Part shown: piece by piece, positions 1 through 39,145 of the stretch
How the letters are laid out: each line of letters starts with the position of its first letter
Numbering within the stretch: the first letter of the stretch is position 1
Source: Myxococcales bacterium
Lineage (GTDB): Bacteria; Myxococcota_A; Polyangia; Palsa-1104; SHYY01
Reading direction: 5' to 3'
NCBI GenBank assembly: GCA_009692555.1
Contig: SHYY01000034.1
Coordinates: 1 to 39,145, forward strand
Length of the DNA stretch: 39,145 nucleotides
The notes under the pieces: model-generated
What the model saw: the letters and a program-made list of their open reading frames with translations, nothing else
What the model was told of the DNA's origin: nothing
Databases searched by the model: none
Made by a program: the position numbers and the translations under genes

Positions 1-113
1 GACGGCTTCGCGCTTCGCCCGGCGTGCGGCTCCGGAATCGCCTGATCCCCCCCTGCGATACCCGCGGCAGCGACGAGGAACGTGGCCACGACCGAGCTCA
101 TGAAGCGCTTCAT
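1..113 (-). CDS. Small secreted protein, paralogue D (cut by window edge)
   Basis: Only the first 37 codons lie in the window. The product begins MKRFMSSVVATFLVAAAG, a signal peptide, followed by DQAIPEPHAGRSAKP. This closely matches the start of the paralogue ending at 571 (FLVAAAGVAGADQAVPDPHAGRSAKP), and the DNA of 1-90 and roughly 1031-1120 is visibly similar, so the duplication looks recent. The start codon ATG (111-113) overlaps the stop of the upstream gene as ATGA, which decides the start and implies translational coupling. It is the last visible member of the prkA-yhbH operon. Function is unknown; export to the periplasm or beyond is inferred from the signal peptide. Confidence 0.6.
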   Translation of the reverse strand, partial: MKRFMSSVVATFLVAAAGIAGGDQAIPEPHAGRSAKP

Positions 114-574
114 TTCGTCTCCATCGCGAGGCAGTCGTCGACGGCGCGCTGGAAGAGGGCCTGATAGGTGGCGAGGGTCTCTTGCGGCGCGGCGTGAGCC
201 ATTACCCAGCCGCGCCGGGCGTTGCGCTCGCGCACCCGGTAGAGGCCGAGGCTGTCGGTGTCGATGAGCGTCCGCCAGCCGAGCAGTCCGGTGGACTCCC
301 CCGGCGACAAGGAGCGCGCGCCCGCCATGAAGTCGCCTTGGCCGAGCGGGATGTGGATGCGCACCTCGACCTGCGCGCCGTAGTCGATCGTTCCGACGGT
401 GCCACGCTGGAAGATCGGGTCGCCCTTCGCCGCCTCGGCGCGCCCCTGCTCCAGCCGCGCCGTGCAGCCCTTCACGAACGCCGTCTGCGCCGATGGAGCC
501 GCCTTCGTCGGTACGCTCGCGTCGGCGAACACCGTCGCCGCGACGAGGGAGAGGCAGGCGGCGAGGCGGTTCAT
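110..574 (-). CDS. Small secreted protein, paralogue C
   Basis: A 154-residue protein with an N-terminal signal peptide (MNRLAACLSLVAATVFADA). I do not recognise a named family. It shares a layout with its two upstream neighbours: one Cys early in the mature chain followed by a helix rich in Arg, Glu and Ala (CTARLEQGRAEAAKGDPIF), a beta-rich centre, and a C-terminal helix ending ...FQRAVDDCLAMETK. The two conserved Cys residues could form a disulfide. The ATG at 572-574 overlaps the upstream stop (ATGA), so the longer open frame to 733 is not needed. Exported protein is inferred; role unknown. Confidence 0.65.
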   Translation of the reverse strand: MNRLAACLSLVAATVFADASVPTKAAPSAQTAFVKGCTARLEQGRAEAAKGDPIFQRGTVGTIDYGAQVEVRIHIPLGQGDFMAGARSLSPGESTGLLGWRTLIDTDSLGLYRVRERNARRGWVMAHAAPQETLATYQALFQRAVDDCLAMETK

Positions 575-1131
575 GGGCACAGTCCGCGGGGATTGGGACA
601 GGGCGCCGTCGCGCCCAGGCGCAGGCAGTCGTCGATGGCGCGCTTGAACGTTGTCGTGAAGAGGGGGAGCGTTTTGCCAGGTGCCTGGTCGGCGTAGAGG
701 GTGCCGAGGAGGCCGTGGTAGAGCCGCGACCACGCCAGCTGCGATGGGTGCATCGGCGGGAGGGAGGGGGGATCAGGACTCCTGTTGTCATCCTTCCAGG
801 CGTGGCTGCCCTGCAGGTAGTCGGTGTACGCGACGCTCACGACGTACTGCGGGCCGGAGAAGGTACTGAGCGTGAGCCGGACCGCGTCGGTGGTGCTGCG
901 CGCGGTCGGGTCGCCCGGAACGGACACCTCGTTGGCCACGACCTCGACGGAGGCGCCTTTGAACAGCGGCTCCTTCTGCGCGAACTCGTCGCGCGCGCGC
1001 TCGAGCCGCGCCGCGCACTGGCCGCTCCACGAGGGTTTCGCGCTTCGCCCGGCGTGCGGATCGGGCACGGCCTGATCGGCCCCTGCGACACCCGCCGCAG
1101 CGACGAGGAATGTGGCCAGGGCGGCGGTCAT
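571..1131 (-). CDS. Small secreted protein, paralogue B, with REP insertion at its 5' end
   Basis: A 186-residue protein from ATG 1131: signal peptide MTAALATFLVAAAGVAGA, then DQAVPDPHAGRSAKP, an early Cys (QCAARLERARDEF) and a late DDCL motif, as in its paralogues. The start is ambiguous. An in-frame ATG at 1302 overlaps the upstream gene's stop (ATGA) and would be the ancestral coupled start, beginning MNRF like paralogue D's MKRF. Between the two ATGs lies a palindromic element (1164-1274) in open frame, which would place about 57 charged, Pro-rich residues before the signal sequence. I list the shorter form because only it gives a normal signal peptide; the long form is 571-1302. Function unknown. 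Confidence 0.6.
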   Translation of the reverse strand: MTAALATFLVAAAGVAGADQAVPDPHAGRSAKPSWSGQCAARLERARDEFAQKEPLFKGASVEVVANEVSVPGDPTARSTTDAVRLTLSTFSGPQYVVSVAYTDYLQGSHAWKDDNRSPDPPSLPPMHPSQLAWSRLYHGLLGTLYADQAPGKTLPLFTTTFKRAIDDCLRLGATAPCPNPRGLCP

Positions 1132-1163
1132 GAAGCGTGCGATCTTGGCGGATCCTCCACAAT

Positions 1164-1274
1164 CCGTTCGCCCTGAGCGAAGGCGCGGCTTGGGGCGCCG
1201 GAGTCGAAGGATGGGATCGGCAAGATCGCGTCCTTCGACTCGGGCCCGAAGCGAGCCCGGCTCAGGACGAACGG
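1164..1274. repeat. REP/BIME-like palindromic element inserted in a gene
   Basis: Two arms face each other: the left runs ccgttcgccctgagc...gtcgaagga and the right runs tccttcgact...ctcaggacgaacgg. The outer ends (ccgttcgccctgag / ctcaggacgaacgg) and inner ends (gagtcgaagga / tccttcgact) are inverted copies. The core motif, GTTCG-CCTGAGC near GTCGAAGG, is the familiar REP palindrome type of many proteobacteria. The element is 111 bp (37 codons) with no in-frame stop on the minus strand, so it reads through within paralogue B. The paralogous gene starting at 113 lacks it. Confidence 0.7.
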
Positions 1275-1298
1275 GTGGGAGGGGGCTGGTGAAGCGGT

Positions 1299-1826
1299 TC
1301 ATTTCGTCCTTTTCATCGCGAGGCAGTCGTCGGCGGCGCGCTGGAAGATCGGGAGCACGCGCCGAGATCCGCGGGGCGCCTGCTCGTTGGCGCCGATGTA
1401 TCCGATCCGGCCATTCCACTGCCGCTGCAGGAGGGTGTAGGCGGGCGACACTCCCGCGAGCCCAGAACGCACCCACCGCGGGGTATCCTGCGCCGGTATC
1501 CAGCGGTGGGTGCTGCCGCCAGGGTTCGGCTGCACGCCCGCAATGAACACGATCACCCACCGGTCCTCGCTCTCGATGTACGCCTCGAGCCTCAGCTCCA
1601 TGGCGCCGGAGGGGTAGGGCGGCCGCGGCCGCGCGACGAGCTCCACGTTGGCCTGGGCGAACGAGGGCACCTTCCGTGCGGCCACGCTTCGTGCCTTCTT
1701 CAGAAGCTCGCGACACTTCCCTTGCCACTCCGCGTCGCCCGATGTCGCGTGCGAATCGGGGAGCGACTGATCGGCGAACGCGGGCGGGGCCAGCGCGAGG
1801 AGAGCCAGCACAGCGACGGGCCGCAC
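1299..1826 (-). CDS. Small secreted protein, paralogue A
   Basis: A 175-residue protein starting at GTG (1824-1826), 1 nt after the yhbH stop codon. Signal peptide: [18 protein letters not shown], then [16 protein letters not shown]. It has the family pattern: early Cys in a basic helix ([20 protein letters not shown]), a beta-rich centre, and a C-terminal helix [16 protein letters not shown] almost identical to paralogue C. Its stop overlaps the next ATG (ATGA). Position directly behind yhbH suggests it is made under the same stress or starvation conditions as PrkA. No family name recognised; exported location inferred. Confidence 0.7.
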
Positions 1827-1827
1827 G

Positions 1828-2934
<1,107 letters not shown>

Positions 2935-2935
2935 G

Positions 2936-3154
2936 TCAGAACGCCACCTCGCTCATGTGCCCCGTCGCTGGATCCACGAAGCCGAGGCGGCGGCCATCGC
3001 GCTTCGCCGCCATCGCCAGATCGAGCAGCCCGAGCGCCCGCATCACCACCGCGCCCCCATCGTCGGTGCCGAGGGCCTCGGCTAGCCGCGCGAGCAGCAG
3101 CGCCGAGGTGCCCGAGATCTTCACCGTCACCGGACCGATGTGCGGGTCGATCAT
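2936..3154 (-). CDS. Small protein between prkA and yhbH
   Basis: A 72-residue soluble protein ([29 protein letters not shown]...GHMSEVAF) without recognised family. Two ATGs compete. The upstream one (3163) sits immediately after GAGGAGG with no spacing, whereas the ATG at 3154 lies about 9 nt after the same ribosome site, so I choose the latter. The gene is sandwiched between prkA and yhbH with a 1-nt gap to yhbH, so it probably belongs to the same stress module. The helical stretch [29 protein letters not shown] suggests a small partner or regulator; that is a guess. Confidence 0.65.
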
Positions 3155-3235
3155 TGAGGGCATCCTCCTCGGCGTAGCCTCGTCGGTGCGCCTCGTCTCG
3201 CCTCCGGCTCGGCTCGCCTCATTGAAAACCTCCCG

Positions 3236-5305
<2,070 letters not shown>

Positions 5306-5372
5306 CGCGATTCTCCTCGGGTGGGTGCTTCGAAGACTGTACCACGGAGGCCCCGCGGCAACATGTTTTGGG

Positions 5373-5387
5373 GCCGCTGTCAGCGGC
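5373..5387. promoter_or_regulatory. 15-bp palindrome in the prkA divergent promoter region
   Basis: GCCGCTG-T-CAGCGGC is a perfect 7-bp inverted repeat around one base. It lies in the 138-bp gap between divergent prkA (start 5305) and the membrane-protein gene (start 5444). Its location fits an operator for either gene. No regulator is identified, and a transcript hairpin is an alternative. Confidence 0.35.
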
Positions 5388-5443
5388 AATACTTGCGCAT
5401 CGCCGGCACGCTCGATGAGACTGCGCGTCTGGAGGAGAACCCA

Positions 5444-5953
5444 ATGGATGGAGATCGGGAGGCTGGGGTTCGGTTCGCGGTGCGCTTTTGCGGGATCGCG
5501 CTGGGGCTCGGCGCCCTGCTGGCGCTCGCCGGCTGGTACCTCCGGCCGGTGGTGATCGACAAGAGCTTCGAGGTCGCACAGGTGATCGGGATCGGTGACG
5601 CGGCGGGGGTCCGGGTGCTCTCGTTCCGGATGCTCGTGTTCGGGTTGTTCATCCGGATCGCGGGCCTGGTGGCCTTGGGGACGCTCTTTGGCGACCCGGG
5701 TGCGCGGGCGGTGGCCCTCCCGGCCGTGACGATCTGCGTCGCGTTGCTGGGATGGGGGATCCACCGCGGCGGCGTCGCGCCGGCCTGGAGCGGCTGGGCG
5801 GTGGGGTTCGTCGGCTTCGTCGCGATGATGGCCATCTTCTTCGCGCCGGGGAGCCACACGGTGCAGGTGGCGGCATTCACGGCGCTGGCCGCCGGTCATG
5901 CGCTGCTCGGGGGCGCGGTGCTGGCCATCCGGGCGGTCACCCGGGGCACGTGA
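5444..5953 (+). CDS. Four-helix integral membrane protein of unknown function
   Basis: A 169-residue protein with about four to five hydrophobic segments: roughly 11-31 ([22 protein letters not shown]), 63-82, 86-103, 112-132 and 137-160. The start ATG 5444 follows GGAGGAG at 5431-5437, a strong ribosome site. It overlaps the next gene by GTGA, so it is translationally coupled to the sterol-desaturase-like hydroxylase, and a joint role at the inner membrane is likely. I do not recognise a family. It is transcribed divergently from prkA. Confidence 0.75.
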
Positions 5954-6762
5954 GGGTGTTCTCGTTTCTGTGGGATGTTCGCGGCTACTTCTTCTGGCTC
6001 CTGGTGGTGTCGGCGCTGTGCTTGGTGCTCGAGCGCATCTGGCCGTGGCGGCGAGACCAGAAGGTGCTCCGGCCGCAGCTGGCGCAGGACGTGGTCTGGC
6101 TGGTGTGGAACGGCCACTTCGCGGGGATGGCCGTCGCTTGGGGGGCGGACTGGCTTCTCGGTCGCGTGTACGGCGGACTCCACGTTCCATCGCCCGAGTC
6201 GCTGCGGCTCCTTTCAGCCACTCCGCCGGGGGTGCAATTCGTCCTTTTTTTCGTGTTCAAGGATTTCATGGACTGGTGTGGTCACAATGTCCTGCACCGG
6301 GTGGGCTGGCTGTGGGAGTTCCACAAGGTGCATCACAGCATCGTGGAGCTGGACTGGATCGGGAACTTCCGCTTCCACTGGTTCGAGGTGGTCTTCTACA
6401 AGAGCCTCACCTACCTGCCGCTGGTGGCGCTGGGCGTCGATCGAAGGGTCATTCTGTGGATTGCGGTGTTGTCCACGTTGATCGGACATCTCAATCACGC
6501 CAACCTGCGGGCCGACTGGGGGCCGCTCCGCTGGATCTTCAATTCGCCGCGAATGCACGCATGGCACCACGACGCCATTCCGCGCGGCGGACACGGCAAG
6601 AACTTCGCGATCATCTTCAGCGCCTGGGACTGGATTTTCGGAACCGCTTTTCTACCGGGGGCGCCCGACCAGCCCGAGCAGCTCGGGTTCGCGGGGATCG
6701 AGCATTTTCCGAGGGGGTTCCTGTCCCGGATGGCCTATCCGCTGACGAGGCGCTCGCGCTGA
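5950..6762 (+). CDS. Sterol desaturase / fatty acid hydroxylase superfamily protein
   Basis: A 270-residue membrane di-iron enzyme. The histidine clusters that bind iron in this superfamily are present in order: HNVLH (HxxxH), HKVHH (HxxHH), HLNH, and HAWHH (HxxHH), separated by hydrophobic segments. Members hydroxylate or desaturate sterols, fatty acids or other lipids in the membrane. The GTG start at 5950 overlaps the upstream stop (GTGA), giving [18 protein letters not shown] as the first membrane segment; the longer open frame runs into the upstream gene. Its end is 1 nt from the end of the convergent gene at 6764. The substrate cannot be told from sequence alone. Confidence 0.9.
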
Positions 6763-6763
6763 T

Positions 6764-7402
6764 CTACTGCGCGATCGTGCCGGGCGGCGGGGCGACCGGG
6801 CTCGGTAGGCGCGGCTGCTGCGAGGCGGTGAGGATCGCGGCCTTGGCGTCGGGGTGGACGCCCTGGAGGGTGATCACGCGGTCGTCGATGGTGCGCGGGC
6901 GGAGGGTCGCCTTGCGGTGGAGGAGGAAGCCGGAGAGGAAGGGCGAGACCAGCGCGCTCACCATCGTCAGGAGGCCGAGGATCGGCAGCTCCGAGGCGAA
7001 GAAGACGATGCAGGTGATCAGCCCGACGATCAGCCAGGCGATGGTCAGGCCCTGGACGAGGTTGGCCTTGCGCCAGCGCCGGGCGCAGTCGTGGCAGAGC
7101 GGGAGCCAGAGGCGCCCCTGCTTGCGCAGCACCGTCGAGACGACCGCCATGACGAGGAGGTTGACGAGGAGCAGCGCGTAGATCCACGGCGGGAACCAGC
7201 TGAAGTTCTGGTTGCGGCGCTCGATGCCGTCGGTGCGGCCGCACTTCACGCACACCTCGGGCAGCGGGGCGCCCTTCTCCACCATCAGATCTTCGCCGCT
7301 GCTTGCCGCCCAGAAGGCGCCAGGCTGCTGCGGGCCCGCCGGCAGGGCCATGAAGCCGCCGCCGGGGGCATTCCTCGGGAAGACCACGGGCTGGTCGCTC
7401 AT
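6764..7402 (-). CDS. Membrane protein with two Cys pairs
   Basis: A 212-residue protein. The N-terminus is soluble and contains CVKCG, the start of a zinc-ribbon-like knuckle. Hydrophobic segments follow (WIYALLLVNLLVMAVVSTVL), then a second Cys pair CHDCARRW and two more membrane segments (about 112-133 and 138-160). The C-terminal tail is soluble and Pro-rich. The two CxxC pairs flanking a hydrophobic hairpin could bind zinc on the cytoplasmic face. It lies 36 nt downstream of mltG and probably ends the ruvX-mltG transcript. No function recognised. Confidence 0.75.
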   Translation of the reverse strand: MSDQPVVFPRNAPGGGFMALPAGPQQPGAFWAASSGEDLMVEKGAPLPEVCVKCGRTDGIERRNQNFSWFPPWIYALLLVNLLVMAVVSTVLRKQGRLWLPLCHDCARRWRKANLVQGLTIAWLIVGLITCIVFFASELPILGLLTMVSALVSPFLSGFLLHRKATLRPRTIDDRVITLQGVHPDAKAAILTASQQPRLPSPVAPPPGTIAQ

Positions 7403-7438
7403 GAGCGTTCTCCTCGTTCGTTCAGCGACGGCATTCTC

Positions 7439-8539
7439 TCACGTGCCGCCGTGGCCGCGGATGTACTTGTCGACGGCGGCCTCGTGCTCGGCGACGCTCT
7501 TCGAGAAGTAGTGCGTGCCGTCGTTCTTGGCCACGAAATACAGGTAGGGCGTGGTCTCGGGCTGCATCACCGCCAGCAGCGCAGCGCGCCCGGGGTTGCA
7601 GATCGGGCCGGGCGGGAGGCCCTCGTGGGTGTAGGTGTTGTAGGGGTTGTCCTTGTCGTCGAGGTGGATGCGGCGGATGCGCCCCTCGTACTTCTGGCAG
7701 GCGGCCGATTTCACGACCGGGACGGTGCATCCGTAGGTGATCGTCGGGTCGGTCTGGAGGAGGTGCGGCTTGAAGGTGGCGAGGCGGAGGCGGTTCAGGA
7801 ACACCCCGGCGATGCGCGGTCGCTCCGACGGTTCTGCGGTCTCCTCCTCGACCAGCGAGGCCATCAGGACGATCTGGTGGTCGTCGAACTTGTGGCTTTT
7901 TTGCAGTGCAGCAACGCCGGCTTTGTGCGACTCGCGGAGCTCGGCGAACACCTCCTTGCCGTGCTTGACCAGGCGGGCGATCACCTTCGGCGCGGGCGTG
8001 GCGGGTCGGAAGAGGTAGCGGTCGGGGTAGAGGTAGCCTTCGAAGGTTTCGCCCGGCACGCCGAGCTGCCGCATCAGGGCGGCGTCGCGCGCGGCGCGCT
8101 CGAACTCGGCGCGCGGGCAGACTCCGCCCTCCTCGAGGAGCGCGGCGATCTCGATCAGGTTGCGGCCCTCGGGGAGCGTGACGGCGACCTCCTCCTCGGG
8201 GACGCCGGCGACCAGGGCGTCGAGGATCTGCGAGGGGGACATCGACGGGCCGAAGGTGTACTGCCCGGGGCGGACCTTCTGCGCGTCGCCGCGCTCGGTG
8301 GCGTAGAAGCGGAACCAGCTCGGGCGATCGATCACCCCGCGCTCGGCGAGGGCGCGGCCGATCGCGCTCGCGGTCATGCCGCGGGTCACCACGATCTTCA
8401 CCTTGTGCGCATCGGCGGGACGGAGCGCGCGCTTCGGGTAGCGGAGCGCCGAGAAGGCGACTATGGCCGCTCCGCAGAGCAGGGCGAGCATGGTGGCACC
8501 GACGATGAATCCGGCGCGGCGCTGGTCTCTAGGCGCCAC
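7439..8539 (-). CDS. mltG: Endolytic murein transglycosylase MltG (YceG)
   Basis: A 366-residue inner-membrane-anchored lytic transglycosylase that cleaves nascent peptidoglycan strands. A single N-terminal membrane segment (about 10-32) is followed by a LysM-like region and the YceG catalytic domain. The family motif FEGYLYPDRY is at 167-176 and the catalytic Glu corresponds to E231 in LMASLVEEETA. The segment RIAGVFLNRL and the C-terminal GLPPGPICNPG also match the family. The start is GTG 8539, immediately abutting the ruvX stop (TGAGTG). Pairing of ruvX (yqgF) and mltG (yceG) is common in bacteria. Confidence 0.95.
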   Translation of the reverse strand: MAPRDQRRAGFIVGATMLALLCGAAIVAFSALRYPKRALRPADAHKVKIVVTRGMTASAIGRALAERGVIDRPSWFRFYATERGDAQKVRPGQYTFGPSMSPSQILDALVAGVPEEEVAVTLPEGRNLIEIAALLEEGGVCPRAEFERAARDAALMRQLGVPGETFEGYLYPDRYLFRPATPAPKVIARLVKHGKEVFAELRESHKAGVAALQKSHKFDDHQIVLMASLVEEETAEPSERPRIAGVFLNRLRLATFKPHLLQTDPTITYGCTVPVVKSAACQKYEGRIRRIHLDDKDNPYNTYTHEGLPPGPICNPGRAALLAVMQPETTPYLYFVAKNDGTHYFSKSVAEHEAAVDKYIRGHGGT

Positions 8540-8953
8540 TCAACCGCACTCGTGGGCCAGCCAGCGGTTGAGGATCACCACCGCGGCGGCGCGATCGATC
8601 ACCTGGCGGCGCTTGTGCCTGGAGAGGTCGGCCGCGATCAGCGTCTCCTCGGCCTCCACCGTCGAGAAGCGCTCGTCGCACTCGTCGATCGCCACGCCGG
8701 CAGCGGCGAGGGCGTCGATGAACACCCGCACTCGGGCGGCGCGATGGCCGAAGGTGCCATCGCCCTCGAGGGGCAGGCCGACCACCGCGCGCTCGGCGGC
8801 GTACTTCGCGATCAGCGCGGTCACCTGCACCACGTCCTTCGCTGTGCCGCGCCGCGCCAGCGTCGTCACCGGGTGCGCCGCCATCCCCAGCTCATCGGTG
8901 ACCGCGACTCCGATCGTCTTCGATCCGACATCGAGCCCGAGGACGCGTGCCAT
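8540..8953 (-). CDS. ruvX: Putative pre-16S rRNA nuclease / Holliday junction resolvase RuvX (YqgF)
   Basis: A 137-residue RNase H-fold protein. The opening MARVLGLDVGSKTIGVAV is the canonical YqgF start with the first acidic residue (D8). Later motifs VVGLPLEGDGTFG, DERFSTVEAEETL and DRAAAVVILNRWL follow the family. I start at ATG 8953 because it gives the family's usual N-terminus; an ATG at 8971 would add MAESRG. In E. coli YqgF functions in pre-16S rRNA 5'-end processing and has been described as a Holliday junction resolvase. It is the first gene of a ruvX-mltG unit with zero gap. Confidence 0.95.
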   Translation of the reverse strand: MARVLGLDVGSKTIGVAVTDELGMAAHPVTTLARRGTAKDVVQVTALIAKYAAERAVVGLPLEGDGTFGHRAARVRVFIDALAAAGVAIDECDERFSTVEAEETLIAADLSRHKRRQVIDRAAAVVILNRWLAHECG

Positions 8954-9004
8954 GCCGCGAGACTCTGCCATCCGCCCGATCCAGGGTCAAGGTGACGGGT
9001 AGGT

Positions 9005-9012
9005 GACGTGAA
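9005..9012 (+). repeat. Target site duplication, left copy
   Basis: GACGTGAA occurs directly before the element's left end and again at 9363-9370 directly after its right end. An exact 8-bp direct repeat at both borders is the footprint of transposition. Confidence 0.75.
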
Positions 9013-9061
9013 GGGTGCTTAACAGCGGAGGGGGCCCTCTTGCTGGCTCTTGCTCGTCACC

Positions 9062-9092
9062 TAGTCGTAGTCGTAGTCGTAGTCGTAGTCGT
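9062..9092 (+). repeat. TAGTCG hexamer array, left arm
   Basis: Five perfect tandem TAGTCG units. It is the inverted counterpart of the CGACTA array at 9295-9326; together they can form a 30-bp stem. It lies just inside the left terminal repeat of the mobile element. Confidence 0.9.
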
Positions 9093-9172
9093 CCCGTCCG
9101 CAGCGACGGCAATCGAACTTCCTCCCGCAACAAATTCCTCCTGCCAACCGACAACCCTGACCACAAACGAGG

Positions 9173-9329
9173 ATGCCCATTCTGGCCTACCAGAAGCTCG
9201 ACGTCACAGGCCATCGAGTTGCTGACCCGCATCCTGGAGATGCTCACGCGCATGTGCCGGAGAGGTGATCCCCCGCGCGAGAGTGCCCCTGAATCGACTA
9301 CGACTACGACTACGACTACGACTACGTGA
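9173..9329 (+). pseudogene. Collapsed four-helix-bundle (S23/IVP-like) protein gene
   Basis: The frame opening at ATG 9173 reads MPILAYQKLDV, the typical beginning of four-helix-bundle proteins of the 23S rRNA intervening-sequence (S23) family. At about 9206 the coding sense jumps one frame and continues as QAIELLTRILEMLTRMCRR, which resembles the C-terminal helix of that family, then a (Thr)n run encoded by the hexamer array, stop at 9327-9329. The middle of a normal protein of about 110-130 residues is missing. The simplest reading is an internal deletion joining N- and C-terminal ends out of frame. The family assignment is from memory of its motifs. Confidence 0.6.
9295..9326 (+). repeat. 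CGACTA hexamer array, right arm
   Basis: Five tandem CGACTA units plus CG, the inverted complement of the array at 9062-9092. It forms the 3' end of the degraded four-helix-bundle reading frame and lies just inside the right terminal repeat. Confidence 0.9.
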
Positions 9330-9362
9330 GCGGAGGGGACCCCCTTCTCCGTTAAGCACCCC

Positions 9363-9370
9363 GACGTGAA
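9363..9370 (+). repeat. Target site duplication, right copy
   Basis: GACGTGAA, identical to 9005-9012 at the other border of the 350-bp element. Confidence 0.75.
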
Positions 9371-9412
9371 CTGGCGATTGCCAAGAACGCGCCCGCCTGA
9401 GAACCTCCGTCC

Positions 9413-9709
9413 ATGTCGGATGAAAAGAAGCCCCCCGGGGCCCCGCGCATCCAGCTCCAGATCGACGACTCCCTCTCGCACGGCGTCTACGCGAACATCG
9501 TCCTCATCAATCACAGCGAGAACGAGTTCGTCTTCGACTTCGCCTACCTCCCGCCGGCGAACCCGACCGCCCGCGTCCGCTCGCGCGTGATCTCGTCGCC
9601 GCGCCACACCAAGCGGCTGCTTGCTGCATTGCAAAAAAACATCGAGCGGTACGAGGAGCGCTTCGGGGTGATCGAGATCTCGGGCGAGGACGAGCCGACC
9701 GTCCACTGA
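9413..9709 (+). CDS. DUF3467 domain protein
   Basis: A 98-residue protein matching the DUF3467 pattern almost throughout: GVYANIVLINHSENEFVFDFAYLPPANP, then RVRSRVISSPRHTKRLLAALQKNIERYEERFGVIEI. Its biochemical role is not known. It starts 43 nt beyond the right copy of the target duplication, so the mobile element inserted just upstream and may have altered its promoter. The 227-bp gap after it holds nothing I can support beyond a weak 28-codon frame on the minus strand. Confidence 0.85.
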   Translation: MSDEKKPPGAPRIQLQIDDSLSHGVYANIVLINHSENEFVFDFAYLPPANPTARVRSRVISSPRHTKRLLAALQKNIERYEERFGVIEISGEDEPTVH

Positions 9710-9936
9710 GCTGAGCCCGGTCGAGGACCGAGCCTCATCTCGAGCTGGCGAGCGCGAGGAGGAGCAGCGCGAGCGAGAGCAGAAGCGCGGAAGCTTCGAG
9801 CCACAGTCGGCGATGTGTCATGGTGGAGTGGGCGTCAGCAAGCGCTGCGCCACGGGGCAAGTGGTTGATCTGACTTGTCGGTCGGTCGCCCCGGCATGAC
9901 GCTGCTGTCGTACCGTCCCGGAAGGAGTCTTGCGAC

Positions 9937-10368
9937 ATGCCCAAGGCGCGAACGAAGGGAACGTCCGCGGACACCCTGCGCGCGATTGCGCTCGCCTACC
10001 CCGAGGCGCACGAGGACTTTCCGTGGGGCGAGAGCGCGTTCAAGGTGAAGAAGAAGGGGTTCCTCTTCATGAGCACCCTCGGCGACGAGCTCACGCTCTC
10101 GGTCAAGCTGCCCGATTCGGGGCTGCTCGCGCTGCAGTTTCCGTTCGTCCAGCCGACCGGCTACGGCCTCGGCAAGAGCGGCTGGGTGACGGCGCGCTTC
10201 GGGCCCGACGGGGACCTCCCGATCCCGATGCTGCACGACTGGATCGACGAGAGCTATCGGGCGATCGCGCCGACGAAGCGGGTCGCCATGCTCACGCCGC
10301 CCGGGGTGCCCGCGAAGCCGAAGCGGCCGGTCTCGAAGCGCGCTCCCGGACGAGGGAGACCGCAATGA
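9937..10368 (+). CDS. MmcQ/YjbR family protein
   Basis: A 143-residue protein with the YjbR (CyaY-like) fold signature: [27 protein letters not shown] near the N-terminus and GWVTARF plus [17 protein letters not shown] towards the end. The family is often described as DNA-binding, but its role is not firmly established. GGAAGGAGT at 9920-9928 precedes the ATG 9937. The basic, Pro-rich C-terminal tail ([18 protein letters not shown]) lies outside the fold. Its stop overlaps the next ATG (ATGA) of a truncated gene. Confidence 0.85.
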
Positions 10369-10505
10369 ACCGCGAAGAGGCGACCAGCGCGCTCGGGCTG
10401 CTCCGCACCGTGGTCGGTCCGGCGCGCGATGACACGGCGCTGCAGAACCGGGGCGGGATCTGGATCCTGCCCGCCTTCACCAACGCGGGCGCCTTCATCA
10501 CCACC
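10365..10505 (+). pseudogene. Truncated gene coupled to the YjbR gene
   Basis: ATG 10365 overlaps the YjbR stop (ATGA). The first 47 codons read [30 protein letters not shown], then GIWILPAFTNAGAFITTN, a plausible soluble helix followed by a membrane-segment start. At about 10505 the frame degenerates into Arg/Pro-rich nonsense and stays open to 10715 by chance, running into the end of the minus-strand gene at 10646. I read this as the 5' end of a membrane-protein gene whose remainder was deleted. Family not identified. Confidence 0.4.
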
Positions 10506-10608
10506 AATGTTCCTCCACCTGAAGCTGGTCACCGTCGCTGTCGGCCCGCACCGGCGTTGCGAGGGCGAGCAGGAGCACGAGGACGGAGCGGAGGTGGGAG
10601 GAGGACAC
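10498..10608 (-). pseudogene. Truncated secreted-protein gene start
   Basis: A 36-codon minus-strand frame from GTG 10608 reads a clean signal peptide (SSSHLRSVLVLLLALATPVRA) followed by DSDGDQLQVEEHW and a stop. The DSDGD start of the mature part recalls calcium-binding thrombospondin-3-like repeats in secreted proteins. It runs head-on into the truncated plus-strand gene at about 10500, as if a deletion fused two 5' ends. It could instead be a chance frame; the signal peptide is the only positive evidence. Confidence 0.3.
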
Positions 10609-10645
10609 TCGCCCGCGATGGTAGCCGATCGTCGGCGCCGTGCGA

Positions 10646-11695
10646 TCAGAACGAGAGCGTGCAGCCCTCGGCGACCAGTCGGTCGAGCAGCGGGCGGGCG
10701 CCGAGCAGCTGGTAGGCGGTCAGCGCACCGACGGGCGGGTCCGGCTGGAGCAGCCTCGCGGCGGTCCACGCGCAGGGGAGAGCCACCATCCGCTGTCCGT
10801 CGTCGGGGGTCGAGATCGCCGCGCGTCGCACCGTGCCATCGGGGAAGAACAGCTCGCTCATCACCGCCCCGCCCGAGCCGCCCACGCCCCGCACGAGATC
10901 GCCCGCGCCCCCGAGCAGCGCTGCGGCGCCATCGCCGAACTCCGACGACAGGCGCGCCAGGAGGGCGAACGCCAGGGTTGCGGAGCGCAGACCGAAGCCG
11001 ACCTTCACCGACACCGCGCGCACTCCGAGGAGAGGCGGAAAGAGGTCGTACTCGGGCGATTCGAGATCGTACACCGCGCGGCGGCCGAACGGCGGCGGCA
11101 GCACCACCACCTCGCGTCCGCCGAAACCCCGCAGAATGCCCTGGGGCGCCGCGATCGGCTTCCCGAGGCCGCCCACGATCGAGCGGATCGCCGCGACGCC
11201 CTTCGGGTTGCGGTTGCCGATGAAGAGCGTGACGCGGGCCCGCTCGGGGGTGCTCACCGCACCCGAGAGAGCACAGAGCGCCAGCGCGCCCGAGAGCCCG
11301 GGCAGGCTCGAGCAGCCCCAAGCAGCCGCGAGGCGGCGCGCGCGGAAGTGTCCGTCGAGGGAGCGGACCCTGTTCGCCCACGCGCGGTCGTCGGAGAGAT
11401 CGACGTGGTGGCAGCCCGCGGCGATGCAGCCGAGGAGGAGCGCGTCGCCGAGGCGTGCGAAGGGTCCGGCGCAGCTCACCGCCACGCGCTGCCCGTCGAG
11501 CGCGGCGCGCACCTCGTCGGGGCGTGTGACGTCGGCGGCGATCCCGCGGTGGCCGCTCCCAGCGAGCGATTCCGCGAGGGTCTCCGCGCGCAGGCGATCG
11601 CGGCCTGCCACCCTCACCGCGATCCCGAGGCACGCCAGCTCGCGCGCGACCAGCGACCCGAAGGTGCCGTAACCGCCGAAGACGATCGCGCTCAA
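10646..11695 (-). CDS. Saccharopine dehydrogenase-like NAD(P)-binding protein
   Basis: A 349-residue protein. The N-terminal Rossmann fold opens with IVFGGYGTFGSLVARELA (GxGxxG type), then VRVAGRDRLRAETLAESL and a second strand with VAVSCAGPFARLGDALLLGCIAAGCHHVDLSDD, the pattern of the saccharopine-dehydrogenase NADP-binding family (including trans-acting enoyl-reductase-like members). The start is TTG 11695, which overlaps the upstream stop (TTGA); the open frame upstream of it has no protein-like composition. The substrate is unknown: such proteins act on lipids, polyketides or amino acids. It is coupled to the membrane protein gene ending at 11692. Confidence 0.8.
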   Translation of the reverse strand: MSAIVFGGYGTFGSLVARELACLGIAVRVAGRDRLRAETLAESLAGSGHRGIAADVTRPDEVRAALDGQRVAVSCAGPFARLGDALLLGCIAAGCHHVDLSDDRAWANRVRSLDGHFRARRLAAAWGCSSLPGLSGALALCALSGAVSTPERARVTLFIGNRNPKGVAAIRSIVGGLGKPIAAPQGILRGFGGREVVVLPPPFGRRAVYDLESPEYDLFPPLLGVRAVSVKVGFGLRSATLAFALLARLSSEFGDGAAALLGGAGDLVRGVGGSGGAVMSELFFPDGTVRRAAISTPDDGQRMVALPCAWTAARLLQPDPPVGALTAYQLLGARPLLDRLVAEGCTLSF

Positions 11696-12333
11696 GTCCC
11701 CGAAGACCCAGGGGACGGAGCGGCGCGGGCGGCGGCGAGCGTCCACAGGCAATAGAAGCCGATCGTTGGTCCGGTGGCGATCGCGAGGTGGAGCGGATCG
11801 CCGGTGAAGCCGGCCACCACCATCCCCGATCCGGAGACCACCACTCCCGCGCCGAGCGGAACGGAAAAGCCCGGGCGCCCGCGCAGCCGGAGGGTCAGCA
11901 GCAGCGCAGCGACGGTGTAGAGTCCGTTCGCGACCACCGCGCCGCCGATCCCGGCGATCCGCTCGACGGTGAGGAACAGCGCCTCGCCCGCCGCGCCGCG
12001 CCGCGCCAGCTCCGGCACCACCGTGATCCAGAGCGCGTCGCACAGCAGATCAACCGCCGCGCCGGCGATCACCAGCGACGGCGCGATCCGATCGTCGAGG
12101 CGCTCGGAGAGCAGCGCGACGAACCACACCAGCGCAGCGGCGCAGGCGATCCAGGTGGCCCAGCCGAGGGTCCAGCCGAGCGGCGAGCCGGCGAGGTAGG
12201 CGCTCCGCTCCGGCAGGTCGACGAGGCCCGTGCCCGGCCGCAACGCCGTCGCTGCGAGGGCGAGCCCGAAGACGTGGACCACAATGTTCAGCCAAGCGGC
12301 GGCGCGCAGGCGATCGGGAGCGGGCGGAGGCAC
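11692..12333 (-). CDS. Six-helix membrane protein of unknown function
   Basis: A 213-residue integral membrane protein with about six hydrophobic segments (near 12-31, 51-75, 85-104, 124-145, 155-173 and 183-203). It has no recognised motif. Its stop codon overlaps the TTG start of the saccharopine-dehydrogenase-like gene, so the two are probably made together. A membrane protein of this kind next to such an oxidoreductase is compatible with a lipid-related pathway, but that is inference only. Confidence 0.75.
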   Translation of the reverse strand: MPPPAPDRLRAAAWLNIVVHVFGLALAATALRPGTGLVDLPERSAYLAGSPLGWTLGWATWIACAAALVWFVALLSERLDDRIAPSLVIAGAAVDLLCDALWITVVPELARRGAAGEALFLTVERIAGIGGAVVANGLYTVAALLLTLRLRGRPGFSVPLGAGVVVSGSGMVVAGFTGDPLHLAIATGPTIGFYCLWTLAAARAAPSPGSSGT

Positions 12334-12366
12334 CCCGCCATTATGGCCCAGGCAGCGGATCCGCTC

Positions 12367-12831
12367 CTACAGGCAGAGGTAGCTCTCGCAGAGCCCGCTC
12401 TGGCAGTGGCTGTTTCTCCGGCAGTCGGTGCCGGAGGCGAGCTTCTCCGAGCACTTGTGCGAGCCGTACGCGAGGTCGTCGCAGAAGCCGGTGCAGCACT
12501 CGCCGTCCGCGTGGCAGCCCTGACCGACGGCGCTGCAGCTTGCCGATGAGCACAGGTAGTTCCGGCACGAGCCCCCCTTGCATTGGCGGTCGGCGCGGCA
12601 ATAGCTGCCATCGATCTGCGCCGCCACGCACTGCCACCTGGCGTAGGTGAAGTTGTGGCAGAAGCTCCCGGCGCAGCACTCCGCGTCGTCGATGCACTCC
12701 TTGTCCGCGGTGTGGCACGTCCGGGCGGCGAGCTGGTTCTCGCCGCCCGCCGCGGGATCGCCGCCCGGGAGCGAGGTGGCGCCGCAGCCGACCAGCGACG
12801 CGAGGAACGTACCGAACAGGACTCGTTTCAT
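12367..12831 (-). CDS. Cysteine-rich lipoprotein
   Basis: A 154-residue protein with a lipoprotein signal (MKRVLFGTFLASLVGC, lipidated Cys 16). The mature part contains about 20 Cys arranged in repeats of the form C-x(6)-C-x(3)-DxxCC-xGxC, then C-xxxxxC-xxGxC, giving four knots with alternating CC and C spacing. Such Dickkopf/colipase-like Cys-rich repeats are common in secreted myxobacterial proteins. It starts 16 nt downstream of the DUF5989 gene end and may be the last gene of the carbamoyltransferase cassette. Role unknown; surface binding or structural function is a guess. Confidence 0.8.
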   Translation of the reverse strand: MKRVLFGTFLASLVGCGATSLPGGDPAAGGENQLAARTCHTADKECIDDAECCAGSFCHNFTYARWQCVAAQIDGSYCRADRQCKGGSCRNYLCSSASCSAVGQGCHADGECCTGFCDDLAYGSHKCSEKLASGTDCRRNSHCQSGLCESYLCL

Positions 12832-12847
12832 GGCTCCATCCTCCTGG

Positions 12848-13090
12848 TTAGAAGACCGTGTAGACGAACGGCGCGACGTATTCGATCGCCGTCACAGCAA
12901 GCAGAAGCAGCGCGCACAGGCCGAGCACCGCCACCATCGGCACCATCCACCAGCGACCGTTGGACGCCAGCATGCTCACCAGCTCGCCGATCGTCCCCGC
13001 GCCGATGCGGAGGCGGGAAGCGGCAGCGGCAGCGACGGGAGCGGAGGAACCGACCCGGCGTGGGGCGAGCGCATGCACCTGCGGCTTCAT
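12848..13090 (-). CDS. DUF5989 family small membrane protein
   Basis: An 80-residue protein with a 35-residue Ala-rich leader and then the DUF5989 core: IGELVSMLASNGRWWMVPMV, one membrane helix (VAVLGLCALLLLAV) and the terminal motif EYVAPFVYTVF. This family typically sits next to a carbamoyltransferase gene, as here. The start ATG 13090 follows GGAGG by about 6 nt and overlaps the carbamoyltransferase stop; a further ATG at 13102 lacks such a site. Its job is not known; a membrane partner for the carbamoyltransferase is a reasonable inference. Confidence 0.85.
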   Translation of the reverse strand: MKPQVHALAPRRVGSSAPVAAAAASRLRIGAGTIGELVSMLASNGRWWMVPMVAVLGLCALLLLAVTAIEYVAPFVYTVF

Positions 13091-14889
13091 GACGCCCTCC
13101 ATTGGTGCCGCTCTTCGCGCCGCTCTTCGTGGTGTTTCTCCGGCCGCTTCTCGACGAGGCAGCGCTCGAGCACCAGGAAGTCGAGGTCCGAGCGCACGAA
13201 CACCCCGTAGGCCTCGGCGGGCGACGCGCAGAGCGGCTCGTCCTTCAGGTTCATCGAGGTGTTGAGCAGCACGCCGACGCCGGTGCGCTCCCGGAAGGCG
13301 TCGACCAGATCGTAGAACACCGGATTGTGCTCGCGCTCGATCCGCTGCACGCGCGCCGTGCCGTCGACGTGCGTCACCGATGGCAGCACCTGCTGCCCCT
13401 CCTCGGTGACCGGCACCACCGAGCACATGAACGGCGTCAGGTGATCCGGCTTCCCGCCGTCGAGCTCGAACCAGCGCGCCGCCTCGCCGTCGAGGACCGC
13501 GGGGGCGAACGGGCGAAAGCCCTCGCGGTACTTGATCTTCCGGTTGACCCGCTCGCGCATCCCGGGAGCCCGCGGATCGGCCAGGATCGACCGGGCGCCG
13601 AGCGCGCGCGGGCCCCACTCGAAGCGCCCCTGGAACCATCCGCCCACCTCGCCCTCGGCCAGCCGGCGCGCCACCTCCTCGTCGCGATCGCGGGCGTCGC
13701 CGAAGACGCGGAAGCGCACCCCGCAGTCGCCGAGGAAGGTCACGATGTCCTCCTGCGCCCACGCTGCGCCGAGGAAGGCGTGCTTCATCGGCTCCCGCCT
13801 CGGCAGCCCCAAAAGCACGTGCGTGGCCCACAGCGCCGCTCCGAGCGCGCCCCCCGCATCGCCCGCCGCCGGCTGCACGAACAGCTCCGCGAACGGACCC
13901 TCCCGGTCGAGCCGCCGGTTGGCCACGCAGTTCAGCGCCACGCCGCCCGCGAGGCACAGGTTCGGCTCGCCGGTGAGACGGTGCGCCTCGCCCGCCAGCG
14001 CCAGCAGGTAGCGCTCGGTCAGCTCCTGCAGGGACGCCGCGATATCGGCGAAGCGCTGGTCCTCTCCGCTGGCATTCAGGGGATGGAGCGGGGAGCCCGG
14101 CACCCGCGCCGGTCCGAGCAGCCGCTCCAGCTCCGGCGTGAAGCTCCGCGTCGGGTGGCGGTGGTAGCTGAAGTACTTCAGATCGATCGCCAGCGAGCCA
14201 TCGTCACCGACGGTGCAGAGCTTGGCGAACTCGTCCCGGTAGCGCGGCCGACCGTAGGGCGCGAGGCCCATCACCTTGTACTCGCCCTCGTTCACCTCGA
14301 AGCCGAGGTAGGCGGTGATCGCCGAGTACAGGAGGCCGATCGAGTGCGGGTACTCCAGCTCCGCCAGCAGCTCGATCGACGCACCTTTTCCGTCGCTGCC
14401 GGGCCCGCCGCGGAAGATCGAGGTGGTCGCCCACTCGCCCACGCCGTCGACGGTGATCACCGCCGCGCGCTCGAACGGCGAGCAGAGAAAGGCCGACGCA
14501 GCGTGCGACAGGTGGTGCTCGCAGAACAGCACCTGCTCGGGCGTGCAGCCGAGGCCCCGACAGAGATCGCCCTTCGTCCACAGGCGCCGCCCGAGCCAGG
14601 TGGCGAGCGAGCGCGGGAACTGCGGCAGGCTGCGCGGAAACTCGCGCAGGTGCCCGACCAGGATCCGCTCGAACTTGCGGAGCGGCTTCTCGTAGAAGAC
14701 CACCCGGTCGACGTCCTCGATCGTGAGCCCCGCCTGGGCGAGGCAGAAGCGCGCCGCCAGGACCGGCAGCCCCGCGTCGTGCTTCTTCCGGCTGAAGCGC
14801 TCCTCCTGCGCCGCCGCGACCACCTCGCCGTCGACCACCAGCGCCGCCGCGGCGTCATGGAAGAATGCGCTGATCCCGAGGATGACCAT
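13087..14889 (-). CDS. Carbamoyltransferase (NodU/CmcH/TobZ family)
   Basis: A 600-residue O-carbamoyltransferase using carbamoyl phosphate and ATP. The N-terminal Kae1/HSP70-like domain begins MVILGISAFFHDAAAALVVDG with metal-site histidines at HHLSHAASAF (H125, H126, H129) and VDGVGEW. The C-terminal half has CLAGGVALNCVANRRL, WGPRALGARSILADPR and the ending LNTSMNLKDEPL typical of the family. ATG 14889 shares one base with the upstream stop (TGATG). Known relatives decorate Nod factors, aminoglycosides and cephamycins; the acceptor here is unknown. It sits in a coupled set with an SGNH hydrolase, a ferritin-like protein and DUF5989, suggesting one pathway modifying a membrane- or envelope-bound product. 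Confidence 0.93.
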   Translation of the reverse strand: MVILGISAFFHDAAAALVVDGEVVAAAQEERFSRKKHDAGLPVLAARFCLAQAGLTIEDVDRVVFYEKPLRKFERILVGHLREFPRSLPQFPRSLATWLGRRLWTKGDLCRGLGCTPEQVLFCEHHLSHAASAFLCSPFERAAVITVDGVGEWATTSIFRGGPGSDGKGASIELLAELEYPHSIGLLYSAITAYLGFEVNEGEYKVMGLAPYGRPRYRDEFAKLCTVGDDGSLAIDLKYFSYHRHPTRSFTPELERLLGPARVPGSPLHPLNASGEDQRFADIAASLQELTERYLLALAGEAHRLTGEPNLCLAGGVALNCVANRRLDREGPFAELFVQPAAGDAGGALGAALWATHVLLGLPRREPMKHAFLGAAWAQEDIVTFLGDCGVRFRVFGDARDRDEEVARRLAEGEVGGWFQGRFEWGPRALGARSILADPRAPGMRERVNRKIKYREGFRPFAPAVLDGEAARWFELDGGKPDHLTPFMCSVVPVTEEGQQVLPSVTHVDGTARVQRIEREHNPVFYDLVDAFRERTGVGVLLNTSMNLKDEPLCASPAEAYGVFVRSDLDFLVLERCLVEKRPEKHHEERREERHQWRAS

Positions 14890-15653
14890 CAGAACTGCCT
14901 CCGTGCGTCGGTGAGGGTATTCATCTCGTGGCCGCGTCGCCCGCGCTTCCAGCCGTTTCGCACCGGGTCGCGGCGCCGCTGGATGAGCGCGAACAGCGGC
15001 AGGAGCACGAGGTAGAGCAGCCCGAGGAGGAGCCGCGTCGCGTGGTCGCCGAACACGCGCCCGATGCGCCGCCAGGCGTCGAAGGCGCGGGTGAACCGCA
15101 CCCGGGCCACCGCCTGCCACACCTCGCGGGCGCGCCCCTCGCGCCGCCAGTCGGCGAGCAGCTTGCCGCTATAGGCGACGTGGAAGCGCTCCTCGCGGGC
15201 GATGCGCGCGAACAGCTCGCCGAGGTCGTTCCCGTCGCTGCCGGCGCGGAAGTGATCGCGCAGCGCGCGGAACTGCGATTCGCCGCGCAGCTCGGCGAGG
15301 TGCACGAAGGCAACGAAGCGCACGAGGCCGTACCGCTCGAACAGGTTCTGCCGGGTGGCGTGGATCAGCCGGTACTCCGACGCGCCGCCCGCGTCCCGCC
15401 CACGGGGATCGATCCTCCGTGCCGCGGCGCGGAACAGCTGCGCGTGGCGCGCCTCGTCGAGCGCGTGGCGGAAGAACAGCCTGCGAAGCGCCGGGTCGTC
15501 GGTCAGCTCGGCCGCCTTCAGCATGTCGAGGGCGCTGCCCGCCTCGGTGGCGGCGAACCCCTCCAGCTTGGCGGCGATTTTCACGTCGCTGCGCCACACC
15601 AGCGGTGCCACGAGGCGGACCATCAGCGACGAGGGAGCGGCAACGGCTATCAT
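14889..15653 (-). CDS. Ferritin-like di-iron domain protein
   Basis: A 254-residue helical protein. It carries two carboxylate/histidine metal motifs of ferritin-like enzymes: DEARHAQLF at about 67-75 (ExxH) preceded by Glu in AATEAGSALD, and EERFHVAY at about 167-174 (ExxH), with another Glu in AELRGESQF. The C-terminal 60 residues contain a hydrophobic stretch (LLLGLLYLVLLPLFALI), so the protein is probably membrane-attached. Such proteins are oxygenases, oxidases or hydroxylases. Both ends overlap neighbours (ATGA with the SGNH gene, TGATG with the carbamoyltransferase), implying matched expression. Substrate unknown. Confidence 0.8.
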   Translation of the reverse strand: MIAVAAPSSLMVRLVAPLVWRSDVKIAAKLEGFAATEAGSALDMLKAAELTDDPALRRLFFRHALDEARHAQLFRAAARRIDPRGRDAGGASEYRLIHATRQNLFERYGLVRFVAFVHLAELRGESQFRALRDHFRAGSDGNDLGELFARIAREERFHVAYSGKLLADWRREGRAREVWQAVARVRFTRAFDAWRRIGRVFGDHATRLLLGLLYLVLLPLFALIQRRRDPVRNGWKRGRRGHEMNTLTDARRQF

Positions 15654-16783
15654 GGGATCACCTTCGCGAGTGTGGAGGGCTCGCCCAGCAGCCGGCCAAG
15701 CGTGGTGGCGAGCGCGGTCGCGACGACCAGGTGGCCGCGCGACGAGAGGTGGTAGTCGTCGTCGAGGAAGGCGCCCGGCGAGGCGGCGCGGAGCGGCGGC
15801 AGGAGGTCGAGCGCCGGCAGCCCGGCTTCGCGCGCGTCGGTGAGGAAGTCGTCGAGCAGCACGGTGGTCGCCGCAAGATCGACCGGCGCGGCGCGATACT
15901 TCTTCCATTCTCGCGCGTCCACCTGGAGGTCGAGCGGCAGCGCCACGGCGACGACGGTGCAACCGAGCTCCCGGCAAAGATCGCGCGCCGCGAGCAGCGA
16001 AGCGGTGAGCCGTGAGCGGTGTCCGTCGTCGCTGCGCCGGAGCTGCGGGAGGTCCGCCAGCAGCCGCAGCGCCGGCTCGGCGGGGGGCAGCACGCCATGC
16101 CGCGTGTGCTCGATCAGCTCTCGCACCGCCAGCGCGACGTGCGATCGGTTCATCACCAGCGCGCGCCCCGGGAACTCCACCCGAGGTGCCTCGCCCGGGA
16201 CGAAGCGGCCGGCCCATCCATCGCGCTCGGTGGTGCGCCGCGTGTTCGGCGCGAGCGCCTCGAACCAGTCGTTGGCCGCGTTGGCGACGAACACGACGTG
16301 GCTCGGGCGATAGCGCGGTCCGAGCTCGGCGAGCGCCAGGACCGACTCGGCCGGGCCCCACGACGGCACCCCCGCGTTCAGCACCTCCAGCGGGCGGCCC
16401 ACGGCCGCGGGGAGCAGCGCGGCGAAGGTGTCGGCCTCCTCGACCCCGAAGCCGAGCACCTGCGAGTCGCCGAGGAGGAGCACGCGCCCGGCGACCGGCC
16501 CGCGCGAAGGCAGCGGCCGAGGCCACTCCGGCCCGCGGAAGCCGAGCGCGTTGGTGGCGATCTCGGTGACCCGCCCGGTGCGGCTGCGTAGCCGCGTCGT
16601 CGCGCCCGCACGCAGACGCACGCCATACCGCGCGTCGGCCTGGAAGAGGTTCAGGTAGGGCCACGCGCCGCGATGCAGCAGGTTCGCGGCAAGCTCCGCG
16701 ATCCCGAGCGAGACCACCACCGACAGCCCGGCCATCACCACCCGGGCTCCCGTGCCGGTCCCCTTCGATCTGCGCGCCGCCAT
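15650..16783 (-). CDS. SGNH/GDSL hydrolase family protein, membrane anchored
   Basis: A 377-residue protein with one N-terminal membrane helix (about 14-33) and an SGNH fold. The nucleophile block is GDSQVLGFG (Ser 107). Further blocks are the Gly in NAGVPSWGPAE, the Asn in VFVANAANDW, and the C-terminal Asp/His in DDDYHLSSRGH. The fold hydrolyses or transfers ester groups and, in membrane-linked versions, often acts on extracytoplasmic glycans. It is the first gene of the coupled cassette, preceded by an AT-rich control region. An acyl-esterase or transferase acting with the carbamoyltransferase is inferred. Confidence 0.88.
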   Translation of the reverse strand: MAARRSKGTGTGARVVMAGLSVVVSLGIAELAANLLHRGAWPYLNLFQADARYGVRLRAGATTRLRSRTGRVTEIATNALGFRGPEWPRPLPSRGPVAGRVLLLGDSQVLGFGVEEADTFAALLPAAVGRPLEVLNAGVPSWGPAESVLALAELGPRYRPSHVVFVANAANDWFEALAPNTRRTTERDGWAGRFVPGEAPRVEFPGRALVMNRSHVALAVRELIEHTRHGVLPPAEPALRLLADLPQLRRSDDGHRSRLTASLLAARDLCRELGCTVVAVALPLDLQVDAREWKKYRAAPVDLAATTVLLDDFLTDAREAGLPALDLLPPLRAASPGAFLDDDYHLSSRGHLVVATALATTLGRLLGEPSTLAKVIP

Positions 16784-16791
16784 GCTTCTCG

Positions 16792-16825
16792 TATAGCGGC
16801 GATCTGCTATATCGAAAAGCGATAT
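16792..16825. promoter_or_regulatory. AT-rich control region with two overlapping dyads
   Basis: Directly upstream of the SGNH start codon are TATAGC-N8-GCTATA (16792-16811) and ATATCG-N5-CGATAT (16809-16825), both perfect 6-bp inverted repeats. They sit at the edge of an AT-rich island (about 16800-16862) that contrasts with the GC-rich surroundings. The island very likely holds the cassette promoter on the minus strand, although no clear -35/-10 pair stands out. The dyads would be well placed as repressor operators. Confidence 0.45.
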
Positions 16826-16875
16826 TTTATTGATTGATTAGTAAACAAAAAATTTATACAGAACACTTCGCACAG

Positions 16876-17760
16876 CTACTCCACCGCGCCGTCGAGGAAG
16901 CGCACCACGCCGCGATCGGCGTCCACCTCGACGCGCCCGCCGTGCACGAAGGGGAGGTTGTTCTCGCCGTGTCCGAACGGCGCCCCGGCGACGGCCGGCA
17001 CGCCCCATCGCCGCACCCGCTCGGCCACCACCTCGGCCGCGCTTGGCCCGCTGCCGTCGGGCTCGAGACAGCGCACGAGCTCGCCCACCACCACCGCCGA
17101 AAGCCGCCGCGCCCCCGCCAGCTCGAGCTGGGTCAGCGTGCGATCGATCCGGTAGGGCCGTTCGCCCACCTCCTCGAGGAACAGCACGCTTCCGTCGAAC
17201 GGGAGCGCCCACGGCGTCCCGCACAGCGAGGCCACCAGCTCGATCGTACCGCCGACGGCGATCCCGCCCGCCACCCCGGGAGTGATCGGAGCGAGCCCGC
17301 TCCACGGCAGCGGCGGCTCCGGCGATTCGAGGCAGCGGATCACCGCCTCGGTGTGCTCGGGAGAGAGCGCCGCGAGGTGCGTCACCGTCGGCGCGTGCAG
17401 GCTGACCACGCCTTCGCGCAGGCACGCGGCGTGGAGCGCGGTGATGTCCGAGAAGCCCACCACCGGCTTCGGGGGGCCCAGCCTCACCGACGGCAGGATG
17501 CGCAGGATCCCGTAGCCGCCACGAGCGCACAGCACCGCGCGGATCCGCCGATCTTGCAGTGCAGCATTCAGCTCCGTCACGCGCCGGACATCGTCGCCAG
17601 CGAGGTAGCCGTCGCGGGTGAAGAGCGCCTCATCGTGCGCCACCCGGTAGCGAACCCCGAAGCGCGCGCAGCCGGCGAGGAATCCCGCGCGCGGGACCGG
17701 CCCGGCCGGCGCCACCATCGCGATCGCGTCGCCCGGGCAGAGGCGCGGCGGGCGGATCAC
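16876..17760 (-). CDS. LD-carboxypeptidase (peptidase family S66)
   Basis: A 294-residue protein like LdcA, which removes the terminal D-Ala from murein tetrapeptides during recycling; some relatives (MccF-like) act on other amide substrates. The family opening (RLCPGDAIAMVAPAGPV) is followed by CARGGYGILRILP and the nucleophile motif GFSDITAL (Ser 104). The Glu/His partners lie in FLEEVGERPYRIDR and GAPFGHGENNLPFVHG. GTG 17760 overlaps the upstream stop (GTGA). No signal peptide is seen, which fits the cytoplasmic enzyme. Confidence 0.9.
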   Translation of the reverse strand: MIRPPRLCPGDAIAMVAPAGPVPRAGFLAGCARFGVRYRVAHDEALFTRDGYLAGDDVRRVTELNAALQDRRIRAVLCARGGYGILRILPSVRLGPPKPVVGFSDITALHAACLREGVVSLHAPTVTHLAALSPEHTEAVIRCLESPEPPLPWSGLAPITPGVAGGIAVGGTIELVASLCGTPWALPFDGSVLFLEEVGERPYRIDRTLTQLELAGARRLSAVVVGELVRCLEPDGSGPSAAEVVAERVRRWGVPAVAGAPFGHGENNLPFVHGGRVEVDADRGVVRFLDGAVE

Positions 17761-18455
17761 GGGGGACGGGTCTTCTTGCGCTGCCGGCGCCCGCGCTTTC
17801 CGGAGTCGCCGTTGCGGTCGGGATCGTCGGTGGCAGCGGGTGCCAGCGCATCGGCCGCCTCGCCCGTTGCGACCTTCTCGGTCTCGCCCTCGTCTGGCGC
17901 CTCGCCCGCCGGCGCATCGACTCCTTCGGCCACCGTGGGCGCCGCGGGCACCGCGGCCTCGACCCGCGGCGCATCGATCAGCGTGGCCGGCAGCGTGGCC
18001 GGCAGTGTGGCCGGCAGTGTGGCCGGCACGACGAGGTTCGCCTGGGTCGTCCGCAGGTCTTCCGGCAGGCTCATCCCCGGCTGGGTGATCCGACCGTCGT
18101 CGGCAAGCGGCCCGTCGTCGCCGCGCACCGGCACGGCGCTCGGAGCGGCGGCGGCCAGCCTCTGCGCGGTGGTCATCGGGGCCACCACGGCCGGCGCGAC
18201 CGACGGCGGGACGTTCTCCGCGCGCACCGCGCTGTCGCCCGCGGGCAGGACCGCGCCTCCACTCGCCACGACGATCACCCCCGGCCCCACCCCCTCGTGC
18301 ACCTGCGCCACGCGCACCTGGGTACCGTCGCCCAGCGTGAGCTGCGTGCCTACCGGCATCGGCATCTCCAGCGCGACGAAGAGACCGGCCGGCGTGTCCT
18401 TCAGCTCCGCCGCCCGGGCCAGCACGATCCCCTCGTAGAAGACGTCAACTGCCAT
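17757..18455 (-). CDS. Ala/Pro-rich protein with small N-terminal beta domain
   Basis: A 232-residue protein. Residues 1-65 (AVDVFYEGIVLARAAELKDTPAGLFVALEMPMPVGTQLTL...) look like a small beta-barrel reminiscent of PilZ-type domains, though I see no clear c-di-GMP motif. The remainder is low complexity and probably disordered, including three LPAT repeats (GTGGCCGGCA-type units at about 17980-18030), acidic patches and a strongly basic C-terminus (GKRGRRQRKKTRPP). I start at ATG 18455; an in-frame ATG at 18491 is possible. It is coupled to the LD-carboxypeptidase gene by GTGA. Confidence 0.65.
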   Translation of the reverse strand: MAVDVFYEGIVLARAAELKDTPAGLFVALEMPMPVGTQLTLGDGTQVRVAQVHEGVGPGVIVVASGGAVLPAGDSAVRAENVPPSVAPAVVAPMTTAQRLAAAAPSAVPVRGDDGPLADDGRITQPGMSLPEDLRTTQANLVVPATLPATLPATLPATLIDAPRVEAAVPAAPTVAEGVDAPAGEAPDEGETEKVATGEAADALAPAATDDPDRNGDSGKRGRRQRKKTRPP

Positions 18456-18622
18456 GTTGCGCACGCTAGCAGCGACGGCACGGGAGATCAACCCTCGCCT
18501 GGGCCAGGGCCACCCGTCGGACCGCGATGCGCCCCCGGCGCTTCAAGCGGCCGATCATTGCCGGCGTCGCTGGCGTGGCCGCCGTTGACTTGACCGACCT
18601 CGCGCCGTAGCTTTGCTCCGCC

Positions 18623-19477
18623 ATGGGCGCCACATCCTTCCTCAAGGAGCGCCTCTTCCGCTGGGTCGACTCGCGCCTCGACCCCGACTTCCGCGCCAAG
18701 TTCAAGGCGCTCCCGACCCGCCAGAACGAGTACGGCTACGACTCCTTCGGCTTCCACCGCGAGGACGCCAAGATCGCGGTGCTGATCGCCCGCTTCTTCC
18801 ACAACGACTGGTTTCGCGTCGAGAGCCACGGCATCGAGAACGTCCCCGCCGGGCGCGTCCTCCTCATCGCCAACCACTCCGGCCAGCTCCCCTACGACGG
18901 CATCGGCATCGGCGGCGCGATGCTCTTCGATCGCGAGTCGCCGCGCGTGATCCGGGCGATGGTCGAGAAGTTCATCCCGACGCTGCCGTTCGTCTCCTAC
19001 CTGCTCGCGCGCTGGGGGCAGATCACCGGCACCCCCGAGAACTGCGTGCGCCTGCTCGAGGCGGAGGAGGCGATCCTGGTCTTCCCCGAGGGCGCGCGCG
19101 GCATCTCCAAGCCGTTCCACCGGCGCTACCAGTTGCAGGAGTTCGGCCTCGGCTTCATGCGGCTCGCGCTGCAGACCAACACCCCGGTGGTCCCGGTGGC
19201 GGTGATCGGGGCCGAGGAGCAGCTCCCCGGGGTGAACATCGCCCCGCTGGCCCGTCTGGTCGGCGCGCCCGCCCTGCCGATTCTGCCGATTCCACCATTT
19301 CTCCCGATTTTCCCGTTCCCCACGAAATACCGGATCTACTTCGGCGAGCCGCAGCTCTTCACCGGCGACCCCGACGACGACGACGAGGTGATCGAGGAGA
19401 AGGTCAAGGTGGTGAAGAACCGGATCCAGTCGATGATTCAGGTCGGCCTCAAAGAGCGAAAGCACATCTTCTGGTGA
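18623..19477 (+). CDS. Lysophospholipid acyltransferase-type protein (PlsC/MGAT-like)
   Basis: A 284-residue protein of the glycerolipid acyltransferase superfamily. The acyl-transfer block is NHSGQLPYDG at 84-93, the spaced form (NHSG-LP-D) found in monoacylglycerol/diacylglycerol acyltransferase-like members rather than strict HxxxxD. The phosphate-binding block is FPEGARG at about 154-160. A Pro-rich hydrophobic loop (ILPIPPFLPIFPFP) near the C-terminus may dip into the membrane. It would move a fatty acyl group from acyl-CoA or acyl-ACP to a glycerolipid. It precedes an SDR-family gene in the same direction, separated by a palindromic element. Confidence 0.87.
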   Translation: MGATSFLKERLFRWVDSRLDPDFRAKFKALPTRQNEYGYDSFGFHREDAKIAVLIARFFHNDWFRVESHGIENVPAGRVLLIANHSGQLPYDGIGIGGAMLFDRESPRVIRAMVEKFIPTLPFVSYLLARWGQITGTPENCVRLLEAEEAILVFPEGARGISKPFHRRYQLQEFGLGFMRLALQTNTPVVPVAVIGAEEQLPGVNIAPLARLVGAPALPILPIPPFLPIFPFPTKYRIYFGEPQLFTGDPDDDDEVIEEKVKVVKNRIQSMIQVGLKERKHIFW

Positions 19478-19636
19478 GGGCCCGCGAATGGACAAGTCGA
19501 TCGATGATCGCGGCCGAGGCGCCCGGATGGCGAGGCGCGAGGAGGAAGAATACTCTCTGTATTCGACCGACGAGAAACGAAGCTAGCCGGGATGCATCGG
19601 CCGCGAGGGCGATCGAGTTGTTCGTTCGCGGGCCCT
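19477..19636. repeat. 160-bp imperfect palindrome (MITE-like hairpin)
   Basis: The left end (AGGGCCCGCGAA, 19477-19488) and right end (TTCGCGGGCCCT, 19625-19636) are exact inverted copies. The arms continue inward for about 40 bp with few mismatches: TCGATCG and ATCGCGGCCGA on the left match the complement of TCGGCCGCGAGGGCGATCGA on the right. The element begins on the last base of the acyltransferase stop codon and ends 4 nt before the next ATG. No clear target duplication was found. It could be an inserted element or a structured RNA between the two genes. Confidence 0.6.
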
Positions 19637-19640
19637 GAGC

Positions 19641-20636
19641 ATGCCGACGACCAGGCGCAGCAAGGACGGCGGCAAGCGGGATCGGATCGTCGTCACCGGC
19701 ATCGCCGGCCGCCTCGGCCGCCTCGTCGCGCGCCGCCTGCACCGACTCGGCGACTGCACCGTGGTCGGGATCGATCGCCGCGCCTTTCCCGGCCGCCCGC
19801 GCGACGTCGTGCACGTTCAGGTCGACCTGCGATCGAAGAAGGCGCGCGACGTGTTCCGCGCCGGCGATGTCCGCGCGCTCATCCACCTCGGCGTGATGCA
19901 CGATCCAAGGCGCTCCGGCGCTGACCACCACTCCTGGAATGTCCAGGGCACGCAGCGCCTCCTCGACGCCTGCGCCACCTACGGCGTCCCGAAGGTGATC
20001 GTCCTCTCGTCGGCCAACGTCTACGGCCCGCGCCCCGACAACCCGCAGTTCCTCGGCGAGGACGCGCCGCTGATGGCCTCGCAGGACTTCCCGGCGATCC
20101 GCGATCTCATCGAGGTCGACATGCTCGCCAGCTCCTTCTTCTGGAAAAGCCAGGAGATCGAGACGGTGATCCTCCGTCCCGTACACATCCTCGGCACCGT
20201 CCACAACGCGCCCTCCAACTACCTCCGCCTGCCCGTCGTCCCGACGCTGCTCGGCTTCGACCCGATGATCCAGGCGATCCACGAGGAGGACGTCGTCGAG
20301 GCGCTGATTGCCTCGCTTCGCCCCGGCGTGCGGGGGATCTTCAACCTCACGGGTCCGGGCGAGGTCCCGCTCTCGACCATCCTCCGCGAGCTGGGCAAGA
20401 GGACCCTGCCCATCCCCCACCCCTTCGCGAAGTCGCTCCTCACCCTGCTCTGGCGCGGCCGCTTCACCTCGTTCCCCGCCCCGGAGCTCCACCACATCCG
20501 CTTCGTGTGCATGGTCGATGGCTCGCGCGCGAACCGCGACCTCGGCTTCAAGCCCAGGTTCTCCCTCAAGGAGACCATCCGCGCGGTCGAGGGGCGCCTC
20601 TCCGATCGCCAACCCCCGGCCACGATCCGATCATGA
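19641..20636 (+). CDS. NAD-dependent epimerase/dehydratase family protein (extended SDR)
   Basis: A 331-residue Rossmann protein. The nucleotide-binding loop TGIAGRLGRLVARRL (GxxGxxG) begins at about residue 19, the acidic strand end is VGIDRRAF, and LIHLGVMHDPR plus VIVLSSANVYGP follow the extended SDR layout. The usual catalytic YxxxK is not visible: where it is expected the chain reads FPAIRDLIEVDMLASSFFW. The enzyme may therefore be non-catalytic or use a different residue. It lies 4 nt beyond a palindromic element and behind an acyltransferase gene, so a lipid-modification context is likely. The start ATG 19641 has only weak ribosome-site support. Confidence 0.85.
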   Translation: MPTTRRSKDGGKRDRIVVTGIAGRLGRLVARRLHRLGDCTVVGIDRRAFPGRPRDVVHVQVDLRSKKARDVFRAGDVRALIHLGVMHDPRRSGADHHSWNVQGTQRLLDACATYGVPKVIVLSSANVYGPRPDNPQFLGEDAPLMASQDFPAIRDLIEVDMLASSFFWKSQEIETVILRPVHILGTVHNAPSNYLRLPVVPTLLGFDPMIQAIHEEDVVEALIASLRPGVRGIFNLTGPGEVPLSTILRELGKRTLPIPHPFAKSLLTLLWRGRFTSFPAPELHHIRFVCMVDGSRANRDLGFKPRFSLKETIRAVEGRLSDRQPPATIRS

Positions 20637-20647
20637 ACGATCGTTCA
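20634..20647. promoter_or_regulatory. 14-bp perfect palindrome, TetR-type operator look
   Basis: TGAACGATCGTTCA is a perfect 14-bp palindrome that overlaps the SDR stop codon (TGA 20634-20636). Palindromes with GAACG/CGTTC half-sites are typical of TetR-family operators. No TetR gene lies in the window, and the next gene starts 239 nt downstream, so the regulated gene is uncertain. Confidence 0.3.
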
Positions 20648-20797
20648 CGATCTACGCGCAGCGAGCGCCCCGCCCGGCGCCCGTCTTCTCGCCCCTTGCC
20701 TGAAATCGGACGGGTCGGTGGTGGATCAGGCCAGGATCGGACGCTGGCGGGACATCTCGATCTCGGCCCGAATTGTCGTATGATGCGAGCGCTTCAG

Positions 20798-20813
20798 TGG
20801 CACATGAAGTGCT
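20798..20813 (+). promoter_or_regulatory. Sigma-54-like promoter for the Cys-rich lipoprotein
   Basis: TGGCACATGAAGTGCT has GG and GC separated by exactly 10 nt and matches TGGCAC-N5-TTGC except for one base. Transcription would begin near 20825, about 60 nt before ATG 20886. Sigma-54 promoters are widely used in Myxococcota. A TATGAT at 20779-20784 without a clear -35 is a weaker alternative. Confidence 0.5.
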
Positions 20814-20885
20814 TTGTCGGCGCCCGGAACGACCGTAGCTCCTAACGCCAGCCAGGCGAACGCAACGCTCGACGGAGGCATCATC

Positions 20886-22187
20886 ATGCGGCTGCAGAGG
20901 CTCCTCACTCACACCCTTCCGATCCTCTCCTTCGCCCTGCTGGGCGCCTGCGGCTGGGGCGGGAAAAAGCACGGCTACTACACCTACTGCGACGAGACCG
21001 GCTGCTACACGTGCGACGCCAGCGGCTGCAACCGCACCGGCGACAACACCAACGGCGACTGCAAGGAGACCGCGGACTGCACGGAGGGGTGCTACTGCGA
21101 CACCCGCGCCGGGAAGTGCATCGAGGCCGGCTTCTGCGACAAGGACAGCGACTGCAGCGTCGGCATGGTGTGCGACGAGGGACGCCACTCGTGCGGCCCC
21201 GAGAAGCCGGCCGGCGGCTGCAAGATCGACGTGGACTGCAAGCCCGGCGAAACCTGCACCAACGGAAAATGCGTTCCGCCCGGCGGCGGCTGCGTGAAGG
21301 ACGCCGATTGCAAGGTCGGCGAGTACTGCGCCGCGGGCAAGTGCAACCCGAGCTGGCAGTGTACCAAGGACGCCGACTGCGGCCCAGGCATGACCTGCGA
21401 CGCGCGCCACACCTGCGTCCCCGGCCCCAACGGCTGCGCGAAGGACGCCGACTGCGCCGCCGGAAACTACTGCGCGAACGGCGCCTGCAAGTCGTCCGGC
21501 ACCTGCAAGAGCGACGCGGACTGCGCGGCCTTCAAGGACGCGCCCACCTGCGACCTCACCCGCAACACCTGCGTGCCGAAGCCCCCCCCCGGCCCGCAGT
21601 GCAAGGGCGACTGCGACTGCGCGGGAGGCCAGAAGTGCTCGAACGGCGTCTGCGTCGCGGCCGGCATCGACGGGAGCAAGATGTGCCAGTTCAACTACGA
21701 GTGCGGCAACCTGGGCGCGCAGTGCAAGAACGGGCAGTGCCAGCCGAAGTGCGCCAAGGACCTCGACTGCGGCAGCGGCGACATCTGCCTCGCCGGCTTC
21801 TGCGGTGGCAACCCCAAGTCGAACGGCGCGTGCGTCTACAACGCCGACTGCGGCGCCCCCAAGACCTGTATCAACGGCGCGTGCCACGCCGCCTGCAAGG
21901 TGACCGCGGACTGCGCCAACAAGCTCGACTTCTGCGACGCCGGCATCTGCCAGCCCGACTGGAAGAAGCGCCCGCAGTGCACCGCGAACGCGATGTGCGC
22001 CAAGGGCCAGGAGTGCGTCAACGCGGTCTGCCGCACCCACTGCTTCTCCGACAGCGACTGCGGCTCGTGCGTCGGGATGCCGGTCTGCAGCATGGGCTAC
22101 TGCACCTCGAAGTCGGAGCTGATGCCGGGCTGCAAGGTGCAGATGGACTGCGGCATCAAGAGCTGCGTGAACGCCGCCTGCCAGTAG
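20886..22187 (+). CDS. Large Cys-rich repeat lipoprotein
   Basis: A 433-residue protein with a lipoprotein signal (LPILSFALLGAC; lipidated Cys 22). The mature part is about twelve short repeats of the form C-xxDxDC-xxGxxC-xxGxC, including a CDCAGGQKC variant, separated by Pro/Gly linkers. This disulfide-rich repeat is typical of secreted or outer-membrane lipoproteins in Myxococcota; its function is unknown and calcium or surface binding is conjecture. GGAGG at 20875-20879 sets the ATG 20886. A sigma-54-like promoter lies upstream and a strong terminator downstream, so it is a single-gene unit. Confidence 0.85.
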   Translation: MRLQRLLTHTLPILSFALLGACGWGGKKHGYYTYCDETGCYTCDASGCNRTGDNTNGDCKETADCTEGCYCDTRAGKCIEAGFCDKDSDCSVGMVCDEGRHSCGPEKPAGGCKIDVDCKPGETCTNGKCVPPGGGCVKDADCKVGEYCAAGKCNPSWQCTKDADCGPGMTCDARHTCVPGPNGCAKDADCAAGNYCANGACKSSGTCKSDADCAAFKDAPTCDLTRNTCVPKPPPGPQCKGDCDCAGGQKCSNGVCVAAGIDGSKMCQFNYECGNLGAQCKNGQCQPKCAKDLDCGSGDICLAGFCGGNPKSNGACVYNADCGAPKTCINGACHAACKVTADCANKLDFCDAGICQPDWKKRPQCTANAMCAKGQECVNAVCRTHCFSDSDCGSCVGMPVCSMGYCTSKSELMPGCKVQMDCGIKSCVNAACQ

Positions 22188-22208
22188 CTCCCCACCGACG
22201 GTAATTCC

Positions 22209-22241
22209 AGGGCCGGCCGCCACGCGCGACCGGCCCTTTTT
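22209..22241 (+). terminator. Rho-independent terminator
   Basis: AGGGCCGG (22209-22216) pairs with CCGGCCCT (22230-22237), followed by a T run to 22241. It closes the Cys-rich lipoprotein gene 21 nt after its stop. The region 22242-22371 shows nothing further. Confidence 0.9.
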
Positions 22242-22371
22242 CTTATCTTCAGGGGTCCAGCTTCCGGCGTGCCGCGATGGCGCGGAGGTGGGCGTCGGAG
22301 CCCGGTGCGCGAGGGTCCACTGACCCGCGATCTGACTCTCCCGGGATCGCCTTGCGCCGTCGCTGTGTCGA

Positions 22372-22836
22372 TCAGCCCCGCTCGATCCTGAGCTTGACCC
22401 CCAGCGCGCGGGCGATCGCGTCGCCGCGCGCGGTCACCAGCGCGTCGAGATCCGGCATCGGGTTGTGCGAGCGGATGCGCACCGGGAGGAAGTCCTTCTG
22501 CCGGTCACCGAGGACGATCCGCACGCGGTACTCGTAGTGGAGATCGCCCCACCCGGCGAACTGCTCGGCCTCGGCGGTCACCTCGATCACGTCCTCGAAA
22601 CGCGCGCTCTCGCCGTCGCAGTGGAGCGCGCGGGCGACGGGATCGATGCTCAGCCCGTCGGGTTGGCGACTCGCCGGACGCGGGGCGATCGGCGCGCCCT
22701 CCTCCTCGGGGCAGCCGGAGAGTGCGCACGGACCGCACGCCAGGAAGCGGCAGCCCGGGCAGGCGACCCGCGCCTCGTACTCGCCGCAGTGAATGCAGGG
22801 GACGAAGCCGGGCTGCTTCTCGTCGGGGCGACCCAT
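22372..22836 (-). CDS. Small Cys-rich protein coupled to radical SAM gene
   Basis: A 154-residue soluble protein. Its N-terminus carries a Cys-rich cluster, CIHCGEYEARVACPGCRFLACGPCALSGC, with CxxC pairs that could form one or two zinc knuckles. The rest is alpha/beta (HYEYRVRIVLGDRQKDFLPVRIRSHNP, then two helices) without a recognised family. Its ATG shares one base with the stop of the radical SAM gene (TGATG), so it is probably made with that enzyme. A substrate-carrier or accessory role is only a guess. Confidence 0.65.
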   Translation of the reverse strand: MGRPDEKQPGFVPCIHCGEYEARVACPGCRFLACGPCALSGCPEEEGAPIAPRPASRQPDGLSIDPVARALHCDGESARFEDVIEVTAEAEQFAGWGDLHYEYRVRIVLGDRQKDFLPVRIRSHNPMPDLDALVTARGDAIARALGVKLRIERG

Positions 22837-24974
22837 CAGCCGAGCGAGTTCGGGGCTCCCGAGGGACGACGTCCGCGCGCCGGTCGGCGCACCGCAACGG
22901 GCGGCTCTCCGGCGACGAACCGGTAGGCGCGCGCCTTCGTGCCCAGCGCCGCCAGCGACGGAAGGGCTCCCGCCAGCTCGCGCCACGCAGCGCGCGAGAC
23001 GTGCCTCCGCACCCGCACCAGCTGGTGCCAGATCGCCATCTCCCGATCGCGTGCGCCGTCGACCGCGGCGAGATCGAACCGCGCCGTCGCCGTCCCCGGG
23101 CGCGCCCCGATCACCCCGCCTGGATCGCGCCCCGCCTGCGCCAGCTCGCGCAGCACGCCGCTCCCGAAGCGGGCGTAGTAGAACACCGTGTGCGCCGTCG
23201 AGAGCGAGCCCGCCCACGGGTAGCGCCGGAGCCGCCACCCCGACGACAGCTGGTCGAGCGCGCGGTCGAGGCGCTCCGGCTCGTCGCCGCGCTTGGCGGG
23301 CACCCGCTCCTCGTAGAACAGCCCGGTTCCGAGCAGATCCCCGTCGAGCTGCCAGGTCTCGATCAATCCGAACTTCCCGGGATCGCGCGCCACCAGCGCC
23401 CCGTGCGTGAGGTCGAACTCCCCGACGATGAAGCCCGCCACGCGCTGCTCGTTCTCGGCGAGGAAGTCGAGCGTCTCCAGCGCCTCGTCGAAGGTCTCCG
23501 TCGGGAAATCGGTGAAGCACATCGCCTCGACGGCGATCTGCGCGTCGGCGAGGTGCGAAACCACGTCGCGCACCACCTGCACCGGCGCGCCCTTGTCGAT
23601 CAGCGACAGCACCCGCTCCGACGCCGACTCGACTCCGAGCGCGCAGGCCACGGCACCGCCGCGCCGGAGCACCTCCGCCCGCGCGCGCGTCAGGTACTTC
23701 TCGGGCTTGAGATCGGTCGCCCAGCGCAGGTCGAGGTTCGCGTCGCCGAGCGCCTGCGCGAGCTGCACCAGCGTCTTTGGCGCGACCGAGTCCTGCGACA
23801 GGTAGAACCAGCGCGTCCGGAAGCGCTCCGAGAGCGCCGTGAGGTGCTCCACCACCGTCGCCACGGCGCGCTCGCGGTAGCTCGCCGTCCCGGTCTCGGC
23901 GAGCCCGTAGTGGCAGAACGTGCACTTGCCCCAGTAGCAGCCGCGCGTCGGGTCGTAGGGCAGGGTGAGGTGCGGCGCGAAGTACTTGCCACAACCGGAG
24001 GCGGCCTCGGCAGAGCCAGCGGCCGCCTTCCTCCCTCCCTGCGGTCGCTCGCCGATTGGCAGCCCGGCGAAATCTGGCGCGGGGAGGGTGCGCATGTCCT
24101 CGCTCGCCTCGCCGGGGAGGTACCTCGCCCCCAGCAGCGCATCGCGCTGGACCAGGTTCGGGATCCGGGAGATCGGTCGCTTCTCGTCGAGGGCGCGGCA
24201 GAGCGAGAGCAGCGTGTGCTCGCCCTCGAACACCACCGCCGTGTCGAACGGCCCGAGGGCGCGCGCGAGGTCGCGGCCACGGAGCCGGATCAGGAGCTGC
24301 GTGATCCCCGGCCCACCGACGGTGAGGTGGACCTCGGGCAGGGCCCGCTTGAGCTTCAACCCGAAGGCGTAGGCGGGCTGGAGCTGCCCTGGAAAGCAGA
24401 CCGAGATCCCGATCGCATCGACGCGCGCCGCAAGGAGACGCGGCACCAGATCGCGCTCCACGTAGCGGTCGAACGGATCGTTCTCCGGCTCCGCGTCGTG
24501 GGCGATCTCCTCGGGGGTGGTGAGGGCGAAGGGCGTCCGGTAGGCGGTGAAGTCCACCTGCAGCGGCGCGTGGGTCGCCGACACCACCCGCAGCGCCGCG
24601 TCGACGGTGTCGACCGCGCGGGCGTAGGCGGGAGGATCGTAGAAGCGCACGGGATCGCGCAAGGTCGCCACCGCCTCCGCGATCCCGTGCGGCACCGCGT
24701 GGGCGTCGCCGCGCGCCTCCCACAGCGCCCGATAGGAGAGCTGCGAGGCGTGATCCAGCGACGGGAGGCGCTCGAGCCGTGCGATCCGCCGCTCCAGCCG
24801 ATCGCGCAGCCGCCCGAGCGGGGCGGGGCGCAGCAGCGCGTCCCACGCCTCGATGTTGGCATCGATCGGCAACACCTCGACCCCGTGCGCTCGCAGGAAG
24901 CCGGTCAGCATCGGCACCGCGAGGTAGGGGGCGGTGGGGTCGCAGGAGGGCGGATAGACGAGCGCGATCTTCAC
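22836..24974 (-). CDS. B12-binding-type radical SAM protein
   Basis: A 712-residue protein. The N-terminal Rossmann-like part (KIALVYPPSCDPTAPYLAVPMLTGFLRAHG..., later DAIGISVCFPGQLQPAYAFGLKLKRALPEVHLTVGGPG) follows the cobalamin-binding arrangement of class B radical SAM enzymes. The cluster motif is RGCYWGKCTFCHYG near residue 345: C-x4-C-x2-C, one residue longer than the common Cx3Cx2C. The TIM barrel continues with GVESASERVLSLIDKG. The first gene-specific codon is GTG 24974. Its reaction is unknown; relatives perform methylations, RiPP modifications and other radical chemistry. It is transcribed divergently from rpiA, whose start is only 23 bp away. Confidence 0.85.
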   Translation of the reverse strand: MKIALVYPPSCDPTAPYLAVPMLTGFLRAHGVEVLPIDANIEAWDALLRPAPLGRLRDRLERRIARLERLPSLDHASQLSYRALWEARGDAHAVPHGIAEAVATLRDPVRFYDPPAYARAVDTVDAALRVVSATHAPLQVDFTAYRTPFALTTPEEIAHDAEPENDPFDRYVERDLVPRLLAARVDAIGISVCFPGQLQPAYAFGLKLKRALPEVHLTVGGPGITQLLIRLRGRDLARALGPFDTAVVFEGEHTLLSLCRALDEKRPISRIPNLVQRDALLGARYLPGEASEDMRTLPAPDFAGLPIGERPQGGRKAAAGSAEAASGCGKYFAPHLTLPYDPTRGCYWGKCTFCHYGLAETGTASYRERAVATVVEHLTALSERFRTRWFYLSQDSVAPKTLVQLAQALGDANLDLRWATDLKPEKYLTRARAEVLRRGGAVACALGVESASERVLSLIDKGAPVQVVRDVVSHLADAQIAVEAMCFTDFPTETFDEALETLDFLAENEQRVAGFIVGEFDLTHGALVARDPGKFGLIETWQLDGDLLGTGLFYEERVPAKRGDEPERLDRALDQLSSGWRLRRYPWAGSLSTAHTVFYYARFGSGVLRELAQAGRDPGGVIGARPGTATARFDLAAVDGARDREMAIWHQLVRVRRHVSRAAWRELAGALPSLAALGTKARAYRFVAGEPPVAVRRPARGRRPSGAPNSLG

Positions 24975-24997
24975 CCGCGCTGTTGTACCATGCGCCG

Positions 24998-25672
24998 ATG
25001 AACGTCGAGGAGATGAGGCGCGCCGTCGCCGAGCGGGCGGCGTCGCTGGTCGATCCGGGGATGACCGTCGGGCTCGGAACCGGGCGCACTGCGGCGCTGG
25101 TGGTGCGAGCGATCGCCGCGCGCACCCTGGCGATCACCGGCGTTGCCACCTCGGAGGCGACCGCCAAGCTGGCCGGCGAGCTCGGCATCCCCCTCGCCAC
25201 CCTCGATACTGTGCGCCGCCTCGACCTCTGCATCGACGGCGCCGACGAGTTCGATCCGCGCCTCGATCTGATCAAGGGGCTCGGCGGCGCGCTCCTCCGC
25301 GAGAAGCTGGTGGCGCAGGCCGCCGCGCGTCTGGTGATCATCGTCGACGAGGAGAAGCGCGTCACGCGGCTAGGCGAGCGCTCCCCGCTCCCGGTCGAGG
25401 TGGTGCCGTTCGGCTGGACCCACACCCGCGATCGCCTGACCGCGCTCGGCGTCATCCCGTCCCTGCGTGTGCGCGACAACCAACCCGTGCTCACCGACGG
25501 CGGCAACCTCCTGCTCGACTGCCGCCTCGCGCTCTCGATCGACGCGCGTCTCCTCGGCGCAGAGATCAAGGCGCTCACCGGCGTGGTCGATCACGGACTC
25601 TTCCTCGGCATGGCCGACACCGTCCTCGTCGGCACCCCGTCGGGCGTCGAGGAGCTGCGCCGCGATCGCTGA
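24998..25672 (+). CDS. rpiA: Ribose-5-phosphate isomerase A
   Basis: A 224-residue enzyme interconverting ribose 5-phosphate and ribulose 5-phosphate in the cytoplasmic pentose phosphate pathway. It has the family's phosphate loop VGLGTGRTA at about 22-30, the active-site motif CIDGADEFD, then LIKGLGGALLREK and TDGGNLLLDC. Length is normal. The ATG 24998 begins only 23 bp from the divergent radical SAM gene, so its promoter must overlap that gene. The longer open frame upstream is antisense to the radical SAM gene and is not coding. Confidence 0.96.
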   Translation: MNVEEMRRAVAERAASLVDPGMTVGLGTGRTAALVVRAIAARTLAITGVATSEATAKLAGELGIPLATLDTVRRLDLCIDGADEFDPRLDLIKGLGGALLREKLVAQAAARLVIIVDEEKRVTRLGERSPLPVEVVPFGWTHTRDRLTALGVIPSLRVRDNQPVLTDGGNLLLDCRLALSIDARLLGAEIKALTGVVDHGLFLGMADTVLVGTPSGVEELRRDR

Positions 25673-25685
25673 CCTGAATCGAAGC

Positions 25686-26849
25686 TCAGCGATCGCGCGC
25701 GGGCGGATCGAACCAGATCGCCGAGGTGAGCAGTCGCCCGATCCCGTCGCGGACCGCGAACACGTAGGCTGTGCGCGCGGTGATCTCCTCGCTCCACTCC
25801 ACCTGCGCCACGCCCTGCCACGTGCGCACCGCCTCTCCCTCGCGGTAGAGTGTCACCTCGCCCACCGGCCGTCCGAGGCCGAGCCGCACCCGCACCGCCG
25901 CGGTCCTGTGCACCGCGCCCATGCCAGGGCATTCGATCGGCAGGTCGGCGAGCCGCCACGTCGCCACCGTGCGCCGCGCCTTGACCGCCGCGATCACCGC
26001 CGGGAGCGACGGTGAAGGCGCCTCCACCAGCGTCGCCGCCGCGAGCTCCGGCCGCCCCGAAGGCCCGTCGCCCGCCGCCACCGCCGCCAGCGCTCGCACC
26101 GCCCGCGGGAGGCGCGCTCGCGCCCGCTCCACCGATCCCGGCCCGTGCGTATCCGCCCCGGTCACCGCCGCGATCTGGAGCCCGAGGCCGCGGTAGGCCG
26201 TCGCCTGCAGGTAGCGCGCCTCGAACTCGATCCCCGCCGCCGCCAGCGCCTGCCCGTTGTAGACCTCGATCCCGTCGACGGCCGCCCGATTTTCCGGCGC
26301 CTCCCACAGCCCCTCCTCCCACATCATCGGCCCCGGCCCCGGGTGGTTGACGAGGCAGATCCCGCCGCCGTCGTGGACCCTCCTGCACGCCACGGCCATC
26401 GCGGTGCCGTCCGGAACGAAGGCATCCCCACCGACGAGCGAGAGATGATCGAGGTTACCGGGCGCCTCGCGACCGAGCAGCTCGGTGCGCGATCGAAACG
26501 CCGGCCCCGGCGCCACCGTCAGCTCCTGCCCGCACACCGCCGTGAACCCGCTCCGCGAGAGGGCCGCCTCGACGCTGAGCTGCTTTCGCCACGCCGCCGC
26601 CGCGTCGCTCCCGCCGGCGAGCGTCGAGTGCGGAGAGTGAACCGAGAAATGGAACCCGCGCGCCGCGAGCAGCGCGTGCAGCACCGAAGGCGCCTCCGCT
26701 CCATCGTCGGACACCGCGCTGTTCGCCGCATGCGCATGGAAGTTCGCCCGCCACCAGGGCAACCCACCCCGTCCTTCGGCGGGAACCCGGTCCGCATACG
26801 CGTCCGGCGCAGCCAGCATCGCCAGCGTCGCCATCCACAGCCCTCTCAT
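25686..26849 (-). CDS. Secreted PHP-domain protein
   Basis: A 387-residue protein with a signal peptide (MRGLWMATLAMLAAPDAYA) and a PHP-type metal-dependent phosphoesterase fold. The first metal motif is FHAHAANSAVSDDG; further His sites occur in FSVHSPHSTL, CLVNHPGPGPM and the C-terminal TGADTHGPG. The final 100 residues look like a beta-sandwich (VRVRLGLGRPVGEVTLYREGEAVRTW). Exported PHP proteins of this type are known but mostly without assigned substrate. Its start overlaps the ferredoxin stop (ATGA). It is convergent with rpiA, 13 nt apart. Confidence 0.85.
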   Translation of the reverse strand: MRGLWMATLAMLAAPDAYADRVPAEGRGGLPWWRANFHAHAANSAVSDDGAEAPSVLHALLAARGFHFSVHSPHSTLAGGSDAAAAWRKQLSVEAALSRSGFTAVCGQELTVAPGPAFRSRTELLGREAPGNLDHLSLVGGDAFVPDGTAMAVACRRVHDGGGICLVNHPGPGPMMWEEGLWEAPENRAAVDGIEVYNGQALAAAGIEFEARYLQATAYRGLGLQIAAVTGADTHGPGSVERARARLPRAVRALAAVAAGDGPSGRPELAAATLVEAPSPSLPAVIAAVKARRTVATWRLADLPIECPGMGAVHRTAAVRVRLGLGRPVGEVTLYREGEAVRTWQGVAQVEWSEEITARTAYVFAVRDGIGRLLTSAIWFDPPARDR

Positions 26850-27169
26850 CCTTCGGGCCAGCGATAGATCAGCCGCTCCACCGGCCGCCCACCGACGAGG
26901 TGCTCGCGCACGATCTCCGCCACGTCCTCCGCTCGCACGCCCGCGTACCAGACCCCTTCCGGGTACACCACCACCGACGGTCCGTCGAAGCACGGCCCGA
27001 GGCAGCCGCACGCCGTCACCGTCACCGTCGCCCACGCCTCCGGGTGCCGCGCCAGCCCCTCGTGCAGGAGCGCCAGCACCTCCGACGAGCCGCGCGCCTT
27101 GCACGACGGCTTGCCGCCCGCGGGACGCTCGTTCTCGCAAACGAAGAAGTGGCGCGCAAAGCGGCTCAT
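26846..27169 (-). CDS. Thioredoxin-like [2Fe-2S] ferredoxin
   Basis: A 107-residue protein with the four ligands of thioredoxin-fold [2Fe-2S] ferredoxins: the first pair is in FFVCENERPAGGKPSCKARG and the second in TVTACGCLGPCFDGPSVVVYPEG. Length and Cys spacing fit the stand-alone Shethna/NuoE-like class. It would act as a cytoplasmic electron carrier; its partner is not evident, although the divergent kamA gene encodes an enzyme that needs a reductant. Coupled to the PHP gene by ATGA. Confidence 0.87.
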   Translation of the reverse strand: MSRFARHFFVCENERPAGGKPSCKARGSSEVLALLHEGLARHPEAWATVTVTACGCLGPCFDGPSVVVYPEGVWYAGVRAEDVAEIVREHLVGGRPVERLIYRWPEG

Positions 27170-27230
27170 GAAGTCCGGTTCTACGGGAGCCGCTGCACGT
27201 TATCAAGCGCGTGCCGCCCTCCCCGCGCGC

Positions 27231-27236
27231 TATAAT
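27231..27236 (+). promoter_or_regulatory. Consensus -10 box for the kamA-family gene
   Basis: A perfect TATAAT lies in the 88-bp gap between the divergent ferredoxin and aminomutase genes. No convincing -35 is seen at 16-18 bp upstream. Transcription would start near 27243, giving a leader of about 15 nt that just contains GAGGAG before ATG 27258. Confidence 0.5.
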
Positions 27237-27257
27237 CCCGGCTCCCGAGGAGCGGCG

Positions 27258-28646
<1,389 letters not shown>

Positions 28647-28668
28647 TTCGCGCCCAAAAATCACTCAA

Positions 28669-28700
28669 CCATTCGATTTTATTCAAATAAAATCGGATGG
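28669..28700. promoter_or_regulatory. 15-bp near-perfect dyad upstream of the eCIS operon
   Basis: CCATTCGATTTTATT is followed, after a 2-nt centre, by AATAAAATCGGATGG: 14 of 15 positions pair and the other is G-T. The AT-rich stem stands out against its surroundings. It lies between kamA and the -35 box at 28709. It could be a DNA operator for the eCIS promoter or a hairpin ending the kamA transcript; there is no T run after it. Confidence 0.55.
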
Positions 28701-28708
28701 AAGATCAG

Positions 28709-28737
28709 TTGACAAGCGGATTGGCGATCGCTTACCG
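28709..28737 (+). promoter_or_regulatory. Candidate promoter of the eCIS operon
   Basis: A consensus TTGACA (28709-28714) is followed 17 bp later by TTACCG (28732-28737), a weak -10. Transcription would start about 40 nt before ATG 28782. The dyad at 28669-28700 sits immediately upstream, where an activator or repressor could act. Confidence 0.45.
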
Positions 28738-28781
28738 TCGGCTGCCTTTCAATCTGGACAGCGTCGCCAGCGGGGCTCCCA

Positions 28782-29417
28782 ATGAGCGTGATGGTCGGCC
28801 AGCACCACATCATCAAGGAAACCAGCGAGACGATCGGGCAGCTCCTCCAGGGGACCTTCCGCGAGGCCGGCTACAAGCGTGTCCACCTCGTCGTCGCCGC
28901 GCCCAAGCAGGAGGCGATCGAGGGCAAGCTGCCGGCGGTGTCGGTGTACCTCTACAACCTCACCCTCGACGAAGAGGGGATCTCCGCCAACCGGAACCAG
29001 CGGATCGAGCAGGAGATCCAGCCCGACGGCTCGGTCAAGGAGGTCGCCCGCGACCAGCCCCTCTGGCTGCGCCTCGACTACCTGATCTCGACCTGGGCCC
29101 AGACCCCCGAGGAGGAGCAGCTCCTGATGGGCGTCGCGATCCGCGGGATCATCGAGCACCCCACCCTCCGCGGCGCGGAGCTGAAGGGCGACTCGATGGC
29201 CTCCGTCGACTACATCCCGCTCCTTCTGTCGCAGCGGCTCGACGAGGGCGTGCTGTCGCGCTTCTGGGCCAGCCTGAACCAGCCGCTCAAGCCCGGGATC
29301 CAGTGCTGGACGACGGTGCCGCTCTTCCCGAGCGGGAGCAGCCCGGTCACACGGGTGGTCGATCCGCCCGAGGTGCGCTTTTTCGATCTCAACAAGCTCA
29401 ATCGCGTGGGGGGCTAA
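28782..29417 (+). CDS. eCIS tail terminator/cap protein, Pvc16-like (DUF4255)
   Basis: A 211-residue protein of the DUF4255/Pvc16 N-terminal family, which caps the tail tube and sheath in contractile injection systems. Supporting stretches are the N-terminal helix (IIKETSETIGQLLQGTFREAG), LPAVSVYLYNLTLDEEG, WLRLDYLISTWAQTPEEEQLLMGVAIRGI and the C-terminal VRFFDLNKL. It is the first gene of the operon. A second in-frame ATG lies three codons on. In Afp and PVC clusters this gene is usually last; in other eCIS lineages it leads, as here. Confidence 0.88.
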   Translation: MSVMVGQHHIIKETSETIGQLLQGTFREAGYKRVHLVVAAPKQEAIEGKLPAVSVYLYNLTLDEEGISANRNQRIEQEIQPDGSVKEVARDQPLWLRLDYLISTWAQTPEEEQLLMGVAIRGIIEHPTLRGAELKGDSMASVDYIPLLLSQRLDEGVLSRFWASLNQPLKPGIQCWTTVPLFPSGSSPVTRVVDPPEVRFFDLNKLNRVGG

Positions 29418-29458
29418 GGAAGCAACTTCCTCAGTCCCCTGCCGATAACCAATCCGCG

Positions 29459-29480
29459 GGGAGAAGAATAAGCTTCTCCC
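29459..29480 (+). promoter_or_regulatory. Hairpin in the leader of sheath 1
   Basis: GGGAGAAG-AATAAG-CTTCTCCC forms a perfect 8-bp stem in the 124-nt gap before the sheath gene. Smaller hairpins flank it (AGGAAG-CAA-CTTCCT near 29417-29431, GGGGTTACCCC near 29512). There is no T run, so RNA processing or stabilisation is more likely than termination. Confidence 0.4.
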
Positions 29481-29541
29481 GGCGGGCCCTGTGGCGACCC
29501 AAAAGGCGCATAGGGGTTACCCCACGAAGGAGGCCCAGATC

Positions 29542-30777
<1,236 letters not shown>

Positions 30778-30786
30778 AAGGACCCC

Positions 30787-30821
30787 AAGGGGCCCCTGGC
30801 GAGTGCCCGGGGCCCCTTTTT
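30787..30821 (+). terminator. Terminator inside the eCIS operon, after sheath 1
   Basis: AAGGGGCCCC (30787-30796) pairs perfectly with GGGGCCCCTT (30809-30818), with an inner GGC/GCC extension, followed by T to 30821. It has all the marks of a Rho-independent terminator but is followed 26 nt later by the next structural gene in the same direction. Partial termination would give more sheath 1 transcript than downstream transcript. Confidence 0.85.
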
Positions 30822-30846
30822 GTAACCACAGCAGCAGGAGGAACGA

Positions 30847-31776
30847 ATGCCGATCACCCAGTCAGCCCGCGCTTACACAGCAGGAAAGTACGCCCTCGAG
30901 CTCGATGGCATCAACGCCGGATGGCTCCACAGCGTCGAAGGCGGCCACGCCACCTCCGACGTCGTCTCCGAGAAGGTGGGCGCCGGCCACACCGTCCACA
31001 AGCACCTCGGCGGCGTGAAGTACGAGGACATCTCGTTCAGCTGCGGCACCGGCATGTCGAAGGGCACCTACGAGTGGATCAAGGCCTCCTTCGACCACAA
31101 GTACCAGCGCAAGAACGGAGCGGTCCTGACCGCCGACTACGACTTCAACGAGCACTCGCGGCTCACGTTCTTCAACGCGATGCCGACCGAGTTCGGCCTC
31201 CCGGCCCTCGACGCCGCTTCGAAGGACGCCGCGAAGATGACGATCAAGGTCGCCCCCGAGTACACCCGCCAGACCACCAGCAAGGGTGGCGCCTCGATCG
31301 CCGGCAAGTACGCCAACAAGCCCGGCGTCCAGAAGAAGTGGCTGCCCGCCAACTTCAAGCTCCAGATCGACGGCCTCGACTGCACCCGGGTCAACAAGAT
31401 CGAGGCGATCGTGGTCAAGCAGAAGGTCGTCGAGAACCCGGTCGGCGAGCTCCGCGACTACCAGAAGGAGCCGGCCGCCCTCGAGACCCCGAACCTCGTG
31501 ATCACCTTCCCCGAGTCCCACGCCGACGAGTTCTACAAGTGGCACGAGGACTTCGTGATCAAGGGGAACAACGGCGACGACAAGGAGAAGGGCGGGACGC
31601 TCGACTACCTCGACCCGTCGCTGAAGGCGGTCCTCTTCACCCTCACCTTCCAGCACCTCGGCGTCTTCAAGCTGACGCCCGAGAAGGTGGAGTCGCACAG
31701 CGAGAACATCCGCCGCCTCAAGTGCGAGATGTACTGCGAAGAGATCAAGTTCGACTACAAAGAGAGCTGGGCGTAG
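30847..31776 (+). CDS. Two-domain tail-tube-like protein
   Basis: A 309-residue protein with two copies of a gp19-like tube fold. Domain 1 (about 10-120) reads YALELDGINAGWLHSVEGGHATSDVV...LGGVKYEDISFSCGTGMSKGTYEWIKASF. Domain 2 (about 165-305) reads WLPANFKLQIDGLDCTRVNKIEAIVVKQK and ends LKCEMYCEEIKFDYKESWA. A single tube domain is about 145 residues, so this looks like an internal duplication. AGGAGG at 30836-30841 precedes ATG 30847. It may stack as a pseudo-hexamer at one end of the tube (cap or baseplate adaptor); that is inference. The ordinary tube gene follows at 34242. Confidence 0.75.
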   Translation: MPITQSARAYTAGKYALELDGINAGWLHSVEGGHATSDVVSEKVGAGHTVHKHLGGVKYEDISFSCGTGMSKGTYEWIKASFDHKYQRKNGAVLTADYDFNEHSRLTFFNAMPTEFGLPALDAASKDAAKMTIKVAPEYTRQTTSKGGASIAGKYANKPGVQKKWLPANFKLQIDGLDCTRVNKIEAIVVKQKVVENPVGELRDYQKEPAALETPNLVITFPESHADEFYKWHEDFVIKGNNGDDKEKGGTLDYLDPSLKAVLFTLTFQHLGVFKLTPEKVESHSENIRRLKCEMYCEEIKFDYKESWA

Positions 31777-31800
31777 CTCTGAGATAGCAGATGAACGGGA

Positions 31801-31828
31801 GGCGGCCGGGGCAGATGCTCCGGCCGCC
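31801..31828 (+). promoter_or_regulatory. 12-bp stem-loop after the two-domain tube gene
   Basis: GGCGGCCGGGGC pairs with GCTCCGGCCGCC around an AGAT tetraloop (one G-U pair). It lies between the tube-like gene and the chaperone gene and has no T run. It may stabilise the upstream RNA or slow transcription. Confidence 0.5.
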
Positions 31829-31862
31829 CACCCGATTCTCGACAAAGAGGTAAGATCGCGAC

Positions 31863-32252
31863 ATGGCCTTCCAGACCGAATATCCATTCACCCTCCCGAA
31901 GGGGTTCGTGGACAGCGAAGGAAAGCTCCACAAGAGTGGAGTGATGCGTCTCGCGACCGCGAAGGACGAGATCATCCCGCTTCAGGATTATCGGGTTCAG
32001 GGGAACCGCGCCTACCTGGTCATCATCCTCTTGAGCCGGGTAATCGTGAAGCTGGGCGACATCAAGTACATCGACACGGACATCATCGAGAACCTGTTCT
32101 CCACCGATCTGGCCTACCTCCAGGAGTTCTATCGTCGAATCAACGAAGAGGGTGCTCCGAAGATCCACGCGAAGTGCCCGTCGTGCCAGAACGAATTCGA
32201 CATCGATCTACTCGGAGGAGGTGAGGGCCGCGTAGTTGGCCAGGGGGGATAG
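31863..32252 (+). CDS. Phage E/41-type tail assembly chaperone
   Basis: A 129-residue protein resembling the tail assembly chaperones of the P2 E / Mu gp41 group: FTLPKGFVDSEGKLHKSGVMRLATAKDEI, then YLVIILLSRVIVKLGDI and IENLFSTDLAYLQEFYRRIN. A CPSCQNEFDI Cys pair precedes a Gly-rich tail ending GQGG. In tailed phages this gene lies just before the tape measure and makes a second, longer product by -1 frameshifting. Here the last two sense codons form the slippery site G GGG GGA directly before the TAG stop (32250-32252), and the -1 frame continues into the DUF6760-like segment. The predicted extended product has about 184 residues. Confidence 0.85.
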   Translation: MAFQTEYPFTLPKGFVDSEGKLHKSGVMRLATAKDEIIPLQDYRVQGNRAYLVIILLSRVIVKLGDIKYIDTDIIENLFSTDLAYLQEFYRRINEEGAPKIHAKCPSCQNEFDIDLLGGGEGRVVGQGG

Positions 32253-32289
32253 TTAGCTACCCCCTGGAGCAGATTTACCAGGAGGTAGC
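32213..32289 (+). promoter_or_regulatory. Candidate programmed -1 ribosomal frameshift signal
   Basis: In order: a Shine-Dalgarno-like tract GGAGGAGGTGAGGG (32213-32226); the slippery heptamer G GGG GGA (32243-32249) in the correct phase (CAG GGG GGA); the zero-frame stop TAG at 32250-32252; a 6-nt spacer (32250-32255); and a stem-loop, GCTACC (32256-32261) with GGTAGC (32284-32289) and inner CTGG (32264-32267) with CCAG (32278-32281). A slip of one base back enters ATA GTT AGC TAC, the first codons of the DUF6760-like frame. All parts and spacings match known bacterial and phage -1 signals. Confidence 0.75.
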
Positions 32290-32416
32290 CTACATCGCCT
32301 ATCACTTCCACTGGACCTTGGATGACGTCTTGTCGATGGAGCATGACGAGAGACACATCTGGCTGCGGGAAATAGCCAGAATCAATAAGGAAATCAACGA
32401 AGCGAGGAAGCGTTAG
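32249..32416 (+). CDS. DUF6760-like segment reached by -1 frameshift
   Basis: The frame from 32249 to the TAG at 32414-32416 reads IVSYPLEQIYQEVAYIAYHF, then HWTLDDVLSMEHDERHIWLREIARINKE..., 55 residues resembling the DUF6760 proteins found in eCIS clusters (YPLE..YEEVAFIAYHFHW, then EH..R..W..EI..IN). In this frame a TGA stands at 32222-32224, and between it and the conserved block there is no ATG, GTG or TTG; the first ordinary in-frame starts fall within the domain. It is therefore annotated as the C-terminal extension of the tail assembly chaperone. Initiation at the non-standard ATA 32249 is the alternative. Confidence 0.7.
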   Translation: MVSYPLEQIYQEVAYIAYHFHWTLDDVLSMEHDERHIWLREIARINKEINEARKR

Positions 32417-32435
32417 CGTTGACACGGAAAATGCG

Positions 32436-34223
32436 ATGAGGGCCCAAAGGGAAATCAGACCTCCGGGGGTATACCCGGCCTCCGAACTGGTCAGGGCAGG
32501 CGCCCTCTCCGTCGCGGAGACACGCACGGGCGGCTTCGTCGGCCTGGCATCCCGGGGTCCGCTCGACGAACCCCGCCGGATCACCGGCTGGAACGAGTTC
32601 CTCGAGATCTACGGGCAGTCCAGCGAGGGCTATCTCGCGCGCGCCGTCGAGGGCTTCTTCGTCAACGGCGGCAAGGCTTGCTACGTCGTTCGCATTGCCC
32701 ACCGTCCCAAGGCGGGCGAGCTCTCCGGGCCCGATCATTCGTCGTCCGCCGAGCGGATCATCAAGGACGGCTGGGACAAGCCGACGCTGCGGGTCTCCGC
32801 CCTGAACGAGGGGCGCTGGGGAAACGCGATCTGGGTGCGGTTCGCCCAGGCGACCTCGGCGAAGACGCTGCTCACCCTTGATCTCGACGTCGGTGCCGGC
32901 GAGGCGCGCGTCAACTCCGCCCGCGGCTTCGAGCGCGGCTCCCTGGTCCGCGTCTTCGACCGTGAGAACTCCGATTACGTCGTGCTGACCGAGGTCGACG
33001 ATCGCACGCTCCGCTGGAGCTCCTCGACCCCGATCGTAAGGCGCTACCACGCCGCCGGGCCGACCTACCTCGAAGTGCTCGAGTTCGAGGTCTTCGCGTC
33101 GCTGAAGGACCGTCGCGAGGTGTTCCGCGGGCTCCAGCTCTCGCCGCTGTCGCGGAGGTACGTGGCGCGGGTGGTGAACGAGCAGTCGCAGCTGATCCGG
33201 ATCGAAGATCTCCGCTCCGCCGCTCCCTCACCGCACAACCTGCCGGTGGCGGCCCCGGCGGCGAAGCTCACCGGGGGACGCGACGGATCCGAAGCGGTAT
33301 CGGCGGAGGACTTCGTCGGCTACGATCACGGGCCCTCGGATCGCCGTGGGCTGATGTCCCTGGCGGCCGTTGAGGAGCCCGCGATGCTGGCGGTCCCCGA
33401 CGCGATGCTGGCCTATCAGCGATACCCCGGCCCGCAGGCGGACCGCCATGTCCAGCGGATCCAGGACGCGATGGTGGACGTCTGCGAGAACCTGCAGGAC
33501 CGGTTCGCGATCCTCGATATCCCGCCGACCAAGGACATCGAGGCGGTGAAGCGCTGGCGCAGGCGCGTCGACAGCTCCTACGCGGCGTTCTATTATCCGT
33601 GGGTGCTGATCGGTGGCGACCCCTCGGGGCATGGCGGAGTTCGGCAGCCACCCTCGGGGCACATCGCCGGGATCTACGCGCGCTGCGATACCCAGCACGG
33701 CAGCCACAAGGCGCCCGCCAACGAGGTGATCAACGGCGTGAACGGGCTCTCGCTGACGCTGATCGACGACCACATCGGCAGCCTCAACGCCGAAGGGGTC
33801 AACGCGATGCGGAGCTTCCCCGGGCGCGGGATCCGCGTGTGGGGCGCCCGCACGGCGAGCGACAATCCGTCGTGGCGGTACATCAACATCCGTCGGCTCT
33901 TCATCATGCTGCGTCGATCGATCATCGACGGCACCCAGTGGGCGGTGTTCGAGCCGAACAACCGGAACACCTGGGATCTGCTCTCGCGCCTCGTCGGGCT
34001 GTTCCTCGAGGGGCAGTGGAAGAAGGGCGCGTTCGCCGGCCAGTCGATGGAGGAGTCCTTCTACGTCAAGTGCGACGAGGAGACCAACTCCACCGAGGTG
34101 CGGGACAACGGCCAGATGGTCGTCGAGATCGGCGTCGCGCCTGCGATGCCGGCGGAGTTCATCATTTTCACGGTCGTCCAGAAAACGGGCGACCAGGCGT
34201 CCGAAGGGGCGCCGGCCGCATAG
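32436..34223 (+). CDS. eCIS contractile sheath protein 2 (long form)
   Basis: A 595-residue sheath-family protein. The N-terminus (REIRPPGVYPASELVRAGALSVAETRTGGFVGLASRGP) and the C-terminal domain (PSGHIAGIYARCD, GSHKAPANEVING, RVWGARTASDNPSWRYINIRRLFIMLRRS) closely parallel sheath 1. An insertion of about 180 residues relative to sheath 1 (about 100-280, including a beta-rich segment RWGNAIWVRF...LRWSSSTPIVRR) probably forms an outer domain. The start ATG 32436 has only a weak ribosome site and follows the chaperone/DUF6760 stop by 19 nt, so re-initiation is likely. Multiple sheath types are normal in eCIS; the larger form may serve at one end of the sheath or as a minor subunit. Confidence 0.94.
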   Translation: MRAQREIRPPGVYPASELVRAGALSVAETRTGGFVGLASRGPLDEPRRITGWNEFLEIYGQSSEGYLARAVEGFFVNGGKACYVVRIAHRPKAGELSGPDHSSSAERIIKDGWDKPTLRVSALNEGRWGNAIWVRFAQATSAKTLLTLDLDVGAGEARVNSARGFERGSLVRVFDRENSDYVVLTEVDDRTLRWSSSTPIVRRYHAAGPTYLEVLEFEVFASLKDRREVFRGLQLSPLSRRYVARVVNEQSQLIRIEDLRSAAPSPHNLPVAAPAAKLTGGRDGSEAVSAEDFVGYDHGPSDRRGLMSLAAVEEPAMLAVPDAMLAYQRYPGPQADRHVQRIQDAMVDVCENLQDRFAILDIPPTKDIEAVKRWRRRVDSSYAAFYYPWVLIGGDPSGHGGVRQPPSGHIAGIYARCDTQHGSHKAPANEVINGVNGLSLTLIDDHIGSLNAEGVNAMRSFPGRGIRVWGARTASDNPSWRYINIRRLFIMLRRSIIDGTQWAVFEPNNRNTWDLLSRLVGLFLEGQWKKGAFAGQSMEESFYVKCDEETNSTEVRDNGQMVVEIGVAPAMPAEFIIFTVVQKTGDQASEGAPAA

Positions 34224-34241
34224 CTGGAGGAGGCTCGGACC

Positions 34242-34685
34242 ATGAAACGTCGTGAATCGTTTGGCGCGTACTACTTCGAGGTCAAGATCGGTGGCTCGGT
34301 GGGCTACTTCCGGTCCTGCAGCGGGCTCAAGTCGGAGTCCGAGGTCCAGGAGGTCGCCGAAGGTGGGCTGAACACCACGACGCACAAGCTGATCGGGCGC
34401 ACCAAGTTCCCGAACCTCGTTCTCAAGCAGGGCTTCTCGGATGGGACGCTCTTCGCCCTGCGAAGGAAGTTCATGAACGATGAGGGGCAGAAGCTGGGCC
34501 CGAACAGCGACGGCACGCGGCTCACCGGGACGATCGTCCAGAAGGGGCCCAATGGCACGGAGGCCAAGTGGGGCTTCCGGGAGGGCTGGATCTGCAAGTG
34601 GGAGGGGCCGGACTTCGACGCCTCGAAGAACGAGATCTCGATCGAGACGATCGAGATCGCCCACGAGGGTCTGGAGCCGGCTTGA
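34242..34685 (+). CDS. eCIS inner tube protein (T4 gp19-like)
   Basis: A 147-residue phage tail-tube-family protein. It follows the gp19 pattern: FGAYYFEVKIGGSVGYFRSCSGLKSESEV, EGGLNTTTHKLIGRTKFPNLVLKQGFSD, LFALRRKFMNDEG, and a C-terminal strand pair WKCKWEGP-type with ISIETIEIAHEGLEPA. It would stack as hexamers to form the rigid inner tube that carries cargo. GGAGGAGG at 34226-34233 precedes ATG 34242, 18 nt after sheath 2. Confidence 0.93.
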   Translation: MKRRESFGAYYFEVKIGGSVGYFRSCSGLKSESEVQEVAEGGLNTTTHKLIGRTKFPNLVLKQGFSDGTLFALRRKFMNDEGQKLGPNSDGTRLTGTIVQKGPNGTEAKWGFREGWICKWEGPDFDASKNEISIETIEIAHEGLEPA

Positions 34686-34734
34686 ACGCGAGCTCGTCAC
34701 CAATGAAGGCCACAGGTAAGAGGTAAACCAGCCC

Positions 34735-37700
34735 ATGGCGAACGGTACGGCGGCTCCGGTCCCGGTGTTCATCCCACGCACGATCGCGTCCTTCGAGCGG
34801 TCCACGAACGCGCTGGTCGCGCGCTTCGCGGAGCCCGTTCGCGCGCTCGGGATGCGCACCCTCGGGTTCATCGACCGGATCATCGGCGCCCGGCTGTTCG
34901 AGAGCGCCTCCGTGCGCCCCTCCGCCGCCGCTGCCGGTGGGGTGGCCGGACTGATCTACGCCCGTCCCTGGTATGAAATCGAAGGCGCGCGGGCTGCGGT
35001 CCGGCAGCGGCCGGTCGCCCAGTCGCGCAGCGTCGCCTCGCCGTCGGCCCCGGCAGCCTCGGCGGAGGAGGCCTTGAATGCGCCCGCGCCGTCCGCGTTC
35101 AACGCGCCGACGATCCCTGCGCCGCTGCTGGGCGACGTCGCATCCAGTGCTGCCTACGACGAGGAGGCTCCGGCTGCCCTTGGGTTCCCGCAGGGCGCGG
35201 TGGAAGCGCCGGCCAGCGTGTCGTTGCGGGCCTCGAGTGCCCCGGCGATGGAGCACGTCGTCAATCGGCCCGCACCCGTGGCACCGACGGGACAGACCGA
35301 AGCCAGGCGAGCGCCTGCGCCCGAGTACTTCGCCGCGGCGGCCCAGGCGCCGTACACGGAGCCGGTGGCGGCGATCCCCGCGGCGGGATCGCCCTCCGCG
35401 CACGCCGAGCCGGCGTCACCGGCTGTTCAGGTGGCCGCACCGCAGGTTGTGCCGGCCGTGGATGCGAACCCCGGTCCATCGCCGGCCCAGGTGGAAGCGA
35501 TCACCGCCGCGATCCGCGCCGAGGTCGCCGCCACTGCGCCTTCCGCCCAGGCGTCGCCGATGCCGATAGCGATTCCAGCGGTTTCCACAGATTCCACGTC
35601 CTCGGCGCGCGCCCCGGTCGCCCCCGCCGCCGCGCCGCCCTCCCCGGGAGCGACCGCGGCACCGCTCGCCGAGCGGGCCGGCACTGCGCCGCCCTCCCCG
35701 GGAGCGACCGCGGCACCGCTCGCCGAGCGGGCCGGCACTGCGCCGCCCGCCGTGCACCAGTCCCCTGCCGCGATTGCCTCGGCCTCCTCCGAGCGAGGTA
35801 GCCGGGTGGCTGCCACGCCGCCGGCCGATGAGGCGCGGAACGCGGCACCGCCCGAGATCCTGGCCGCGCGCGAAGTCCTCGCCGCGGCTTCCAGCGCCGT
35901 TCGGGAGCTGATCGCGGCCGAAATTGTCGGGGCCCGCGGCGGTGCGGCTTCGCCTCGCGCTGCCGGGCTGCCGGCCGCCTTGGCCACGGCCGTCGACGCG
36001 CTGCCGCTCCGCGGCTCGCTTCCCCCGGCGAGCGCGCTGGGAAGAGCCTTCGCCCATATCCAGTGGGTCGATCGCCAGGTCGTTCGTGACGCGCCGCAGG
36101 CCGGTCGGACCGTCCACGAAGGCACCGAGAGCTACGTGCTGCTTGCCCCGGACCACGACGACGCCCAGGCGCCTGTGTCCGCGCAACGGGCAGCTGGCCG
36201 AACAGTGGACACGGCTCTCGCCGCCGTGCCCCGCACCCAGACCTCGGAGTCACCGCAGGCGCGCACCTCCGCCCGCGCGGAAGCAGCGAGCACGTTGCCG
36301 AGGATCTCGGAGGCGCTCTTGCCGCGCACCTCCGCCCGCGCGGAAGCAGCTCCGTCAACTTCCTCGTTCGTGGCACCTGGCCCCGATGCGGTCGATCCTC
36401 CAGCTGGAGTGGCCGCCCCGAGGACCGTCACACAGTCGTCGCCACTCGCCGTCGCCGGAACTCCTGGCGTCGCCGACGCTGCTCCGGTCGAGCCGCTCCA
36501 GGCGGCCGCTCCCCCGAGGGCGGTCGAGCCTGCCCAGTCGCCCGCCGCGCCCGTCGCTGAGGCCACCACTTCGGCGCCTGTCGCATCACCAGCTTCGCAG
36601 GGTGAGCCTCAGGCTGCCGGGCCCTACGCCGAGCCGGAAAAGACGGCCGCGTCGCTGCCGTTTTCCGGGTTGGTGGGGACAGCCGCGGCCGCCGTCGCTG
36701 CCGCCCCGGCGGAGCTTCCCCAGGTGGGCGGTTCGGCCGAACGCGCCGTCGCTGAGCTGGCGATCGGCCGGGTCGGAGCAGCTCCGCGCTCGCAGGTCTC
36801 GGCGCTCCAGTCGTCGGCCATGCCGGAGCTTCGGGCGAGCAGCGCGCTCGTCGCGCCGCACGATCGCCGTGCGAGCCTCGATCGGTTCGTGGATCGCCTC
36901 GTCGGTAGCCGAGCTGCGCGGGATGCGCGCGTCCTTACCGTAGAACTACCGCCGCTCGGGGCTTCTTCGCTACGGGCAGCGCTCGCGCCGGTCGGCGAGT
37001 TCGTGCGCCTCCGCGAGGAGCGCGGCCCGGTCACCGGACGCCCGGCGATAGCGTCTTCCGGCGTCCCCTCCCCGGCCTCCTACCAGACCGCATTCCCTCG
37101 CGACCTGGTCGCGTCAGCCGCTGCACCGGTCCGTCCTGGGGCGGGATCGTCGCTGGCGGCGCCGTCGACTCGCATCTCCGATGCGCCCTCGGCTCCCGCC
37201 GATCGTATCGCGGTGGCCGCGTCGCCGCCCCGGCTCGAGCTCGCTCCGTTGCTGGCGCGAGCGCAGGCTTCCGCTCCGATCTCATCCGCCGAGCCCCTTG
37301 CCCTCACCCGCCCCGGTGGGATCGGAGGCCGGTCGGAGCAGCTCGCCGGGACGATCGGGATCCGGGCCGCCGGCTTCTCGGTCGACTTCATCGAGCCGGA
37401 TCGGCTGCCGGCTATGCTCGCTTCCCGCGGTGGTGCGCTGGAGCTGTTCCAGCGGTGGTCGGCTTCCGCGCAGTCCGCGTCGGGTGGCCCCACCTTCGCC
37501 CCGCCTGGGGAGGGCTCCCGCACGATGGTGGCGCCCTGGGAAGCCGCGTCCGCGTCGCGTTCGCAAGGTCTTGGCGCGGCGCAGGGTGTCGCGGCCTCGT
37601 TCGCGAATGCCGGCCTCCCGGTTGCCGGCGCCCCCGCCGTTTCCGGCGCTTCACCGGCGGTTGCGCCATCGCCCACGAGCGCGCCCGCTGTCGGTGGCGA

Positions 37701-38970
37701 GCTGGCGGGAGGTGTCGACTCCTGGTCGCAGAGCCCGACTGCCGCTGCCGCCCGAAACGTCACCGGCCCTGCACGCTCGGCGGTCGCGGAGAGCGAAGCA
37801 GCGCGCCGGCTCGACGCCGTGTGGTCGTTGATCCGTGTTTTCCCGGCCTCCGCGCAGGGCGCCCTCACCGCCGCAGCCGCCGATATCGCCGCAGGTCCCC
37901 GTGGCCGGGCGATGCCACTGCTCTCGGCCCTCGCCTCGTTCGAAGGGGGACGCGCCCAGGCCGTGGCGGCCGAGGGGGCCTCCACCGTCGCGGGTCGCCC
38001 TTCGACCGGGGGCGGAGTCGCCGCCGGGCCCGGTGCCAGACCGGCCGTCGCCGAAAATATCTCCGGGCGAGCGCCCCGGGCTCTGGGTGCGCCGGCCAGC
38101 TACGTCGCCGGTCCGGCGGGCGCGCGGCGGGTCGTCGGTGCGCTCGATCGCACGGCGCTGCCCGGCGGGCGGATGCCACGGGGAGGCTACCTCTGGTCGC
38201 GGTCCGAGTCTTTCTCCGAGCACATCGGAGACTGGGCACCGCCGGCCACGGTCTCGGCCGCGCAGAGCGGAGCCGACGCCGCCCTGGCGGGCCATTCGTC
38301 CTGGGAGGGGATGACGCCCCTCTCCTCCCAATCGGTGCATGAGGCCTTCGGGGACTACCCGGTCGGCCCCGGCACGTCGACGGCGCGGCCCGCACGGAGC
38401 GGCAGTCTGGCGCGGCCGATGATCGCGGGTCCCGGGGGTGCGGGAGCGGGTCAGAGGACGCTCCGGCCCGAGGTGGCAGCCGCTTCGGCGATGCTCCAGG
38501 GGGACGCGGCGTCGTCGCTGCTCCAGCTGGTGACCGCGTCTTCCGGCGGCTCGGCGGCAGCTGCTTCGGGGAGCGGGTCGTCCTCATCGTCGCGCGCGCC
38601 CCAGCTCTCGCTGGTCCAGCCGTCGTCGGGCCCGGCGGTTTCGTCCGCTCCGGCGTCGGAGTCGTCGGCCAGGATCCTGGATGCGCTCCGCTCGCAGCAG
38701 CAGAACGCGCCCAGCGACGACCGCGTGACGCTGGCCGATCTCACCCTGGTCGCGGCCGCTTCCTCGACCCACCAGCTCGCCGCCAGCGACCATGTGGCGC
38801 AGTCGGCCCCGCACAATGCATCGCACTCGAGCGCCGGCAGCGCGAAGGCGTCGGGTGGTGAGAAGGAGAGCCCCGAGGCCGAGCGCCGAAAGATCGAGTC
38901 GATGGCGCGCGATGTGCTCGAGGAGGTCTATCGGATGTCCGAGGTCGGCCGCGAAAGGAGTGGAGATTAG
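34735..38970 (+). CDS. Very large Ala/Pro/Ser-rich protein of the eCIS operon
   Basis: A 1411-residue protein dominated by Ala, Pro, Ser, Val and Gly, with few predicted ordered segments. The N-terminus is helical (IASFERSTNALVARFAEPVRALGMRTLGFIDRIIGARLF), and an echo of it occurs near the middle (RASLDRFVDRLVGSRAARDARVLTVELPP). Another ordered patch is VWSLIRVFPASAQGALTAAAADIAAG. The C-terminus is a charged helix (ESPEAERRKIESMARDVLEEVYRMSEVGRERSG). Two exact 54-bp repeats lie at 35632-35739. It sits between the tube and LysM genes, where I know no standard eCIS component of this size. A length-setting, lumenal or surface role is conceivable; I assign none. Confidence 0.85.
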   Translation: MANGTAAPVPVFIPRTIASFERSTNALVARFAEPVRALGMRTLGFIDRIIGARLFESASVRPSAAAAGGVAGLIYARPWYEIEGARAAVRQRPVAQSRSVASPSAPAASAEEALNAPAPSAFNAPTIPAPLLGDVASSAAYDEEAPAALGFPQGAVEAPASVSLRASSAPAMEHVVNRPAPVAPTGQTEARRAPAPEYFAAAAQAPYTEPVAAIPAAGSPSAHAEPASPAVQVAAPQVVPAVDANPGPSPAQVEAITAAIRAEVAATAPSAQASPMPIAIPAVSTDSTSSARAPVAPAAAPPSPGATAAPLAERAGTAPPSPGATAAPLAERAGTAPPAVHQSPAAIASASSERGSRVAATPPADEARNAAPPEILAAREVLAAASSAVRELIAAEIVGARGGAASPRAAGLPAALATAVDALPLRGSLPPASALGRAFAHIQWVDRQVVRDAPQAGRTVHEGTESYVLLAPDHDDAQAPVSAQRAAGRTVDTALAAVPRTQTSESPQARTSARAEAASTLPRISEALLPRTSARAEAAPSTSSFVAPGPDAVDPPAGVAAPRTVTQSSPLAVAGTPGVADAAPVEPLQAAAPPRAVEPAQSPAAPVAEATTSAPVASPASQGEPQAAGPYAEPEKTAASLPFSGLVGTAAAAVAAAPAELPQVGGSAERAVAELAIGRVGAAPRSQVSALQSSAMPELRASSALVAPHDRRASLDRFVDRLVGSRAARDARVLTVELPPLGASSLRAALAPVGEFVRLREERGPVTGRPAIASSGVPSPASYQTAFPRDLVASAAAPVRPGAGSSLAAPSTRISDAPSAPADRIAVAASPPRLELAPLLARAQASAPISSAEPLALTRPGGIGGRSEQLAGTIGIRAAGFSVDFIEPDRLPAMLASRGGALELFQRWSASAQSASGGPTFAPPGEGSRTMVAPWEAASASRSQGLGAAQGVAASFANAGLPVAGAPAVSGASPAVAPSPTSAPAVGGELAGGVDSWSQSPTAAAARNVTGPARSAVAESEAARRLDAVWSLIRVFPASAQGALTAAAADIAAGPRGRAMPLLSALASFEGGRAQAVAAEGASTVAGRPSTGGGVAAGPGARPAVAENISGRAPRALGAPASYVAGPAGARRVVGALDRTALPGGRMPRGGYLWSRSESFSEHIGDWAPPATVSAAQSGADAALAGHSSWEGMTPLSSQSVHEAFGDYPVGPGTSTARPARSGSLARPMIAGPGGAGAGQRTLRPEVAAASAMLQGDAASSLLQLVTASSGGSAAAASGSGSSSSSRAPQLSLVQPSSGPAVSSAPASESSARILDALRSQQQNAPSDDRVTLADLTLVAAASSTHQLAASDHVAQSAPHNASHSSAGSAKASGGEKESPEAERRKIESMARDVLEEVYRMSEVGRERSGD
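35632..35739 (+). repeat. Two exact 54-bp direct repeats
   Basis: Each unit encodes the 18 residues APPSPGATAAPLAERAGT. The copies are identical at DNA level and are followed by the start of a third (GCGCCGCCC). The sequence suggests length change by slippage within the large eCIS protein. A shorter duplicated block encoding RTSARAEAA occurs at about 36257 and 36326. Confidence 0.9.
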
Positions 38971-38971
38971 T

Positions 38972-39145
38972 ATGCAGAAAGTGAAGATCAAAGCCACGGA
39001 GGGCTCCAAGCCCGAGGTGGACGCCCAGTTCAACCCGAAGGAGCTCCAGATCGACAAGACGGTCTCCTGGACACCGAAGAACTCGCACAAGGAAGACCCG
39101 GACCAGGAGTACAAGGAGCCGCAGTCGAGCAGCCTCTCTGTGACC
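38972..39145 (+). CDS. CIS tube/LysM protein, Afp7/Pvc7-like (cut by window edge)
   Basis: The first 58 codons read MQKVKIKATEGSKPEVDAQF, then NPKELQIDKTVSWTPKNSHK..., the N-terminal signature of the contractile-injection-system tube protein (Afp7/Pvc7), which normally continues into a LysM domain and links the tube to the spike/baseplate. AAAGGAGTGGAG just upstream and ATG 38972 follow the stop of the large gene by 1 nt. The rest lies outside the window. Confidence 0.85.
   Translation, partial: MQKVKIKATEGSKPEVDAQFNPKELQIDKTVSWTPKNSHKEDPDQEYKEPQSSSLSVT

What the first reader, a model, noticed from the sequence alone, without database searches (positions are those of the whole stretch)
32213..32416. 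Programmed -1 frameshift in an injection-system chaperone gene
The tail assembly chaperone gene stops immediately after a canonical slippery heptamer, G GGG GGA, in the right phase. A Shine-Dalgarno-like tract lies 16 nt upstream. A 10-bp stem-loop (6+4 bp with a small internal loop) begins 6 nt downstream. The -1 frame is exactly the frame of a DUF6760-like protein that has a TGA upstream and no ATG, GTG or TTG before its conserved block. Phage homologues of this chaperone (lambda G/GT, P2 E/E', Mu 41/42) are known to frameshift to make a short and a long chaperone that load the tape measure. I know of no description of this device in eCIS. It would mean DUF6760 is the 'T-like' extension of the chaperone, not a separate protein, and that eCIS assembly keeps the phage ratio control.
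Basis: partly seen in the sequence, partly recalled or inferred. Interest (0 to 1): 0.95.

Follow-up and report, generated by a model that had tools for sequence, protein, structure and literature searches.

The report
Frameshifted chaperone in bacterial injection machines
In this bacterium's phage-tail-like injection machine, the gene of a probable assembly chaperone ends on a slippery sequence followed by a predicted RNA hairpin, and a slippery end in the same phase recurs in relatives from several bacterial phyla and archaea, so ribosomes are predicted to slip back one base there and make a second, longer chaperone that would help to build the machine.

Summary
The chaperone ORF (31863-32252) ends CAG GGG GGA TAG; DUF6760 lies in the -1 frame, closed by a TGA upstream, with no ATG, GTG or TTG before its conserved block. 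A predicted hairpin starts 6 nt after the heptamer (z -3.45).

I read 264 loci (window included): 192 usable different junctions. DUF6760 is in the -1 phase in 191; 184 carry an in-phase slippery heptamer, mostly GGGGGAA, against 7 of 462 other gene ends. 85 have no ATG, GTG or TTG in that frame. The heptamer-to-stem distance is 6 nt in 140 of 142 loci with the stem, although the stop moves. The stem's Val codon is GTA in 140 of 166, against 3.9% elsewhere.

Programmed -1 frameshifting is the best reading. DUF6760 resembles P2 E', a frameshift extension. My searches found no description in eCIS. Against: seven relatives lack the heptamer and have a start codon nearby, the CCCGGGG group lacks the hairpin, and no product has been seen.

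The parts
28782..29417 (+). Pvc16-type gene, eCIS hallmark (context)
   Evidence: Pfam PF14065 E 2.5e-19
29491..30777 (+). tail sheath gene 1 (context)
   Evidence: PF04984 E 4.6e-20, PF17482 E 1.2e-19
30847..31776 (+). tail tube-type gene just upstream of the chaperone (context)
   Evidence: PF06841 gp19 E 7.9e-20
31863..32252 (+). tail assembly chaperone, short product, 129 aa, ATG to TAG
   Evidence: phrog_508 tail assembly chaperone E 1.1e-6; AlphaFold model matches viral models, two of them named T4-like baseplate hub assembly proteins, and Mu FS-gp41
32214..32226 (+). Shine-Dalgarno-like tract 16 nt upstream of the heptamer; not generally conserved
   Evidence: sequence; poor conservation
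32243..32249 (+). slippery heptamer G GGG GGA, zero-frame codons GGG GGA
   Evidence: sequence; in-phase heptamer in 184 of 192 junctions
32250..32252 (+). zero-frame stop TAG of the short chaperone
32249..32416 (+). -1 frame extension, DUF6760 domain (IVSYPLEQIYQEVAYIAYHFHW...), 55 codons plus TAG
   Evidence: PF20546 E 1.4e-15; predicted three-helix fold, pLDDT 94.9
32256..32261 (+). outer stem, 5' arm GCUACC, 6 nt after the heptamer
   Evidence: fold; conserved spacing
32263..32267 (+). inner stem, 5' arm CCUGG
32278..32282 (+). inner stem, 3' arm CCAGG
32284..32289 (+). outer stem, 3' arm GGUAGC (holds the GTA Val codon that most relatives share)
32436..34223 (+). tail sheath gene 2 (context)
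   Evidence: PF04984 E 3.2e-19
34242..34685 (+). tail tube gene (context)
   Evidence: PF06841 E 2.4e-27
34735..38970 (+). 1411-aa ORF of no known family; candidate tape measure (guess)
   Evidence: no Pfam, PHROG or PDB match

Best explanation
The junction very likely carries a programmed -1 ribosomal frameshift: most ribosomes are predicted to stop at TAG 32252 and make the 129-residue chaperone, while some would slip back one base on G GGG GGA, helped by the predicted hairpin 6 nt downstream, and make a roughly 184-residue chaperone-DUF6760 protein. Shown: the in-phase heptamer, the -1 phase, the missing start codon and the hairpin-forming sequence, and how widely each is conserved. Inferred: that slippage happens, how often, and that both products are used. 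By analogy with lambda G/GT and P2 E/E+E', the short form would coat the tape measure and the DUF6760 end would recruit tube subunits, so that the slip rate sets the ratio. DUF6760 is then the T-like end of the chaperone, not a gene of its own, in most of this family.
For: Phase -1 in 191 of 192 usable different junctions (leaving out L132 and L237). In-phase heptamer in 184 of 192, eight kinds. On a quick tree of 192 chaperones the heptamer type changes at least 21 times, but presence only 4 times, while a nearby start codon comes and goes at least 33 times. Background at other gene ends: 7 of 462. No ATG/GTG/TTG anywhere in the open DUF6760 frame in 85 junctions. Heptamer-to-stem spacer 6 nt in 140 of 142, while the stop lies 0, 1, 5 or 12 codons after the heptamer; the usual range is 5-9 nt (PMC8211752 passage). 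Hairpin stability against synonymous-codon controls: mean z -2.89 (141 loci) and -1.76 (36 others). GTA in the stem at 140 of 166 Val sites, against 3.9% of 2213 other Val codons. GGGGGAA is the only 'fivetwo' motif in about a thousand cases among annotated, not individually tested, actinophage chaperone frameshifts (PMC10885494 passages) and was proposed in corynephage phi16 (PMC5506516 passage). DUF6760 vs P2 E': hhalign probability 88.4, E 2.8e-6. Six further places with weak chaperone hits, first left out: 6 of 6 in -1 phase.
Against: No product has been seen. GGGGGAA needs a G-U pair when tRNA-Glu re-pairs. 8 of 192 junctions lack a heptamer, and 7 of those 8 have a nearby start codon, so coupled initiation probably exists in the family. 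57 of 184 heptamer loci also have a nearby start, 42 of them a GTG with a TGA stop. The first -1 codon after the slip is AT-something in 142 of 184 (ATC 93, ATA 34, ATT 10, ATG 5), possible weak starts. The 14 CCCGGGG junctions show no excess hairpin (mean z -0.07). The chaperone shows no profile similarity to P2 E. The tape measure is not directly downstream. Loci are related, so counts are not independent events.
Confidence: 0.88

Rival explanations
1. DUF6760 is a separate protein made by termination-coupled reinitiation, at an overlapping ATG or GTG where present and at a weak start (ATA, ATC, ATT) elsewhere.
For: L227, L229, L232, L233 have ATGA overlaps and no slippery run; L230 has a GTG 15 nt downstream in phase 0. 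AT-something is the first -1 codon in 142 of 184 heptamer loci. Many of the 41 predicted proteins printed start MSYPL, MASYPL or the like, though gene callers need a start codon.
Against: 85 junctions have no ATG/GTG/TTG at all, 84 of them with a heptamer. The first codon is GTA, GTC, GCG, TCC, AGC or GTT in 34 of 184. Start presence changes at least 33 times on the tree, heptamer presence 4 times. The conserved distance is heptamer to hairpin, not stop to start. A stable hairpin just after the site would be expected to hinder initiation.
Confidence: 0.08
2. RNA polymerase slips on the G run and inserts a G, so that a share of the mRNA reads straight into DUF6760.
For: Most heptamers are G runs of 5 to 7.
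Against: CCCGGGG (14) and GGGAAAA/T/G (4) junctions are no long homopolymers. Runs of 5-6 are short for polymerase slippage (general knowledge). The hairpin at fixed spacing has no role in this model.
Confidence: 0.02
3. The frame change is an assembly error or a decayed gene.
For: The genome is a fragmented assembly (283 contigs).
Against: The same -1 phase in 191 of 192 junctions across phyla, with conserved protein on both sides.
Confidence: 0.01

Closest known systems
Phage P2 E / E+E' (Peduoviridae)
   Same: -1 frameshift near the end of a tail assembly chaperone gene placed after the tube gene; extension similar to DUF6760 (hhalign 88%); P2 annotation.
   Different: Slippery TTTTTTG and no predicted hairpin in P2 (PMC3091744 passage); phage, not an injection machine; chaperone body not alike by profile; tape measure directly downstream in P2.
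Phage lambda G / GT
   Same: -1 frameshift giving short and long chaperone (PMC5009743 passages); a GGGAAAG heptamer occurs here too, in L234 (that this is lambda's own heptamer is recalled).
   Different: No sequence relation tested; siphophage.
Phage Mu gp41 / FS-gp41
   Same: Predicted fold of the chaperone matches FS-gp41 (Foldseek E 0.018, probability 1.00); weak Gp41_Mu Pfam hits in 8 of 29 members, best E 0.063.
   Different: Mu uses -2 frameshifting (PMC5009743 passage).
T4-like baseplate hub assembly / tail assembly chaperone genes
   Same: Of six viral fold matches with E up to 0.001, two are named T4-like baseplate hub assembly proteins (E 1.3e-6 and 8.9e-4).
   Different: A paper's title says that T4-like chaperones use something other than frameshifting (Vladimirov 2022, seen only as a reference; the paper is not held).
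Actinophage chaperones with GGGGGAA
   Same: Same slippery heptamer (PMC10885494, PMC5506516 passages).
   Different: Phages; in 50,697 phage records DUF6760 had no tblastn match up to E 1 and the chaperone only two, at E 0.05 and 0.2.

Membership tests
Phage-type tail assembly chaperone frameshift pair | Slippery heptamer in phase near the end of the first ORF | tested here: met
   Window; 184 of 192 junctions:
Phage-type tail assembly chaperone frameshift pair | Second ORF in the -1 (or +1/-2) frame, conserved | tested here: met
   191 of 192 in -1 phase
Phage-type tail assembly chaperone frameshift pair | Second ORF has no start of its own | tested here: met
   True for the window and for 85 of 192 junctions; 64 of 192 do have a nearby start codon
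Phage-type tail assembly chaperone frameshift pair | First ORF belongs to the tail assembly chaperones | tested here: met
   phrog_508 in 29 of 29 members; Mu FS-gp41 fold; but no convincing Pfam match and no similarity to P2 E
Phage-type tail assembly chaperone frameshift pair | Genes lie between tube and tape measure genes | tested here: inconclusive
   Tube upstream; downstream come sheath, tube, then a 1411-aa ORF of unknown family
Phage-type tail assembly chaperone frameshift pair | Both products are made, in a fixed ratio | not testable with these tools
   Needs protein or ribosome profiling data
Extracellular contractile injection system (eCIS) | Sheath, tube and Pvc16-type genes together | tested here: met
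   Window. Second own locus C274: sheaths, tube and Pvc16. Same-genus L279: Pvc16
Extracellular contractile injection system (eCIS) | CIS tube/LysM, gp25 and baseplate J genes | tested here: met
   In same-genus L279 (PF19266, PF04965, PF04865) and own second locus L277 (PF19266 with LysM, and GPD); the window's contig ends before these
Extracellular contractile injection system (eCIS) | AAA+ ATPase (Afp15 type); no head or terminase genes | not tested
   No systematic search for these was made
P2 GpE (PF06528) | Match above the family's curated cut-off | tested here: not met
   Window domain 13.1 bits against 23; 9 of 13 members match at E up to 1, best 0.0012. Resemblance only, by hhalign
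DUF6760 (PF20546) | Match above curated cut-off | tested here: met
   57.5 bits against 27

The most novel reading that the evidence does not exclude
Contractile injection systems of bacteria and archaea, although no longer viruses, have kept the phage trick of recoding: a -1 frameshift at varied slippery heptamers, mostly with a hairpin held 6 nt away, makes a long chaperone whose DUF6760 end starts tube growth on the tape measure. DUF6760 is not a protein in its own right in most of them, and the slip rate sets how many machines are built.
Probability: 0.65. Interest if true: 0.87.

Novelty: new variant of a known kind. Interest (0 to 1): 0.82.

Why it matters
It would extend a recoding device known from phage tails to a cellular injection machine, across phyla and into archaea. 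It gives DUF6760 a likely function and says that a product has been missed by annotation: of the 120 proteins listed for the 184-residue query, 119 cover only the chaperone part (64-70% of the query) and one covers both. It also gives a single-site, testable handle on how eCIS assembly is started and scaled.

Tried and rejected
Transcriptional slippage: rejected as general cause, because four heptamer kinds are not long homopolymers. Assembly error: rejected. SD stimulator as a required part: not supported. Close phage origin: no match to DUF6760 in phage records and only two matches, E 0.05 and 0.2, to the chaperone. Chaperone as a P2 E homologue: no signal. Natural in-frame fusion as proof: one 174-aa protein, P0006, joins both domains (1 of the 120 listed of 5546), but its DNA was not seen and a lost or gained base could explain it. 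Rfam: no match at gathering threshold in the window. PDB: no sequence relative of the chaperone up to E 1; best fold match YqbN 3klu, E 0.37. The independent-pairs test of heptamer loss against start gain had too few pairs. A mixed alignment of chaperones and DUF6760 proteins came out misaligned and was not used.

Rows dropped before counts. From (144 of 377 genomes matched) I used the 30 loci returned (window included) plus 80 further listed places, 111 loci with the paralog; other listed matches were not fetched, and itself says that more matches are not listed. Six places with weak chaperone hits, left out at first, were read. Of 264 loci (window included), L121, L228, L236, L238 and L239 gave no chaperone or no DUF6760. 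The other 259 collapse to 194 different junctions. L132 (chaperone frame broken upstream) and L237 (not a real member) were then left out, giving 192; one search left out only L237 (193), and searches used the 191 in -1 phase. Loci are related, so counts are not independent events.

Full report
What is in the window. The chaperone ORF runs 31863-32252 and ends CAG GGG GGA TAG. In the -1 frame a 55-codon stretch follows, ATA GTT AGC TAC CCC..., ending TAG 32414-32416; it matches DUF6760 (PF20546) with 57.5 bits against a cut-off of 27. The -1 frame is closed by TGA 32222-32224 upstream, with no ATG, GTG or TTG before the conserved block. RNA folding of 32250-32310 gives a hairpin of 6 bp, a 1x1 mismatch and 5 bp, starting at 32256, 6 nt after the heptamer: -20 kcal/mol, z -3.45, 0 of 200 shuffles as stable.

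Context. The neighbours are a Pvc16-type gene, two sheath genes, tube-type genes and a 1411-aa ORF of unknown family. The contig ends there. A same-genus genome continues with CIS tube, gp25 and baseplate J genes. The own genome has a second such locus with its own chaperone (57% identity) and DUF6760, again in the -1 frame. This is an eCIS by content; the ATPase and the absence of head genes were not checked.

Relatives. In the first set (own phylum, window included) 111 of 111 loci had DUF6760 right behind the chaperone in the -1 phase. Heptamers: GGGGGAA 89, GGGGGGG 8, GGGGGGA 6, CCCGGGG 6, GGGGGAG 1, GGGAAAA 1. These included records named as Chloroflexi, an ANME-1 archaeon, KSB1, Kitasatospora, Acidobacteria, Nitrospirota and Methylopila; 88 of the 89 that could be read were in the -1 phase, the other being L132. 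Searches by family found matches in 19 of 296 genomes (phylum of Kitasatospora), 7 of 398 (phylum of Methylopila; 3 over cut-off), 22 of 251 (phylum of L175, Chloroflexi), 1 of 149 (phylum of the Acidobacteria record) and 6 of 148 (phylum of the archaeon).

Pooled: 194 different junctions, 192 usable. 191 are in the -1 phase. 184 have an in-phase heptamer: GGGGGAA 123, GGGGGGG 20, GGGGGGA 19, CCCGGGG 14, GGGGGAG 4, GGGAAAT 2, GGGAAAA 1, GGGAAAG 1. The two GGGAAAT loci come from the archaeal phylum and have no ATG/GTG/TTG in the DUF6760 frame. The 127 GGGGGAA/GGGGGAG junctions do not fit X XXY YYZ strictly; but GGGGGAA is the only 'fivetwo' motif in about a thousand cases among annotated (not individually tested) actinophage chaperone frameshifts, explained by G-U re-pairing (PMC10885494 passages), and was proposed for corynephage phi16 (PMC5506516 passage).

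Controls. Heptamers of these kinds 0-1 codon before the stop are seen at 177 of 193 chaperone ends and at 7 of 462 other gene ends in the same loci; two of the seven look like chaperone ends that escaped exclusion. On a quick tree of 192 chaperones (cut before the heptamer where there is one), heptamer type changes at least 21 times and presence 4 times, while presence of a nearby start codon changes at least 33 times. So what selection seems to keep is slipperiness, not a start codon.

Hairpin. All six outer pairs form in 144 of 191 loci. In 142 heptamer loci with this stem the spacer is 6 nt in 140 and 9 nt in 2, although the stop is 0, 1, 5 or 12 codons after the heptamer. This is the strongest single argument for frameshifting over reinitiation. 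Valine in the 3' arm is GTA in 140 of 166 cases, against 3.9% of 2213 other valines in the same genes. Against synonymous-codon controls the mean z is -2.89 for the 141 GGTAGC-type loci and -1.76 for 36 others. In L186 and L217 of the latter the predicted stem is long and in another register (folds printed). The 14 CCCGGGG loci show no excess structure (-0.07), which is a result against a universal hairpin.

Exceptions. Eight of 192 lack a heptamer: L119 (GTG), L222 (no start either), L227, L229, L232, L233 (ATGA overlap), L230 (phase 0, GTG) and L264 (ATG). Seven of these eight have a nearby start codon, against 57 of 184 with a heptamer (Fisher p 0.002; for ATG alone 5 of 8 against 9 of 184; lineages not independent). 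So some divergent relatives seem to make DUF6760 as a separate, coupled protein.

Late test. Six places with weak chaperone hits (E 6e-12 to 4e-4), left out at first, were then read. 6 of 6 have a DUF6760 in the -1 phase. By eye on the printed codons, four have an in-phase canonical heptamer: GGGGGGG (L284, L286, both also with a GTG at the stop), CCCGGGG (L287), TTTTTTA (L285). L283 has an ATG, and L282 has neither.

What the parts are. All 29 aligned chaperones match PHROG 508, tail assembly chaperone. The AlphaFold model (pLDDT 80.7; the last 14 residues low) has six viral matches with E up to 0.001, two of them named T4-like baseplate hub assembly proteins, and matches Mu FS-gp41 (E 0.018, probability 1.00); nothing significant in PDB. 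DUF6760 folds as three helices (pLDDT 94.9). Its profile aligns to eight P2-type E' sequences with probability 88.4 (13 members) and 83.1 (28 members). The PF06528 cut-off is not reached, and viral fold matches are not significant. So it works like, and is probably related to, the P2 E' end.

Mechanism and function. The anatomy fits -1 programmed frameshifting: slippery heptamer, 6-nt spacer, hairpin, stop at once after. In lambda the short product binds the tape measure and the T end binds the tube subunit (PMC5009743 passages). Transfer of that role here is inference.

Prior work. Full-text searches in an open-access library found no paper with the word DUF6760, none with 'extracellular contractile injection' and 'programmed frameshift', and 5 with 'contractile injection' and 'frameshifting'. 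Of these five I read passages of three: two name frameshifting only in their reference lists and one treats tail tube proteins; the other two were seen only in the listing. Further searches, of which only the top of the list was seen where many papers matched (20 of 119; 15 of 36). By term count the main texts of three papers on eCIS or CIS hold no word beginning 'frameshift'; only passages of them were read. Most subscription papers are not held, among them Vladimirov 2022 on T4-like chaperones, so an earlier mention cannot be excluded.

Noticed in passing
window 29391-29417: The Pvc16-type gene ends GTG GGG GGC TAA, another in-phase run (GGGGGGC) at a gene end; L114 has a like gene end. Whether anything lies in the -1 frame was not checked.
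   Followed up: no
L227, L229, L232, L233, L230: Divergent relatives from the Actinomycetota sample have DUF6760 with its own start (ATGA overlap or a GTG downstream) and no slippery run; two expression modes in one family.
   Followed up: partly
L285: A far relative whose chaperone ORF seems to hold two chaperone-like repeats and ends near T TTT TTA, much like P2's TTTTTTG.
   Followed up: no
L260, L261: Loci of the archaeal phylum with in-phase GGGAAAT and no start codon for DUF6760; -1 frameshifting is known in few archaeal genes (PMC8211752 passages).
   Followed up: partly
window 31863-32252 (chaperone residues 105-108): A conserved CPxC motif near the chaperone's end with weak zinc-ribbon matches.
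   Followed up: no
L023, L025, L032, L035, L037, L041 and other CCCGGGG loci: This group keeps a perfect CCCGGGG heptamer but shows no hairpin above controls; its stimulator, if any, is unknown.
   Followed up: partly
L270, L271, L272, L274, L275: P2-like phage records annotate the GpE end as a separate gene next to the chaperone, although in P2 it is the frameshift product.
   Followed up: no
L132: Chaperone frame broken upstream of a CCCGGGG junction that otherwise looks normal; indel or assembly error.
   Followed up: no
L177: A record titled Klebsiella pneumoniae MAG carries this locus with 74% identity to one of the query chaperones, all from the window's phylum; the title looks wrong.
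   Followed up: no
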